Below, piece by piece: positions 1 through 64,000 of a stretch of DNA of 64,000 nt (the stretch's first letter is position 1; each line of letters starts with the position of its first letter). The position numbers and the translations under genes were made by a program. This DNA is from Allocoleopsis franciscana PCC 7113 (GTDB lineage: Bacteria; Cyanobacteriota; Cyanobacteriia; Cyanobacteriales; Coleofasciculaceae). The DNA lies in the NCBI RefSeq assembly GCF_000317515.1, contig NC_019738.1, forward strand, positions 1,029,501-1,093,500. The letters run 5' to 3'. A model generated the notes under the pieces. The model did no database searches, had not been told where the DNA came from, and worked only from the letters and a program-made list of their open reading frames with translations.

Positions 1-606
1 CCCCTGGATGTGGCTTATGAATTTTTAAATGCTTTCTTGGGCTTCCTCGGCCCCCTAACATTATTTGTATTGCCGGTTCTCTCGATGGGGCTATATGCCG
101 AGGAACGTAAATACGGAACGTTAGAACTATTGGCAACCTCCCCCATTACCAATTGGGTGGTAGCGGTCGGGAAGTTATTGGGCGTGCTAGCGTTTTTCAC
201 GTTCATGATCCTGCCCTTGCTAGTTTATGAAGCGATCGCGCTCTCGTCTACCAATCCCCCCCTTGCCCCCGCTGTCCCCTTACTCGCTCACGCTGGATTA
301 ATCTTATTAGCGGCTTCAATCCTCTCATTAGGAATGTTTATTTCTTCCCTAACTGACAGCACAATTGTGGCAGCTTTCATCACCTTTGGGCTGAATATTT
401 TCCTGTGGGTGATTGGTTGGGTTGCCCAAAGTGTCAAAGGCCCCATCGGTGAAGCCATCGGTCATTTATCGTTGCTGGAAAACTATAACAACCTTGTTAG
501 AGGCATCCTCGACCCTAGTAGTCTAATTTTATTCGCCAGTTACATTATTCTGGGGATATTTTTAACGGCTCAATCTATTGATGCATTACGCTTCCAGCGC
601 ACTTAA
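1..606 (+). CDS. ABC-2 type transporter permease, 3' part only
   Basis: The reading frame is open from base 1, so the gene begins before the window and only the last ~200 residues are present. Several hydrophobic helices are visible, with the 'YAEERKYGTLELLATSP' stretch typical of ABC-2 permeases of the gliding/Nos type between the first two. Such proteins form the membrane channel of an ABC exporter; the ATPase partner would lie upstream, outside the window. The next two genes (GldG-like, DUF4340) run the same way, which matches the usual permease-GldG-DUF4340 order in cyanobacteria. The substrate is unknown. A GTG at base 10 is in frame but is internal. Confidence 0.85.
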   Translation, partial: PLDVAYEFLNAFLGFLGPLTLFVLPVLSMGLYAEERKYGTLELLATSPITNWVVAVGKLLGVLAFFTFMILPLLVYEAIALSSTNPPLAPAVPLLAHAGLILLAASILSLGMFISSLTDSTIVAAFITFGLNIFLWVIGWVAQSVKGPIGEAIGHLSLLENYNNLVRGILDPSSLILFASYIILGIFLTAQSIDALRFQRT

Positions 607-660
607 GTCAATAGTCTGTTGGGATTTAGAATTGGGAACTGGAAGGGCAACAGACCCGAT

Positions 661-722
661 GAAATTCTCTATTACCCATTACCCATTCCTGAAGACTAAT
701 GACTAATAACTAATAATTAATG
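661..722. repeat. Short tandem A/T-rich repeats before the GldG-like gene
   Basis: The spacer holds ATTACCC twice, then ACTAAT/ACTAATA units repeated up to the ATG. Short iterated heptamers of this kind are common in filamentous cyanobacterial spacers. No promoter can be singled out. Confidence 0.5.
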
Positions 723-2564
723 ACGACTATGAAGACCATTGCCAAAAAACAGAAAACGAATTATTTTAAATACCTGTTTTGGCTCGGCCCGATCCTGAGC
801 ATCATGGGTCTAAGTGCCAGAGCGGTTGCTGGTCAATGGTCGCCAGTCGCTTTGGGGTTGCTGATTGCTGGACTGGTCATGATCGGATTGTGGCTGATCT
901 TGGTAGGCAGTTCACCCGGCTTTTGGGGACGCCGTTCCACTCAAGCCGGAACCAATGCCATTATCGCCACCCTGGCAATGATTATAATTTTGGGGCTGAT
1001 TAACTTTTTAGCCGTTCGCTATGGGCAGCGAATCGACTTAACAGAAAACCAGCTCTTTACCCTCTCGCCCTTGTCGCAACGGGTGGTGAAAACATTGCAG
1101 CAACCCGTGAAGGTTTGGATGTTTTCTGGGACGCCTAACCCAGCGGACTTAGAATTGCTCAGAAATTACCGTCGCTATGGATCGAATTTGGAATATGAGT
1201 TTGTTGACCCGCAGTTAAAACCGGGACTGGCTCAAAAGTTTGACGTTAAGTTACCTGGAGAAGTTCACCTAGAGTATGGTCAAGACCGAAAATTGGTACA
1301 AACGGTCAACGAGGCAGAGCGTTTGTCGGAAATCAAGCTGACCAATAGTCTTGAACAATTGACGAGCGATCGCATCGATAAAGTTTACTTCCTCCAAGGG
1401 CATGGAGAACGCCCCTTAGAAGAGGTAGAAGGTGGACTTTCTCAAGCAGTCAGTGCCTTAAAAGATAAAAATTTTACCCCCCTACCGCTCAACTTAGCTG
1501 AGCGCACAGAAGTTCCTAAAGATGCTTCTCTAGTCGTTGTTGCCGGTCCTAAGCGGGCGCTGTTTGAGCCAGAAGTTCAAGCGTTGAACAATTATCTTTC
1601 CACCGGCGGCAGCTTACTATTGATGATTGACCCGGAAATCAATGCTGGACTGGATAGCTTATTAACCGATTGGGGAGTCAACCTAGAGCGTCAGATTGTG
1701 ATTGATGCTTCAGGGGAGGGGCGTGTCGTCGGACTTGGCCCTGCCACACCCCTGGTTACCACCTACGGCAATCATCCCATTACCAGAGATTTTGGAAATA
1801 ACTACTCTCTCTATCCAGTAGCGCGACCGGTAGAGGTGACTCCCGTACAAGGCGTTACAGAAACTCCCCTGTTGCGGACGAGTGAGCAGAGTTGGGCTGA
1901 AAGTACCCCTGAGACGCAACCCCTACAATTCGATCCAAAAAGCGATCGCCCAGGCCCTTTAACCCTAGCCGTTGCCTTAAGCCGCAAAGCTATACCCCCA
2001 TCAGCTTTACCCACACCAACACCGCAGGCAACGGCAAGTCCTGGGGCATCTCCTTTCCCAACAGCCTCCCCTACAGGGCAAGCCCCAGCCTCACCCACAC
2101 CAATACCGCAGGCAACGGCAAGTCCTGGGGCATCTCCTTCCCCAACAGCCTCCCCTACAGGGCAAGTCCCAGCCTCACCCACACCAATACCGCAGGCAAC
2201 GGCAAGTCCTGGGGCATCTCCTTCGCCGTCACCGTCTCCAACCGGACAAGCGTCCCCTTCATTCGTCAATGAAAAACCCATCGATAAGAGGACATCTGAG
2301 TCAAGACTCGTTGTGATCGGCAACTCCAGTTTTAGTAGCAATGGTTGGTTTGAGCAGCAACTGAATGGAGATGTTTTTCTCAACTCCATTAGTTGGTTAA
2401 GCAATCGGGACGATCAAACCTTGTCCATCCGTCCCAAAGAACAGAAAAACCGTCGCATTAACTTAACATCCATGCAAGCTGGAGTACTCGGTTGGACAGG
2501 ATTATTGATTATGCCTTTACTGGGTTTGATGACAGCGGCAGTCATGTGGTGGCGACGCCGTTAA
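720..2564 (+). CDS. GldG-like ABC transporter auxiliary protein with a Pro/Ser/Thr repeat insert
   Basis: 614 residues. Three hydrophobic segments lie in the first ~100 residues, followed by the GldG-family motif 'IDLTENQLFTLSPLSQ', then a large extracytoplasmic domain with 'FLQGHGE' and 'LLLMIDPE' stretches, and a last membrane helix close to the C-terminus ending in RRR. This is the architecture of Gldg-family proteins that accompany ABC-2 permeases; their exact role is not settled. At about residues 425-510 a Pro/Ala/Ser/Thr-rich stretch is inserted between the soluble domain and its last conserved part ('RLVVIGNSSFSSNGWF'). It consists of about three 84-bp DNA repeats (around 2006-2255). 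It probably forms an operon with the genes on either side. Confidence 0.85.
   Translation: MTTMKTIAKKQKTNYFKYLFWLGPILSIMGLSARAVAGQWSPVALGLLIAGLVMIGLWLILVGSSPGFWGRRSTQAGTNAIIATLAMIIILGLINFLAVRYGQRIDLTENQLFTLSPLSQRVVKTLQQPVKVWMFSGTPNPADLELLRNYRRYGSNLEYEFVDPQLKPGLAQKFDVKLPGEVHLEYGQDRKLVQTVNEAERLSEIKLTNSLEQLTSDRIDKVYFLQGHGERPLEEVEGGLSQAVSALKDKNFTPLPLNLAERTEVPKDASLVVVAGPKRALFEPEVQALNNYLSTGGSLLLMIDPEINAGLDSLLTDWGVNLERQIVIDASGEGRVVGLGPATPLVTTYGNHPITRDFGNNYSLYPVARPVEVTPVQGVTETPLLRTSEQSWAESTPETQPLQFDPKSDRPGPLTLAVALSRKAIPPSALPTPTPQATASPGASPFPTASPTGQAPASPTPIPQATASPGASPSPTASPTGQVPASPTPIPQATASPGASPSPSPSPTGQASPSFVNEKPIDKRTSESRLVVIGNSSFSSNGWFEQQLNGDVFLNSISWLSNRDDQTLSIRPKEQKNRRINLTSMQAGVLGWTGLLIMPLLGLMTAAVMWWRRR
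2006..2255 (+). repeat. 84-bp tandem repeats inside the GldG-like gene
   Basis: About three copies of an 84-bp unit (28 residues) encode Pro/Ala/Ser/Thr-rich sequence. The string accgcaggca recurs at 2021, 2105 and 2189, exactly 84 bp apart. The reverse strand is open through the array only because of codon bias. Confidence 0.85.
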
Positions 2565-2652
2565 GGTTGAACGTTGGCAAGTTGTTAGCGCAGCACCGGA
2601 GTTCATACCAGGACGAAATCTAAGTTGAAAGTTGAGATTTAGAAACTTCTAG

Positions 2653-2697
2653 CCTTCAACTTCAAAACCTTCAACTTTAAAACCTTCAACTTTAAAA
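2653..2697. repeat. 15-bp tandem repeat, three copies
   Basis: CCTTCAACTTYAAAA occurs three times head to tail just before the DUF4340 gene. An inverted AAGTTGAA lies about 30 bp upstream, so the spacer could fold. It is probably a cyanobacterial short tandem repeat with no known function. Confidence 0.8.
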
Positions 2698-2722
2698 TCT
2701 GCTAACTTTCAACCCCTTGAGT

Positions 2723-3760
2723 ATGAAGCTACAGCGGACAACTCTAGTTTTATTAATCACAGCAACGTTACTGGGTGGTGTTGTTTATTACTCTGAAACT
2801 CAGCGTGCCCAAAACCAGGAAGCGACTAAGACTACAAAAGAACCCATTTTTTCGTTTAAAGAAGACCAGATTCAATCTGTGACTCTTTACACCGCTCAAG
2901 AAACTTTGGAATTTGATCGAGTCAGTGGGAAAACAACGAATTGGCGAATGAAGCAGCCTAAAGAGGCTCCAGCAAGTGATGCGGCTGTCGCTTTTTTGTT
3001 GAATTTGCTAGCAGAAGGAAAAAGCGATCGCTCTTTTTTTGTGCCGACAAAAGATCGTCAGGAGTATGGATTTGATCAACCCTTTGCAACTGTCAAGGTA
3101 CAGCTAAATAATAAGGAAAATTATCGGTTAATTTTAGGCAAACCCGACTTTAATCGCAGTTTTATCTATGCTCATGTAGCTCCAGCACCACAATCACAAT
3201 CACCTGAGCAGTTAAAAGTTCTGTTAGTCCCGATAGACTTTGAGTATGCCGTAAATCGCCCGATTTCGGAATGGCAGAGCCAATCGGAAAAACCTAAGAG
3301 TCCAACACCATCACCAACTTCTGCAAGTCCCAAACCTTCACCATCAGCGACTGCAAGTCCAAAGGTATCACCGACTTCTGCAAGTCCCAAACCTTCACCA
3401 TCAGCGACTGCAAGTCCAAAGGTATCACCGACTTCTACAACTCCCAAACCTTCACCATCAGCGACTGCAAGTCCGAAGGTATCACCGACTTCTACAACTC
3501 CCAAACCTTCACCATCAGCGACTGCAAGTCCGAAACCTTCACCAACTTCTGCAAGTCCCAAGCCTTCACCATCAGCGACTGCAAGTCCGAAACCTTCACC
3601 AACTCCAAGTCCCAAACCTTCACCATCTGCTGAGAAGCCGAAACCTTCACCAACTCCAAGTCCCAAACCTTCACCATCTGCTGAGAAGCCGAAACCTTCG
3701 CCAACTCCAAGTCCCAAACCTTCACCATCTGCTGAGAAGCCGAAACCTTCGCCGACTTAA
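2723..3760 (+). CDS. DUF4340-domain protein with long Ser/Pro/Lys C-terminal repeats
   Basis: About 345 residues from the ATG at 2723; a TTG two codons earlier is possible but less likely. An N-terminal hydrophobic helix (signal anchor) is followed by a DUF4340-type domain ('[13 protein letters not shown]', '[14 protein letters not shown]', '[14 protein letters not shown]') to about residue 190. From there to the stop the protein is almost entirely [13 protein letters not shown]-like repeat, first in 57-bp units, then 51-bp units with [10 protein letters not shown]. The repeat tail replaces whatever normally follows the domain, and the stop lies inside a repeat. DUF4340 proteins usually sit beside GldG-like genes, as here. 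The function is unknown; it is probably an extracytoplasmic part of the same export complex. Confidence 0.75.
3300..3757 (+). repeat. 57-bp and 51-bp tandem repeats in the DUF4340 gene
   Basis: In-frame repeats encode Ser/Pro/Lys/Ala/Thr. The 57-bp unit begins near 3317, and the last three copies are 51 bp and contain GCTGAGAAGCCGAAACC. The array reaches the stop codon. Two long antisense open frames across it are by-products. Confidence 0.85.
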
Positions 3761-3775
3761 GACCCTGATACTATG

Positions 3776-4864
3776 CTACTTAGAACTTAAAACTTCTTTA
3801 AGGGCGTCGTAAGCCGGCTTGGGGCGATAAGAGGCATCAAAAATGAGGGGTGCCTCTACCTCGCCCGTTACATCAGCAATCCAAGTATATCGGTCTGTAA
3901 ATCCCCAAGTAATGAGTGCTGTACATTTTTTAGCCTGTAAACACACCCTGAGGAGATCACTATAAGCTTTCGCTTGTTTTGCCAAACGCTCTTCTAAACT
4001 CCCTTTACCATCCTGAATTTTCATGTCCAATTCAGTGAACTGCACCGCTAAACCCAGTTGATTGAAGCGATCAAAGTTTTGAGCAAGGGAGTCCAGCTTC
4101 GGTAAATAGCTTAATCCTAAGTGAGATTGGAAACCGACCCCATCAATCGGTACACCACGCTGTAGCATCCCTGAAACTAAAGTATAGACGCCATCTGACT
4201 TTTGATTAATCTCCTCCGTCATGTACTCCCCATAAAATAACTTGGCTTGTGGGTCAGCTTCATGCGCCCACTGAAAAGCCATATCAATATATTCAGGGCC
4301 AATATTTCGCAGCCAAATCGTATCACGCAAAGAGCCATCTCGATTGATGGCTTCATTCACGACATCCCAAGTAGGAATTTGACCTCGATAACGACCGACT
4401 AATGTTTTGACGTGGGTTTCTAAAATTTTGATCAATTCGTCTCGGCTGAAGTTGCCTTCATTAATCCATTTAGGTAATGAATAGTGCCAGACCAAAGGAT
4501 GACCGCGCACTTCCATATTATTGTCTTTGGCAAAGTTGATTAATGTATCGACTTGACCAAATTCGTAGCGATCAGGCGTTGGATGCACAAACTCAAATTT
4601 CCAAGCATTTTCGGGTACTAAGATTTCAAACTCGCGTGCTAGAACCTCTCGGTAGTTGGGATCGTTCATGAAGGGACCCAAGTTGACTGAGGTACCAATG
4701 CCTATTCCTCGCTTTTGAGCCAGGGAACGCAGCGAAGGCTCGGATGTTTCTGCGGTGGGTGCGGCTGAAGGGGTTGCTACTGATGGTGCGGCACTGCCCC
4801 TAAATAACATCAAAAAGGGCACCCAGACAAAAACAATTAAAGCAATTAATAGACGGTACTTCAT
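3776..4864 (-). CDS. Endo-1,4-beta-xylanase, glycoside hydrolase family 10
   Basis: 362 residues. An N-terminal hydrophobic segment (residues 4-24) suggests export or a membrane anchor, followed by a short Ala/Pro/Thr linker. The GH10 barrel shows 'RGHPLVWH' (120-127), 'TWDVVNEAI' with the acid/base Glu171, 'GVGFQSH', and 'QFTELDM' with the nucleophile Glu278, plus 'ITWGFTDRYTW' near the end. Both catalytic glutamates are present, so an active retaining xylanase or related glycanase is expected. The usual 'NDYN' block is replaced by 'GEYM'. It converges with the DUF4340 gene, 15 bp away. Likely substrates are plant or algal xylan or the cell's own sheath polysaccharide; this is inference. Confidence 0.9.
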   Translation of the reverse strand: MKYRLLIALIVFVWVPFLMLFRGSAAPSVATPSAAPTAETSEPSLRSLAQKRGIGIGTSVNLGPFMNDPNYREVLAREFEILVPENAWKFEFVHPTPDRYEFGQVDTLINFAKDNNMEVRGHPLVWHYSLPKWINEGNFSRDELIKILETHVKTLVGRYRGQIPTWDVVNEAINRDGSLRDTIWLRNIGPEYIDMAFQWAHEADPQAKLFYGEYMTEEINQKSDGVYTLVSGMLQRGVPIDGVGFQSHLGLSYLPKLDSLAQNFDRFNQLGLAVQFTELDMKIQDGKGSLEERLAKQAKAYSDLLRVCLQAKKCTALITWGFTDRYTWIADVTGEVEAPLIFDASYRPKPAYDALKEVLSSK

Positions 4865-5175
4865 ACAAGTATCTTTAATCTTATTTTTTGATGAGTTTTG
4901 AATTAAACATTGGATTTCATCCTAAGAATTAAATGTAATTTATTTAGAAGACCTAATTAACTCAAAACTCATAAATTTTAATCAAGGCTGAAGTGTTAAG
5001 TCTGAAGTATAAAAATATTCAGAATTAACACTTTTTTAGAGGTCAACTTTCCTACCCATTCACAACAGCTAACGGTAGGTTTTTAGGTAAAAATCAACCT
5101 TTACTTATAGCGAAAAGAATGAAGATTGTAACGCTTCATCCTTCTTACTTCATCCTTGCTAAAAGGGTTCTATGT
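4865..5175. other. Hairpin-rich spacer between pnp and the xylanase gene
   Basis: 311 bp without a gene. It holds a long inverted repeat (4891-4906 with 4957-4972, 15 of 16 positions pair), a second stem-loop ending in a T-run (4991-5037), and a third (CCTACC 5051-5056 with GGTAGG 5074-5079, followed by TTTTT). CTTCATCCTT is repeated near 5137 and 5150. The xylanase promoter (minus strand) must also lie here. Confidence 0.6.
4991..5037 (+). terminator. Strong intrinsic-terminator-like hairpin, plus-strand orientation
   Basis: AAGTGTTAA (4991-4999) pairs with TTAACACTT (5025-5033), and inside it TCTGAA pairs with TTCAGA, followed by a run of T to 5037. The T-run is on the plus-strand side, but both flanking genes are on the minus strand. 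It would therefore end an unannotated plus-strand transcript, or act only as an RNA fold in the pnp 3' end. Confidence 0.55.
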
Positions 5176-7329
5176 CTAGGTCATCGCTGCCGCTTCCCGC
5201 GCTGCTGCGGCTTCGTCTGGGTGAATGCCTAAACGAGTGAGATTGACGCGCCCTTTACTGTCAATTTCTCGAACTTTAACCACAACTTCATCCCCGACCG
5301 CGACCTCATCCTCTACTCGACCGACGCGATAGTCCGCGAGTTGAGAAATGTGGATCATGCCTTCTTTCCCAGGCAGCAATTCTACAAAAGCACCAATGGG
5401 AATAATCCGAGTGACGCGACCAGAATAGACATCCCCTTCATTCAGCTTCCGGGTCATGCCTTGAATGATGTTAATTGCCTTTTTGGCCTTTTCACCATCG
5501 ACCGCAGAAACGGTAATCGTACCGTCGTCTTCAATATCCACCTTGGCCCCGGTTTGTTCGGTAATCCCCTTAATGGTCTTACCGCCAGGTCCAATCACCA
5601 GACCAATCAGGTCTGGATCAATCCTCATCGTTAGCAGGCGAGGCGCGAAAGGCGACAACTCTGTACGGGGTTTGTCTAGGGCTACAAGCATTTTCTCCAG
5701 GATATGCAGTCGCGCCGGTCGGGCTTGCTTAATGGCTTCGGAAATCACATCCATCGACAAACCAGTGATTTTCATGTCCATTTGCAAAGCCGTGATCCCG
5801 GTATCAGTACCGGCGACTTTGAAATCCATGTCACCCAAAAAGTCTTCAATGCCTTGAATATCGGTGAGAATCCGGACTTCATCCCCTTCTTTAATCAGAC
5901 CCATGGCTGCGCCACTCACTGGCTTCGTCAGGGGTACGCCAGCATCCATCAATGCCAGGGTAGACCCACAAACCGAACCCATCGAGGTCGAACCATTGGA
6001 AGAAAGTACCTCCGACACGACCCGAAGGACGTAAGGGAAGTCTTCTTGGGGGGGTAAGACGGGGACTATCGCGCGTTCGGCTAAAGCACCGTGACCGATT
6101 TCCCGGCGTCCGGGCGATCGCATCGGTTTGGTTTCCCCAACTGAATAAGGTGGGAAATTGTAATGATGCAGATAGCGCTTATCTTCTTCGGGGTTGAGGT
6201 CATCCAGCTTTTGAGCATCGCCTGGGGTTCCCAAGGTTGCCGTGGATAACACTTGAGTGAGTCCCCGGTTAAACAAAGCACTGCCATGGACTCGCTGGGG
6301 CAATAAACCGACCTTACAAGAGACGGGGCGCACTTCATCGAGTTTGCGACCATCAACCCGAACGCCTTCTTCAACAATCTGACGGCGCATCAGTTGTTTG
6401 GTAATGTCTTTGAAAATCTTGCCGACTGCTTTATCATCTTCCGTTGCGGCGACTCGAACCGGTTCGTCTTCGGGTAATTCGGCGATGGCTGCCACAACCG
6501 AATTCGCTTTGATTTCATCTAAAGCGGTATCCCGACTGTGTTTGTCGAGGTCAAATTGCGAGAGAATTCCTTTGATTTGAGTCGTTGCGCGATCGCGGAT
6601 AAATTGCTCTAGGGTGGTATCTCCCACCGGTGGTTCGGCGATGGTCACCTCAATGCCTAAAGATGCCATCAACTCGCGCTGGGCTTCAATTAAGTCCCGC
6701 ACCGCCTCGTAGCCAAAGTCGATCGCCTCAATAATATCCTGCTCTGGCAGTTGGTTGGCACCGGCTTCTACCATAATCACGCCATCGGGGGAACCGGCGA
6801 CGATCAAATCCAAGTCTCCCGACTCAATTTCTCTGTACGTTGGGTTGATGATAAAGTCATCACCGACTAAACCGACTCGCACGGCTGCCATCGGCCCATA
6901 AAATGGAATCTTGGCTTGTAATACTGCGATCGAAGCTCCCGTTACCGCCAAAACATCGGGTGGTACCTGTTCATCCATGGACAGGGTAGTTGCTACGATT
7001 TGAATATCATCTCGAAGCCAACTGGGGAATAGGGGGCGCAGGGGACGGTCAATCAGACGGCTGGTGAGCGTCACCTTTTCTGGCGGACGACCTTCCCGTC
7101 GCAGAAATCCACCTGGAATCCGACCAGCCGCATAGAGTCGTTCCTCGTAATCAACCAACAAGGGAAGAAAATCTATGCCTTCTCGGCCTTGGGCGCGTGT
7201 TGCTGTTACTAAAACTGCCGTGTCGCCCGACTGAATCAGCACGGAACCACCGGCTTGTGGGGCAAGTAGACCCACTTTCAGTCGAATATCCCGTCCGTCG
7301 AAGGATATTGACTTGTCTAACTCTACCAT
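5176..7329 (-). CDS. pnp: Polyribonucleotide nucleotidyltransferase (PNPase)
   Basis: About 717 residues. PNPase degrades RNA phosphorolytically from the 3' end, and in cyanobacteria it may also add tails. Two RNase PH-like halves are visible (first with '[12 protein letters not shown]' and '[11 protein letters not shown]', second with '[13 protein letters not shown]' and '[15 protein letters not shown]'), then a KH domain ('[15 protein letters not shown]') and an S1 domain ('[33 protein letters not shown]' region). The start is placed at the ATG giving MVELDKS, because AGAAGGA lies 11 bases before it. An in-frame ATG nine codons upstream has no such site, which would place the ribosome site inside the coding region. 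Confidence 0.97.
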
Positions 7330-7537
7330 TGAGTACTTTGTCCTTCTCTCTATCATGTTCTTTTGTATGTTGCAATCGTAACACTTATGTACTAAGGCTG
7401 ACTGGGGATAGATGATCGTTATTTAAGAGGTCAAAACAATAGCAGACTGGAAAATGAGTCATTAGTTAGAAGGACTAAATTTAAGCACTTCAGACACGAT
7501 TATTGGCGTTTGGTACATAACTCAAAATTTTTTACAG

Positions 7538-10500
7538 ATGGCGATTTTACAGGGCAGTTGGATATCGGGTGGAAATAGTGGGCATCTCTTCATTTGGGGG
7601 GAAACCTGGCGTACTAAGGCCTCTTTAGGGTCTTCATCTGCAAATGGTGCTTTATCTCATCCCTTCGCAATGACGCAGGCGGAATTAACGTCTTTTTTGC
7701 GTTTTCATCGTCTTTCTATCGATCAATTTATCGAAACCTCTGGGAGTTCTCGCCCAAATCGCCATCAGCCGGTGCAACAGAGTCAACCCAACAAATGGCA
7801 AGCTAAAGTTATAGCTTTACCGACCCAAACAGCATCCCCGGAAGGGGCATATCCCCTACTGTCTACCCAAAGCCTATTAGACAATAGCGATGACCCACCT
7901 CTAGAATGGCAACTCTGGACAGTCGAAGGGTTTTGCCTGGAACCTGCGGAGGCGGTAAAACTCCTACAAGCGCTACCCCTTGGCTCTTTTCAAGCCGCTG
8001 ACGCTTATGTGGGAGGCTCACTGCGCTTTTGGTCACAAGTCATGCGGTGGAGTTTGGATCTGCTGAGTCGATGTAAGTTTTTACCGGGATTGTACCGACA
8101 ACCCAATGGTGAGGCGGTTGCAGGTTGGCAACCCCTACTCGACAGTGCTATAGACCAAGCGCGTTTAGAAAAGTTTACCCAACTTATGCCCTCGTCTTGT
8201 CGAGCTTATCAGGAACTAGGGACGGGAGACGGCGGACAAGGGGGACAAGGGGGACAAGGCAGAGACTTGACGGCTTTATCTGCCATCCCCCCTGAGGAAT
8301 TACTACTAGCTTTCTTGAGTTGTGTCGTTGATGTTCAAGTGCGTCATTGGGTACAAGCTCAAGCTTTGCCAGAGACAGAATCCACCGTACAAGAGTGGCT
8401 GCGAAGTCTCTCCATAACCTCTGATCCCCTTGAGGCACCTCCCGAAGCGGTAGCCAGACTAGAAGCCGCATTACAAACCTGGACAACTCCACTCCAACAA
8501 AACTTAGTTGCACCCACCTCCCAAAGCTTAAGACAAAATCTATGGCGCACCTGCTTTGCGCTCAAACCCCCAACTGCGGGCGAAACCAACTGGCAGTTGG
8601 AATACTGCTTACAAGCCGTGGATCATCCAGACTTTTTGGTAGATGCCAAAACAATATGGAGCCAGCCAGCCGAGCAATTGCAATATCAAGGACGAACCAT
8701 TGAGCAACCTCAGGAGACATTCCTCAGAGGTTTAGGATTGGCTACCCGCCTCTATCCCCCCATCGAACCCAGCTTACATCAACCCCGTCCTCAGTCTTGT
8801 GAGCTAACGCCCATCGAGGTGTATGAGTTCATTCGGGCGAGTGCTTGGCGGTTACAAGACAATGGTTTAGGAATTGTCATGCCACCCGGATTAGCGCCGG
8901 GAGCAGGAGCCAAACGCCTGGGAATCAGCATTAGTGCTGAGGTGGCACAATCCAAGCAGAAAGAGCGTTTGGGGTTGCAAAGCCTGCTCAAGTTCAAATG
9001 GGATCTGGCAATTGGCGATAAAACGATCTCGAAAAAAGAGTTTGATCGCCTGATGTCGCTTCAATCTCCGATTGTAGAAGTCGGTGGCGAATGGATTGCT
9101 CTGCAACCCTCCGATGTAAAAGCCGCTCAAGCTATTTTTGCCACCTCCCAAGAGGAAATGACGCTGCGTGTAGAAGATGCTTTGCGCCTCAGTACGGGTG
9201 ACACCACCACCCTGGCAAAACTGCCAGTGGTTAAATTTGAGGCATCCGGGGCACTGCAAGAGTTGATTACCAATCTCACAGGTAATCAATCGGTTGAGCT
9301 GATTGAGACACCCGAAGGTTTTCATGGCACTTTACGACCTTACCAATTACGAGGCGCTAGTTGGCTGGCTTTCTTAGAACGATGGGGCTTGGGTGCTTGC
9401 CTCGCGGACGATATGGGATTGGGAAAAACGATTCAGACTATTGCCTTTCTGCTGCATCTCAAACAGCAGGAGGTATTAGAATCACCCACGCTCCTCGTTT
9501 GCCCAACTTCGGTGTTAGGGAACTGGGAACGAGAAGTTAAAAAATTTGGTTCCTCTTTAAAAGTAATCGTTCATCATGGGGATAAACGACTCAAAGGCAA
9601 AGCATTTGCTAGAGCCGTTAAGGATAAACAATTAGTGATTACCAGCTATCCCTTACTGTTTCGAGATGCTACCACCCTTGAGGATATTTCCTGGCAAGGT
9701 GTGGTGTTGGATGAAGCCCAAAATATTAAAAATCCATCAGCGAAGCAATCAAAAGCTGCCAGGGAACTCAAGGCAGGATTTCGGATTGCCTTAACGGGGA
9801 CACCCATAGAAAATCGCTTGTCCGAATTGTGGTCGATTTTAGATTTCCTCAATCCAGGGTATTTAGGTAATCAGCAATTTTTTCAACGCCGATTTGCCAT
9901 GCCCATTGAGAAGTTTGGGGATAGGGATTCGTTACAAACTTTGCGATCGCTGGTTCAACCTTTCATTCTTCGCCGCCTCAAAACAGACAAAGACATCATT
10001 CAAGACTTGCCTGAAAAACAAGAAATGAATGTTTTCTGTGGTCTTTCTGCGGAACAAGCGACCCTTTATCAAAAATTGGTGGATGAGTCTTTAACTGAAA
10101 TTGAATCATCTGAAGGGATTAAGCGTCACGGGTTGATTTTGACATTACTCCTAAGACTCAAGCAAGTTTGTAATCATCCAGCACAATACCTGAAAGAGAA
10201 AAACTTAGGAGAGGCTAAGCGCTCAGGAAAATTACTGCGCCTACAGGAAATGTTAGAAGAGGCAATTTCTGAAGGCGACAGAGCTTTAATTTTCACTCAA
10301 TTTGCGGAGTGGGGCAAACTTCTCCAACCTTATTTAGAGAAACAATTGGGTTGGGAAACGTTGTTCTTGTATGGCTCAACGAAGAAACAACAACGAGAGG
10401 AGATGGTTGACCGTTTCCAAAACGACCCTGAAGGTCCAAGGATTCTACTTCTCTCTCTCAAAGCGGGTGGAACAGGTCTTAATTTAACACGGGCTAATCA

Positions 10501-10768
10501 TGTTTTTCATGTTGATCGATGGTGGAATCCAGCCGTAGAAAATCAGGCAACGGATCGTGCGTTTCGGATTGGACAAACCCGAAATGTTCAGGTGCATAAA
10601 TTTGTCTGTAATGGTACGTTGGAAGAGCGAATTAACGACATCATTGAGAGTAAAAAACAACTAGCCGAACAAGCCGTAGGCGCGGGTGAAGATTGGTTAA
10701 CCGATATGGATACAGACCAGTTGCGATCGCTCTTACTGCTTGACCGTAATGCGGTAATTGATGATTAG
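7538..10768 (+). CDS. SNF2-family DEAD/DEAH-box helicase
   Basis: 1076 residues. The C-terminal half is a complete SNF2 ATPase: 'DDMGLGKT' (Walker A, ~624), 'DEAQ' (~725), '[14 protein letters not shown]', and the helicase C part ending '[21 protein letters not shown]'. The N-terminal ~500 residues form the SNF2-associated region common in bacterial homologues. A short [15 protein letters not shown] stretch (DNA around 8222-8265, GGACAAGGG repeats) interrupts it. Bacterial SNF2 proteins are ATP-driven DNA or RNA-polymerase remodelers. A SWIM-domain gene two genes downstream supports a shared pathway. The start has no clear ribosome site, so an upstream or downstream start is possible. Confidence 0.92.
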
Positions 10769-10823
10769 CTTTTCTTCTACCTTGAAGTTCCATTTGTTCA
10801 GTATCCAACGATTAGATTTTTAT

Positions 10824-11237
10824 ATGGAAAGTAGACCTCCCTTACCTCCATTTACCCTAGAAACAGCTAAAGCCAAAGTACAGGCAGCAGAAGATGCCTG
10901 GAACACCCGGGACCCCGAACGAGTATCCTTGGCTTACACCGAAGATTCGGTTTGGCGAAACCGGGCAGAATTCTTCACCGGACGGGACAAGATTCGAGAA
11001 TTTCTCACTCGCAAGTGGAACACCGAACTGGACTATCGGCTCAAGAAAGAATTGTGGAGTTTCACCGATAACCGCATCTCCGTTAAATTTGAGTACGAGT
11101 ATCACACGGATTCGGGTCAGTGGTATCGTGCCTATGGCAATGAACAGTGGGAGTTTGCTGACAACGGACTAATGCGACGACGGGAAGCCAGTATCAATGA
11201 TTTGCCCATTCAGGAGTCGGAACGTAAGTTTCGTTGA
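10824..11237 (+). CDS. NTF2-like protein, DUF1348 family
   Basis: 138 residues from the ATG giving MESRPPLPP; a longer in-frame version would overlap the helicase gene by 11 bp and add a non-conserved 22-residue head. Motifs typical of DUF1348 (SnoaL/NTF2-like fold) are visible: '[30 protein letters not shown]', 'REFLTRKW', 'YGNEQWEF', 'RREASIND'. The family folds as a cone-shaped alpha/beta barrel; its biochemical role is not established. It lies directly after the SNF2 helicase and before the SWIM protein, so co-transcription is likely, though it may be a bystander. Confidence 0.85.
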
Positions 11238-11302
11238 GAACGAATTCGTTTCTATCCCTCGAACTATTTTCTACATACTTAAGAATTAATAACTGAGGAA
11301 AC

Positions 11303-12139
11303 GTGACTAACTACGAAATCGATTCTCCTCCTTGGTGGGTGCAACAATGGAATGATTTGCTCAACTCCTATCGCTTCAAAAAGCGTTTGGAGCGAGCGCG
11401 TAAATATGCCAAAGAAGGTAATGTTCTGAGTATTGAGTTTAAAGGGCCAGAAGTATTAGCCAAGGTACAAGGTACCGCGCCAGAACCCTATGAACTTTCC
11501 TTGTCTATCGACCCTTTCACGGAGGAAGACTGGAATTATATTGTGGAAACAATGGCTCAAGAAGCCATTTACTCGGCTCAGTTATTAGCTGGCGAGATGC
11601 CCCACAATATTGAAAAAGTTTTTACGGCAAACGGGTTGAGCTTGTTTCCGTTTACGTTATCGGATATCCGATCGCGGTGTAGTTGTCCTGACCCCCAAAA
11701 TCCCTGTAAGCATATTGGAGCCGTTTACTACCAATTAGGCGATCGCTTCAGTGAAGACCCTTTTGTCTTGTTCCAATTACGCGGACGGAGTAAAGAACAA
11801 ATTTTAGATAACTTGCGTCGCTTGCGGAGTAAAGATTCAGAGGGGCAGGAGTCTAGTACAGGCGTCTCACCGACCTACTTAGAAGAAAAGGAGAGTACAC
11901 CCCTCATCCCCAATCCCTCAACGGGGCTTGACATTAAGCAATTTTGGCAATATGGAGAACCACTTGATTCTTCTCTGGTTGTGATTGCGCCACCACCAGA
12001 CAACCGCACCGTTCTCGATGTTTTAGGAACGATTCCCTTAGCCTCTACTGACGCTCAAGCTGTAAGACAGTATCTAGACAAGGTTTATCCAACCGTGGCG
12101 CAGCAGGCTGTGATATCGGCGCTTAATCGAGACGCCTAA
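11303..12139 (+). CDS. SWIM zinc-finger domain protein
   Basis: 278 residues, GTG start with GAGGAAAC directly before it. The SWIM signature C-x-C-x(n)-C-x-H is present as 'SRCSCPDPQNPCKHIGAVYYQLG' split over residues ~127-149. The N-terminal half contains the 'WWVQQWNDLLNSYRFKKRLERARKYAKEGNVLS' region found in homologues. SWIM domains bind DNA or protein through one zinc. In bacteria SWIM proteins are commonly encoded beside SNF2 helicases, as here, and probably act with them; the exact process is unknown. The last ~90 residues are less conserved and carry no recognised domain. Confidence 0.88.
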   Translation: MTNYEIDSPPWWVQQWNDLLNSYRFKKRLERARKYAKEGNVLSIEFKGPEVLAKVQGTAPEPYELSLSIDPFTEEDWNYIVETMAQEAIYSAQLLAGEMPHNIEKVFTANGLSLFPFTLSDIRSRCSCPDPQNPCKHIGAVYYQLGDRFSEDPFVLFQLRGRSKEQILDNLRRLRSKDSEGQESSTGVSPTYLEEKESTPLIPNPSTGLDIKQFWQYGEPLDSSLVVIAPPPDNRTVLDVLGTIPLASTDAQAVRQYLDKVYPTVAQQAVISALNRDA

Positions 12140-12623
12140 AACTAATCTCGTTCGCTACTTGGTTATATAAACTACCAGTGATGGGCAATGGGTCATGTGA
12201 TACCGTTGCCTATTTCCTATTCTCCATTGCCCTGCCCACAAAGTCCGCAGCACAAAATCAACCACTAGGCTATAGAATTTCTTAATAATAATTAAAGATT
12301 TGATAAAGGTTACTCCATTGGGTTGCTGCTCATCAACAGATTGACCTATGATGCTAACGATGTATTACAGCTTATTACTAGTTTTTTTACAAAAGCCTCC
12401 CATTTCTCAATCAAGTCTAATAGCTGTAACCTTTATTTAATCTAAATTGCCAGCTCTATTACTCCAAGCCGAAACGGAGACATAGCACGATAAATCGTAA
12501 TACGCAACATTCGTATTACAAAAAAATATAGGTGATTCAGGAAACTGAAGAGCGGCTGCATGGTAGCAACCTACTTCTGACGCTCTTTCGCACTTCCCGC
12601 TCTACACATCTACTCAATTTTCT
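12140..12623. other. 484-bp spacer with two inverted repeats and a possible NB-ARC remnant
   Basis: GGGCAATGG (12183-12191) and CCATTGCCC (12224-12232) form a perfect 9-bp inverted repeat. GTAATACG (12497-12504) and CGTATTAC (12512-12519) form an 8-bp hairpin with a 7-base loop. From 12532 to about 12582 a different frame from the following gene reads '...ERLHGSNLLLT', which resembles the pre-ARC strand of NB-ARC domains. No complete gene is seen. Confidence 0.45.
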
Positions 12624-14135
12624 ATGGGTACATTGCAGCAATCGCTAGACACCGATTTGGTTGAATCATCTAGGCTGTCAGAAGAGAAGGCTTGGGAACG
12701 ACTAACAGAACTAGTGGGTGCCGAACGACTTTCACCCCATGACTTATGGAAACAGCATGTTGTATCCCAACTGTTTGAATGCTTAGGTTATCAACCGTTG
12801 GGATTGGAGTTGGTGGGGCGGTATTTAGCGGAAAATCCCAATGTGTCCTGGGGAGAAATGTTAAATCAGCTGCAAGCCCAGCGACTGAAAGAAGAAGCAA
12901 TCAACCCCTCAGAAGTGGAACTACAGCTAACCCTTAATACAGCACAGCGCGGAGTGAAAGCGGCATTTGAATTAATTTGGCAAAACCTTGATTCGACGAC
13001 ACAGCAGGTTAGCGAGTTCTTAAGTTTGTTTGCACCGGAAATGATTCCCTGGCAACTCGTTGAGTTTGCCAGTAAACCGTTAAATTGGGGAAAAGAAGAC
13101 CTCAATCGAGCCAAACATCAACTTGAAAAATGGCAGCTAATTCAGTTAATTGAATCTAGAAAGGATTACTACAAAATACATCCTTTAATCCGGGAATTCC
13201 TTCAAACTAAACAACAAGTATCAGAACAATCTGACAAACTCAAACGGTCGTTTATCCAGACCATGGTAATCATTGCACAACAAATTCCTGACTCTCCCAA
13301 TCCTAAGGAGATTGAGTTAATAAAAGATGCGATTCCCCATTTTGTTGAAGTAACTCAATCGCTGACCGAGTCGGTAAGAGATGAAGAAATTCTTTGGCTC
13401 CTTGATCGATTAGGTAACTTTTATAAAAGTCAGGGATTATATGAAATTGCCAAAGCCTGGTTTCTGAAGTGCTTACATGTTGCCAAATGTCGCTTAGGAA
13501 ATAACCATCCTGATGTTGCCACCAGTCTAAATAATCTGGCAGGACTCTACTATGCACAAAGATGTTACGGAGAAGCCGAATCCTTCTACTGGCAAGCTTT
13601 AAAGCTTAGAAAAAAATTGTTGGGAAATAATCGTCCTGAGGTGGCGACAACGTTGAATAATCTAGCATTACTTTACTATGCTCAAGGACGTTACCAAGAA
13701 GCAGAACCTCTGTTTGTGGAAGCGTTAAAAATCAGAAAACGCTTCCAGAGAAATTACTCCCCAGATGTCGCAGCGACGTTGAACAATCTAGCATTACTTT
13801 ACTATGCCCAAGGGCGTTATCAAGAAGCAGAGCCTCTGTATGTGGAAGCTTTAGAACTGAGAAAGTCTATTTTAGGCACTCATCATCTTGATGTAGCGAC
13901 AACACTCAATAATCTAGCCTCCTTGTACGATGCTCAAGGACGCTATCAGGAAGCAACGCCTCTGTTAATGCAAGCTTTAAAGGTCAGCGAACAGGTCTTG
14001 GGCAGTGATCATTCTAATACTATTATTTTCCGGAAAAACTTGGTAACGCTTCAATCTAAGCTGGAAGCTAGTAATTTTTGGCAACCGAAGAAGTTGAGGA
14101 AAAAGATTTTAACATTGGTGCGGCGAAAAAAGTAA
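12624..14135 (+). CDS. TPR protein, probably an N-terminally truncated NB-ARC/STAND protein
   Basis: 503 residues. The first ~80 residues ('SRLSEEKAWERLTELVG', 'QLFECLGYQPLGLELVGRYLAEN') match the ARC subdomain that follows the nucleotide-binding core in NB-ARC proteins, but no Walker A or B is present. A winged-helix-like region follows ('QQVSEFLSLFAPEMIPWQLVE', 'HPLIREFL'), then about five kinesin-light-chain-type TPR units of 42 residues (about 255-490; 'ATTLNNLALLYYAQGRYQEAEPL'). Without the P-loop it cannot hydrolyse ATP as a STAND switch does. It is either a pseudogene remnant or a reduced TPR protein. The frame itself is intact, so expression remains possible. Confidence 0.7.
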   Translation: MGTLQQSLDTDLVESSRLSEEKAWERLTELVGAERLSPHDLWKQHVVSQLFECLGYQPLGLELVGRYLAENPNVSWGEMLNQLQAQRLKEEAINPSEVELQLTLNTAQRGVKAAFELIWQNLDSTTQQVSEFLSLFAPEMIPWQLVEFASKPLNWGKEDLNRAKHQLEKWQLIQLIESRKDYYKIHPLIREFLQTKQQVSEQSDKLKRSFIQTMVIIAQQIPDSPNPKEIELIKDAIPHFVEVTQSLTESVRDEEILWLLDRLGNFYKSQGLYEIAKAWFLKCLHVAKCRLGNNHPDVATSLNNLAGLYYAQRCYGEAESFYWQALKLRKKLLGNNRPEVATTLNNLALLYYAQGRYQEAEPLFVEALKIRKRFQRNYSPDVAATLNNLALLYYAQGRYQEAEPLYVEALELRKSILGTHHLDVATTLNNLASLYDAQGRYQEATPLLMQALKVSEQVLGSDHSNTIIFRKNLVTLQSKLEASNFWQPKKLRKKILTLVRRKK

Positions 14136-14500
14136 TCTGAGATCTTGCACCATTCTCAGTAAGCACATAACCCGCCAAGAACTTAAGTTCTACAGCGAAT
14201 AGCTCAAGTCCACTCAAGTGGACTAAAATGCTCATCCAGTCGTATGAAGACGACTTCGACTATGAGACAGTGCTTAAAATCACTGACCGTTATTGCCACT
14301 GGTGCAAGATCTAAGTAAGAGGACTTTATCTAGGCAAACAAATACTCAAAATCAGAATAGGCAGCCCAGGCGAGCGGAGGAGCTGAGGAGCATTATTTTA
14401 GATATCAAGATAAACTTTCTTCACCCTTGTTTAAAGCGTGCACAGTTGGGATACTCCCAAAATAATCTGCGTAAATCTGCGGTTTCAACTCCTCAGCCTC
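14136..14500. other. 365-bp spacer with palindromic repeats
   Basis: AGTCCAC-TCAA-GTGGACT (14207-14224) is a perfect stem-loop. GTCGT-ATGAAG-ACGAC and the overlapping GAAG-ACGA-CTTC follow around 14238-14256. This resembles a dispersed palindromic cyanobacterial repeat. Short open frames on both strands here show no coding features. Confidence 0.5.
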
Positions 14501-15418
14501 ATGGACTTGCCAATCATCTACCATCCCGACTACGTCGCCCCACTCCCAGAGGGACATCGCTTTCCCATGCCCAAATTTGGGAAACTCTACGAACGACTTC
14601 TGAACTCGCACATTGCCACCCTAGACCAATTCCATACCCCGGAAATCCCCCCAACTGAATGGATTGAACTTGTCCACACCTCCGATTATGTCCAAGCTTA
14701 CCTGAAAGGCACCCTCGACACCAAAGCCCAACGGCGTATCGGATTACCCTGGAGTTCTGCCCTTGTCAAGCGCACCTGCACCGCCGTCGGTGGTACCCTC
14801 CTCACTGCCCAACTCGCCCTCAAGTATGGCTTAGCCTGTAATACCGCCGGGGGAACCCATCATGCCTTTCCGAGTTATGGCTCAGGTTTTTGTATTTTTA
14901 ACGATTTAGCGATCGCAGCGCGTGTCCTGCAACAACAAGGACTCGCTCAAAAAATTCTCATTCTCGACCTCGATGTCCATCAAGGAGACGGTACCGCCTT
15001 CATTTTCCAGGATGACCCAACTGTCTTCACCTTCTCAATGCACTGTGAAATTAACTTCCCCAGTACCAAACAAACTAGTGACTTAGACGTTCCTCTCCCC
15101 GAAGGCATGGAAGACGACGCCTACCTACAAACCCTAGCGAGATATCTTCCTGACTTACTAAGTGAATTTCAGCCTGATATAGTTCTGTATGACGCTGGAG
15201 TTGACCCTCATACAGGCGATCGCTTAGGCAAATTAGCCCTCACCGATACCGGACTCTACCGCCGTGAAATGCAGGTCTTAAGTACCTGCGTTGCCGCAGG
15301 CTATCCTGTTGCTAGTGTCATCGGTGGCGGTTATGCCGACGACTTCGATGCCCTCATCTACCGTCACTCCTTAGTTCATCGGGCTGCTAGTCATGTCTAC
15401 CGTCAGTATCGACTTTAA
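14501..15418 (+). CDS. Histone deacetylase family protein
   Basis: 305 residues from the ATG giving MDLPIIYHPDY; a 21-codon extension is open but not conserved in kind. Motifs of the arginase/deacetylase zinc-hydrolase fold are complete: 'GGTHHAF' (~117-123, catalytic His pair), 'FCIFNDLAIAA', 'LDLDVHQGDGTAF' (metal-binding Asp and His), 'YDAGVDPHTGDRLG' (second metal Asp) and 'GGGYADD'. Bacterial members remove acetyl groups from acetoin-pathway enzymes, polyamines or other small amides; the substrate cannot be told from sequence. It lies ~100 bp before gshA on the same strand. Confidence 0.92.
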   Translation: MDLPIIYHPDYVAPLPEGHRFPMPKFGKLYERLLNSHIATLDQFHTPEIPPTEWIELVHTSDYVQAYLKGTLDTKAQRRIGLPWSSALVKRTCTAVGGTLLTAQLALKYGLACNTAGGTHHAFPSYGSGFCIFNDLAIAARVLQQQGLAQKILILDLDVHQGDGTAFIFQDDPTVFTFSMHCEINFPSTKQTSDLDVPLPEGMEDDAYLQTLARYLPDLLSEFQPDIVLYDAGVDPHTGDRLGKLALTDTGLYRREMQVLSTCVAAGYPVASVIGGGYADDFDALIYRHSLVHRAASHVYRQYRL

Positions 15419-15523
15419 TGCCAAACTAGGGAAAGACCTTTTGTTTCGTCTTCTTCGATACATTTTTTGACATACCCTGCATTACTTACTCTCTTCGCCA
15501 CTCAGCTTAGCTGAGGAACAATT

Positions 15524-16675
15524 GTGCTTCTATCAAAAGGCTTGGAAATCGAAATGTACACGGGTACGCCCCAAGGCGATATTGTCGGTCTCTCCGACCA
15601 GATTGTGGCGTCCCTGGATGGATTTGTGCGGGAACCGGATAGCCGCAATGTAGAATACACCACCGCACCCATCTATTCCTATGATCGCCTCCTCTGTGCC
15701 ATCGTGCGCCCCCGGCAGAAATTACGAGCTTATCTAGAGCATTTGGGCGATTACACCCTACTTCCTGGTAGTACCTTGTCCTTGGGCGGGAGCGATCGCT
15801 TTTACCGTTCCGACCCGAATAATCCCTACCACGACTACATCGAACATACCTACGGCACAAAAGTTGTTACCGCCAGCATCCATATCAACGTTGGCATCTC
15901 TGACCCAGAATTGCTGATGCGGGCTTGTCGATTAGTACGAGTGGAAGCCCCCCTATATCTAGCTCTGAGCGCCTCTTCTCCCTTTTTGGATGGACAACCG
16001 ACTGGCTCTCATTCCACCCGTTGGCAAGTTTTCCCCAAAACCCCGGCAGACGTTCCCCTGTTTGAAAGTCACGCTCACTTTATTCAGTGGACAGAAGACC
16101 AGCTTAAGCTCGGAACGATGCAAAATGTGCGTCACCTCTGGGCATCCGTTCGACCCAATGGCAATCGACGCCCCTATGACCTCAATCGCCTAGAACTGAG
16201 AATCTGTGACTTGATCGTCGATCCGATCGCTTTACTCTCGGTTATGGCACTACTGGAAGCTCGCATTGCTCAACTGCTTGCCGATCCCACACTAGACCCA
16301 CTCGAACGTAGTACATTCCCCGCCTCAACCCGTGCGGCTGACCTGGTGGCGCTGACGGATGCCAACGAAGCTGCCGCTGCTCAATCGAGCTTAGATGCTG
16401 AACTCAGGCATTGGCAGGATGGGAGAAAGATTTTGGCGCGGGATTGGATTGAGGAAATTTACCCCGAAGCTTGGGCAATTGCCAAACAAAACGGATTCAG
16501 TTGTTTCCTCTCACCCCTCAAGAAAATTCTCCGGGAGGGTAATACTGCCCAGCAATGGTTAAAACTCCACGCCAGTGGACTCGACAGTCGAACGATCATC
16601 ATGCAGGGTATCCAAGCGATGACGGTTCAAGAACGGGATCTTGAGGATAAGTTATGTCAGCTATTAGTGGCTTAG
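15524..16675 (+). CDS. gshA: Glutamate-cysteine ligase, cyanobacterial type
   Basis: 383 residues, GTG start with GAGG seven bases before it. It makes gamma-glutamylcysteine from glutamate, cysteine and ATP, the first step of glutathione synthesis. The opening 'LLSKGLEIEMYTGTPQGDIVGLSDQIVASLDGF' region, 'EPDSRNVEYTTAP' and 'LPGSTLSLGGSDRFYRSDPNNPYHDYIE' are characteristic of the cyanobacterial GshA group, which is distinct in length from the proteobacterial and plant enzymes. No glutathione synthetase gene is near. The gene appears intact. Confidence 0.95.
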   Translation: MLLSKGLEIEMYTGTPQGDIVGLSDQIVASLDGFVREPDSRNVEYTTAPIYSYDRLLCAIVRPRQKLRAYLEHLGDYTLLPGSTLSLGGSDRFYRSDPNNPYHDYIEHTYGTKVVTASIHINVGISDPELLMRACRLVRVEAPLYLALSASSPFLDGQPTGSHSTRWQVFPKTPADVPLFESHAHFIQWTEDQLKLGTMQNVRHLWASVRPNGNRRPYDLNRLELRICDLIVDPIALLSVMALLEARIAQLLADPTLDPLERSTFPASTRAADLVALTDANEAAAAQSSLDAELRHWQDGRKILARDWIEEIYPEAWAIAKQNGFSCFLSPLKKILREGNTAQQWLKLHASGLDSRTIIMQGIQAMTVQERDLEDKLCQLLVA

Positions 16676-16926
16676 GGGTGTATCACGCAACCCCCGGTTT
16701 ACAAATCAAAATATCTAATAGGTGTTTCCCAACTCTTAGATATTAAGAAAATATATATATCGCGTTGCTCTCTAGGTAGATATCTATAGCCAAGCTGTTG
16801 GGTTGAAGTGTTGACAGTGCGAGATATCCAGACCAATCGGTATTAAGCTGTATTACAACAAACGGTAAACGGCTATACGGATATACCTAGAGAACGTTTT
16901 CTGTGTCACAAATTGGTAAGTCTTGA

Positions 16927-17388
16927 ATGCTAAGGGTTGTCCTAGTTCATCCCCAAATTCCGCCGAATACGGGCAATGTGGCCCGAACTTGCGCGGCTAC
17001 GAGTACGGAGTTACATTTAGTCGGGCCTTTAGGGTTTGAAATTAGCGATCGCTACCTGAAACGAGCAGGACTCGATTATTGGCCTTATGTTAACCTTCAT
17101 TACCATGAGTCCATTGATGCCTTTAGAGCGATGACTCAACAGCAGGGTGGGCGCTGGATTGGTTTTAGCACTAAGGGAAAATGTAGTTATGTTAAGTTTC
17201 AGTTTCAGGCCAATGATTGGCTGTTGTTGGGTAGCGAAACCTTGGGTCTACCCCCTGAGGTTTTAGACGCCTGCCATGAGACTGTCCATATCCCTATGAC
17301 CCAGCCAGGAGTACGTAGTTTGAATCTTTCGGTCAGTGCGGCGGTTGCTCTATTTGAGGCACGACGACAATTAGGCTATTTGGAATGA
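16927..17388 (+). CDS. trmL: tRNA (cytidine(34)-2'-O)-methyltransferase
   Basis: 153 residues, the normal length for TrmL/YibK, a single-domain SPOUT enzyme that methylates the wobble 2'-OH of tRNA-Leu using S-adenosylmethionine. Visible motifs are 'PQIPPNTGNVARTCAAT' at the N-terminus (SPOUT motif 1), 'LLGSETLGLPPEVL' (motif 2) and 'IPMTQPGVRSLNLSVSAAVALFEARRQL' (motif 3, forming the knot). It is a stand-alone gene with about 250 bp of AT-rich spacer in front, including an ATATATATAT run at 16750. Confidence 0.95.
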   Translation: MLRVVLVHPQIPPNTGNVARTCAATSTELHLVGPLGFEISDRYLKRAGLDYWPYVNLHYHESIDAFRAMTQQQGGRWIGFSTKGKCSYVKFQFQANDWLLLGSETLGLPPEVLDACHETVHIPMTQPGVRSLNLSVSAAVALFEARRQLGYLE

Positions 17389-17786
17389 ACCGTTTGCTCG
17401 CTCAAAGAGAGCCGTTTCTCTCCACTCTTTTTAGAGTTTGGAATCATCACTTTTGAGTGTTATTAGGTCGAGTTCTACTATCCTTGTCGGGTCGGTAGAT
17501 TTACAAAAGTCAAATAAGGCTTATTTCCTTTCCACAGAGCTTAATACTTAATTCATATATGTATATAAAAGTATCTAATTGACCTAATCCCAATTCCAGC
17601 GGTTCTAAAATGAATGTAATCAGGAAAGTTCATAGAACTGGCAGAATACGGCCAAGTGTCTGTTAGAGAGTTGAATTGTTCGTTCCTAGATCAGGACGTA
17701 CCAGTCAACCAGTTCAATAGCAGCGCAGCGGAACAGGAGCAGTGAGGCGTGTTTTCTGCCAGCCGTTGCTATTACTTAGGAATTTG

Positions 17787-17934
17787 CTGAGAGCCTTTCC
17801 TGTAATTATTGAAGGTGTGTCTTCTCTATGTCAAAACGGCTCTCGGATTACCCAACTTATGATAGATTGCCTGATGACTTTATTGGAGTTTCGGTTCGCC
17901 ACCAGGGATGATTCCGTCATCTCCAATACGAAAC
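17787..17934 (+). ncRNA. Candidate structured RNA element
   Basis: Two neighbouring stem-loops. The first closes with CTGAGAGCC/GGCTCTCGG (nine pairs, one wobble) and encloses GAAG-GTGTGT-CTTC. The second closes with TATTGGAG/CTCCAATA and encloses GATGA-TTCCG-TCATC. GTTTCG (17888-17893) and CGAAAC (17929-17934) offer an alternative pairing that competes with the second stem, as switching RNAs do. The strand is assumed from the downstream gene. There is no expression or covariation support. Confidence 0.35.
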
Positions 17935-18447
17935 GCATCACTGGTTGATAAGAAATTTGTATGAAAAATCAGGGGAAGACCGGGAGGATGACTGATAGAT
18001 TTTTGTCATCCAAAATTGGTGCGGAGTCAGGGTTAAAAGAACCGACTGTCCAGGAAAACAGGGAGTTGACGAATATTTTGAGTGAGACAACTGTTGGCAA
18101 CAATCAGGTTTTAGCTGTACGATTCTACGGTTGTTGTCTAACCCAGAGTAGCGTAAAGTTCCGTCTGTGATTAGTCAGTTGTTAAACTATCCCATTGCAG
18201 GGTGTTCCGGAGGAGCTTATAGATATTAAGCAAACAGCCTTGAGTTTTGTGTTAATCTCTAGTCTTCTTCCGGAGTAAAGCCTGCCAGGTCAGTATGTTC
18301 TATGCAGCAAACCTTGGCAAAAGCCGTACCAACATCGACAGTGTCTCTTGTCAAATTATTCTTTCTAAAGAGGCAGGCAGTAATTGCTTATTTAAGGGTG
18401 AATCGAGCGGTTACCGTCAAGGGCACATTTCTTTTACCTGGTCAGGT

Positions 18448-18488
18448 CAACTTGTCTAAATCAAAACAGCAACTTGTCTAAATCAAAA
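18448..18488. repeat. 22-bp direct repeat, two copies
   Basis: CAACTTGTCTAAATCAAAA occurs at 18448-18466 and again at 18470-18488, a period of 22 bp (about two helical turns). It lies 36 bp before the CRP-like palindrome. The spacing is suitable for two regulator molecules on one face of the DNA, but no regulator can be named. Confidence 0.75.
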
Positions 18489-18523
18489 AAGCAGGGTACT
18501 CTTGCCTAAGTATGCTTACTGTA

Positions 18524-18539
18524 TGTGATTTCGATCACA
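18524..18539. promoter_or_regulatory. Perfect CRP-type palindrome TGTGA-N6-TCACA
   Basis: TGTGATTTCGATCACA matches the full consensus half-sites of the cAMP receptor protein; cyanobacterial SyCRP1 recognises the same TGTGA-N6-TCACA sequence. Its centre is about 90 bases before the TTG start of the LysM/M23 gene. A TTGACT (18561-18566) lies about 30 bp from the centre, which would fit activation from near position -64, though no good -10 follows. cAMP control of the wall protein is inferred. Confidence 0.7.
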
Positions 18540-18621
18540 ATTTAGAGGTGAGTTGCCTCATTGACTGGTAAAAAATCATTCAGGAACTGTTAAGCGCTCG
18601 TCACACACCAGGAGGTCGTTT

Positions 18622-21600
18622 TTGAAACGAACATTTACGCAGAAGGTCAAAAAAGTTCCGACCTGTGCAGCTGACTCCTTTGATGCGTTATTGAAGCTCT
18701 ATTTAGGCTATTTAGGGAAGCATCCGGTTGGCGCAACAATTCCAACCGATGTAAACAACCGTAGAGCCCGCACTTCTGCTGCCATGATTGGTTTGGCAAT
18801 CTCTATGGGAGCCGCCGGCTTAGTTCTACCTGGACATGGTGATGAAGCCATGGCCGTTGAGCCGATTGCAGCTGAGCCAAATTTCCCAAATGTTCCTACG
18901 GCATCGGAAGCCAGTGTTTCTCCAGCATCAGTAACAGAGTCCAAAGTTGTCGCGACGGTAACACCGTCAACAACGGCAAAGCGAGAAGTAGCACGGAAGG
19001 AATCGCCGTCTAATCCAAAACCTGTGGTCGAACACCAGGTGAAGAAAGGAGAGACGCTTTGGGAACTTTCTAAAACCTATGAAGTCCAACCAGAAGCGAT
19101 TACGGCTTCTAACGAGATCAAAGCAAGTCCAGTTTTACCAGTCGGACAAACGCTAAAAATTCCTACTGTGAACGGAATTGTTCACGAAATCCAACCGGGC
19201 GATACGGTTGAAAAGTTATCAGAGTCTTATGGTGTGAAGCCGACCCAGTTGCAGTCCTCTGCACCTTTAGCGGAATCGGGTCAGCTAAAAACGGGTGAAT
19301 CCGTCACGGTTCCTGGTAATGTCAATGACCTGTTAAAGGCAAGACAAGAGGTAGCGCTTAAGCGCTTAAAAGACCAGAGGAACCGCTTAAACGACAGTCT
19401 GGCGGAGTTGAGGTCTGAGGAGTCTACCAATTTATCAAAACAGGCAACGGTACCAACACAGGAGACGGCGAATGAATCCGCCAACTCGGTAACGCTACCG
19501 TCTGCGGTTCTCACCACCAAGGAGCCATTCGCCACACCACAGCCAATGGCGACAGCAATGTCTACTCCTGTGGTTATCCCTGTGCCAACGCCGGAAATGG
19601 CCGCCTCACCTTTTGTGAGTCCGTCATCAGCAGGGCAATCCGAGTCCTCCGTCGCCAGACCAGTGCCAACACCGGAAATGGCCGCCTCACCCTTTGTGAG
19701 TCCGTCATCAGCAGGGCAATCCGAGTCCTCCGTCGCCAGACCAGTGCCAACACCGGAAATGGCCGCCTCACCCTTTGTGAGTCCGTCATCAGCAGGGCAA
19801 TCCGAGTCCTCCGTCGCCAGACCAGTGCCAACACCGGAAATGGCCGCCTCACCCTTTGTGAGTCCGTCATCAGCAGGGCAATCCGAGTCCTCCGTCGCCA
19901 GACCAGTGCCAACACCGGAAATGGCCGCCTCACCCTTTGTGAGTCCGTCATCGGCAGGGCAATCCGAGTCCTCCGTCGTTATCCCAGTGCCAACACCGGA
20001 AATGGCCGCCTCACCCTTTGTGAGTCCGTCATCGGCAGGGCAATCCGAGTCCTCCGTCGTTATCCCAGTGCCAACACCGGAAATGGCCGCCTCACCCTTT
20101 GTGAGTCCGTCATCGGCAGGGCAATCCGAGTCCTCCGTCGTTATCCCAGTGCCAACACCGGAAATGGCCGCCTCACCTTTTGTGAGTCCGTCATCGGCGA
20201 GACAATCCCAGTCCTCCGTCGCCAGACCAGTGCCAACACCGGAAATGGCCGCCTCACCCTTTGTGAGTCCGTCATCGGCGAGACAATCCCAGTCCTCCGT
20301 CGCCAGACCAGTGCCAACACCGGAAATGGCCGCCTCACCTTTTGTGAGTCCGTCATCAGCAGGACAATCGGAGTCCTCCGTCGTTATCCCAGTGCCAACA
20401 CCGGAAATGGCCGCCTCACCGTTCGTGAAACCAACGGTGCCAAGTTTTTCCACTCGCACGGTGGCTCCAATTCCTAATCCGGAAACGGCAGCCACACCCC
20501 AAGTCCCACAGCCTATCGTCATCGAATCCCTAGGAGCTGCTTCTACAGCTAATGTCTACCAGGTGAAACCTGGAGACACGCTGGATCAGATTGCTCGTCG
20601 CAATGGTTTGTCTCGCACATTCCTGATGCAGGCAAATGGGCTGAATAACCCCCATTTGATTCGGATCAACCAACAGCTAAAAATTCCGAAAACCCAGCAG
20701 GTTGGCAGCGCAAATCAAACTGTCGCCTTGTTACCGGGTATCGACTCGAAATCCAGTCGCTCCGAGTCCGGGCAAGCGCAGCAAGGGGTGAGCGTGCCAA
20801 CGGTTGCAGTTTCTACTCTGCCAGACCTAGTCCAAGGAGTTGCGCCAGCCGAACAGCTATCTCAATCCCCCTCAGTTCCCCGTACTGTAGTGGCAGAATC
20901 TACTCGTGTGGCTGGTGTAAAACCCAATTCCGCCCTCGTGGCAGACAATCAGCCCAATCAGTCGGCTAACTCTCAGCAAAGCCTGTATGTCGAGAAACTG
21001 AAGTCCGACATCCTCAGACTTCGGGAAGAATATCGGCAACAGGGAGGTAGTACTCAAGCTGGTGCGCCGACCAATATAGTGGTTCCTGTCATTAGTACAT
21101 CGGTTCCCTCAACCTCGAACACCGCCTCTGTACCTGTCAGGATGAACCCAGAGTTCGATCCTAAGCAGCGTAGTGAAAGTTTGCAGGCTAATCGTGTTAA
21201 GCGGCAAACCCAGTCCAATGAAACCAGTTCTATTCCCATCGAAGTTCCGCCACCGGAGACTACAGCTTCTACACGTCCTCAGGGATTAGTCGCAACAGCT
21301 CCAGTGCCAGCAGGTACCTATAACTCCAACACTCGGATGCCAGTGGGACAAACAGTTACTCCCGAACTGCCCTCCCTGTCCGCGCCAGATATGTACCTGC
21401 CGAATAGCCCTACTCAATTTGAAGGCTACATTTGGCCAGCAAAGGGCGTTCTAACCTCAGGTTATGGTCGGCGTTGGGGACGGATGCACAAGGGAATTGA
21501 CATTGCGGCTCCCGTCGGTACCCCAATTCATGCGGCAGCTCCAGGTGTTGTTGTCACGGCGGGTTGGAATTCTGGCGGTTACGGCAATTTGGTGGAAATT

Positions 21601-21804
21601 CAACATCCGGATGGAAGCCTGACTCTTTATGCTCACAACAGCCGGATTTTGGTGCGTCGCGGTCAAGATGTTCAGCAGGGTGAACAAATTTCGGAGATGG
21701 GTAGCACCGGATACAGCACGGGGCCACACTTACACTTCGAGGTACATCCCTCTGGACGTGGCGCAGTCAACCCGATGGCTTTTCTGCCCAAGAAACGGAG
21801 CTAG
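18622..21804 (+). CDS. LysM and M23 peptidase domain protein with an 81-bp repeat array
   Basis: 1060 residues, TTG start preceded by AGGAGG eight bases away. A hydrophobic segment lies near residues 50-72. Two LysM-type modules follow ('QVKKGETLWELSKTYEV', 'EIQPGDTVEKLSESYGV'), then a Lys/Arg-rich helix, then eleven copies of a 27-residue repeat ('PVPTPEMAASPFVSPSSAGQS', about 318-605), a third LysM ('QVKPGDTLDQIARRNGL', ~645) and a Pro/Ser linker. The C-terminal M23 metallopeptidase has 'MHKGIDIAAPVGTPI' (His, Asp) and 'GPHLHFEV' (HxH). Zinc ligands are complete, so peptidoglycan endopeptidase activity is likely, unlike degenerate NlpD/EnvC types. Probably periplasmic, acting in wall remodelling or septum splitting. 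Confidence 0.92.
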   Translation: MKRTFTQKVKKVPTCAADSFDALLKLYLGYLGKHPVGATIPTDVNNRRARTSAAMIGLAISMGAAGLVLPGHGDEAMAVEPIAAEPNFPNVPTASEASVSPASVTESKVVATVTPSTTAKREVARKESPSNPKPVVEHQVKKGETLWELSKTYEVQPEAITASNEIKASPVLPVGQTLKIPTVNGIVHEIQPGDTVEKLSESYGVKPTQLQSSAPLAESGQLKTGESVTVPGNVNDLLKARQEVALKRLKDQRNRLNDSLAELRSEESTNLSKQATVPTQETANESANSVTLPSAVLTTKEPFATPQPMATAMSTPVVIPVPTPEMAASPFVSPSSAGQSESSVARPVPTPEMAASPFVSPSSAGQSESSVARPVPTPEMAASPFVSPSSAGQSESSVARPVPTPEMAASPFVSPSSAGQSESSVARPVPTPEMAASPFVSPSSAGQSESSVVIPVPTPEMAASPFVSPSSAGQSESSVVIPVPTPEMAASPFVSPSSAGQSESSVVIPVPTPEMAASPFVSPSSARQSQSSVARPVPTPEMAASPFVSPSSARQSQSSVARPVPTPEMAASPFVSPSSAGQSESSVVIPVPTPEMAASPFVKPTVPSFSTRTVAPIPNPETAATPQVPQPIVIESLGAASTANVYQVKPGDTLDQIARRNGLSRTFLMQANGLNNPHLIRINQQLKIPKTQQVGSANQTVALLPGIDSKSSRSESGQAQQGVSVPTVAVSTLPDLVQGVAPAEQLSQSPSVPRTVVAESTRVAGVKPNSALVADNQPNQSANSQQSLYVEKLKSDILRLREEYRQQGGSTQAGAPTNIVVPVISTSVPSTSNTASVPVRMNPEFDPKQRSESLQANRVKRQTQSNETSSIPIEVPPPETTASTRPQGLVATAPVPAGTYNSNTRMPVGQTVTPELPSLSAPDMYLPNSPTQFEGYIWPAKGVLTSGYGRRWGRMHKGIDIAAPVGTPIHAAAPGVVVTAGWNSGGYGNLVEIQHPDGSLTLYAHNSRILVRRGQDVQQGEQISEMGSTGYSTGPHLHFEVHPSGRGAVNPMAFLPKKRS
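19572..20428 (+). repeat. 81-bp in-frame tandem repeat, eleven copies
   Basis: GTGCCAAC recurs every 81 bp from 19582 to 20392. Units come in two versions, ending 'SSVARP' or 'SSVVIP', and two carry ARQSQ in place of AGQSE. Long stretches of copies are identical at DNA level, indicating recent duplication or gene conversion. Copy number is likely to vary between strains, and assembly may be unreliable here. Confidence 0.95.
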
Positions 21805-21873
21805 TTGATGGTGCAATGATTTCCCCGTCGGTTGGGTGGGAGCTAAATGGTTCCTTACTCAACTGAGTAGGGG

Positions 21874-21900
21874 ATAGCAATTTCCTCTTGAGGATGCTAT
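21874..21900. terminator. Stem-loop between the LysM/M23 gene and the tRNA
   Basis: ATAGCA (21874-21879) pairs with TGCTAT (21895-21900), and inside it TCCTC pairs with GAGGA around a two-base loop, leaving a bulge of AAT on one side. No T-run follows, so it may be a processing or pausing signal rather than a classical terminator. Confidence 0.4.
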
Positions 21901-21925
21901 ACTAGTTAAGGCGTCGAAAAAAACT

Positions 21926-21998
21926 GGCTCAGTAGCTCAGTGGTTAGAGCAGGGGACTCATAAGCCCAAGGTCGCAGGTTCAAATCCCGCCTGAGCCA
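21926..21998 (+). tRNA. tRNA with CAU anticodon, most likely elongator tRNA-Met
   Basis: A 73-base cloverleaf can be drawn: acceptor GGCTCAG/CTGAGCC, D-stem GCTC/GAGC, anticodon loop CTCATAA (anticodon CAU), T-loop TTCAAAT, discriminator A, no encoded CCA. The acceptor pair G1-C72 rules out the usual initiator. CAU could also be the lysidine-modified tRNA-Ile. The anticodon stem has only three Watson-Crick pairs (27G-43A and 31A-39G unpaired) and the T-stem has one A-C mismatch (51-63), so a partly decayed copy cannot be excluded. Confidence 0.85.
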
Positions 21999-22087
21999 TT
22001 TAAGAAAATCTTAATAACGACTTTTAACTCAATTATTGAAGAATAATCAGTAATTGAGTTCATTATTTCAAGGTTTCCAATCTAAAA

Positions 22088-24121
22088 TCACAAATCTTCA
22101 AAGTGGCGCATGAGTTCAGCCACCGACCAAGCCTGTGCGATCGCACCTTGGGGAGCGTAGGGTGGATCAGCGTCAAAAATTTCGGAAATCGAACCCAAAC
22201 ACGCTTGCTCCTGGAAGTGTTCAAGCAATGGTAAAGGGTTCCACGGCAGAGGTTCTGTTTCGTAAAAACGCTTCCAGGCTCGGATAAATGGCCCAATCAG
22301 CCAACTCCAAACCGTGCCCTGATGGTAAGCGCGATCGCGATGGAATCGATCGCCCTTGTAGTAGCCAACATAAGCTGGGTCAGATGGGTCAAGGCTTCGT
22401 AATCCATAGGGAGTCAGGAGGCGATCGCACGCCACCCGCAAAACCCGCCGTCCTTGCGCTTTAGCAAATCCACAATGATGGAGGGAGAGCGCCAAAACAC
22501 CATTTGGGCGAATTCGGGCATCTCGTCGGTCATCTGGCTCAATCGTGTCATATAAGTAATTCCGCTCTGTATTCCAGAACTTTTGTAAAGAAGCCTTGAC
22601 CTTTCGCGATTGTTGTGAATAGTGTTCCGCTTGGTGTGAGAGACGCACGCTATCATTCCTAGAATCATTAACCAATTTTTCAGTCCATCGCGTCATCCAA
22701 CATAAAGCAGAGTACCAAAGAGCATTAATTTCTACCGGTTTTCCTCGGCGCGGCGTCACTGGATGACCATCAATCACAACATCCATCCAAGTCAGAGCCA
22801 CATTAGGTACATTCCAAGTCAAGAGTCCATCGGCAGCATCAACCCGGATATGGTAGAGAGTCCCGGCTGTCAGGGCTTTGTAGATTTTCCGCACCAGAGG
22901 GTATTGCTGAGCTAAAAATTCCCAATCCTGCGTTGTTTCGAGATAAATTCCCAGAATTTCAATCCACCACAGGGAAGCATCAATGCTGTTATAGATTGGC
23001 TCGGCACCCGCATCCGGAAACGTATTGGGAATCAAACCCCCACGGCAATAAGCACCAAATGTCTCTAACAATCCCCTCGCCAGCGTAAAACGCCCCGTCG
23101 CTAACGTTAGTCCAGGTAGGGCAATCAGGGTATCGCGTCCCCAGTCGTTGAACCAAGGGTAACCCGCAATCACCGTAGGACCGGAAATCGAGGCGCGGTA
23201 AGCAATAAATTGATCGCCTGCTCGCAATAACTGATGCCAAATCATCTCCCGCTCACCCTTTACTGTCACGGGTGCTTGAGCATAAAGCTGACTTTGCCGT
23301 TCTTGTTCAGCCTGTAAAGCTTGCTCGAATGAATTGCAATTTAGATCGGGTAACACCACTTCAGGCCATCCCACCCTGGCTTCCAGCGTCACAGCCTCAC
23401 CTGGATGTAGCACGACACTCAGGTACCCAGGGCTATAGAGGTCTTCTTTGTCGCCTAATCCCCGTCGATTTTCCTCTGGATAGTAATAATTCCAGTACCA
23501 AACCCCCTCTGGTTGGTACTCACCCCCACTCCAGCGCAACAGCCAGGGTGCCCCCACTTGATCGGCTCGAATCCCTTGCAGGTAGATTTGCTGAGGTTTT
23601 ACCAATTGGGAGAATTGTAAGCCCTCATTGGCGGATTGCTGATGGTGAAAGTCGCGATCGCCGATAATCGGTCGTAGTCTCAGAGTCGCTACCTGAGTGC
23701 CTTCATAGCGATACTGAATCAAAATTCGGTTACCCAATGGGGCTTGAGCATTAATCAGAGATTCGCCGTCTCCAGCCTCTACCCAGCCAGAAGGCATCGC
23801 CAACTGCCGCGTTAACCGCCAGTGTTCCTCTCCCCACATCCAACTCGGAACTGGGTCGATTTCAAAGGATCGCAGGAGTTGATAACCCAGAGGGTCAATC
23901 TTGCCACCACTCCAGAAATTCGTGGAGAGTGCCCAGAGTTGACCTGCCACTTCCAGGCTGGCATCCAGATGAGAGAGTAACAATGTCCGGCGTCCCGGAG
24001 GCTCAAGAGCCGCAATTAACCAGCCATGATAAGTACGAGTGCGAGCATCACAAACTGTACCACTGGCAAAACTCCCCAAGCCATTGGTCAGTAACCATTC
24101 CCGCGTGTCTAAATCTTTCAC
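22088..24121 (-). CDS. Glycogen debranching enzyme (amylo-alpha-1,6-glucosidase type)
   Basis: 677 residues. The N-terminal half carries the family's opening region ('EWLLTNGLGSFASGTVCDARTRTYHGWL'), and the C-terminal (alpha/alpha)6 domain shows 'PWFNDWGRDTLIALPGLTLATGRF', 'NTFPDAGAEPIYNSIDASLWW' and 'YHQGTVWSWLIGPFI'. This prokaryotic GDE type removes alpha-1,6-linked glucose from glycogen stubs. It belongs to cytosolic storage-glucan breakdown and is separate from the GlgX isoamylase type. No other glycogen gene is in the window. A 4-base HIP1-rich codon usage is normal for the region. Confidence 0.9.
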   Translation of the reverse strand: MKDLDTREWLLTNGLGSFASGTVCDARTRTYHGWLIAALEPPGRRTLLLSHLDASLEVAGQLWALSTNFWSGGKIDPLGYQLLRSFEIDPVPSWMWGEEHWRLTRQLAMPSGWVEAGDGESLINAQAPLGNRILIQYRYEGTQVATLRLRPIIGDRDFHHQQSANEGLQFSQLVKPQQIYLQGIRADQVGAPWLLRWSGGEYQPEGVWYWNYYYPEENRRGLGDKEDLYSPGYLSVVLHPGEAVTLEARVGWPEVVLPDLNCNSFEQALQAEQERQSQLYAQAPVTVKGEREMIWHQLLRAGDQFIAYRASISGPTVIAGYPWFNDWGRDTLIALPGLTLATGRFTLARGLLETFGAYCRGGLIPNTFPDAGAEPIYNSIDASLWWIEILGIYLETTQDWEFLAQQYPLVRKIYKALTAGTLYHIRVDAADGLLTWNVPNVALTWMDVVIDGHPVTPRRGKPVEINALWYSALCWMTRWTEKLVNDSRNDSVRLSHQAEHYSQQSRKVKASLQKFWNTERNYLYDTIEPDDRRDARIRPNGVLALSLHHCGFAKAQGRRVLRVACDRLLTPYGLRSLDPSDPAYVGYYKGDRFHRDRAYHQGTVWSWLIGPFIRAWKRFYETEPLPWNPLPLLEHFQEQACLGSISEIFDADPPYAPQGAIAQAWSVAELMRHFEDL

Positions 24122-24459
24122 AACGATTCCGCTGTTGAGCCTTGTCGGCTCAGTTTAGGGTTTTCTAGCAGAATTCTCTCTTGTAGAGGATCACAAGCCT
24201 GCAATCAATCGACAAAATTTAAACTCTTTTCAGTTTTTCAACCGAAGGCAATCAGAGCAAGAGCTTGAGTGAGTCGAGTCACTCCTGAGAACTCCTACTC
24301 AAAATCGTTATGAGTATGATATAGTTGTAACAGTTCGTAAATCGTTAAGTTTTACCAGCAAGGGTAAAGTTTCTAGAACTTTACTGGCGAGGACAGCGAA
24401 CATAGACGATAGGTTTTTTGGCCTGTCCAATCATAGAAAATTCAAAGGAGAGTAACTTT
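24122..24459. promoter_or_regulatory. Divergent spacer between the debranching enzyme and peroxiredoxin genes
   Basis: 338 bp serving two divergent genes. GAGTGA-GTCGAG-TCACTC (24267-24284) is a perfect 6-bp stem-loop or operator-like palindrome, and CTCA-N9-TGAG follows at about 24298. AAAGGAG lies nine bases before the peroxiredoxin ATG. No specific redox-regulator box could be assigned. Confidence 0.4.
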
Positions 24460-25062
24460 ATGAGCCTGACAGAAGGATGTCTGCGGGTAGGTCAACAAGC
24501 CCCCGACTTCACAGCTACGGCTGTAGCCGATCAAGAATTTAAGACGATTAAATTATCTGACTATCGGGGTCAATATGTTGTCTTGTTCTTCTATCCATTG
24601 GACTTCACCTTTGTCTGCCCCACTGAAATCACAGCTTTTAGCGATCGCGCTGAAGAATTCCAGACCATTGGCGCTCAAATTCTCGGTGTCTCGGTAGACA
24701 GTGAATTTTCGCACCTCGCTTGGATTCAAACCGATCGCAAATCGGGCGGGGTGGGAGACTTAAACTATCCTCTGGTTTCGGATATCAAAAAAGAAATCAG
24801 CACCGCCTACAACGTTCTCGACCCCGATGCGGGTGTGGCGCTGCGCGGTTTATTCATCATCGACAAAGATGGTGTGATCCAACACGCCACGATCAACAAC
24901 CTATCCTTTGGTCGTAACGTAGATGAAACCTTGCGTACCCTGAAAGCGATTCAGTACGTTCAGTCTCATCCAGACGAAGTTTGCCCAGCCGGTTGGCAAC
25001 CTGGTGACAAGACAATGGTTCCTGACCCCGTCAAGTCGAAGGTGTTCTTCGCCGCCGTGTAA
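24460..25062 (+). CDS. 2-Cys peroxiredoxin
   Basis: 200 residues from the ATG after AAAGGAG; an upstream in-frame ATG at 24418 lacks support. It reduces hydrogen and alkyl peroxides with thioredoxin as usual donor. The peroxidatic Cys53 sits in '[12 protein letters not shown]' and the resolving Cys175 in '[10 protein letters not shown]', so this is a typical homodimeric 2-Cys (AhpC/Prx1) enzyme. The tail ending '[10 protein letters not shown]' lacks the YF motif of over-oxidation-sensitive eukaryotic forms. A stand-alone gene. Confidence 0.95.
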
Positions 25063-25094
25063 CAATCAAGTGGCTCTAAGCTTCTCCTGAGATT

Positions 25095-25113
25095 CCCCCC
25101 TTAACCAGGGGGG
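25095..25113. terminator. C6/G6 hairpin downstream of the peroxiredoxin gene
   Basis: CCCCCCTTAACCAGGGGGG can form a 6-bp stem with a 7-base loop about 30 bp after the stop codon. No T-run follows. The same kind of sequence occurs at 38511-38529, so it may be a dispersed repeat that also ends transcripts. Confidence 0.4.
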
Positions 25114-25269
25114 CTTGGAGGAGTAGTACAGCACTCACCAAAGCGATTAGGACTCTCCCCAACTCCTGAAACCTTGACTAGTTAATCTTTTCTTTTCCCT
25201 TCTGCCTACTCCTGCGGAGAACGCTGCGCGAACTGCCCTCTGCCTTTTGCTATACCTTCGAGACATGAG

Positions 25270-26172
25270 TTAGCGTGAAGCAAATCGGCGTACAGCAAAC
25301 AGGCTTCCCATCAAGCCGACTGAACCCCCAAGACTGAACAAAAGCAACGGCAATAGCAAGATCTGAATCGGATTGGGTTGTGCGCCACCAGCGATATATT
25401 GCATAAAATCTGGCCCCGTCGTCAGCAAATTGGCGAGAAACGTTTGAACGCTGCTAATCAAAACCCAGGCAATCATCGCGCCGAGCACCCCAAAAGTCAT
25501 CCCCTGCAAAATAAACGGCAGATAAATCCAGGATGTCGTAGCTCCGACAAGCTGCATAATCTCAATTTCTCGGCGTCGTGCCATCACAATCAAACGAATC
25601 GTCGTTGTGATCACTGCCACGGCTGTCAAAGTCAGAAGACTAATAACAGTCAAGCTCACCCAGCTCAAACCCTGATTAAGCTGTTGCATCCGTTGGATGA
25701 CCTCATCCATATATTGCACCTCATCGACCCCCGGAATCTGAGTCAGTTGCTGAGCAATCGCTGGCACATGCTGGGAGGCTTGCGCCTTAACTCTGAGTTC
25801 ATCGACAAGGGGATTTCCTTCCAATTGCTCCGTCGCCGCCTCAATATCTGAAAGACCCATTTCTTTGACCAAAGCCGCCCAAGCTTGCTCTTTGGAAATC
25901 GCTTGCACATCCGTAACATGAGGCAGTTGGGCAACTAGGGGTATAACCTTTTCCACAGGTGCACCTGGATCGAGGTAGACAGAGACTTCCACCGGACTCC
26001 CGAACTGGTTGAGCAATCCCTCTAATTTCCAAGATGCCTGCAAACTCATACCAAACAGAAACAACAAAACAGTGACGGTGCTAACCGCCGCCCAATTCAT
26101 CCAACCGCCACGCCGTAAACCCAATAGAGTCTCGCGCAGGAGGTAATCCAGTTTTGTGAGAAATTGGAACAT
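25270..26172 (-). CDS. ftsX: Cell division ABC-transporter-like protein FtsX
   Basis: 300 residues. One membrane helix near the N-terminus ('VSTVTVLLFLFGMSL'), an extracytoplasmic domain (about 60-175: 'PVEVSVYLDPGAP', 'AISKEQAWAAL', 'PGVDEVQYMDEVI'), then three more helices with 'MARRREIEIMQLVGATTSWIYLPFILQG', the diagnostic FtsX motif. FtsX with the ATPase FtsE activates wall hydrolases at the septum. ftsE is not adjacent. The M23 protein 4 kb upstream would be a plausible target of such control, but this is inference. Confidence 0.93.
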   Translation of the reverse strand: MFQFLTKLDYLLRETLLGLRRGGWMNWAAVSTVTVLLFLFGMSLQASWKLEGLLNQFGSPVEVSVYLDPGAPVEKVIPLVAQLPHVTDVQAISKEQAWAALVKEMGLSDIEAATEQLEGNPLVDELRVKAQASQHVPAIAQQLTQIPGVDEVQYMDEVIQRMQQLNQGLSWVSLTVISLLTLTAVAVITTTIRLIVMARRREIEIMQLVGATTSWIYLPFILQGMTFGVLGAMIAWVLISSVQTFLANLLTTGPDFMQYIAGGAQPNPIQILLLPLLLFSLGGSVGLMGSLFAVRRFASR

Positions 26173-26332
26173 TCTTCAGTTTCGCGCCTCTTAATACATT
26201 GATAATGATTAGACAAAAATGACCACAAAACTAATAGCTGGGTGGGTAAACACCCCAGGTTCCAAGGCCGAGAACTGTTAGTATTGATGTAAACTACACT
26301 GTTACAAATAGCTGTTCCTACGAGTCCTCCCC

Positions 26333-26896
26333 ATGACTGCTCAACTCCTGGTTGAAAAGAAAAAATTAGAGAACCCACCGCTCAAGATTCATTATCTGGG
26401 CGATCGCGTCCTACGTCAGCCGGCTAAGCGCGTTGCGAAAGTAGACCAAAGCATCCGGCAGGTGGCTCAGCAGATGCTGCAAACCATGTACAGCGCTGAT
26501 GGGATTGGGCTTGCCGCCCCTCAGGTTGGGATTCACAAACAAATTATTGTGATCGACTGCGAACCCGATAACCCTGATAATAAACCTCTGGTTTTAATTA
26601 ATCCAACGATCAAACGTTTTGGTAGCAAGCTGTGCGATGCCCAAGAAGGGTGTCTGAGTATACCGAATGTTTACTTGGATGTGATGCGCCCCGAAGAAGT
26701 AGAGGTGGCTTACAAAGATGAGAACGGACGCCCTCAAACCTTAAAGGCGGATGGACTCTTAGCCCGTGCGATTCAGCATGAAATGGATCACCTGAATGGC
26801 GTGATGTTTGTCGATCGCGTGGAAAATGGTCTAGCTTTGACCGAAGAACTGAACAAGCATGGTTTCTCTCCCCAAGCCGTCAAACCCCTCGCTTAA
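26333..26896 (+). CDS. def: Peptide deformylase
   Basis: 187 residues. It removes the formyl group from the N-terminal methionine of new proteins. All three family motifs are present: 'GIGLAAPQVG' (motif 1), 'EGCLSIP' with the metal-binding Cys (motif 2) and 'QHEMDHLNG' with the HExxH-type His-Glu-His set (motif 3). The length fits the type 1 enzymes. The next small gene starts 18 bp after the stop, so the two are probably co-transcribed. Confidence 0.96.
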   Translation: MTAQLLVEKKKLENPPLKIHYLGDRVLRQPAKRVAKVDQSIRQVAQQMLQTMYSADGIGLAAPQVGIHKQIIVIDCEPDNPDNKPLVLINPTIKRFGSKLCDAQEGCLSIPNVYLDVMRPEEVEVAYKDENGRPQTLKADGLLARAIQHEMDHLNGVMFVDRVENGLALTEELNKHGFSPQAVKPLA

Positions 26897-26914
26897 CTTA
26901 TTGCCTCAAAACCC

Positions 26915-27112
26915 ATGATGACACCAAAAAGCGGTCTGTTTTTGGGGAGTTCCTGCGTGGCGGCGATCGCGGCTGTCGGTTCAATATTTGAACTTTCTTC
27001 GGGAAACCCCCAGTTGGGAACTTTAGTCACGGGAATTATACTAGCGGCTAGTGTTCCTTTGACTGGATTATTTTTCTATGCAGCAGTTCGGGATGCCAGG
27101 GCTAATCAGTAA
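26915..27112 (+). CDS. Small two-helix membrane protein, function unknown
   Basis: 65 residues. Two hydrophobic segments (about 8-26 and 34-55) separated by 'SSGNPQLG', then a charged tail 'RDARANQ'. It follows def by 18 bp on the same strand. I do not recognise a family. The close spacing and clean hydrophobic pattern favour a real gene. Confidence 0.6.
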   Translation: MMTPKSGLFLGSSCVAAIAAVGSIFELSSGNPQLGTLVTGIILAASVPLTGLFFYAAVRDARANQ

Positions 27113-27117
27113 AGTTA

Positions 27118-27230
27118 TTAGTGGTTAGTGGTTAGTCGTTAGTCGTTAGGAAATAGTCGCTATTCACTAGTCGTTTTCCTAATTACCCCGCTTCCAATAC
27201 TCACGAACCATAACCACTAACTACTAACCA
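27118..27230. repeat. Short tandem repeats (TTAGTGG / TTAGTCG) with inverse copies
   Basis: TTAGTGG twice then TTAGTCG twice at 27118-27149, with inverse-oriented ACCACTAACTACTAACCA at about 27210-27228. The two sides could pair across the spacer. Typical of cyanobacterial short tandem repeats. Confidence 0.6.
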
Positions 27231-28625
27231 ATGACCGACCAAGTTTATCGCGCATTTCTGCGACAGTTGTCCACAGGTGGTGCAACGACAGTGCTGCTTC
27301 CTTCCTACCACTTGTCTGACAATCAAGAGACGGTCATTGGGCGTGAAGCAAGCTGCCACATTAGCTTAGAGCCAAATCTCTATTTGAGCGTATCGCGGCG
27401 TCATGCCGTGATTCGTCCTGCCTCTTTTTTGGGAAATGGCTTACCCGGCTGGGAAATTTGTGACCTGAATAGTGCCAATGGCACCTTCGTGAATGGGAAT
27501 TATTTACGAGGTTGTCAGTCATTGAAGACGGGTGATCAAATTGAGTTGGGTCAAAATGGCCCTCTGTTCATTTTTGAGTATCAGTTTGACTCCAGTCCCA
27601 ACCCCACACCCCTTTATTCCTCTCCTCAACCCACTCACTTCACCGTCGCCGCCAGTCCGCCTGTGACTCCAGTGGGGAGTGCAGGCAAACCCAAGCCTGA
27701 TTCTGTCACGTTCACTCAACTGTTTCCCCTCGCTTCCACCGGACGGGATTTAAAGCAGAAAGCCTTCTTGGTACCGGGCATTGTCACAGTACTTTTTGTG
27801 GTATTGATGTTTGCTGCCGTTGGTCAGCAAGATGTTTTTAACGTGCTGCTGGCTACTTATTTAGCCGGGGCTGCTTATTTTTTTATTTATCGACTTTGTG
27901 GCAAGTCTAAACCCTGGTGGATATTACTGTTGTGTGCAGCGTTAACTTGTCTCATCTTAGTTGGGCCACTTTTGCCCCTATTTATCACGGTTTTTCGCGA
28001 CATTTTGCCGGGGAACTTACCCAATCAGGGGGAAGAGGTAAGCTTAATGTCGTTACTCATCCGCATGTTCTTTGGGGCAGGACTGATGGAAGAGTTGCTC
28101 AAGGCATTGCCAGTTTTGGGAATATATGTTATGGGGCGATTACTTTATTCCCCGTTGCGAGAACGCATTGGCATTTGGGAACCCTTGGATGGGATTCTGT
28201 TAGGCGCGGCTTCTGCGGTAGGATTTACCCTGATCGAAACCTTAGGGCAGTATGTTCCCGGCATTATCGATAATGTAACCCTGCAAGCTGGTGAAGCCGC
28301 CGGTCAGATTTCAGGATTGCACTTGCTCATCGCCCGGATTCTCGGATCGATTGTCGGACACCTGTCTTACAGTGGTTACTTGGGGTATTTTATTGGGTTA
28401 AGTGTTCTCAAGCCCAATCAGGCGTGGCAGATTATAGGCTTTGGTTATATTTGTGCCTCCTTTCTCCATGCCCTTTGGAATACCACCGGATTTGTCAGTC
28501 CCATACTCTTGGCTGTGGTTGGGGTTTTATCTTATGCCTTTTTGGCAGCAGCAATTCTCAAGGCTAGGGCACTTTCGCCGACGCGATCGCAAAATTTTGC
28601 CACCCGTTTTTTTGGTGAAGAGTAA
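27231..28625 (+). CDS. FHA domain fused to a PrsW-type intramembrane protease
   Basis: 464 residues. N-terminal FHA domain (about 25-115) with 'TVIGREASCHISL', 'VSRRHAVI' and 'LNSANGTFVNG', holding the Arg, Ser-x-x-His and Asn residues that read phosphothreonine. A Pro/Ser linker leads to a C-terminal bundle of about eight membrane helices with the PrsW glutamic-protease motifs: 'EELLK' (Glu287, Glu288), 'FTLIE' (Phe332, Glu336) and 'HALWN' (His413). PrsW proteins cut anti-sigma factors or are related to CAAX-type proteases. The fusion suggests proteolysis at the membrane steered by Ser/Thr phosphorylation. Substrate unknown. Confidence 0.87.
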   Translation: MTDQVYRAFLRQLSTGGATTVLLPSYHLSDNQETVIGREASCHISLEPNLYLSVSRRHAVIRPASFLGNGLPGWEICDLNSANGTFVNGNYLRGCQSLKTGDQIELGQNGPLFIFEYQFDSSPNPTPLYSSPQPTHFTVAASPPVTPVGSAGKPKPDSVTFTQLFPLASTGRDLKQKAFLVPGIVTVLFVVLMFAAVGQQDVFNVLLATYLAGAAYFFIYRLCGKSKPWWILLLCAALTCLILVGPLLPLFITVFRDILPGNLPNQGEEVSLMSLLIRMFFGAGLMEELLKALPVLGIYVMGRLLYSPLRERIGIWEPLDGILLGAASAVGFTLIETLGQYVPGIIDNVTLQAGEAAGQISGLHLLIARILGSIVGHLSYSGYLGYFIGLSVLKPNQAWQIIGFGYICASFLHALWNTTGFVSPILLAVVGVLSYAFLAAAILKARALSPTRSQNFATRFFGEE

Positions 28626-28769
28626 TTGGGCATGGCAATCACTTATATTAATTCCGTTGGCATCCGAATTAACTGAGATGGGGGTGCAAAAACTCTGCGT
28701 TCCTCTGCGTGACCCTTTGCGGCCTCTGCGTTAAAAACATCTCGTATTCCAACACCAACAGATTCAATC

Positions 28770-31700
28770 CTATCCATCCGTTGTCCCTTGTAACAAGGGT
28801 ATCTGAATCACAAATTCCGTACCTTGTCCTAATTGGCTATAGCAACGGAGCTGACCCCCGTGTTTTTCCACTACAATTTGATAACTAATCGATAACCCCA
28901 AACCTGTACCCGTTCCCAGGGGTTTGGTCGTAAAGAAGGGGTCGAACAGCCGCCGCTTAACATCCTCCGTCATACCTGGGCCATTGTCGGCAATACGGAT
29001 CGCGACTTCATGGTCATTCACCAGTTCAGTACAGACTCGAATAAAGCTAGGATGAGTTTTAATTTCCTCCATTGCTCGCGTCTGATTGTACTCATCAATG
29101 GCATCGATCGCATTAACAAGCAAATTCATAAAAACTTGGTTGAGTTGTCCAGCATAACACTCAACGAGTGGCAAGTTGCCATACTCTCGAATCACCTGAA
29201 TTTCAGGATGCTTCCCCGAAGCCTTCAAGCGATTTTGTAGAATCATCAGGGTACTATCCAGCCCCTCATGCAGATTGATGGCTTTGACTTCCGCTTCAGC
29301 AATGCGGGAGAAATTGCGTAGCGCGGCGACAATCTCACAAATTCGCTCAGCTCCCAGCTTCATCGAACTCAGCAGTTTAGGCAAATCTTCAATCAGAAAA
29401 TCCAAATCGATCGCGTCAATTTCCGACTGAATTTCTGGCACGGGATGGGGATAGTGCTGCTGATAAAGCTCAATTAAACCCAAAATATCTTGAGTGTAAC
29501 CACTGGCATGAACAAGATTGCCATAAATAAAACTAACGGGATTATTGATTTCGTGGGCGACGCCAGCGACTAATTGTCCGAGACTAGACATTTTTTCGCT
29601 CTGCACCAGATAACCTTGGGTATTTTGTAGTTCAATTAAGGTTTGTTCCAGTTGTTGAGCGTGTAACTGGGCTTGTGCCGTGGCGCTGCGACTTTGTTGG
29701 TAGAGTTCGGCTTGTTGAATCGCGATCGCAATTTGAGCCGCAACCGCACCGATTAATTCCACCTCCCAATCTTGCCAATGGTACGGACAAGTATTTTTCA
29801 CCAAACCCAGACTGCCCCAAACCGAGTCGCCAAAGTGCAAGGGTACGAGTAACCAAGCGCCGGGAAAGGTTTTGGCATAGTCTTGATTAATCGCGTCTTC
29901 ACAGGTATCAGCATCGTGAATTTTCACGATTTCTAATCGCTTGAGTTGATCGGCAAGCGGATTATTTTCATCGGGAATTTTTATGCCGAGTGCGACTGGC
30001 AAGTCAAGGGATTTTCGATATTCAGATACAGTTAACCACAGCTTTTGTTCCGGCAAGTATTGCACGATGTGAGCGTAGTCTACTTTGAGAAGGGAACCAA
30101 TCTCACGGACGGCTGTGGCAAAAATCGTCTCTAAGTCTAAAGAACTGCGGATGGCTTGAGTTAGCTGATTGAGTAACTGTTCTTGTAAGAAATGGGATTT
30201 CGTTTGTTCATACAATTGGCTATGCTGAATTGCGATCGCGGCTTGAGCTGCCAAAGCTGAGAGCAAATCGATTTCCCATGATTGCCATTGTCGAGGTTCA
30301 CAACAGTGATGAGCAACCAGAAGCCCCCACAATTGATTGTTGTTCACAATGGGTACAATCAAGTTGGCTCTAACCTGGATCTGGGCAAGTAAATTAAGAT
30401 GACAGGGGTCTAGATTGGCGGTGTAAATATCTTCGAGCGCCATGACTCGACCTTGTTTGTAAGGTAAGACATACTCTTGTTCAAAACAAGGGTCATAGAT
30501 GTTTTTACCCAGGATAGAAAAGCTACTAGAAGCGACAGATTCGACAACAACATTGACACTCCAATTAGGCTGAAAACGGAAAATGATCACCCGATCTGTC
30601 TGAAGCACTTGTCGCACTTCCGCCACAGTGGCATTGAGTATCTTTTCCAACTTCAGAGATCGGCGAATCCGTCCTGCGATCGCTCCAATTAAACGCTCTC
30701 GCTGAAACTGCTGCCGTAGTGCTTCTTCAGTCTGTTGGCGTTGAATGATTTCGGCTTGAGCCTGCTGATAAAGCTCAGATTGCTGAATGGCGATCGCGGC
30801 TTGGGTAGACAGACTCTTGAGTAAATCGATTTCCAATGCCTGCCACTGCCTGGGTGCGCTACACTGCTGAGCCACCAGCAATCCCCACAATTGTTCTTCG
30901 TGCACAATAGGGACGACGAGGTTCGCTCTTACCTGAAACTGAGCTAGTAGCTCACGATGACAGGGTGCCAAGGTGGCTGTTTCAATATCCTCTATCGCTT
31001 GAATTCGCCCTTGTTGGTAAAGCTGAATATAGCTTTGTGCCAGGTAGTGATCGTTAATTACCGTTCCTGACATGGGTATCCATTCACCGCCAACCGATTC
31101 CACCACCACCACCCCACTGCCATCAGCATGGAGGCGGAAAATCAGCACGCGATCGCAGTTCAGAAATTGCCGCACTTCGGCAACCGTCGTATTAAGAATT
31201 TCCTTCAAGTTCAACGACTGATGAATACGTCCTGCGATTGTTCTAATCAGTTGCTCCTTGAGAAATTGTTGTCGTAGCGCTTCTTCGGATTGCTTGCGTT
31301 CCGTAATATCTCTTGTCGTAATTGCGATTCCATCGGCGAGGGGAATCACTTGATGATGTAACCATGAAGCAGTGATTCCTTCCACGGAAATGGGAAACTC
31401 TTCTTCTAGAACTTCGCCTGTTTCCACAACCCGGACGTATTTTTCCAAAAATCCAGCGGTGCGATTAATGGGGAACAATTGGCATAATTTCTTACCTAAA
31501 ACTTCTGCTTTGGACATCGAAATCAGCTTCTCGCCGTTCGAGTTTATATCGACAAAAACAAAGTCTTCAATACATCCTGTTTCATCTCGCACGCTCTGGA
31601 ATACAAAGAAGGAATCCAAACTTCCCTCCACTGCGGCTCTGAAGCGTGCCTCTTTCTCTTGTAGCGCATCCAGCATTTTCTGATGCTCAATTTTCCCTTG

Positions 31701-32870
31701 CTCATCAGCGATGAAACTGCCAATACTTTGAGCCATCAACTCAATAATTTCTTGTTCATAAACCTCGAAGTCTGTGCTTCTTGCTTGAAATGAAGAGAAA
31801 TTGAGGGTGCCGTAAATTTTATGATTTACAAATATAGGAGTACCGATATAAGATTGCACTCTCCAAGCCTGAGCAATTGATGAATCGCTTATAGGTTCGC
31901 TCTGGCTAATTCGATTGTAGGCTATGGTTTTTTGTTCTTCGATGACTGCCGCACAAGCCGTGTATTTTAATTCAAGCTTTAATCCAGGGTTTAAAATATC
32001 AAAATTCGATTTTACAGAGCGGATAAAGTAAGCTTGACCGTTAATTTGACTAACAATTCCAGTAGATAGTTTAAAAATTTCACACCCAGTTTGAAGATAT
32101 TCGGAAAATAATTTCTCTGAACTCTCGTATTTTGCTGTCTTGAGTCGATGTAGTTGTTTAAGATTAGAACTAAAGTTGGCTAATGCCTGGGATTTATCTA
32201 GTACAGCGGCTTCGGTTTGCAGGGATTTATTAAACGCACGCGATAAGACCAAGTTGTATTCTTGAGCACAAACTTCCTCCAAAGAATGCTCAAACTCTTT
32301 CTCGGTAATGGAATAATTATTTTGGTCGATTTGAGTTACGGAATAGGGGTGGGGTGCAAAAGTAGCAGGAAAACTTTCTTCAGATTTTTGTGCTGTATGC
32401 TCGCTGGGTTTGTACGGAGGAATCTCTTCACAAACAAGGTTAATAATTGGATTAGATTGGGTTCCTGGAACTAAGCAAGCACTCACTTTTACCGATAAGA
32501 GCCTACCGTTTTTATGCACTAGCTGGACTTCCCATTTCTGAATCGAATTAGCCTGTTGCTGTACGCCAGCTAATTGGGATTGAAATATGGCTGGATATTC
32601 TGGCTCAAAAACGGACACAATTGACTTTTGGGTTAACTCTGTCACCCTATACCCTAAATAAGCCGCACCGAACTGGGTAACGGCAAGAATCCTACCCGTC
32701 GAGTCGAGAGAAAAACCAATGCAGGGGAGGCTCTCATACAGCGCCTGAAATTCCTCTAATTGAGATTTTTTTTTATATATAGCTTCGTCTTCTTCAATCT
32801 GCCGTTTTTTAGTATTATAATTAACCGGCTGAGACTGTCTAAGGTCAGCTTTTTTCCTCAAGTGACTCAT
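28770..32870 (-). CDS. Multi-PAS/GAF sensor histidine kinase, possible bilin-binding photoreceptor
   Basis: 1366 residues, no membrane helix. Order: PAS (~45-160), GAF (~260-400), PAS (~415-535), three GAFs (~553-715, ~740-905, ~925-1085), DHp with 'GVAHEINNP' (His1106), and HATPase with 'LLVNAIDAI', 'DNGPGM' and 'GTGLGLSI'. No receiver domain follows. The second and third GAFs have 'APCHRELLAQFQVRANLVVPI' and 'DPCHLNLLAQIQVRANLIVPI' type cores (Cys637, Cys823) with the Cys-His pair used for bilin attachment in cyanobacteriochromes; the last GAF lacks it. It phosphorylates an unlinked response regulator. Signal (light or ligand) is unproven. Confidence 0.88.
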   Translation of the reverse strand: MSHLRKKADLRQSQPVNYNTKKRQIEEDEAIYKKKSQLEEFQALYESLPCIGFSLDSTGRILAVTQFGAAYLGYRVTELTQKSIVSVFEPEYPAIFQSQLAGVQQQANSIQKWEVQLVHKNGRLLSVKVSACLVPGTQSNPIINLVCEEIPPYKPSEHTAQKSEESFPATFAPHPYSVTQIDQNNYSITEKEFEHSLEEVCAQEYNLVLSRAFNKSLQTEAAVLDKSQALANFSSNLKQLHRLKTAKYESSEKLFSEYLQTGCEIFKLSTGIVSQINGQAYFIRSVKSNFDILNPGLKLELKYTACAAVIEEQKTIAYNRISQSEPISDSSIAQAWRVQSYIGTPIFVNHKIYGTLNFSSFQARSTDFEVYEQEIIELMAQSIGSFIADEQGKIEHQKMLDALQEKEARFRAAVEGSLDSFFVFQSVRDETGCIEDFVFVDINSNGEKLISMSKAEVLGKKLCQLFPINRTAGFLEKYVRVVETGEVLEEEFPISVEGITASWLHHQVIPLADGIAITTRDITERKQSEEALRQQFLKEQLIRTIAGRIHQSLNLKEILNTTVAEVRQFLNCDRVLIFRLHADGSGVVVVESVGGEWIPMSGTVINDHYLAQSYIQLYQQGRIQAIEDIETATLAPCHRELLAQFQVRANLVVPIVHEEQLWGLLVAQQCSAPRQWQALEIDLLKSLSTQAAIAIQQSELYQQAQAEIIQRQQTEEALRQQFQRERLIGAIAGRIRRSLKLEKILNATVAEVRQVLQTDRVIIFRFQPNWSVNVVVESVASSSFSILGKNIYDPCFEQEYVLPYKQGRVMALEDIYTANLDPCHLNLLAQIQVRANLIVPIVNNNQLWGLLVAHHCCEPRQWQSWEIDLLSALAAQAAIAIQHSQLYEQTKSHFLQEQLLNQLTQAIRSSLDLETIFATAVREIGSLLKVDYAHIVQYLPEQKLWLTVSEYRKSLDLPVALGIKIPDENNPLADQLKRLEIVKIHDADTCEDAINQDYAKTFPGAWLLVPLHFGDSVWGSLGLVKNTCPYHWQDWEVELIGAVAAQIAIAIQQAELYQQSRSATAQAQLHAQQLEQTLIELQNTQGYLVQSEKMSSLGQLVAGVAHEINNPVSFIYGNLVHASGYTQDILGLIELYQQHYPHPVPEIQSEIDAIDLDFLIEDLPKLLSSMKLGAERICEIVAALRNFSRIAEAEVKAINLHEGLDSTLMILQNRLKASGKHPEIQVIREYGNLPLVECYAGQLNQVFMNLLVNAIDAIDEYNQTRAMEEIKTHPSFIRVCTELVNDHEVAIRIADNGPGMTEDVKRRLFDPFFTTKPLGTGTGLGLSISYQIVVEKHGGQLRCYSQLGQGTEFVIQIPLLQGTTDG

Positions 32871-33745
32871 GCCAATTATTAAATCACGTATTGGACTTAT
32901 TCTTTAAAATCATAGCTCTCAAATCATGCATTTTTTGTGAAGATTTAAAGAATGCTATTTTTTGGTAAAACCTTATAATAGATGACCCTATCTAATATTT
33001 AAGCAAAAAAATATAGGCATTTAAAATAACGAATGTATAAATAATACCTATTTCATATATCCAAAAATTTATAACAATTTTCGGCTATTTTTTTCTGCAT
33101 TAGATGTGTTTGAGCGTGATTTGATTTATACTGCCTTTTCAAGTCTAGCGCTGGCGTGAAGCTAGCGTGATCAGAACTGTTCACTTTATGGTGATTATCG
33201 ATCTGTCCAGGAAGTAGATCCTCTTAAGGACAACGAATCGTAGTCTAGGAAGTAAAAGTACTCATGAGCTAAATTGGCCCTAGCAACTCCTAGGGAGCCG
33301 CTTTAAAGATCGTTCAAGCCTTTTGACCCTAAACTACTCAGTGTACAATTTGTACCCAAAGGGTAAAGTTCCTGGCTGCATTGGCTGTATCTGTCAAAAA
33401 TAATACAAAACGCAAAATCAATGGAACTAATATTTCAATAATTTAAAGAATATTTTTAAAAATTAAGAATATTGTGATTGTCTACTCCTAACGATAAAAT
33501 GTTTTGTTTACAAAAACCAAGGAAATACTCGTGGTTGCGCTTTCGAGCAAAGTTTGCAGATACACAGAGCTGAGTCTGTTACCGTTGAGGGGTATTTGGC
33601 AATAGGCGGTGGGAGAGTGAGTGCCAAAACAACCCTTAACACATGACCCTGACTCGCGCAAAATGATCGGTATGCTTAAGCCTTAATTCTAACGCTCTCA
33701 AAATCGCCCTAGAGAGCCTTTGTTGCCATGATGGAGTATCTTGCC
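32871..33745. other. 875-bp AT-rich spacer
   Basis: Divergent spacer upstream of the histidine kinase and the pentapeptide/TPR gene. Strongly AT-rich from 32900 to 33060 and 33400 to 33500. GTAC-AATTT-GTAC (33343-33355) is a short palindrome, flanked by ACCCT and AGGGT. No gene is seen in any frame. Confidence 0.5.
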
Positions 33746-34549
33746 ATGAAGCTCAAAATCCTTACGACTGCCGCCCTGATAACCACAACAACAACTCTAA
33801 GTGTACTAGGCGATACCCTAGTCGCGCTTCAGGCCAAGGCGGAAAACCTACAGCATACTCAACAGTTACTGTCCACTAAACAGTGTTTGCAATGTGAACT
33901 AACGGGTGCAGGCTTAGTGTTGGCTGATTTGGCAGGAGCGAACTTGAGTGGGGCAGATTTGAGCCGTGCCAACCTCAGTCGTGCCAATTTGATAGGGGCG
34001 GACTTGAGTGGGGCAAATCTAACGGGAGCTTCTCTCCATGGAGCCAATCTCAGTGGTGCCAACCTCAGTGGTGCCATTCTCAATAGTACCGACCTGAGAG
34101 AGGCAATTCTCAGCGATGCCAAATTATTTGGTACCACTCTGAGAACCTCTTATATTCAAGGAACAATAGGCATTCCTCAGTACGCAGGAACCCCTGAAGA
34201 TTTCTACGCTTGGGGTGTTGTGGAGTCACAAAGAGGAAACTATAAAGCAGCGATCGCCAATTATAATCAAGCTCTAAGTATCAAAACTGATTTTGCCGCT
34301 GCATTCTTGGCTCGGAGTGTTTCTCGTTTCAATCTAGGAGACTACAGAGGAGCCACTCAAGATGCCCAGGTAGCAGCGACTCTCTTTTCTGTGCAACAGA
34401 ATCCACTGGGCTATCAAACCGCACAGAACGTCGTTAAGGGTATAGAAATTGTCCAGAATCCACCGAAAGCTCGTAGCCGGGGTCCTTCGATTGGTGACTT
34501 TTTCGTATCAGTCGGTTCAGTCCTGTTACAATTGGTTTCTTTCTTTTGA
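33746..34549 (+). CDS. Exported pentapeptide-repeat protein with TPR
   Basis: About 267 residues from MKLKILTT; two earlier in-frame ATGs (33728, 33731) exist, but GGAG ten bases upstream and the matching MKLK start of the related gene at 36434 favour this one. A signal peptide is followed by 'LLSTKQCLQCELTGAGL', then pentapeptide repeats (A-N-L-S-G type, about 55-130) forming a right-handed beta helix, then a TPR-like part ('YKAAIANYNQALSIKTDFAAAFLARSVSRFNLGDYRGA'). Probably periplasmic, with a protein-binding role. The CxxC just before the helix is shared with the gene at 35979. Confidence 0.8.
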   Translation: MKLKILTTAALITTTTTLSVLGDTLVALQAKAENLQHTQQLLSTKQCLQCELTGAGLVLADLAGANLSGADLSRANLSRANLIGADLSGANLTGASLHGANLSGANLSGAILNSTDLREAILSDAKLFGTTLRTSYIQGTIGIPQYAGTPEDFYAWGVVESQRGNYKAAIANYNQALSIKTDFAAAFLARSVSRFNLGDYRGATQDAQVAATLFSVQQNPLGYQTAQNVVKGIEIVQNPPKARSRGPSIGDFFVSVGSVLLQLVSFF

Positions 34550-34674
34550 CCTGCATCCTATGCCAAACCCTGAACGAAAAGCAGTCCCTCACATCAGAAG
34601 GGTCATGATTCAAGCCGTCAATCGCCTAAGCCTTGTTAGGATCAAAAAGATTACTAATTCTTAAACTATTGGGT

Positions 34675-35127
34675 ATGTCATCCACCTCAACTCCATTACC
34701 AGATTCCCTCGCCCGAATTGTGGAGCGCTTTCAGCGACGTACTAATCCCAAGCAACGTTATGAGCAACTGCTCTGGTATGCCAAACGGCTGAAAGAAATG
34801 CCAGAAGACGATAAAACGCCAGAAAACAAAGTTCCTGGCTGTGTCTCCCAGGTTTTTATTACCGCTAACCTGGAAGATGACAAAGTTGTTTATCAAGGAG
34901 ACTCAGATGCTCAGTTAGTCAAAGGGTTAGTGGCTCTGTTGATTGAGGGATTGAACGGACTGACGCCGGATGAAATTCTACAAATCTCTCCAGATTTCAT
35001 TCAAGATACGGGTCTGAATGTAAGTTTGACACCTTCTCGTGCAAATGGATTTTACAACATCTTTCAGACGATGAAGAAAAAGGCACTCGGCTTCAAGCTA
35101 GGAGCTTCTTCCCAAGCACTGAGTTAA
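34675..35127 (+). CDS. sufE: Cysteine desulfurization protein SufE
   Basis: 150 residues from the ATG giving MSSTSTPLPDS. SufE accepts persulfide sulfur from the desulfurase SufS and passes it to the SufBCD scaffold for iron-sulfur cluster building. The acceptor Cys56 lies in 'VPGCVSQVF', with 'YEQLLWYAKRLKEMP' upstream and 'SRANGFYNIFQTMKKKA' downstream, all family features. It stands alone, away from sufBCDS, which is usual in cyanobacteria. Confidence 0.95.
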   Translation: MSSTSTPLPDSLARIVERFQRRTNPKQRYEQLLWYAKRLKEMPEDDKTPENKVPGCVSQVFITANLEDDKVVYQGDSDAQLVKGLVALLIEGLNGLTPDEILQISPDFIQDTGLNVSLTPSRANGFYNIFQTMKKKALGFKLGASSQALS

Positions 35128-35218
35128 TTCTGCGAAACACCTAAGTTTTTGCTCTCAGAATGATAGCGTGCGGTTGCGAATCATTCCCTCTCTACACAAA
35201 TAAATTAATCCATTGGCT

Positions 35219-35461
35219 CTAAGGTGTTTTCCCATCGCCTTTGAGCAGCGATCCTGCCGCTGCTTGTAGAGATCCGTAGGTTATTTCGGGTTGACCGTTG
35301 ATATAATACTTTCCCTCTAATGATTCACAAATATTACCGACGACCAAACCATCAGCGCCGTAAACAGCCAACAGTTGCTTAATTTGCTCGGATTGAAAAC
35401 CTTTGAGCGTTTGGCTCCAATGACTTTCATCGACTGAGCCAATTCTAATTGTTTCTTCCAT
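35219..35461 (-). CDS. Small hypothetical protein
   Basis: 80 residues, soluble, acidic; begins MEETIRIGSVDE and contains a Gly-rich middle and 'YYINGQPEITYGSLQAAAGSLL'. TAGGAG lies about 12 bases before the ATG. No recognised family. It converges with sufE. The composition looks coding, but this is not certain. Confidence 0.55.
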   Translation of the reverse strand: MEETIRIGSVDESHWSQTLKGFQSEQIKQLLAVYGADGLVVGNICESLEGKYYINGQPEITYGSLQAAAGSLLKGDGKTP

Positions 35462-35978
35462 GTAAGTAATCGACTCCTATGAGAAATTTAGACTGAATGA
35501 AAAAGTAGGGGGCAGACAACGTTCTAACACAGCTACCACAGATGAGCAACGTCTCATCATCCGCCAACAGTGCATTGCGGGATTATAACTTTTCTCTGGC
35601 TAATAGAAATGTCTCAACTTCGACAATTGTAGACAGAGAAGACAACAAGCGGTACTTTGTCGTCTGTGTCACAATCCGATACTCATGGGCTTACACAGCG
35701 ATTTTCAGCCCACTATGAGTTGTGTCATGACCAGAAGTCAATCAAGAACACCCCTCAGGGACTCCGCAGGGCAATGAACGACAGTCGTAATTTTCGGTTT
35801 GAACAGGTAGCTGACCCCTGGTGCAAATCAATTATTTTTGTAGGCATTTTGTAGGGCAGACCTCTCGCCGGCTTAAGAGGTCATATACGCAAGTGGCCAA
35901 CCCCACAAAAACATGATTTCTGCCATCGTTGAGGATGCACCCGTTACCCGGTTAGAAGAGCAGGGTGTTCAACAAAAG
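35462..35978. other. 517-bp spacer with a hairpin
   Basis: AGACAACAAG (35640-35649) pairs with CTTTGTCGTCT (35655-35665) with one mismatch and one bulge around a short loop. Short open frames here lack coding character. It holds the upstream region of the small minus-strand gene ending at 35461. Confidence 0.4.
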
Positions 35979-36434
35979 CTAGTCCCACGCTGGGATAGAC
36001 ACATCTTCTCCACCAATGCCGATTCCTGTGTTAAATATTTCGGCATCGCTAATGTTCAGCTCATCCATGGATGCCCCATATACATTCGCATCATAAATCT
36101 TGGCGCTAGTAAAATTCACCCTATTGAGATTGGCTTTTTGAAAGTTGGCATTGGTGACCAACGCCGAGGTTAAGTTAGCGCCTGTTAGGTTAGCATGAGT
36201 GAAATCAGCACCTTCGAGGTTGGCATGAGTGAGATTGGCTCCTTGCAGATTAGCTTCTCTCAAGTCTGCACCAATTAAATGTTCGCCCTGAAGGTTAGCA
36301 CCTGACAAATCACACTGAACACATTCCCCTGTGGACAATAGCTGTTTGACATGAAGCGGATTTTCAGCTTTGACTGGGTTCGTGAACCATAGCGGAGCGA
36401 GTACGCTTAGGGTTGCTAAGAGCTTGAGCTTCAT
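35979..36434 (-). CDS. Exported pentapeptide-repeat protein
   Basis: 151 residues. Signal peptide (MKLKLLATLSVLAPLWF), then 'VKQLLSTGECVQCDLSGANL', then about sixteen pentapeptide repeats (A-N-L-x-x) to residue ~130 and a short tail. The head 'LLST-x-x-C-x-x-C' matches the larger pentapeptide/TPR protein at 33746, so the two are paralogues, one having gained or lost the TPR part. The repeats form a right-handed quadrilateral beta helix. The exact role is unknown; it is probably periplasmic. The two genes flank sufE and the 80-residue gene. Confidence 0.85.
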   Translation of the reverse strand: MKLKLLATLSVLAPLWFTNPVKAENPLHVKQLLSTGECVQCDLSGANLQGEHLIGADLREANLQGANLTHANLEGADFTHANLTGANLTSALVTNANFQKANLNRVNFTSAKIYDANVYGASMDELNISDAEIFNTGIGIGGEDVSIPAWD

Positions 36435-36675
36435 AATTTTCCCCTTTTGGAAGTAATATAGGATTCCGTTCTTTGCCTCACTCTTTAATTATCTCACTTC
36501 AATCCTTGAAAAGCATTGATTTACCCTACAGGCTGCTTGTGATGGCAGAAATAGTCTTGAAGTGACCTGATGCTGCTTGGTTGCGAGATCTGGATCACTA
36601 AAATTCTTGTTAACATTTTTAAATATATATCCTTTGATAGATTGCCAAAAATTGGGACTCTCAAGTAGAACGTTG

Positions 36676-37341
36676 TCACCAGGGGAAGCCCAAGCCCGGA
36701 TTGTTCTCACTTCCCGTTAAATCGCATTGAATGACTTGTTGAAGGAGTTCGTCATTATAATCTAAGACTGATAACAATTGCTCCAGGGGTATCTTCATTT
36801 TCTGCTCTAAAATTTTAAGATTTAGTAAAGTCTTTCTTGCTTCAGGTTCAGATAAATTAAATCGATTCATGAGACGATTAACCTCTAAAATATCAACCCT
36901 TACTGTCATTTGAGTAAACTCAGATAATCGTTCGGGAATACGCTCAAATTTTTCGGGTGTTGCTCCGTTATCGTAGAAATGAATACCTTGGGTATCTACA
37001 AAGAAATCTTCAAACGGTTTAAACCCTTGGTCTAAAATCATTTGCACCGCTTGGATCGCTTCAGGTGGGGATGAACCCAAACCCACATAAACCAGAAACC
37101 AAGCGATCGTTGGATGGTTTGAACAGCCGAGGGATTTCTCAAGCTCTTGAGTAATCTGAAGGAGCAAGTCGCTAGCTATTTTCCCTCTCAAGGATTCTGG
37201 CTGTTGTGCAGGAATGAGATAAATCACTTGCTTGAGGAGTGGGTTGAGAGCGGATTGATTCCGGTTGATGATCGCTGTCACCACGGTTGAAATGAATTCA
37301 GACCCTTCTTGAGGGCTAATATTTGTTGCTTGAGTACTCAT
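36676..37341 (-). CDS. Conserved-looking hypothetical protein
   Basis: 221 residues, predicted soluble and mostly helical, no signal peptide. Features: 'LLKQVIYLIPAQQPESLRGKIASDLLLQITQELEKSLG', a hydrophobic 'TIAWFLVYVGLGSSP', and a Leu-rich C-terminal third ('ARKTLLNLKILEQKMKIPLEQLLSVLDYNDELLQQVIQCD'). I do not recognise a domain. It is divergent from the DUF3598 gene, 150 bp away, so a shared control region is possible. Confidence 0.65.
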   Translation of the reverse strand: MSTQATNISPQEGSEFISTVVTAIINRNQSALNPLLKQVIYLIPAQQPESLRGKIASDLLLQITQELEKSLGCSNHPTIAWFLVYVGLGSSPPEAIQAVQMILDQGFKPFEDFFVDTQGIHFYDNGATPEKFERIPERLSEFTQMTVRVDILEVNRLMNRFNLSEPEARKTLLNLKILEQKMKIPLEQLLSVLDYNDELLQQVIQCDLTGSENNPGLGFPW

Positions 37342-37489
37342 TGGATGCCAATCTTAGCCTTTGGGAAATATTGTCCAATTTATCTGGCTTATAAAATAAA
37401 AAGAATCACCCCCAATCGAGTTGACCAGCCTCATCAATTTTTGGGGAAAGTTCATACAATTGATCGAAATGAGGAGTAGCCCCACAGAA

Positions 37490-38386
37490 ATGCTGACACA
37501 ATGGGAATGTCTTTTGAAGAATTTAGGTGAATGGCAAGGCTCATTTACCCGCGTCTCACCCCAGGGAGAACAGGTAGAGGATACACCGACAGTGGTGAGC
37601 TTGGCAGGATTAAATAATCATCAAACGATTCGTCAGATTGTACGCTATCTCCCACCCGATCAGGCGGTAAAGGAAACAGTTCTTGAGTATAGTTCTCTCA
37701 ATCGCAGTACCCTGTTTTTTGAAAATGGTGCTTTTTCCCAAGGCTCGATTCAGTGGGGGCCGTTTTCAGAATTTGGGGCAGAATTGGGTTTAATTGAGGG
37801 AAATCGTCGTTTGCGTTTGCTGCAGTTATTCAATAAAGATAGTCAGCTAGCGCAGCTAACCTTGATTCGGGAAAAACTAGCGAATACAGACACTCCAGAG
37901 CGCCCACCGCTCACGTTAGAACAGTTGCTAGGAGCATGGGAGGGAGAAGCCGTGACAATTTATCCGGATTGGCGATCGCCTGAAACTTATCCCACTCGTC
38001 TCGAAATCCACCACGAAGAGAGTGATTGCTCTGAGCGCAGCAACAAAGGCGATGACTCCACAGGGGCAGGGGGAAGCGATCGCATTGTACAACAGCTCAC
38101 GTTTGGCTCTGGGGCGTCAGCCCGAACTATCCGTTCTACGGCTAGAGTAAATGGCTCAATACTGCACTTCGACCAAAGTCCCTTACCCACTCAAGTCTTG
38201 CTGCTACCGGATGGAGCCTCTGCCAACTGCCCATTGCACATCAAACCCGGTCACCGTTTTGTGCTAGAGGTGGGTTGGTTGTTGCAACCGGATCGGCGTC
38301 AACGCTTGGTTCGCAGTTACAGTGATAGCGGGGAATGGGTGAGTCTGACTTTGGTCACAGAACACAAAGTGACAACAGGGTCGTAA
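37490..38386 (+). CDS. DUF3598 family protein (calycin-like)
   Basis: 298 residues from the ATG giving MLTQWECLLKNLGEWQGSF, which is where family members usually begin; in-frame starts at 37469 (ATG) and 37421 (TTG) give longer forms. Two related halves are visible: 'LGEWQGSFTRVSPQGE...' and 'LLGAWEGEAVTIYPDWRSPETYPT', each opening a lipocalin-like barrel. DUF3598 proteins are found mainly in cyanobacteria and plants and are related in fold to bilin lyases of the CpcS type, but a function has not been shown. A Ser/Gly/Asp-rich insert lies at about residues 185-205. Confidence 0.8.
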   Translation: MLTQWECLLKNLGEWQGSFTRVSPQGEQVEDTPTVVSLAGLNNHQTIRQIVRYLPPDQAVKETVLEYSSLNRSTLFFENGAFSQGSIQWGPFSEFGAELGLIEGNRRLRLLQLFNKDSQLAQLTLIREKLANTDTPERPPLTLEQLLGAWEGEAVTIYPDWRSPETYPTRLEIHHEESDCSERSNKGDDSTGAGGSDRIVQQLTFGSGASARTIRSTARVNGSILHFDQSPLPTQVLLLPDGASANCPLHIKPGHRFVLEVGWLLQPDRRQRLVRSYSDSGEWVSLTLVTEHKVTTGS

Positions 38387-38510
38387 ATTTACACGAAGTT
38401 GTGCTCAAATCCTCGCCCCTGCCTCTGTGCTCCCCGCCGTCTCCACTAGCCAATTAAATGCGTAACGGCTTAAAGCTCCGGCTTAAAAAGGGGGACTTTG
38501 ATTAGATTCT

Positions 38511-38529
38511 CCCCCCTTAAAAAGGGGGG
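38511..38529. repeat. CCCCCCTT-AAA-AAGGGGGG palindrome
   Basis: Perfect 8-bp stem with a 3-base loop in the 266-bp spacer between two converging genes. A half copy (TTAAAAAGGGGGA) lies 30 bp upstream. It resembles the hairpin at 25095 and is probably a dispersed repeat; it could stop transcription from both sides. Confidence 0.6.
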
Positions 38530-38652
38530 CGGGGGGGATCTTCTTTGCTACAAACAGGTAAATATAGAGGCGAGAAAACACGCTCTAGCCCCATCGGGAG
38601 TGCGTGTTACGGGAGAGATTAGATCGACCTGAGTTCAACGTAAGCGCGATCG

Positions 38653-40719
38653 CTATTTGCCATTACCATTACCATTGCCACTGGTAGCCAGAACATTTTC
38701 AGCCAATTTACCGGGAACCTCCTGGAGATGGTCATACTGCCAGTTGAAGAAACCAACACCCATCGTGAGCGATCGCAACTCAATAATAAAGTCGTGCATC
38801 TCCGCCTGAGGTAGATAGCCAGAAACATTGTCCCAACCTGTCCAATCGGAACGCCCTTCATAGCCGAGAATTTGCCCCCGACGTCCGGTGATCAGTTGCA
38901 GAGCCTTCGAGGTGAAGTCCTTGGGTACGCACACCAGAATGGTCATGATCGGTTCTAAAAGTACCGGTTCACATTTGGGCATTCCTTCCGTCATGGCTAA
39001 CCGCGCCGCCTGCTTAAAGGCTTGTTCGGAACTATCAACGTTGTGGTAAGAGCCATTCGTCAGAGTTACCGCTACATCAACCACAGGGAAACCGAGTGGT
39101 CCATGCGTCAAATACTCCCGCACCCCAATTTCTACGCCAGGGATGTACTGCTTCGGCACCACACCCCCCACAATGGTTTCCGAGAAGCTAAAGCCTTCGC
39201 CACGCGCTACCGGTTTGATATCCAAGTAAACATCCCCAAACTGCCCGTGACCGCCACTTTGATGCTTATAGCGTCCGTGGGAGTTGGTGGGTTTGCGAAT
39301 CGTTTCTTTGTAGGGAACTCGCGGCAAGTGAGTCGTCATGGGTAGGTTATACTTACGCCGCAGTCGGTCTAAGGCGACCTGAAGGTGAATTTCCCCCTGT
39401 CCCCAAAGGATAATTTCGTTGGTATCCCCGTGTTGCTCCCAAGCTAGGGAGGGGTCTTCTTCCAGCAGCTTGGTTAAGGCATTACTGAGCTTGACTTCAT
39501 CTTTGCGATTTTCGGCGGCGATCGCTAGTGCATAAACGGGTCGCAATGCCTCAGCTTTCGCCTCTTCCATCGTCCCATTGCCCGAATGGTTGGTGAGAGT
39601 TTGGCCGGTCTGAATTCCTTCTAAACGTCCAATTGCCACAATCTCACCGGCTGGCGCTTCGGAAACCGACTGCTGTTGCTGACCAAGCATCCGGTACAAA
39701 CCACCGGCCCGGACTCCATTCAGGACAATTCCATCGGTCAGTTGACCCTGCCAGACACGAACCAGAGAGAGTTTACCGCCTTGAGGGGTGTAGTAGGTTT
39801 TGAGTACCTGCGCCACTGCCGTCTCGGAGTTCATATCCAGTCCTCGTCGCTCAGCGGTCGTTTCAGGGGTTGGGGCTTCCCGCACTAGGGCATCAATCAG
39901 GTGCCTGACGCCGTAATCTTGTTCCGCAACCCCGATGAAGACGGGCACAATCAAATCTGCCCCCAATTCCATCCTCAAATCTTGGACAATTTCTTCTTGG
40001 GGTGGCTCAATTTCCTCTAATAGTTCTTCTAATAGGTGGTCATCAAAATCAGCTAGGGCTTCCAGCATTTCTGCCCTTGCCGCATGTTCTTGTTCTTTTA
40101 AGGATTCTGGCAGGGGGACTGGATCAGCAGGCGCACCGGAATGGTAATGAAAAGCTTGTTCTGTAACTAAATCAATAAACCCCAGGAGTTGTTCACCTTG
40201 ACCAATGGGATATTGATGGGGAATTAGAGGGCGTGTCGAAACCGATTTGAGGGCGTCTAAGATGGCGCGATAAGATTCCCCCCAACCGTCACCATCACAG
40301 GTGAGTCGGTCCATTTTGTTGATAAAGACGAGGTGTGGGATTTCCCAATCGTCGAGGAATTTGAATAAAGGAGCAAGGGTCAGGACGCGATCGGTCACCG
40401 GTTCACAAACAACCACCGCCGCATCGACACCAATTAGGGCGTTATAAGTTTCTTGTGCAAATTCAATAGAACCCGGACAATCGACAAAGGTGAAGCGGAT
40501 GTCTTGATGCTGGGTACTCGCCGCGCTGACTTCTACGGTCATTTGGCGATCGCGAGCCTCAGCCGCACCATCCCCTACTGTATTACCGTCTTTAATGCTG
40601 CCTTTGCGCGAAATTGCACCCGTGACAAACAACAAACTTTCTAAAAGTGTTGTTTTACCACTTAAATAGGGACCAACAATTGCCACATTACGGGTGGCAG
40701 AACTCACTTTTTGGTTCAT
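38653..40719 (-). CDS. EF-G-like translational GTPase with altered G3 motif
   Basis: 688 residues from the ATG giving MNQKVSSATRNV (GGGGGGAA just before it); a 46-codon extension is open but unlike the family. All five EF-G domains are present in order: G domain with 'GPYLSGKTT' (16-24) and 'NKMD', domain II, III, IV with 'GGVVPKQYIPGVEIGVREYL' and V ending in an Asn/Gly tail. The G3 box, normally DTPGH, reads DCPGS (80-84), so the His that triggers GTP hydrolysis is Ser. Switch I is also divergent ('GDGAAEARDRQMTVE'). It is therefore not the housekeeping fusA but an EF-G paralogue of uncertain role. Confidence 0.88.
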   Translation of the reverse strand: MNQKVSSATRNVAIVGPYLSGKTTLLESLLFVTGAISRKGSIKDGNTVGDGAAEARDRQMTVEVSAASTQHQDIRFTFVDCPGSIEFAQETYNALIGVDAAVVVCEPVTDRVLTLAPLFKFLDDWEIPHLVFINKMDRLTCDGDGWGESYRAILDALKSVSTRPLIPHQYPIGQGEQLLGFIDLVTEQAFHYHSGAPADPVPLPESLKEQEHAARAEMLEALADFDDHLLEELLEEIEPPQEEIVQDLRMELGADLIVPVFIGVAEQDYGVRHLIDALVREAPTPETTAERRGLDMNSETAVAQVLKTYYTPQGGKLSLVRVWQGQLTDGIVLNGVRAGGLYRMLGQQQQSVSEAPAGEIVAIGRLEGIQTGQTLTNHSGNGTMEEAKAEALRPVYALAIAAENRKDEVKLSNALTKLLEEDPSLAWEQHGDTNEIILWGQGEIHLQVALDRLRRKYNLPMTTHLPRVPYKETIRKPTNSHGRYKHQSGGHGQFGDVYLDIKPVARGEGFSFSETIVGGVVPKQYIPGVEIGVREYLTHGPLGFPVVDVAVTLTNGSYHNVDSSEQAFKQAARLAMTEGMPKCEPVLLEPIMTILVCVPKDFTSKALQLITGRRGQILGYEGRSDWTGWDNVSGYLPQAEMHDFIIELRSLTMGVGFFNWQYDHLQEVPGKLAENVLATSGNGNGNGK

Positions 40720-40998
40720 GATTTCCCCCCAGAATAATAAGGAGTTATGCAGATCATCTGCCGATTGGGGATTTTGATGGGTTGATTTCGGACAGTGACA
40801 TTCTCGTCTATGTGTCGCCCGCCAGTCTCGCGGAGACTCCAAAATCCTTTTATCCAAAATCTACAATCGGTTGACATAGGTCTTGTCACCTCGGCGAACT
40901 TCTCTCTGGTTGAGTCGCCGATGCCAATATGGAGATGTCATTAAACGTATCTGCCTGTGAGATTAGCGCTTCTGTTCGCCATTAAATTAAACTTGCAA

Positions 40999-41012
40999 TG
41001 TCTTGTAAGACA
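40999..41012. promoter_or_regulatory. Palindrome TGTCTT-GT-AAGACA
   Basis: A 12-of-14 symmetric sequence about 55 bp before the TPR gene start, in the spacer it shares with the divergent EF-G-like gene. Overlapping TTAAGTTAACTTAACTTA repeats follow at 41028-41045. It looks like an operator, but no regulator can be named. Confidence 0.35.
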
Positions 41013-41065
41013 AACTTCAATGGAAATTAAGTTAACTTAACTTACGTGAAGAAATTCAGGTTTAT

Positions 41066-42043
41066 ATGGATTTAAGCAACAGTTGGAAACGATTTTGTTT
41101 CAAAATCAAGCAGAATTTGCCCTATACTCGCTTGACGCTATCCCCTCACGCCTTTATTCTGACGGTTAGCTTTCTGTTATTCAGCACAAGCCTAACCGTG
41201 CTCAAACAGCCCTCTACAGCCTCAGCGCAGTCACTCCCAGTGCTGACGCCGACACAACCCGCTGCTGTTGAGTTCCTCAACAAGGGAATTGGGTTGATTC
41301 AGCAGGGAAAATTGCCAGAAGCGATCGCCGCATTTCGACAAGCCTCTCAACTCAACCCCCAACTCGCACCCGCCCACTACAATTTAGGGTTAGCCTTGCG
41401 GCAATCAGGACAATTACAAGCCTCAGCGGATGCCTTTTATCAGGCAACCCAGGTAGACCCCAATTTTGCTTTAGCCTTTGCTAATTTAGGGGCAGCGTTG
41501 TTAGAAGGGAATAATTTACAGCAAGCACGAGATTATTTGACGCGGGCACTTGAACTTGAACCCAACCTTGGTGTCGCTCATTATAACTATGGTTTGTTGC
41601 TTTCCCAAGCGGGAGATCAAGAGCAGGCGATCGATCAATTTAAAAATGCATTACAGGTGAGTCCAAATGCTCCAGAACCGGCTTATCATATCGGACTGAT
41701 TTATTTACAACAGGGCAAAATCGAAGATGCAAAAAAGCTATTCCAACAAGCCCTAAAAATTAACCCCAAATATGCGGAAGCTCATTATAATTTAGGGTCA
41801 ATTTTATTCAGCCAAGGCAACTTAGATGCGGCGCTTACAGCTTTCCGAAAAGCGGCTGAAAGTAACTCAAACTATCCCAATGCTTACTATGGTGCTGGGT
41901 TAGTATTTCTGCGGCAGAACCGATTTAGCGATGCCCAGCAAGTTTTGCAATATGCTAAAATGCTCTATACGGTGCAAGGAAATTCCCAGTGGGCAGCAAA
42001 TGCCGAGCAGTTATTACAAAAAGCACGTAATTCTACTCCCTAG
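41066..42043 (+). CDS. Exported or membrane-anchored TPR protein
   Basis: 325 residues. A hydrophobic segment at ~28-52 with an Ala-Ser-Ala-Gln site (signal peptide or anchor) is followed by seven consecutive 34-residue TPR units from residue ~72 to 315 ('PAHYNLGLALRQSGQLQASADAFYQATQVDP' type). TPR stacks bind peptides and hold complexes together. No enzymatic domain. Similar solitary TPR proteins are abundant in cyanobacteria, often with roles in photosystem assembly or secretion, but nothing here singles one out. Confidence 0.88.
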   Translation: MDLSNSWKRFCFKIKQNLPYTRLTLSPHAFILTVSFLLFSTSLTVLKQPSTASAQSLPVLTPTQPAAVEFLNKGIGLIQQGKLPEAIAAFRQASQLNPQLAPAHYNLGLALRQSGQLQASADAFYQATQVDPNFALAFANLGAALLEGNNLQQARDYLTRALELEPNLGVAHYNYGLLLSQAGDQEQAIDQFKNALQVSPNAPEPAYHIGLIYLQQGKIEDAKKLFQQALKINPKYAEAHYNLGSILFSQGNLDAALTAFRKAAESNSNYPNAYYGAGLVFLRQNRFSDAQQVLQYAKMLYTVQGNSQWAANAEQLLQKARNSTP

Positions 42044-42062
42044 AGTATCTATTACTTTCTGA

Positions 42063-42149
42063 TTAGATGGGCAGTCGCACCGTAAAAGTACTACCATTAT
42101 TTAGCTGACTTTGAACTTGAATACTGCCGTGATGTGTTCTAGCGATCGC
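42063..42149 (-). pseudogene. Histidine-kinase C-terminal fragment
   Basis: Read on the minus strand, 28 codons give 'AIARTHHGSIQVQSQLNNGSTFTVRLPI' (broken here into AIARTHHGSI, QVQSQLNN and GSTFTVRLPI) before a stop. This is the end of a HATPase domain. There is no upstream part: the fragment starts exactly at the HIP1 octamer 42142-42149. Confidence 0.75.
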
Positions 42150-42327
42150 AGGCGGCATTGTAGGTAATAAGGTGGCTGGGTTGACTGAAGAAGCGATCAA
42201 AGAAATTCAGCTAAGCTTGGGGTTAGGAGCTGACATGAAACCTGTTGAATTACCCAAAAATTATTCCTGGGAAGAACTACAGGCCCTATCCAAACCTCAA
42301 TCCGATAATTTCAGCAATGCTAGCTAA
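42142..42327 (+). pseudogene. C-terminal fragment of an unidentified protein
   Basis: Open frame of about 61 codons beginning at the same HIP1 octamer and ending TAA: AIAGGIVGNKVAGLTEEAIK, then EIQLSLGLGADMKPVELPKN, then YSWEELQALSKPQ and a short tail. It has protein-like composition but no start codon of its own except an internal ATG. The parent family is not recognised. Confidence 0.5.
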
Positions 42328-42369
42328 GCCTACTGTTCTAGCCACGTACAGCAAAGGAGAATATTTTTA

Positions 42370-42558
42370 GTGTTCCAAAACATTTGGGATAGCTTCAATT
42401 TGGCGTTGGGTTTGAATGTGGAACCCAAGACACTGACTCTGGGACAAATAGCATTGCGTGCGAGCATCATCTATATCGCAGGACTAGCAATGGTACGCAT
42501 CGCTGGCAATCAACGCTTTGCAGGTAAACACTTTAGTAGGGAATCAAACTGCTATTGA
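42370..42558 (+). pseudogene. Truncated DUF421 (YetF-like) membrane protein
   Basis: 62 residues, GTG start with AAAGGAG upstream. 'LTLGQIALRASIIYIAGLAMVRIAGNQRFAGK' is the first membrane helix and basic loop of a DUF421 protein, whose members normally exceed 150 residues. After AGK the sequence departs from the family and stops 10 codons later. The rest is absent, so this is most likely a broken gene. Confidence 0.65.
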
Positions 42559-42599
42559 ATTAGCATACTAAGTACTGAATAATCACTTTATTAATGTTG

Positions 42600-45593
42600 T
42601 CAAGACACTTGAGTCCGAGATTTTTCCAAGTTAGCTTTCGATTTTAACCGTATCATCAAGCGCCAGAGTTCTCCCAACCAAAGGATTATCGATGTTCCCG
42701 CTGTAACCGTTATCCAATCGCTGAAAGACAAAGGTACGGTTCTGAAAACACTCCCCCCAAACTGAATAATTAGGATTTGACCCAAAAAGATAGTTGCCGC
42801 AATAACTATAAATCCTTTGTTTTTAGCTAAATTAGCAAAGGCAGATTGCTTTAATCCTAAACATCGGGCATTAAATAGGTTCCAAAACTGAAACATGACA
42901 AATACAGCAAAGAAGACAGAAAGCTCATAAGGCGTTAATCCCTCATCTTTACGAATGTAGAGTAAGAAGCTCACCAGAAACACCAAAAAGCTCAAACCCG
43001 TCATAAAAATGTTCTTTGCCATGGAGGTGGAAACAATAAAGGATTCTGGGTTACGGGGAGAGCGTTCCATCACACTCCAGTGAGGGGGTTCTGTCGCTAA
43101 AGCTAATGCGGCAAATGTATCCATAATCAAATTAACCCAGAGCATTTGGGTAACGGTAAGAGGAAGCGCTACCCCCAGAAATGGGCCAAGAAAAGCAATA
43201 CCCAACGCAACGACATTAATGGTTAATTGAAACAGGATAAATCGCTGAATGTTCTCATATAAAGACCGACCCCAAACAATCGCATTGACAATACTCCCAA
43301 AAGAATCGTTCAGTAAGATAATATCACTGGCTTCTTTGGCGATCGCAGTGCCACTGCCCATCGCTAAGCCCACATGAGCTTGCTTCATTGCCGCTGCATC
43401 ATTCGTGCCGTCCCCCGTAACAGCAACAATGTGACCATTTTCCTGTAACAGCTTAACCAACCGAAATTTATCCAAAGGACAAGCTCTAGACAGAATTTTT
43501 AACTCTTTCACAGCCCGTTTGGCTTCTTCATCACTCAATTGATTAAATTGTTGACCCGTTAAATGCAAATATCTGTTTTGTCGGCAATCGTCCTCTTGCC
43601 AAAGACCAATTTGACGTGCAATTTCTTGAACTGTTTCTGGACTATCTCCCGTCACCACTTTGACTTGAATGCCGGCATCGAGACAAGCCCGAATCGCCTC
43701 AGGCACTTCTGCACGTAAGGGGTCAGAAATTGCCACAAATCCTAGCCAAGTGAGAGAATGATCAATGTCATCAATATCCAACTCACTCGCATCGGGAGAC
43801 ATATCCTGATAAGCCAATCCCAGAGTCCGCATTCCCCGTTGTTGGTAAGCTTTTAGCAGAGTCAAAATTTCGGTTTTATCACTTAGGGGAGAGTGACTTT
43901 CTTCGGTGAGAATTTGGGAACAGTGTTCTAAAATTACCTCCGGTGCACCTTTAAGATAAAGCACATCCCCACCCGTTACGGATGAAGTTCCCAACGTCCT
44001 CATGTATTTTTTTTCAGTCGAGAAGGGGGAACGAGATTTAAGCTGAAAGTGATTTCGATAAGGGATGTAATCGATATCTTGACTATCCAGCCATAACAGT
44101 AAAGCGCCTTCCGTTGCATTCCCCAAGAAATGAGGGGGTGAGAGGGGTTTCTTTTCTAAATCCGCCGTGCTGTTGGCGGCGATCGCTTCAGCAATGAAGG
44201 CTTGGATAAACTTAAAATCGGGTCGCTGTGGATTCAGTGCAGGAAAGTTAACTTCATGCACCCGCATTTGGTTTTGGGTGAGGGTGCCTGTTTTATCAGA
44301 GCAAATCACGGTCGCTGCTCCAATCGTCTCACAAGCGTGCATTCGCCGCACCAGATTATGGGAAGCCGCCATTTTTCGCATACTGTAGGCGAGGGAGAGA
44401 GTCACACTCATCGCTAAGCCTTCGGGTACTGCCACGACAATAATGGTGACGGCTACCATAAAATAATTCAGCAAGGCTCTACCCACACTACTGGGTAACC
44501 AACTCTCTCCCGCCCCAGGCATTAATCCGAAGGGATAGCCTACCGCAATCCCCAGCGCTAACAGCCCTAAACCAATACCAACTGTTTTGAGCCATTCCAC
44601 CCAGCGAGAACTTGTTAACCACTGGGGCGGTTCCACCGGAGTGCCAGCGAGTTCAAAGCCATCGTAAACCACGGGTAGCCAAACTTGCAATAGAGCCACA
44701 ATCACACTCACAATCAGCAGTCCGGCAAAATAAGCCTGTTGCAGGGTAAGACTGAGTTCTCCTGTGGTAAAGCCACGCACCAATAGCGCGACAAAGGTTA
44801 ACCCAGAAAAGGACAAGCCCACCACCCCAATCAATTTACTGAGTCGTTCGAGTTGAAAATTGAGCGGCGTTTGTTCTCCGGATTCGACTGTCGCCACCGC
44901 CATCGCCACTTTCCCGATTTCAGTTTGGTCGCCAACCGCCGTCAGCTCAAATAATCCTTCTCCCTGGTCAACAATCGTACCGCGATAAATTTTATAAGGG
45001 GGGTAAGTCGCTTCTTCACGAGCATACGCCTCAGCCTTGGCTTTGGTATACTTTTTAACTGGCTCTGATTCTCCCGTCAGTTTGGATTGATCGAGGTAAA
45101 GAGAGATTTCTTCGAGGACTTCTCCATCTGCTGGGATTTCTTGGCCCTGTTCAATATAAACAATGTCACCGACGACCAGCTCTTTACGAGGAATGCTGGT
45201 AACGCTACCATCACGGATGACTTTGGAGGAGACTTCATCATAGACTTGGTTGAGAATTTCAAACTCTTGACTGGCTTTATATTCATTAATAAAGGCGAGT
45301 GTGGTCGCCAGTAAAATGGCAACCACAATCCCCAATCCTTCCGCGTATTCGCCCTCAATCATACCTACACTGATGGCGATGACAGCGGCAATCATCAGGA
45401 TACGGATGACTGGGTCTGCAAATTTTTCTAAGAATAACATCCACCAGGGAGTGCGTTCCGGAGGGGTGAGAATGTTGGCTCCGTACTTTTGACGGTTGAC
45501 CTTCACCTGATGGGACGTAAGTCCTTGATATGGCAGGGTACGAGCACCCTTAACCGGCTCACTAGCGCTATCGCTGACGTTACGAGTAACCAT
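42600..45593 (-). CDS. Calcium-transporting P-type ATPase, PMCA-like
   Basis: 997 residues. Cation-ATPase N-terminal domain, helices 1-2, actuator with 'LTGESEPVKK', helices 3-4 with 'VPEGLAMSVTLSLAYSMRKMA', phosphorylation motif 'CSDKTGTLTQNQ' (Asp433), nucleotide-binding domain with 'KGAPEVIL', hinge 'TGDGTNDAAAMKQAHVGLAMG', and a C-terminal group of helices with 'QMLWVNLIMDTFAALALATEPP'. The 'VPEGLAMSVTLSLAYS' helix 4 and 'NLIMDTFAALALATEPP' resemble plasma-membrane Ca2+ pumps (type IIB) more than SERCA. Probably exports calcium from the cytoplasm. No calmodulin-binding tail is visible. Confidence 0.9.
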   Translation of the reverse strand: MVTRNVSDSASEPVKGARTLPYQGLTSHQVKVNRQKYGANILTPPERTPWWMLFLEKFADPVIRILMIAAVIAISVGMIEGEYAEGLGIVVAILLATTLAFINEYKASQEFEILNQVYDEVSSKVIRDGSVTSIPRKELVVGDIVYIEQGQEIPADGEVLEEISLYLDQSKLTGESEPVKKYTKAKAEAYAREEATYPPYKIYRGTIVDQGEGLFELTAVGDQTEIGKVAMAVATVESGEQTPLNFQLERLSKLIGVVGLSFSGLTFVALLVRGFTTGELSLTLQQAYFAGLLIVSVIVALLQVWLPVVYDGFELAGTPVEPPQWLTSSRWVEWLKTVGIGLGLLALGIAVGYPFGLMPGAGESWLPSSVGRALLNYFMVAVTIIVVAVPEGLAMSVTLSLAYSMRKMAASHNLVRRMHACETIGAATVICSDKTGTLTQNQMRVHEVNFPALNPQRPDFKFIQAFIAEAIAANSTADLEKKPLSPPHFLGNATEGALLLWLDSQDIDYIPYRNHFQLKSRSPFSTEKKYMRTLGTSSVTGGDVLYLKGAPEVILEHCSQILTEESHSPLSDKTEILTLLKAYQQRGMRTLGLAYQDMSPDASELDIDDIDHSLTWLGFVAISDPLRAEVPEAIRACLDAGIQVKVVTGDSPETVQEIARQIGLWQEDDCRQNRYLHLTGQQFNQLSDEEAKRAVKELKILSRACPLDKFRLVKLLQENGHIVAVTGDGTNDAAAMKQAHVGLAMGSGTAIAKEASDIILLNDSFGSIVNAIVWGRSLYENIQRFILFQLTINVVALGIAFLGPFLGVALPLTVTQMLWVNLIMDTFAALALATEPPHWSVMERSPRNPESFIVSTSMAKNIFMTGLSFLVFLVSFLLYIRKDEGLTPYELSVFFAVFVMFQFWNLFNARCLGLKQSAFANLAKNKGFIVIAATIFLGQILIIQFGGSVFRTVPLSFSDWITVTAGTSIILWLGELWRLMIRLKSKANLEKSRTQVS

Positions 45594-46334
45594 ATTCTTG
45601 GCGTTGAATAGCAGAGTTGGGGTTTTACAGGGCGTGAGCTTTTAGAGCCTCGGAATCCGCTACCCAGCCAAACTCCCAACCGAATGAATAATCTAGATCT
45701 CTAATCGTACTGTCAAATCCACAGTCCGCCGACTTCTGGCGGTAGAGTTAAGTTTTTTATTCTCCGTTTGCTGGAAAAGTTAAGATTCAAAGACCTCTAT
45801 ATCTGCCCCATTAGCTAAGGAGAAAAAATCGAAGAATCTGAAAGCCTTCAGTATAAACTTTGAAGGCTTGATTAACTCTCTATGTTAAGATAGTCGATTA
45901 CCTAATCAGGCTCTTCTATTTAAACTTGAGTCAGAACTTGGGGAACTAATGGTTGGGCTAGACAATCATAGATATTCTAAATTTTGATAATGAGCCTTCT
46001 GGCGCTGAGTTTATTAAGAAAATTAACGATTTCACCGTTTTTACTCATCCATGAGCGTGAGGGATCGGCTCAATCCTTGATCTAAAGTAGAAAAATAACT
46101 CCTATTTGACGATCTCCCGATTGCTCCTTTAGGGCAGTGTCATCGGCAATCGCGTGAGTGGAATTCAGAGTTATGGCGGAATGGTGGAGGGTTACTGATT
46201 TGTTTACGAAGAAGTCTAGAAAATCCCTGCAATGTCACCCGCAGCACTTACCCTCAGTCGCTAAAACGGCTGCCTCTGGTACTCACACGAGTCGGAGGCA
46301 CACTCCACGCTACACCCAGGCTTGGCAAACGCAC
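45594..46334. other. Spacer with a 9-bp inverted repeat
   Basis: AAGCCTTCA (45842-45850) and TGAAGGCTT (45861-45869) pair perfectly around a 10-base loop, about 250 bp upstream of the ATPase start. The open frame continues upstream of the DUF2062 start to a GTG at 46158, but that part (Arg/His/Thr-rich) shows no conservation. Nothing else is recognised. Confidence 0.45.
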
Positions 46335-46880
46335 ATGGTCAAAAGCAATCGCAAGCCGAGAGGCTCTAAGCCAAGTTGGCGGCGACGTTTACAATATTTT
46401 TATTGGCGTTTAGCCCGTTTGCGCGGACAACCAGAATCCCTGGCACGGGGTTTAGCCTGTGGCGTATTTGCTGGATTATTTCCCTTTTTTGGTTCCCAAA
46501 CACTTCTGGCTGTTTTGCTAGCCTTTCTGTTTCGGGGCAATAAAATCCTAGCCTTAGTTGGGCCTTGGATTAGTAATCCGTTTACTTCTTTACCGATTTA
46601 TGCATTTAATTTCTACATCGGGAAATGGCTGATCAACGACCATACTTCAACGAATATAAATTGGCGTTCATGGGAGGATCTTAAGGATATTAAGGAGTTA
46701 GGGATAGAAATTATCTGGCCTTTGTTTGTCGGCTGCGTGGTTGTGGGGTTTGTCTGTGCCATTATTAGTTATTTCCTCGGTTTGCGGCTAATTCGCCGAG
46801 TTCGGACTTCCCACCATGCACGTCAACGACGCAAACGGATGAAATATTTACACCAACAATATCCCGATCAGTACTCATAG
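46335..46880 (+). CDS. DUF2062 membrane protein
   Basis: 181 residues from the ATG giving MVKSNRKPRG; a GTG at 46158 and an ATG at 46173 give longer forms. A basic head ('SWRRRLQYFYWRLARLRGQPESLARGLACGVFAGLFPFFGSQ' region) leads into two or three membrane helices with 'LVGPWISNPFTSLPIYAFNF', the core of DUF2062, and a basic C-terminus. The family is sometimes fused to glycosyltransferases; its role is unknown. It converges with the methyltransferase gene 8 bp downstream. Confidence 0.85.
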   Translation: MVKSNRKPRGSKPSWRRRLQYFYWRLARLRGQPESLARGLACGVFAGLFPFFGSQTLLAVLLAFLFRGNKILALVGPWISNPFTSLPIYAFNFYIGKWLINDHTSTNINWRSWEDLKDIKELGIEIIWPLFVGCVVVGFVCAIISYFLGLRLIRRVRTSHHARQRRKRMKYLHQQYPDQYS

Positions 46881-46888
46881 ATGATCAA

Positions 46889-48409
46889 TCAACTCTTATG
46901 ACGATTTCGGGCAGACATGAGGAGTTTAACTCGATAAGGGTCAGCATCTTTACGCCAATAGACACGATGTCCCTTAATTTCAGCACAGTGTTCTTTCAAA
47001 CATTTTTGCCAACCTTTGCGCGTACCAATCGTACTCGTTTCATCCAGTAATCCCCACTTTTCTTCCTGCTGAGTGAGTTTGGCAAACTTCTCATAATCGG
47101 GATAATCCGGCATCACAAAAGTTTCTTTGCGGTGCAGGATTGGCGGATTTTCTGAAGTGTCGTAATCGCGGTAAACCACTTGCAAATCCCGCAAGTCAAT
47201 CTGCATACTCGTGTGCAAAGTAGGATGGGGTTCTATATCAAAGTCGGGATAAAACAGATAAGAAATTTTCGGTACATTAAAGTGGAACTTAACGAGAGTC
47301 GCACCATCCATGCGACCAATCGTGCGACTGGCGCACCCTTCGTAAACTCGCAACAGGGGATTTAGGGCTTCCAGTGCGGAAACGTGAACGTAAAGAGCGT
47401 TAGGTAACAGTTTACCGATCGCACTTCGTTTGCAGCAATTCGCCATCAGGCGCAAGTCTCCTACACTCACTAACATTAAGTCAGCCGCAGCACAGGCTTG
47501 CTTGTAGTTGCCAAAGAGTCCTTTAATATCGTTTTGTAAGACACTTTCCAGGTTGCCAAATTTGGGGCGATGGCTAAACTGCGTTAGCGCCAGGTAAACC
47601 AGGATGTCTTGGCGGCGTTTTTCGGAAATGGCATCCCATTCGTTTTGGTCGGTGGCTTGTAAGATAACTTGAAAGGCACGGCGCAGGGTGCCAAATTCAG
47701 CCAGAATATCGGCAACGCTGGCGAGTTCGGTGCTAGTGGGGAGGCGTCCACGTTCCGTGACGAAGCCCATTAAGGGGGCGAGGAGTTCTTGGTAGTCCTC
47801 AAATCGCTTAATGTTGGCGCGAATTCTGGGAGTCGTGGTGCGGGAACGAAAACGCGATGCGCGAAAGCTTTCGGCTTGGGCTTCATCCCGGAAGACGAAG
47901 TAAATTCCCAAGGCGACAGGAATGGCATCGACGTTGAGTACTTGGTCAATATAGACTTTGAGTTCTTCTTGTTCGTAATATTTCTGAAACGTATTGCGGC
48001 GGGTGACAATGCCATCCCCATAGGCAATTTGACCGGATGCGCGGTCATCAATTAAGACTTGGGCGGCAACAATCAGAACTTTTTGGGTTAATTCCCATGC
48101 TTTGAGCAGGGCTTCCCGGCGTTCGGCGGGGTCTTCGATTACATTGATCACGTAGCCGAGATTAACGATATCAGCGGGGATGAGGGGATTGTCCGGCTGG
48201 TAATAGGGGTCCCAACCCGCACTGGTATAGCCTTGGTTCTGCGTGCGATCAATATCGCCACCGTGACCGCAGCCGTAGTCAAAAAAGGGGGTATCTTTGG
48301 TTAAGATGGCACTTTCTATTGCCAATCGCACGGGTTTGGAGAGGTCAATCCGGGCGATCGCCGCTCTGTGACGCTCAATTTCAGGGGCTTCTGGGATTGG
48401 AGCAACCAT
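46889..48409 (-). CDS. DNA phosphorothioation-associated putative methyltransferase
   Basis: 506 residues from the ATG giving MVAPIPEAPEIERHRAAIAR (six codons after the first in-frame start). A Rossmann methyltransferase motif 'FFDYGCGHGGDIDRTQ' with 'NLGYVINVIEDPAERREAL' identifies the family seen beside dnd phosphorothioation genes; the C-terminal half includes 'FHFNVPKISYLFYPDFD'. It lies 102 bp after dndE on the same strand. Its substrate is not established; the role in DNA modification or host self-marking is inferred from association. Confidence 0.85.
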   Translation of the reverse strand: MVAPIPEAPEIERHRAAIARIDLSKPVRLAIESAILTKDTPFFDYGCGHGGDIDRTQNQGYTSAGWDPYYQPDNPLIPADIVNLGYVINVIEDPAERREALLKAWELTQKVLIVAAQVLIDDRASGQIAYGDGIVTRRNTFQKYYEQEELKVYIDQVLNVDAIPVALGIYFVFRDEAQAESFRASRFRSRTTTPRIRANIKRFEDYQELLAPLMGFVTERGRLPTSTELASVADILAEFGTLRRAFQVILQATDQNEWDAISEKRRQDILVYLALTQFSHRPKFGNLESVLQNDIKGLFGNYKQACAAADLMLVSVGDLRLMANCCKRSAIGKLLPNALYVHVSALEALNPLLRVYEGCASRTIGRMDGATLVKFHFNVPKISYLFYPDFDIEPHPTLHTSMQIDLRDLQVVYRDYDTSENPPILHRKETFVMPDYPDYEKFAKLTQQEEKWGLLDETSTIGTRKGWQKCLKEHCAEIKGHRVYWRKDADPYRVKLLMSARNRHKS

Positions 48410-48511
48410 AACACCAAGCAAAAGCATTGCAGTTACTATACCCCGTCAAGAGAATTCTAGGCTAGACGAATCATTTAAGCCGATGCTCTGGTAAATAACG
48501 GTAATTTGATC

Positions 48512-48904
48512 TTAGTTTTGAGACGGCAAGGCAACAGCAATTAAGTCTTCAATTTTCTTAATATTAGGGTCACCCGCTAAGTAACCAATACCCCGATGCA
48601 AGTGAAGGCGAAATTGAGTAGCCAGAGTTTCTTTGTCCACAGGAAAGCCGTCGTTATGACAGCGCTGTTTGAGGGCAATGATGAGGATATCGGACATTTC
48701 TCCGCCGAAGACTTTCCAGGTTAGTTCGACGTTGCTGTTAGCGGGGATTGGGACTGGAGACGGGATAGTGGGTTCGGCAAGAGAACGACAGAATGCCCAA
48801 CGGCACAAGATGTTCCATTGGTCGATTTTGGTGTTGCGTCTTAGCTTGAGAAGTTGGTCTTTGGCGGATTGGGAGAGTGTAATGCGATCGATTGGGGGTT
48901 CCAT
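48512..48904 (-). CDS. dndE: DNA sulfur modification protein DndE
   Basis: 130 residues. 'RITLSQSAKDQLLKLRRNTKIDQWNILCRWAFCRSLAEP', 'SNVELTWKVFGGE' and 'FRLHLHRGIGYLAGDP' are the DndE hallmarks, spread over the whole length. DndE binds nicked DNA and works with DndBCD to replace a phosphate oxygen by sulfur in DNA. Here no dndB, dndC or dndD is found next to it; upstream is non-coding and downstream is the associated methyltransferase. A split dnd locus, or a leftover of one. Confidence 0.88.
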   Translation of the reverse strand: MEPPIDRITLSQSAKDQLLKLRRNTKIDQWNILCRWAFCRSLAEPTIPSPVPIPANSNVELTWKVFGGEMSDILIIALKQRCHNDGFPVDKETLATQFRLHLHRGIGYLAGDPNIKKIEDLIAVALPSQN

Positions 48905-49099
48905 GATGTCAACTAAGATAGGACTTATGCACAGCCTCTATTTGTAGGGTGCGTAACGGTAGAGTAACGTACCATGAGTGCCATAGATGATGTAGCTGCG
49001 TAAGTCCTGTAAGACAGATTTCCTGCCACAAATCTTATCTTGAGAAAAGCTGCTCGTAGCTAAAAGTAATTTAAACCCTTCCAGGTATTCAATAGCAAG

Positions 49100-49297
49100 A
49101 TGACTGAAATGAATGATTCACAGAAATGGTATATTGTCAAGCGTACTGATCAGCCATGTGAAATTCTTCCCAGCACTGAAGTAGAAGGGGAAAACGACCC
49201 AACCCTTGTAGAGCGCTGGGGGCCGTTTGATTCACAACAAGATGCGATCGCACGTCGAGTCGGACTGATTCGTGCCGGAAAGTGTCAGCCGGCATAG
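49100..49297 (+). CDS. Small conserved-looking hypothetical protein
   Basis: 65 residues, soluble: 'KWYIVKRTDQPCEILPS', 'ERWGPFDSQQDAIARRVGLIRAGKCQPA'. The pattern looks like a small cyanobacterial DDE/SPOR-like unit, but I cannot assign a family. It converges with the protease gene, 32 bp apart. Codon use fits the neighbours. Confidence 0.6.
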   Translation: MTEMNDSQKWYIVKRTDQPCEILPSTEVEGENDPTLVERWGPFDSQQDAIARRVGLIRAGKCQPA

Positions 49298-49329
49298 AGG
49301 GAAGTTCCCCCTAGCCGGAGCGATCAGGT

Positions 49330-50631
49330 TTAACGTGTGGAAGATTGTGCTCTGGGGTTTTGTTTGGCGGCAATCTTCTGCTGAAGCACTTCCAGACCTT
49401 TAGCATATTGAGGATCGTCTGGGGTGCCGATTTTCGTCCGATCCTGCTGCAACGTCTTACGCTGTGCATCCGATAGTTCTACCACAACATCTGGGGCAAT
49501 TCCCAACTTGTTAATATCCCGTCCACTGGGGGTGAGATACTTGGCGATGGTCACTGCCAGACCCGATCCATCTTCCAATCCTCGTACTGACTGAACCAAC
49601 CCTTTTCCAAACGTCTGAGTTCCGATCAGAGTCGCTCGCTTATCATCTTGTAAAGCCCCAGACAGAATCTCACTGGCACTGGCTGAACCTCCATCTACCA
49701 GCACCACTAGGGGTTTATCGGTCAGAGCACGACTGTTGGCGACTTGACGATCCGTTTCTCCCTGCCGATCCACCGTCGAGACAATTCCCCCTTGGTCGAT
49801 CCACATCCGGGCAATTTCAACACTGGCATTGAGTAAGCCACCAGGATTAGAACGTACATCGAGAATATAGCCCGTCACCTGCTGTTTTTCTAACTCTTTG
49901 ATCGCAGTACGCATTTCCTGCGCTGCATTGGCGCTAAATTGAGTCAGACGAATATACCCAACCTTGCCATTGGGCGAGTTCTTAGACTCGTACCGTACTG
50001 GATGAATTTCAATTTTTGCCCGTGTGAGCTGATAATCGATTTGCTTGTTCCCTCGCTGAACAGTTAGTTTGACTGAAGTTCCGGGTTCACCCCGAATCAG
50101 CTTGACGGCATCATTGACATCCATCCCCTCGGTACTCTTGCCGTCAATCTTGAGGATCACATCCTTTGCCAGAACCCCAGCCTTAAACGCAGGTGTATCC
50201 TCAATGGGGGAAATCACCATCAGTTTTTTCGTTTCCTCATCCTGAGCTAGCTGAATTCCAACCCCGGTGAGTTCTCCAGACGTATCAATCTGCATGTTCT
50301 TGAACTCTTGCGGGTCCATGAACCGAGTGTAAGGGTCCTCCAGCTTCTTCAGCATTTCCCGGATGGCTTTATAAGCCTCTTCCTGGTTCGTGTAATTGCG
50401 GTTTAAATATTCGTTGCGAACGGATCGCCAGTCCTGTTGATTGAACGTGGCATCTACATATTGCCGATCAATAATTTGCCAAACCTCATCCACTAACTCC
50501 TTAGGGCTTTGGCGAAAAACCTCGCTTAAAACAGCTTGGCTTTTAGACAAAAGACCGACAGTTGTCACCGCAACAGTTGTTATTACTAATGCTGTCGCAC
50601 CAAGAACGAGGCCACGTTTTGTAATTACCAT
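49330..50631 (-). CDS. Carboxyl-terminal processing peptidase (S41 family)
   Basis: 433 residues. N-terminal hydrophobic helix (signal peptide or anchor), helical head ('SPKELVDEVWQIIDRQYVD'), PDZ domain ('GVGIQLAQDEETKKLMVISPIEDTPAFKAGV'), and a catalytic core with 'YILDVRSNPGGLLNASVEIA', 'VVLVDGGSASASEILSGAL' (nucleophilic Ser) and 'TFGKGLVQS' (general-base Lys). Cyanobacterial Ctp proteases trim the C-terminus of exported proteins; CtpA matures D1 of photosystem II. Which paralogue this is cannot be told; the sequence resembles CtpB/CtpC forms. Confidence 0.92.
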   Translation of the reverse strand: MVITKRGLVLGATALVITTVAVTTVGLLSKSQAVLSEVFRQSPKELVDEVWQIIDRQYVDATFNQQDWRSVRNEYLNRNYTNQEEAYKAIREMLKKLEDPYTRFMDPQEFKNMQIDTSGELTGVGIQLAQDEETKKLMVISPIEDTPAFKAGVLAKDVILKIDGKSTEGMDVNDAVKLIRGEPGTSVKLTVQRGNKQIDYQLTRAKIEIHPVRYESKNSPNGKVGYIRLTQFSANAAQEMRTAIKELEKQQVTGYILDVRSNPGGLLNASVEIARMWIDQGGIVSTVDRQGETDRQVANSRALTDKPLVVLVDGGSASASEILSGALQDDKRATLIGTQTFGKGLVQSVRGLEDGSGLAVTIAKYLTPSGRDINKLGIAPDVVVELSDAQRKTLQQDRTKIGTPDDPQYAKGLEVLQQKIAAKQNPRAQSSTR

Positions 50632-50803
50632 AATCCTTTCACAAGCTGGAGGAAAACTACTGCAAAGGAATTACGCTCACTCTAACACGCCATGCCAGAA
50701 AGCGCCTAAGTCTATATATTTATGCAAGCCTGTGGCTTCTAGTCCGGACAATAAGCCTTGCTCAACGATGAGTGGATGCGAGTGAAAGTAATTTTTATAA
50801 CCA

Positions 50804-53800
50804 TTATCCTTTAGGAGTCTGATCTTGTGGTCGCTCAAGAGACTGACAAAGTTCCCGATCCCGGTGTCTCACTTTAGGATTGTTTTGCAGATAGTACCGC
50901 AGCCAGTTACAGCCTTGATCCAACAAATGCTCTAAATTGAAATTCCACACCATCACAGTATTGTCCCGACTGGCAGAAGCGAGTGCTTTACCATCATGAC
51001 TCCAACTGACGCTCGTCACCCGATCTTGTTGTCCTTCTAGGGTTTTAATCAAGGTATCATCCAGCCGCCACAGTTGTATCCGGTTATCCCAACTGGTTGT
51101 TGCCAGAATTTGACCGGTGGGACTAAAGCGAACGTGAGCGACGCTATCGCTATGCCCCTTCAAGGTTCTGATCATTTCTCCCTGGCGACTCCAGAGTTTG
51201 ACCGTGTTGTCATAACTTGCCGAGGCGATCATCTGGGAGTCCGGTGAAAAACTTACATCTAAAACCCAATTACTATGCCCCCGCAAGGTTTTCAATAATC
51301 TACCATCCGCTGTCCACAGCTTTACGGTCTTGTCATCACCAGCAGAGGCTAAGAGTTCGCCATCAGGGCTAAAGGCAACCGCATTAACGCGGAAATCAGA
51401 ACGATTCTCTCCGTTTGCCGTCTTGCTGTTGAGCGCATCAGGGTGTAAAGAATCGCGATGTTCACTCAATGTCTTAATCAAAACACCCTGACGAGTCCAG
51501 AGTTTCACGGTTCCATCCTGACCTGTAGAAGCCAGTCGCTTGCCGTCAGGACTAAAGCTGACACTCAACACCCAGCCCTGATGCCCGGTGATCGTCTTGA
51601 GCAAAAGACCCCCGCGAGTCCAAAGTTTCATCGTTCCATCCCGACTCGCTGAGGCCAGAAGTTGACCCTCCGGACTAAAACTGATGCTGTCAATGCGCTC
51701 CTTATGCCCCTTTAAGGTGTGGAGTAACTTACCGTTACGAGTCCAGAGTTGCACCGTCTTGTCATCACCCGCCGTGGCTATCAGTTGACTATCCGGTGAA
51801 AACGAAACCTCTCTCACTTGCTTTTGAACTGGCAAAATTAGGCGAGACGGGTTATTGAGTCCCCAAAGTCTAATGGTTTTGTCATTGCTGGCGGAGGCTA
51901 AGAGTGGAACTGAGTTGAAGGTGGAAGATTGTAACGTTGTCTTGGAACTTTCACCGGGCAACCCGCTAACAGGAGTGGGACTGAAACTGACAGAAGTAAC
52001 AATATCGCTGTGTCCTGTAAACGTTTGCCGGAGAGTCCCATTCCGATTCCACAGCCTAACCGTATTGTCAGCACTCGCTGATGCCAGGAACTGACCATCG
52101 GCACTAAACGCCACAGCCATCACCCATCCTTGATGCTTGGAGAAAGTTTTGATCAGCTTTCCGTTGCGGTTCCACAGCTTTACCGTTTTATCATCGCTAG
52201 CTGACGCCAGGAACTGACCATCGGGACTGAACACCACACCGTTTACCTGGCGATTATGCCCTTTGAGGGTTTGCAGTAACTTACCTTGTCTACTCCATAG
52301 CTCAATTGTCCCATCCTGACGGGCTGACGCGACCCTCTCACCATCGGGACTAAAGCTGACCCATCTCACGACACCGTGATCACTGTATAACGTCTGAATT
52401 AACTTGCCCTTAAGCGTCCAAAATCGAATGGTACCATCCCCACCCGCAGAAGCGATGAGCTGACCATCGGGAGAAAAGCTCACACTATACACCGGACCAA
52501 CATGACCCCGAAGCAGGCTCACGAGGCTGCCATTGCGACGCCAGAGCCTAATTTTGCCATCCTTGCTACTCGATGCCATCATCTGACTATCGGGACTAAA
52601 TGAGACGCTCGTCACACTATCGTTGTGTCTGTTGAGAGTAGCAACTAACGTTCCATCGGGACGCCACAGTTTCACGGTGTGGTCTTGACTGGCAGAGGCT
52701 AAAAGTTGACCATCGGGAGAAAAGCTGACGTTCCAAACGATATCACTATGCCCCTCCAACCGATTACGCTCCGCAGTGGAGTAAACCGCCTGGGATAGAG
52801 CGGTGACAACCTGTAAATGGGTATCAGGTTCTACGGATCGCTCCGCCGTCTCTAAATCCTTGAGGCGTCTTGCGGCTCTCAATCCTTCTAGTAGAGCATC
52901 AAACTTTTTATTAGAAACAAACAGGGCTTCTGAAGAAGCACTAATTGCACTCAACTGGGCATTAATCGAAAGGTTGGTAGCCAGTCGTCTTTGAACCTCA
53001 GCTCGCCACCCCAAACCACCTGTAGTGATGGCTAAAAGTGCCATGGTCGCACCTATGATACTTGCTCGCAAGCGCTGCTGATGTGCCTGAACCAGTGCCT
53101 GTTCACTTCTTTCTAGCTTTGCCACTACATTTAAATGTGCAAGCTGATTATATTTTTGACGAATCGGTTCGACTAGATAATCATGAACTAGCTGATATCG
53201 GTCTTGTTGCTCCTCCGGCACCCGGAATACCAAACCAGAACCGACCAGAATCTTTAAGATTAAATCAAGTTTTTTGGGTATTAGTTGTGCTTGTGACCCG
53301 TCACAACGGGTTAAGCATTGCTCTGTAAAACACTTGGGTGTAATACCTGTGCCTACAGCCAACTCAGGGATAGTTTTCAACGGACGGGTACCGCGTTCAT
53401 CGGTTAAAGAGAACAGGACTTGCCAAACCGTATCTTCGTTCTCTTGTCCACAGTCATTGATTACACCCAACAGCGATCGCTCCACCAGGGTGGCTTTTGG
53501 ATCAGCTCCTAGAGCGTAATATTGCTCTAGCGTCGTAATTTTTTCCGTTTGTAGCTGTTGCCCTACAACTTGTAATTCAATCAGGCGCACGACTCCTGTA
53601 CTGCCGGCTAAATCTCGCACCAGGGCTGCAATCAGAGATTCTTCTAACTGAAATTGAGAGACGTCGGCTAACGTGCTAATCACGTTTCTTGCATCATCAG
53701 GCGAAAGATCTCCTAAGTGGTAGCGAAGCTGTCGATCCAGAATATTGTTGTTAATGGTACTGAGATTACAATAACGCTCACACTCCAACAAATAGTGCAA

Positions 53801-56197
53801 ATAATCTTCTCGCAGTGACAAAATAACTTTTAAGAAAGGCAGATTCAAACACTGCGCCAAAAACTCATAAAACTCACGCCGTTGTTCTAGGTTGGTACAG
53901 AAGAAAAATTCTTCAAATTGATCAAAAATTAGAACCGTTAATAATTTGTGTTCCGCAGCAACACGCAACTGTTTCAGGATTTGTTGAAGCCTTGGGCTAG
54001 AAATGGAAGGTTGGAAACTGGGAATGGGGGATTGATTTAAGGTTTGCGATTGCGCTTCGCGTAATCGCGCTACGGAGAGAGCCAAGGCGAGCGTTTGTGA
54101 TCGCAACAAGTTTTCCGCTAACGTAGCGGCTTCTTCGGCACTTACAGGCGGTGTTTCTTCCCCGCCAAGAGTAGCCGGCTGGACTTGAGCTGGGTTAGGT
54201 GTGGAACACTGAGCCGACTCGTCATAGACAGATTGCCTGATTTTCAGTTCCAACTCAGGTGAGAATTCTTCTTTTGAACTATTCAACCCTTTAACTTGCC
54301 GACTGGCCAATGCGGCTTCTAGACGCCGTTCTAGTTCCCCAAGCCAATCTCTGTAAGCTTTTTGCACAATCGGCATCGCTTCTCTGGCTCCAATAATCCG
54401 GGATGCCAAAGCTGGGACTAAACCCGCATTAATCAAGGAACTTTTACCAACACCAGAAGAGCCGTGAATGATGGTCAGTTTATGGTCATTGCGGCTCAAA
54501 CGTTCGATTAGGCGATTGACATCCGATTGACGCCCTGCTGCTGCAATTTCTAGGGATGATATGCCTCGACCTTGGCGGGTAAACGGTTGTAAGGGAGCCG
54601 CACCGAGGAAAGTGGAAAATCCATACTGTTGCTCAATCAAGCGTTGCCGCTGTTTGAGTTCAAACGCTCTCCAATATTGCCGTTGCTCTAGATAGAGCGA
54701 TCGCAATTCTTCCAAGATGTCAATATAAAGCTGTGGCTGCTTCTTGAGAGCCGTTGGTGACCAATACTCGGCTGTGATCGCCTGTTCTAGATTCGTGATC
54801 GCCGGGGTCAATTCACCCAACTGTCGCTGCGCTTTGGCTGAGTATAACAAATACCCTCCTCGATGCAGGGGTTGAGGCGACCCAGACTGAGCGAGGAGGT
54901 CAAAAGCACCCCAGGCTAAATACTTGGCGTTCTCCCATTCAAACTGAGCCAACGCCACAACCGCCAAAAAACCATAAGCTTGAGCCAATTGTACTGGGCT
55001 GTCTTGGGTTTGAGGGTCTTCCAAAGCGTGTAAGGCCAGAGCCTGTAATTCAGTCCAGCTTTCTAGCTGTTTTAATACCTGACCGAGATGAAGGGTTAAC
55101 TGAGCCACTAAATCTTGTCGTCTGGCAAGTGTAAATACCTCAATCGCCTTACTAAATGACTCTTTGGCTTGTTCCCACTGGATACGACTGGTGAGCGGTT
55201 GCAACTCCGCTTGACGGCAATGACACAACCCGATGTGATGGAAGAGTAGCCCAACACGCTCTAACGATTTTGGATTGTGCCGTCCTCGGACTAGACTTCT
55301 TTGTGCGGCGTTAACGTCCTGGGGGTGGGTTTGGGATGTTGGATGGGAAAGGTTCTCCTGAGCTCCTGTGTAGGCTTTCTCCCCCTGTATAAACGCGAAC
55401 ATTGAAGCATTGTTTCCCTGCTCCCACACCGCCCCACTCTGATCTTCTGGCAGCCAAACGTCCAAACTCTTTTGGTACTGCACAAGCGCTACATCGAGCT
55501 GATCCCGTGTTAAGGCATCCCGCCCTAAAATAAACTGCCAAGTGGCCCATTGTTCAGGTTCTAAATAAACGCCACGAGTCGTTAAGTCTCGTAACACCGA
55601 CTCAAGTTCCTGGCGTTGGCGACAACCCGGTGCCAAATTGAGAGCGTCGTTGGACAGAAATTCACTCAAATCGCTCCCCAAAAGCCGGGTAAAGAGTTCA
55701 TCCGTTGTTTGCTGCCATAAAGCGAGTAACTCGGTGGTGGTCAGTTCAAACTTGATTGAGGTGGCTGCCCAACTCTTAAAATCGGGGGCAAACCGCGTCA
55801 GCTTCTGCAAAACCTCATCGGTGATCCACAACACGAGAGGACGGGTTAAATTTTTCCGAAATTCTTCTCGAATTTGGTTCGTCGAAATCAGCACCTGGTC
55901 AATGGCTGTTACTGACTCTAGGCCAAACACAATCAACGCCGATGCCTGCGTGCCCGAAAGGATAGAAACAATAGGTCTATATAAGCTTTTAATGGCTTTT
56001 CGCAAAACTAGCTCACTCAGCGTGACTCCCGTGAGTGCTTGCAATCGCTGCCGCATTTGCTCTTTGCAAACTTCATAGTTACAGCGAACCAAAATCAGTG
56101 CAAAGTGCCCTTCAGAGAGAGTAATTGCCCTGGATAAAGTTGACAGTGAACGCTCATTCAAGACCGCTACTTCTTGTATTCGATTTGGCTCTCTCAT
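50804..56197 (-). CDS. Large STAND-type ATPase with C-terminal WD40 repeats
   Basis: 1797 residues. The N-terminal ~210 residues form an unassigned alpha/beta region ('HFALILVRCNYEVC', 'LVLWITDEVLQKL') followed by TPR-like helices (~215-540). The nSTAND-type NTPase has Walker A 'GSSGVGKSSL' (~575) and Walker B 'LIFDQFEEFFF' (~755). A membrane-helix-like stretch at ~1085 ('IIGATMALLAITTGGLGW') precedes fourteen WD40 repeats (VKLWRPDG to VMVWNFN), enough for two seven-bladed propellers. Repeat 6-7 has an insert. Probably a signalling or recognition switch; STAND proteins of this type include anti-phage sensors, but no effector domain is recognised. Confidence 0.88.
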   Translation of the reverse strand: MREPNRIQEVAVLNERSLSTLSRAITLSEGHFALILVRCNYEVCKEQMRQRLQALTGVTLSELVLRKAIKSLYRPIVSILSGTQASALIVFGLESVTAIDQVLISTNQIREEFRKNLTRPLVLWITDEVLQKLTRFAPDFKSWAATSIKFELTTTELLALWQQTTDELFTRLLGSDLSEFLSNDALNLAPGCRQRQELESVLRDLTTRGVYLEPEQWATWQFILGRDALTRDQLDVALVQYQKSLDVWLPEDQSGAVWEQGNNASMFAFIQGEKAYTGAQENLSHPTSQTHPQDVNAAQRSLVRGRHNPKSLERVGLLFHHIGLCHCRQAELQPLTSRIQWEQAKESFSKAIEVFTLARRQDLVAQLTLHLGQVLKQLESWTELQALALHALEDPQTQDSPVQLAQAYGFLAVVALAQFEWENAKYLAWGAFDLLAQSGSPQPLHRGGYLLYSAKAQRQLGELTPAITNLEQAITAEYWSPTALKKQPQLYIDILEELRSLYLEQRQYWRAFELKQRQRLIEQQYGFSTFLGAAPLQPFTRQGRGISSLEIAAAGRQSDVNRLIERLSRNDHKLTIIHGSSGVGKSSLINAGLVPALASRIIGAREAMPIVQKAYRDWLGELERRLEAALASRQVKGLNSSKEEFSPELELKIRQSVYDESAQCSTPNPAQVQPATLGGEETPPVSAEEAATLAENLLRSQTLALALSVARLREAQSQTLNQSPIPSFQPSISSPRLQQILKQLRVAAEHKLLTVLIFDQFEEFFFCTNLEQRREFYEFLAQCLNLPFLKVILSLREDYLHYLLECERYCNLSTINNNILDRQLRYHLGDLSPDDARNVISTLADVSQFQLEESLIAALVRDLAGSTGVVRLIELQVVGQQLQTEKITTLEQYYALGADPKATLVERSLLGVINDCGQENEDTVWQVLFSLTDERGTRPLKTIPELAVGTGITPKCFTEQCLTRCDGSQAQLIPKKLDLILKILVGSGLVFRVPEEQQDRYQLVHDYLVEPIRQKYNQLAHLNVVAKLERSEQALVQAHQQRLRASIIGATMALLAITTGGLGWRAEVQRRLATNLSINAQLSAISASSEALFVSNKKFDALLEGLRAARRLKDLETAERSVEPDTHLQVVTALSQAVYSTAERNRLEGHSDIVWNVSFSPDGQLLASASQDHTVKLWRPDGTLVATLNRHNDSVTSVSFSPDSQMMASSSKDGKIRLWRRNGSLVSLLRGHVGPVYSVSFSPDGQLIASAGGDGTIRFWTLKGKLIQTLYSDHGVVRWVSFSPDGERVASARQDGTIELWSRQGKLLQTLKGHNRQVNGVVFSPDGQFLASASDDKTVKLWNRNGKLIKTFSKHQGWVMAVAFSADGQFLASASADNTVRLWNRNGTLRQTFTGHSDIVTSVSFSPTPVSGLPGESSKTTLQSSTFNSVPLLASASNDKTIRLWGLNNPSRLILPVQKQVREVSFSPDSQLIATAGDDKTVQLWTRNGKLLHTLKGHKERIDSISFSPEGQLLASASRDGTMKLWTRGGLLLKTITGHQGWVLSVSFSPDGKRLASTGQDGTVKLWTRQGVLIKTLSEHRDSLHPDALNSKTANGENRSDFRVNAVAFSPDGELLASAGDDKTVKLWTADGRLLKTLRGHSNWVLDVSFSPDSQMIASASYDNTVKLWSRQGEMIRTLKGHSDSVAHVRFSPTGQILATTSWDNRIQLWRLDDTLIKTLEGQQDRVTSVSWSHDGKALASASRDNTVMVWNFNLEHLLDQGCNWLRYYLQNNPKVRHRDRELCQSLERPQDQTPKG

Positions 56198-56955
56198 TCA
56201 ATTCATGTTGTGACTGTTACGGGTGCACAATTGCCACTAACTGATTGCTATTCCTTTAATTAGAGTCAAGTTTAAAAATTTTTTAATTGATTAGGACTTA
56301 AGCATTACCTTGACATCTTGGGTGGAAGCCAAGGAACCACACAGGGATTGCCCCTACAAGTGGGATTTGTGCATAGTTCTGTTGATGTGAAAGCCAGTGG
56401 AGTGATATTTCGGGGCTATCTGCGGCTGTGGGGATGGGTGCCATGCCGTCCGTTAAGTTATCTACGGACTCATTGCAAATAGTGGTGCTTGTACAGAAGC
56501 AGAACTTTTTACTCCTCCACTACCCCATAACTGATGATGGGGCAGTGAATCACAAGGGACTTGGATGGATGGCTCACTGTATCGAGAGCTATGGCTGGTG
56601 AGCGTTGCCAAACCTCTTTATGGTTTCCGCTCCAATCACCCCAATCACGCTCCGCAGAGCGCCTAAAAATTTGTTTCATTGTATTTAACCACACAGTAGT
56701 AGATGACCGCTTAGGATGGAAAGCGCACATTTTTTTTAAGGATTGTACGCTTGTGCACACTTCATAGTATCAGTGATTTCCGGGGGATGGTATGTAGCAT
56801 TCAACCTTAAAAAAATCCGTAATTTTGCTAGGGATGATGCGCTTGACAATTCTGGCACAGATCAGGGACTAGTAAACTTCAAAACGCTGATAGGGATGTG
56901 ATAAAATCTTGATTCTCCCTGTGATACCGATCGCTGACTGAATCGTTGAATAACG
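56198..56955. other. 758-bp spacer
   Basis: Upstream of the STAND gene and the small cysteine protein. It includes a dispersed-repeat-like stretch near 56288-56380 (attaggactta..., ...gtgcatag). Two overlapping short frames on opposite strands at 56509-56767 have no coding features. No structured element stands out. Confidence 0.4.
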
Positions 56956-57138
56956 ATGAATTTTCCTACTCTTAAGGTTCCCCCCATTAGAGAGCCTCGT
57001 CGTTGTGTTCTATGTGCTGGGTTACGGCAAGCAGAATATCTTGTGAATCATAAAATTTTCCGGGCTACAGAAGAAGCCGAAGTCATTTTCTCCTGTATTC
57101 ACAAAACCCGGTATAAATTTAGCGTAATTCGGCACTAG
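56956..57138 (+). CDS. Small cysteine-containing hypothetical protein
   Basis: 60 residues with 'RRCVLCAGL' (CxxC) and a third Cys followed by His ('FSCIHKTRYKF'), a possible single zinc site. No ribosome site is seen before the ATG. The stop overlaps the end of the convergent ATPase gene by four bases. Real gene status is uncertain; the CxxC...CxH pattern is the main support. Confidence 0.4.
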   Translation: MNFPTLKVPPIREPRRCVLCAGLRQAEYLVNHKIFRATEEAEVIFSCIHKTRYKFSVIRH

Positions 57139-58469
57139 ACCCCGTTAGGCAAGGTAACTAAAGATTGAAATCTTTCTGTTTCTGCCAAAGCGGGGTTAAT
57201 GCCAAACCAGCGCCCCATCTCATCCCGATACTCATAGACAAATCCACTCCGCAACAGTACTTGATATTCTCGTTCGCCCTTGACAATTTGTTGTCGAACC
57301 ACCTGAGACAGCAAATCCCATTCCTCCTCATCCACGGCGAGAGCTAAGTCATCGCGGTAACCTTTGATCACACTTTCTAAGCACTCACGGGTGAAGGGTG
57401 GGTCTTCCTGTTGTAGGCAGTTATAGAGTAGCCCTAATAAGTTACGGACATGACCCCCACTCACACGGCACATCCGGTCGAGAGTGTCGGGACTGTCAAA
57501 CACCTCTAAGATCAAATTCAGCCTCGCTTGAGGCTCCACATGAGGAAAGGCTCGTGCCATCACCATCTGTCGCATCAGCGCCATCCCTTTGGGGAAGTCA
57601 CAACCATCCCGTGACTGAATCGGTACCATCGGCAGGACTTTAGGAGCCACACCAGCACCTAAGCGATTTTTCAGCGTTTCATACTCATTACAGAACATCA
57701 ACGCTAAGGGCAGGGTGTAGACCAGATGGCACTTTAAGTCTCGTAACTGAGACCCACGGTCAATGAACAGATATTCCGGTTGCGATCGCCCAGAGGCTAC
57801 GGGTCGGGGATCAACCCGATCCAGATTATCAATAATCACCACCAACCCTTTTTTGCCGCGATTCTTGAGTTCCTCAGTTCCCCGCAACAAAATTTCATCA
57901 TTGATGGCGCTTAAAATGCTTTTAGTTCGAGGTTCTAGGTGCTGTCTGAGCTGGTCACGCAGTTCGGGGCTATCTTTGGTTTTAGCGGTAATTTTGGCAA
58001 TTCCGACCGAGAGTTCAGCTTCCGTTGACAGCTCGATAGGGGTCTGCAAAAAATCTTTGAGGTCGTTGAAGAGTTTGGCAAAAGACCGAGGTTTGAGGTG
58101 GATGCCAACCGCCTCCAGGCTTTCGCTCACGGAGCGGGCGATACTGAGCAAAATATCGCTGATATCCACATCCGCCATGTCCAGGTCTTTACTGGACTCA
58201 AAATAAACCACATGAAATTGTTGCGCCTCCAACTGGGCTTTGAGTCGAAACAGCTCAGTAGACTTTCCGCAGCCGATATGGCCTGTAAACAACTGACAGG
58301 TGGGATCATCCGGAGAAAGGCGAGTGATGGTTCGTCCTAAGGCTTCCACAATTCTGCCGCCACGGACAGAAGAAAAATCGATATAGTATTGACGATCCTC
58401 CGGATTCCCCACAACAAGAGTTTTAGCTGGGTTACAAGCTCTGAAAAATGTTGGTAAATGCAGCTTCAT
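57135..58469 (-). CDS. P-loop AAA-type ATPase
   Basis: 444 residues. Walker A 'GHIGCGKST' (63-71), Walker B 'LVVIIDNLDRVDP' (~210), and a sensor-like 'LVYTLPLALMF'. A winged-helix-like C-terminal part ('VKGEREYQVLLRSGFVYEYRDEMGRWFGINPAL') follows. The layout resembles cyanobacterial STAND/ORC-type ATPases of unknown function. It lies upstream of the large WD40 STAND gene on the same strand, but with a ~940-bp gap holding a small opposite gene, so a common operon is doubtful. Confidence 0.82.
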   Translation of the reverse strand: MKLHLPTFFRACNPAKTLVVGNPEDRQYYIDFSSVRGGRIVEALGRTITRLSPDDPTCQLFTGHIGCGKSTELFRLKAQLEAQQFHVVYFESSKDLDMADVDISDILLSIARSVSESLEAVGIHLKPRSFAKLFNDLKDFLQTPIELSTEAELSVGIAKITAKTKDSPELRDQLRQHLEPRTKSILSAINDEILLRGTEELKNRGKKGLVVIIDNLDRVDPRPVASGRSQPEYLFIDRGSQLRDLKCHLVYTLPLALMFCNEYETLKNRLGAGVAPKVLPMVPIQSRDGCDFPKGMALMRQMVMARAFPHVEPQARLNLILEVFDSPDTLDRMCRVSGGHVRNLLGLLYNCLQQEDPPFTRECLESVIKGYRDDLALAVDEEEWDLLSQVVRQQIVKGEREYQVLLRSGFVYEYRDEMGRWFGINPALAETERFQSLVTLPNGV

Positions 58470-59002
58470 TTCTTCAAGTAGGACTCACGCACCCTTTCAA
58501 GAATTTCAGGGATTTTGGCGTCTGTCGATCCCCCTGATGCCCCTCACCCCCCCTAGGCTCCGGTACGGGAGGATTTACTCGGTTGCGTTGGAGTCACTCA
58601 GGGGAAGGTAGAGGGAATTTGGGGATCACTCCTGTAATGTCTATTTTTCCTTTAGAATGTTGTCTTTCCTGATTAGCAATCGAGAGCGGCGGTAAGACGA
58701 TAGGAGTCCTCATTGAGCATGTCCGGTCGTTAGGGCAGTCATCACTCAAGCCTTATGTCAGAATTACAGGCGTTGAAGGACTTTACTGAAGTTCAAGAGA
58801 GCCTTAATTTATATAGATTCAGGAGGGGCACTCGCCCTTTTTACTTACAGCGTCGGGAAAAGGAATGGTTAAATGGGAAAAGTATCTTGGGCAAATTGGA
58901 TCGATGAGTACAGTTGACGGGGTGCTACCCAGTGAATCTTCACTCTCCCTTGTCTTTGAGCAACATCTTCAGAAATTACACATTAGATTGAGCGGTATGT
59001 AG
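58470..59002. other. 533-bp spacer upstream of ftsQ
   Basis: No gene is seen. A GC-rich C-run patch lies at 58530-58565, and a terminator-like hairpin at 58824-58842. The ftsQ promoter must lie downstream of it unless read-through occurs. Confidence 0.5.
58824..58842 (+). terminator. Short intrinsic-terminator-like hairpin before ftsQ
   Basis: AGGGGC-ACTC-GCCCTT with a T-run to 58842 gives six pairs (one wobble) and five T. It is 160 bp before ftsQ on the same strand, so it may end a short upstream transcript or attenuate the ftsQ leader. Confidence 0.4.
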
Positions 59003-59845
59003 ATGGAAAGCATCGCATCAGTCTCTCAGGCACAATTGACCACCCGGCGCAAGCAGCTGCGACGCGAACGTCGAATTAAATCGGTTCAAGCCCTTTGGCG
59101 CTCAATGCTTGTGGGTGGTATGGCCACCGGCTTAGTGTGGGCGATTACGTTACCCGATTGGGTCATTTCAACTTCGGAACAAATTGTCGTCGAGGGCAAT
59201 CACTTACTTTCTGCCAAATCGATTCGTTCCTTGCTGCCCTTGTCTTATCCGGAATCCATTCTGCGTGTCGAACCCCAAGCGATCGCCAAATCTCTAGAGT
59301 CTCAAGCTCCGATTGCCGAAGCTACCGTAACACGCCAATTATTGCCGCCCGGATTGACAATCAAAGTCAAAGAGCGTAAACCCGTGGCTATTGCTCAATC
59401 CGCTGCTTCCTCCCCGGCTCAAACGGCTAACTCTACCGTAAAATCGGGCTTCTTGGATGCCCAAGGCGTTTTGATGCCTGAAAACAGTTACACCAGGCTG
59501 GCGCAAAAACTGGAGTTGCCCTCACTCAAAGTGATTGGATCGTCGGATCAATATATCTCTCACTGGTCGGAAGTTTACCAAGCGGTAAGCCACTCCCCCG
59601 TGAAAGTTTTCGAGATCGATTGGCGAAATCCAACCAATTTAATCCTGAAAACCGAGTTAGGAAATGTTCATCTAGGCCCCTACAGTTCTCGATTGACAGA
59701 GCAACTGACCGTTCTGGATCGGATGAGAGAATTGCCGTCTCATATCCAGGCTGGGAACATCGCCTATATTAACCTGCAAAACCCAGAGTTTCCGGCAATT
59801 CAAATGGAAAAGGGAAATGATACGGTTTCACCCACCACTCATTAA
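59003..59845 (+). CDS. ftsQ: Cell division protein FtsQ/DivIB
   Basis: 280 residues. A basic cytoplasmic head (RRKQLRRERR), one membrane helix (~30-50), and a POTRA domain opening 'EQIVVEGNHLLSAKSIRSLLPL' and closing 'LPPGLTIKVKERKPVA', then the FtsQ beta domain ('FLDAQGVLMPE', 'KVFEIDWRNPTNLILKTELGNVHLGPY'). FtsQ links the septal ring to wall synthesis. It lies directly upstream of ftsZ (212 bp), the standard cyanobacterial arrangement. A GCTCTAGC/GCTGGAGC stem lies 40 bp after its stop. Confidence 0.93.
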   Translation: MESIASVSQAQLTTRRKQLRRERRIKSVQALWRSMLVGGMATGLVWAITLPDWVISTSEQIVVEGNHLLSAKSIRSLLPLSYPESILRVEPQAIAKSLESQAPIAEATVTRQLLPPGLTIKVKERKPVAIAQSAASSPAQTANSTVKSGFLDAQGVLMPENSYTRLAQKLELPSLKVIGSSDQYISHWSEVYQAVSHSPVKVFEIDWRNPTNLILKTELGNVHLGPYSSRLTEQLTVLDRMRELPSHIQAGNIAYINLQNPEFPAIQMEKGNDTVSPTTH

Positions 59846-60057
59846 GATTAAATAAATAATGAAGAGTGGGATCAAGAGGGCTTTGCTCTAGCTGCTTTTT
59901 AGGGCTGGAGCGACCCTTGATTATTAGCCTCTTCAAGACGGTCAACACCCTTACACCAAGGCTTCGTTGGTTTTTGAATCGACTTACCCTATAGTTGACT
60001 CAGATTGCTACCTATAACTGATACTGATAAAGTTGTTTATCACCCTGACCTATTGCA

Positions 60058-61329
60058 ATGACGCTAAATAATAAACTAGAGCTTGACAATCAAAGCTCTC
60101 ACATCACAGGACAAGCTGAACTATCAATTGGTGTGGACAATACACATCCCTATGGAAATTCTGGGTTACAGTTTGCTCAGATCTCTGAGTCCACCAAGGG
60201 AATACCCCGGGAAGAAACCAGGAGTGACAATATCGTGCCAGGTAGCGTTGCCAAAATTAAAGTGATTGGCGTAGGCGGGGGTGGGGGCAATGCAGTCAAC
60301 CGCATGATCGCCAGTGAGGTGAGTGGGGTCGAATTTTGGTCGATTAATACAGATTCTCAAGCTCTAGCCCAAAACGCGGCAGCTAGGCGCTTACAAATGG
60401 GACAAAAACTGACGCGAGGACTGGGTGCTGGCGGAAATCCAGCGATTGGTCAAAAGGCGGCGGAAGAATCCCGTGAGGAAATTGCCCATGCGATTGAAAA
60501 CGCGGATCTGGTTTTCATTACCGCTGGTATGGGGGGCGGCACGGGTACAGGAGCGGCACCAATTGTGGCTGAAGTCGCTAAAGAAATGGGTGCTCTTACC
60601 GTTGGCGTCGTTACCCGTCCTTTTACCTTTGAAGGACGCCGTCGCACCACTCAAGCTGAGGAAGGAATTGCCGCCTTGCAAAGTCGGGTGGATACCCTAA
60701 TCGTGATTCCCAACAATAAGCTGCTGTCGGTGATTAATGAGCAGACTCCTGTTCAAGAAGCCTTTCGTGTAGCGGATGATATCCTCCGGCAGGGGGTTCA
60801 AGGTATTTCTGATATCATCACGATTCCCGGTCTGGTTAATGTAGATTTTGCTGATGTCCGCGCTGTGATGGCGGATGCGGGTTCTGCGTTAATGGGGATT
60901 GGCATCGGTTCTGGCAAGTCGAGAGCTCGCGAAGCCGCTTCTCAAGCGATTTCCTCTCCCTTGCTTGAAGCTTCTATTGATGGTGCCAGAGGCGTTGTGT
61001 TAAACATCACCGGTGGCAGCGACCTCACCCTCCACGAAGTGAATGCAGCGGCAGAAACTGTTTATGAGGTGGTCGATCCCAATGCCAATATTATTTTTGG
61101 AGCGGTGATTGATGACAAAATGCAGGGTGAGGTGAGAATTACCGTCATTGCCACCGGATTTAGCGGAGAAACCCAATCGGCACCCAGCTCAATGAAGGAA
61201 ACTCCCTATCCACGGCGACCGATTGCCCCCACCCCCAATCCCCCCATGCCTCCCGTTGAACCGAGGGGTAGACAACAGGAATTAGATATTCCTGAGTTTC
61301 TGCAAAGGCGTCGTTTTCCTAAACCTTAG
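60058..61329 (+). CDS. ftsZ: Cell division GTPase FtsZ
   Basis: 423 residues. It forms the cytokinetic ring. A ~60-residue N-terminal extension, normal in filamentous cyanobacteria, precedes '[17 protein letters not shown]', the tubulin signature '[10 protein letters not shown]' (~160-168), 'NNKLLSV', and a T7-type '[11 protein letters not shown]'. A Pro-rich linker leads to the tail '[16 protein letters not shown]', the conserved C-terminal peptide that binds partners. The ATG is the first in the frame. A GAGGAG-N8-CTCCTC hairpin (61355-61374) lies 25 bp after the stop and may help end the transcript. Confidence 0.98.
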
Positions 61330-61613
61330 GCGTGGTGAACCTTGAACAGAAACAGAGGAGAATACCAGCTCCTCAACACTCAAAATGGATTAGAAAATGG
61401 TGTTGTTTCAGGTACGTCATCTACTTTTAACGTTGAATCGGGCTTTGAAACTTAAGATCGAGGTATTATCACCCGAAGCGTTTCACTAGGGTAGAAAATT
61501 CCTCTGTGGTGCATTCGCCCAGATTCGTATTTTTACAAGCTCTGATACCTGGATGTGTTCTATAGCTATGAGCTGGAATAAGAAATAGCTAAAATCGGTC
61601 TTTGTTCTTTAAT

Positions 61614-62432
61614 ATGACCTGTCAAACTCAATTAAATGTACCCGTTGCCCTAACAATAGCTGGTTCCGATAGCGGCGGCGGCGCTGGGATTCAAGCAGAT
61701 TTAAAAACATTCGCCTTTCACTGCGTACACGGCACCAGTGCCCTGACTTGCGTAACGGCACAAAACACTCAGGGTGTGTCGCGGGTTGATGCTCTGCCTC
61801 CAGAGGCCGTGGTTGCCCAAATCGAGGCGGTAGTCAGCGATATTGGCGTGCAGGCGACCAAAACGGGGATGTTACTCAATCAGGAGATTATTCAAGCTGT
61901 GGCAACCCAGGTCAAAATCCTAGGTTTGGATAACCTGGTGGTAGACCCGGTGATGGTATCCCGGACGGGTGCCCAATTGATTGATGATTCGGCGGTACAG
62001 TGTTTACGGGATGTCCTGATGCCCCTAGCCGCTATTGTCACGCCGAACCGCTACGAAGCCCAAATATTGAGTGGTTTAGCCATTCATACCCTAGAGGATA
62101 TGCAAGCAGCAGCCCAATGCATTCATCAACTGGGGGTGACGGCTGTTCTGGTCAAAGGGGGAGGAATGACAGGCAGCCTGCGCGGGGTTGATGTGTGGTT
62201 TGATGGGCAGGAGCTATCCACCCTGAAAACAGAACAAGTGGAAACCCACCATACCCATGGGACGGGTTGTACGCTCAGTAGTGCGATCACTGCCAATCTA
62301 GCACAGGGGAAAGACCTTGGATCTGCGGTGCGATGCGCTAAGGATTATGTCACAACGGCATTAAACTATGCCTTAGACATGGGTCAAGGAACAGGGCCAG
62401 TGGGACATTTTTTTCCCTTGTTGCGCTCCTAG
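61614..62432 (+). CDS. thiD: Hydroxymethylpyrimidine/phosphomethylpyrimidine kinase
   Basis: 272 residues from the ATG; a TTG four codons earlier is in frame. ThiD phosphorylates HMP and then HMP-P in thiamine synthesis. Ribokinase-fold motifs 'IAGSDSGGGAGIQADLKTF' and the anion-hole 'THGTGCTLSSAITANLAQG' are intact, with 'VDPVMVSRTGAQLI' between. No other thi gene and no TPP riboswitch are seen near it; the 280-bp upstream spacer lacks a recognisable THI box. Confidence 0.95.
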   Translation: MTCQTQLNVPVALTIAGSDSGGGAGIQADLKTFAFHCVHGTSALTCVTAQNTQGVSRVDALPPEAVVAQIEAVVSDIGVQATKTGMLLNQEIIQAVATQVKILGLDNLVVDPVMVSRTGAQLIDDSAVQCLRDVLMPLAAIVTPNRYEAQILSGLAIHTLEDMQAAAQCIHQLGVTAVLVKGGGMTGSLRGVDVWFDGQELSTLKTEQVETHHTHGTGCTLSSAITANLAQGKDLGSAVRCAKDYVTTALNYALDMGQGTGPVGHFFPLLRS

Positions 62433-62580
62433 TCCTCAAAATTGAAAGGGGTGCACAAGTAAGGTTGAATAGATGGTCAATTTCTGAAAAAATTGCTGAG
62501 CTTGGACTCATAATTCCACTATTGTGACCTTACGCAAGTTTGCGATACCCATAACCTGTCATTTTTAGATTAATCCTTCT

Positions 62581-63150
62581 ATGCAAACCCCCCCAACTGA
62601 CCGTTACAGCCAAAAAAACTCCAATCCATACAGCCCATCTGTCCCTATTTCAGTCTATCGAGAACTGGCGGCTGAGTTGCAAGACGCACGGGAGACGGTA
62701 GAATCCCTAAAATCTCAAAATCAGCAGTTAGTCCAGCAAAATCAACAACTGCGCCAACAAGTTGAAAAAGTGGTTCAGTCCGCTCAGCATCTCCAACAGA
62801 TTGTTGCGTCCTTTGGGTCTGTGAATGAGGTAGAGATTCCTCGACCTCAGCCCCAAAGGCCACCCGAACCCCGTCCCGTTGCACCGCCTCCGCCGCCTCC
62901 TAGGGCAACCACTATCCAAGAGGAATTTGCACCGCCTCCTCCAGCTCCTGAACCGATTCCCTCCCCTTACCGAGAGACGGTGGTGATTGAACAAGAGGAG
63001 CGTCCTCGCCGCACTTCACCTTCAGAGGGGTTCTCTGATGTCAGTGGTTGGATGTTACTGGTCGCCATTTTACTGATTGTACTAACAGCCTTTGGCACAG
63101 GCTTTTTAATCGTGCGACCGCTGTTAAATAACAACAATAAAAATCGTTAA
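62581..63150 (+). CDS. Coiled-coil, Pro-rich, single-helix membrane protein
   Basis: 189 residues. A coiled coil at ~25-80 (Gln/Leu-rich 'SLKSQNQQLVQQNQQLRQQVEKVV'), a Pro-rich linker (~87-130), and one membrane helix near the C-terminus ('GWMLLVAILLIVLTAFGTGFLIV'), ending in an Asn/Lys tail. Type II or tail-anchored in layout. Function unknown; similar proteins occur in cyanobacteria. Confidence 0.7.
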   Translation: MQTPPTDRYSQKNSNPYSPSVPISVYRELAAELQDARETVESLKSQNQQLVQQNQQLRQQVEKVVQSAQHLQQIVASFGSVNEVEIPRPQPQRPPEPRPVAPPPPPPRATTIQEEFAPPPPAPEPIPSPYRETVVIEQEERPRRTSPSEGFSDVSGWMLLVAILLIVLTAFGTGFLIVRPLLNNNNKNR

Positions 63151-63707
63151 GCCTTGATAGAAAAAGGCAGAAGGGAGACCGAAACTCATAGGAGGACAAA
63201 AGTCACTGGAGCTAAGAGTTAGGAGACAGAAGGCTCTTATGTTTATTACTGGTTAAGGGGTTGCCAGAGCCGTTAAAGAAAGCCCTAACCTTTGTGGCGA
63301 CAGCTATACCTGTTCTGACAGTGGGTCAGCGGCTCGATACCAGCATCTACCATCATCTCAACAAACAGCGCCTGGGCGCGTTAGTGTGCGATGGACACCT
63401 AGGGACATAGTAAGTTTATCCATTTTCAATGGTAGATTAATCATCCCTAGTAGAGATTTCTGCGATTTGAGATTTTCCCGCTTTTCAATCAATAGCCATA
63501 CAGTAGTTTGTAGAGGTACGATCTTATCATTCCCGAAGCTGGGATAAGCTGTTATGTATTTAATTTCTATATCATTATCAGGTTCGCGGGGGAGCTGGGG
63601 AGCTGGGGAGAATGAATTATACAATTTAAATACTGATGAGTTTAAAAGCAACAACCAACTGTGATAAATACTGCTAATCCAAAATTCAAACATTAAGATC
63701 TCTACGG
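63151..63707. other. 557-bp spacer with a GGGGAGCT repeat
   Basis: GGGGAGCT is repeated 2.75 times at 63589-63610. An open stretch at about 63218-63412 (plus strand) reads 'ALTFVATAIPVLTVGQ' and 'LNKQRLGALVCDGHLGT' before a stop, with no start codon of quality. It may be a gene remnant; the parent is not recognised. A minus-strand frame at 63358-63693 looks non-coding. Confidence 0.35.
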
Positions 63708-64000
63708 GTGAAACTGAGAAAGAAAATACTGATTGGCTACGGCTTCGTCCTCACGTTAATGGTGACGGTGTGCGCTTTGGCGGTCGTCAGCTTGCATCGA
63801 CTCGGTCAAGCGAGTCAGGCTATCTTACAAGAAAACTACCGCAGTATCCTGGCAGCCCAAAACATGATTGAGGCAATCGAGCGTCAGGATAGTGCGACGC
63901 TGTTGCTTTTGTTGGGACACAACAGCGAGGGTCAAAAACAGTTTCAAGAGTACGAGGTTGAGTTTCTGAAATGGTTAGGTCGGGCGCATGATAATATCAC
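63708..64000 (+). CDS. N-terminal part of a membrane sensor protein
   Basis: Starts GTG at 63708 and runs off the window after 97 codons. A basic start (KLRKKILIGYGF), a membrane helix ('VLTLMVTVCALAVVSLHRL'), then a helical periplasmic-type segment ('AILQENYRSILAAQNMIEAIERQDSATLLLLLG'). This is the layout of the four-helix-bundle sensor of a histidine kinase or chemoreceptor; the output domain lies beyond the window. Confidence 0.65.
   Translation, partial: MKLRKKILIGYGFVLTLMVTVCALAVVSLHRLGQASQAILQENYRSILAAQNMIEAIERQDSATLLLLLGHNSEGQKQFQEYEVEFLKWLGRAHDNI

Follow-up and report, generated by a model that had tools for sequence, protein, structure and literature searches.

On the minus strand of the window (the whole 64-kb stretch of DNA that was analysed), dndE at 48512-48904 was followed, after 84 bp, by a gene for a TIGR04096 methyltransferase at 46889-48427. 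DndE is the DNA-binding subunit of the phosphorothioate writer. The 130-aa protein encoded here (C1:1078012-1078404 in contig coordinates) scored 135.5 bits against TIGR03184, which has a cut-off of 71.85, and matched the Pfam DndE family (PF08870) at 2.8e-43. Its top sequence match among the solved structures in the PDB was the solved DndE 7x4e, and it was 66-85% identical to its orthologues (alignment, n = 19). A search of the whole genome gave this one match, making the window copy the sole recognisable dndE. The 512-aa methyltransferase, which has the compact form described below, covered TIGR04096 from end to end (1-478 of 478) with 751.9 bits against a cut-off of 150; the family bears the name 'DNA phosphorothioation-associated putative methyltransferase' (dnd_rel_methyl). 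The initial annotation had named both genes and described them as a two-gene unit with dndE first, and the profile scores, shared strand and spacing confirmed both the naming and the layout. A DUF2062 gene at 46158-46880 on the plus strand (PF09835, 4.8e-45) converges on the methyltransferase gene with 8 bp between them. It adjoins the methyltransferase gene or dndE in three other loci as well (L088, L097 and L089) and is a marker of the ancestral gene order, outside the dnd system.

To describe the methyltransferase, an AlphaFold2 model was combined with a fold search. Residues 15-183 formed a class I SAM methyltransferase fold, with a Z score of 13.0 to 5ufm and of 11-12 to UbiG, RsmC, METTL5 and others. 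The C-terminal domain, residues 205-512 (about 305 residues), was predicted with a pLDDT of 92 and a pTM of 0.82 when modelled alone by AlphaFold2. No solved counterpart of this domain was recovered by Foldseek (best E value 1.5) or VIA-align (best Z 2.9). The sequence search of the methyltransferase against solved structures gave chance matches only, and a profile of the C-terminal half gave none. On the predicted model, the structure searches thus put no name to the fold of the C-terminal half. The DNA amino-methyltransferase motif [DNS]PP[FYW] was absent, and the place after strand 4, located by model topology only, reads N89-L-G-Y92. We found no paper dedicated to TIGR04096, and one passing use of the name was all that came up.

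Partner genes beyond the window edge

The assembly that contains the window (9 contigs, 7.97 Mb) was searched for the partners of dndE, and dndB, dndC and dndD were all found in the same contig and on the same strand, spanning 20-26 kb from it. The nearest, dndD (C1:1098515-1100500, L023:5015-7000, minus strand), begins 20.1 kb from dndE; its product scored 690 bits against TIGR03185 (cut-off 245.85) and has a Walker A motif, GGMNGGGKTT, in the translation. The product of dndC (C1:1100724-1102364, minus strand) scored 692.8 bits against TIGR03183 (cut-off 290.4) with the PP-loop SGGKDS in the translation, and that of dndB (C1:1103377-1104474, minus strand) scored 443.4 bits against TIGR03233 (cut-off 328). 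Between dndB and dndC, also on the minus strand, lies a gene for an SBD-HNH nuclease (C1:1102346-1103380, L023:8846-9880) with matches to PF13391 and 8h0l, and its frame overlaps dndC by 19 bases and dndB by 4 bases. Three strong homologues of cysteine desulfurases were found at 442.7, 377 and 349.9 bits, below the DndA cut-off of 480, as housekeeping IscS-type enzymes would score.

The initial annotation had reported that no dndBCD genes were near. This was correct inside the 64-kb window and incorrect for the contig, because the window ends at contig position 1093500, about 5 kb before dndD, and the seeming absence was an edge effect. The apparent anomaly was thereby removed, as partners missing from a 64-kb window are not missing from the genome. 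The genome search for dndB, dndC and dndD that had been proposed thus recovered the complete set, all over their cut-offs in one contig, which is the genetic part of what had been anticipated for a split locus and agrees with the suggestion that the pathway is dispersed in this genome.

PADLOC gave the DndD of this genome 1003.8 bits as PbeC, more than the 809 bits that it reached as DndD. A PbeC identity was considered and dropped in view of the 690 bits to TIGR03185 and the orthology to the DndD found beside DndC and DndE in relatives; some of the PADLOC PbeC models may have been built from cyanobacterial DndD.

The gene order in relatives was then compared with that in the window. A full one-strand cluster, dndB-SBD-HNH-dndC-dndD-dndE-methyltransferase, was present in G106 (L072), G065 (L073) and a Microcoleus vaginatus assembly (L110), and a shorter version, SBD-HNH-dndC-dndD-dndE-methyltransferase, in G008 and G060. 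In a near relative (L097), whose methyltransferase is 87% identical to that of the window, the order is dndD, a 6-bp gap, dndE, methyltransferase and DUF2062. The window still has dndE, the methyltransferase gene and the DUF2062 gene together, and dndD no longer adjoins them. Because relatives carry a single cluster, with dndD only 6 bp from dndE in L097, the arrangement in the window appears to be a derived split.

Genes identified between dndD and dndE encode a peptidase-like ORF, a WD40 NTPase, a KAP NTPase, an FtsQ-type protein, FtsZ, phosphomethylpyrimidine kinase, a two-component system, thioredoxin and others. In the part of this spacer that falls in the window (49330-63150), ORFs and Pfam matches gave ordinary chromosomal genes with no transposase among those identified, and the ordinary content of the spacer spoke against a mobile element having inserted there. 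In the congeneric genome G001, the halves are oppositely oriented with about 30 kb between them. Since the intervening genes are ordinary and the halves in G001 have opposite orientations, a rearrangement is the simplest reading of the break and is preferred over an insertion.

As in the DndBCDE systems of E. coli B7A, Salmonella Cerro 87 and Streptomyces lividans, the four proteins scored over their cut-offs and their genes run in the order B-C-D-E on one strand. In contrast to those systems, the 20.1 kb between dndD and dndE is filled with ordinary genes, the SBD-HNH gene is placed between dndB and dndC, and the TIGR04096 methyltransferase gene follows dndE. No dndFGH were found either, as TIGR03236 and TIGR03238 gave no match in the genome in a search that had no positive control, the control genomes giving no signal as well.

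Joint retention and scatter across relatives

The survey covered 147 genomes: the one that contains the window and those of relatives, most of which belong to its order. All four of dndC, dndD, dndE and the methyltransferase gene were present in 108 of them and none of the four in 14. Both dndD and dndE occurred in 118 genomes, at a distance of at most 6 kb in 56, farther apart on one contig in 22 and on different contigs in 40, the last class being partly due to fragmented assemblies. Among the 40 near-finished genomes, defined as having at most ten contigs, 33 had both genes, 7 had neither, and none had one alone (Fisher p 5e-8, with relatedness not corrected for). In 19 of these 33 genomes, from 8 families, the distance between dndD and dndE exceeded 6 kb. 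Thus, adjacency of dndD and dndE is no usable criterion in Cyanobacteriales, where dnd genes need not be neighbours. The two genes are kept together, yet over half of the near-finished genomes that carry them do not have them next to each other, which contradicts the published generalisation that DndD and DndE are invariably linked as a pair. An extreme case is G028, in which dndC, dndD, dndE and the methyltransferase gene are at 0.63, 3.03, 3.97 and 4.06 Mb of a single contig. A hidden second DndE next to DndD was ruled out in the ten split genomes that were checked, in which a sensitive profile found no second DndE-like frame beside dndD. Such scattered sets offer natural test cases for a DNA-modifying complex of several subunits that is encoded in pieces.

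Split dnd sets as such are not new. The available text of PMC8546630 describes them in toxic Microcoleus, with dnd parts on separate contigs and 40 kb or more from one another, and cites toxic Microcystis aeruginosa; varied dnd configurations across Cyanobacteria are described in that of PMC8569181. The sets in these reports are, like the one described here, complete but spread over distant places. The counts of joint retention, the linked methyltransferase and the SBD-HNH gene are given here and do not appear in the available passages of PMC8546630 and PMC8569181.

A tree of the methyltransferase with 107 rows splits the TIGR04096 family into a compact and a long form, on a branch with an SH-aLRT of 97%. 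The compact form, to which the window protein belongs, has ~500 residues; in 21 of the 28 decidable loci its gene lies downstream of dndE at a distance of no more than 6 kb. The long form has about 690-800 residues, its N-terminus repeats part of the C-terminal domain, and it was located within 6 kb downstream of dndE in 6 of 45 loci. One row of compact length groups with the long form in the tree; it comes from the edge of a contig. Seven genomes have a methyltransferase with none of dndC, dndD and dndE; six of them (G040, G054, G084, G094, G120 and G133) have the long form, and the assembly of the seventh, G009, is 89% complete. The linkage to dndE and the presence of the long form in dnd-free genomes thus suggest that the compact form is tied to the phosphorothioate set and the long form less so. 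The window protein does not differ from the family, and it is the family itself that consists of a compact, dndE-linked form and a long, mostly unlinked form. Three further loci (L075, L129 and L133) encode a methyltransferase of ~1000 residues with two tandem copies, downstream of dndE and on the same strand.

In G119 (L084, G119:C2:2243000-2256000), dndC is reduced to a piece of about 91 residues, and dndD, dndE and the SBD-HNH gene are intact; this is a natural loss of dndC. G133 has only a fragment of dndE.

Explanations for the dndE-methyltransferase pair

We consider the pair to be the detached 3' part of a complete and conserved cyanobacterial dnd set that was split between dndD and dndE, with a probability of about 0.88, on account of the gene identities, their intactness, the shared strand, the order in relatives and the joint retention. 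The locus in the window is thus an ordinary case of a complete and conserved system in split form, and our confidence in the genes and in the split themselves is high. In the proposed course of events, an ancestral order dndB-SBD-HNH-dndC-dndD-dndE-methyltransferase would have been broken between dndD and dndE by a rearrangement in this lineage, leaving the two parts on one strand with 20 kb between them. The DndE encoded in the window would then act in trans and join DndD and DndC, and DndC-DndD-DndE would insert sulfur at chosen positions of the DNA backbone, with an IscS-type cysteine desulfurase as the probable source of the sulfur and DndB holding down the dosage. Deletion of dndE abolished phosphorothioate in E. 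coli and in Salmonella carrying the Salmonella cluster (PMC4182426). That the Dnd complex forms and that the DNA carries sulfur we infer from the gene content, and our confidence in active sulfur modification is moderate. Most likely, the methyltransferase serves this modification pathway as an accessory enzyme. Its putative substrate could tentatively be DNA or a factor (protein) bound at modified sites, a guess that we hold to be somewhat less than even, and confidence in its role is low.

The initial annotation had also considered that the locus has decayed. The separation from the partners and the decay visible in some relatives (G119 and G133) would fit such a remnant. However, the frames of dndE and the methyltransferase gene are intact, their profile matches are full-length, the partners are complete in the genome, and dN/dS against G001 was 0.11 for dndE and 0.12 for the methyltransferase gene, which argues that both are under purifying selection and leaves the probability of decay next to negligible. 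The partners gave values of 0.09-0.15 (dndB, dndC and dndD) and 0.27 (SBD-HNH gene) in the same comparison. It is also highly improbable that the dndE of the window serves, in place of DndD, a CxC-type (Pbe-like) ATPase system in the same genome. This second locus (C1:7352239-7356075, L215:7240-11076, plus strand) has a PbeA-like helicase and a CxC ABC ATPase side by side, with a small protein encoded between them. The helicase (L215:7240-8745) scored 540 bits as PbeA, over the helicase part only and without the N-terminal part, and 668.7 bits against TIGR04095; the ATPase (L215:9010-11076) scored 1128 bits as PbeC and has a CIC motif. Such a service is suggested by the report that CxC ATPases are universally linked to a DndE (PMC10853773), as L215 has no DndE-like frame recognisable by a DndD-type DndE profile, by which a very diverged clade-2 DndE could be missed. 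Against it, the DndE of the window is orthologous to those directly beside DndD in relatives, and its gene co-occurs with dndD.

A further possibility, raised earlier for this locus, is that dndE and the methyltransferase gene act as a unit whose function is separate from sulfur insertion; site-directed methylation guided by DndE would be one example. The close linkage of the compact methyltransferase to dndE in most decidable loci would agree with this, and so would the fact that the pair stays together in this lineage with dndD elsewhere, and the long-form methyltransferases in genomes that lack dndC, dndD and dndE. However, dndE was never kept without dndD in near-finished genomes, being present in the 33 with dndD and absent from the other 7, which spoke against the idea that dndE works apart from sulfur modification. 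The few candidates for dndE-only genomes were all fragmented assemblies and were rejected, and in G006, the one from which L097 apparently derives, the end of dndD sits at a contig edge. Moreover, six genomes (G007, G015, G018, G019, G034 and G061) keep dndC, dndD and dndE without a methyltransferase above the cut-off, and the methyltransferases retained in dnd-free genomes are of the other, longer subfamily. An independent unit is therefore very unlikely. For the methyltransferase family the idea keeps some plausibility, as the longer form survives in genomes without dnd genes.

Apart from this, dS between the window dndE (48512-48904) and its congeneric counterpart (L088:6292-6684) was 0.65, far above the 0.16 of the methyltransferase gene. 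From this gap, recombination at dndE is possible, and dndE and the methyltransferase gene may not have one shared history.

The SBD-HNH gene within the dnd cluster

The survey drew attention to two conserved companions of the dnd genes, the compact TIGR04096 methyltransferase and the SBD-HNH protein. The SBD-HNH gene beside dndC is the most interesting loose end, outside the finding on dndE and the methyltransferase. The N-terminus of its product matched the sulfur-binding domain 8h0l (SBDHga) at 6.1e-15 as a single sequence and at 7.6e-50 as a profile whose alignment included the 8h0l sequence itself. The C-terminus matched the TagI HNH domain at 1.1e-6 (profile) and PF13391 at 6.1e-10, and the HNH residues are kept. 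The gene was found in 38 of the 147 genomes. Thirty loci were examined, and in 22 of them its end is less than 90 bp from dndC, with both genes on one strand. With the SBD-HNH endonucleases (EcoWI, SBDHga and ScoMcrA relatives) the protein has in common the SBD-like N-terminus and the HNH C-terminus. In contrast to these, the protein described here stayed below the NF045808 cut-off (102.9 against 180 bits), has Y-Q in place of the sulfur-contact pair H-K, as placed by alignment and not by structure, and is encoded inside a dnd cluster. The pair, which is H-R/K in its conserved form, varies among the genomes: several relatives have H-K, many have Y-K or N-K, and the seven with Y-Q or N-Q include the window's genome. 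Since loss of the cationic residue in ScoMcrA (R117A/G) abolishes phosphorothioate binding (PMC6224610), sulfur binding by the SBD-HNH protein may be weak in the window's genome.

In the EcoWI study, less than 3.6% of such nuclease genes were near dnd genes, and it was argued that they should avoid dnd (PMC7461809). Rakesh and colleagues described HNH proteins linked to dnd that carry an SRA domain besides one of SBD type (PMC10853773). A speculative and rather doubtful extension would be that dnd in Cyanobacteriales is a housekeeping, dispersed DNA marking and not a mobile defence island, that it has its own SBD-HNH reader, which roughly one genome in four encodes immediately upstream of dndC, as well as a dedicated methyltransferase with a new architecture, and that the reader may cut unmarked DNA. 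If so, the SBD-HNH reader, with its contact lysine replaced, would be the restriction partner reported missing from Cyanobacteria.

Two DGQHR proteins were also encoded in this genome. The gene for one of 552 residues (L023:11399-13057, plus strand) is next to and divergent from dndB, and its orthologues lie beside dndC or dndB in several relatives. The other, a second DndB-like protein (L216:5069-6175, minus strand), is on contig C9 of 26 kb and scored 125 bits, below the cut-off.
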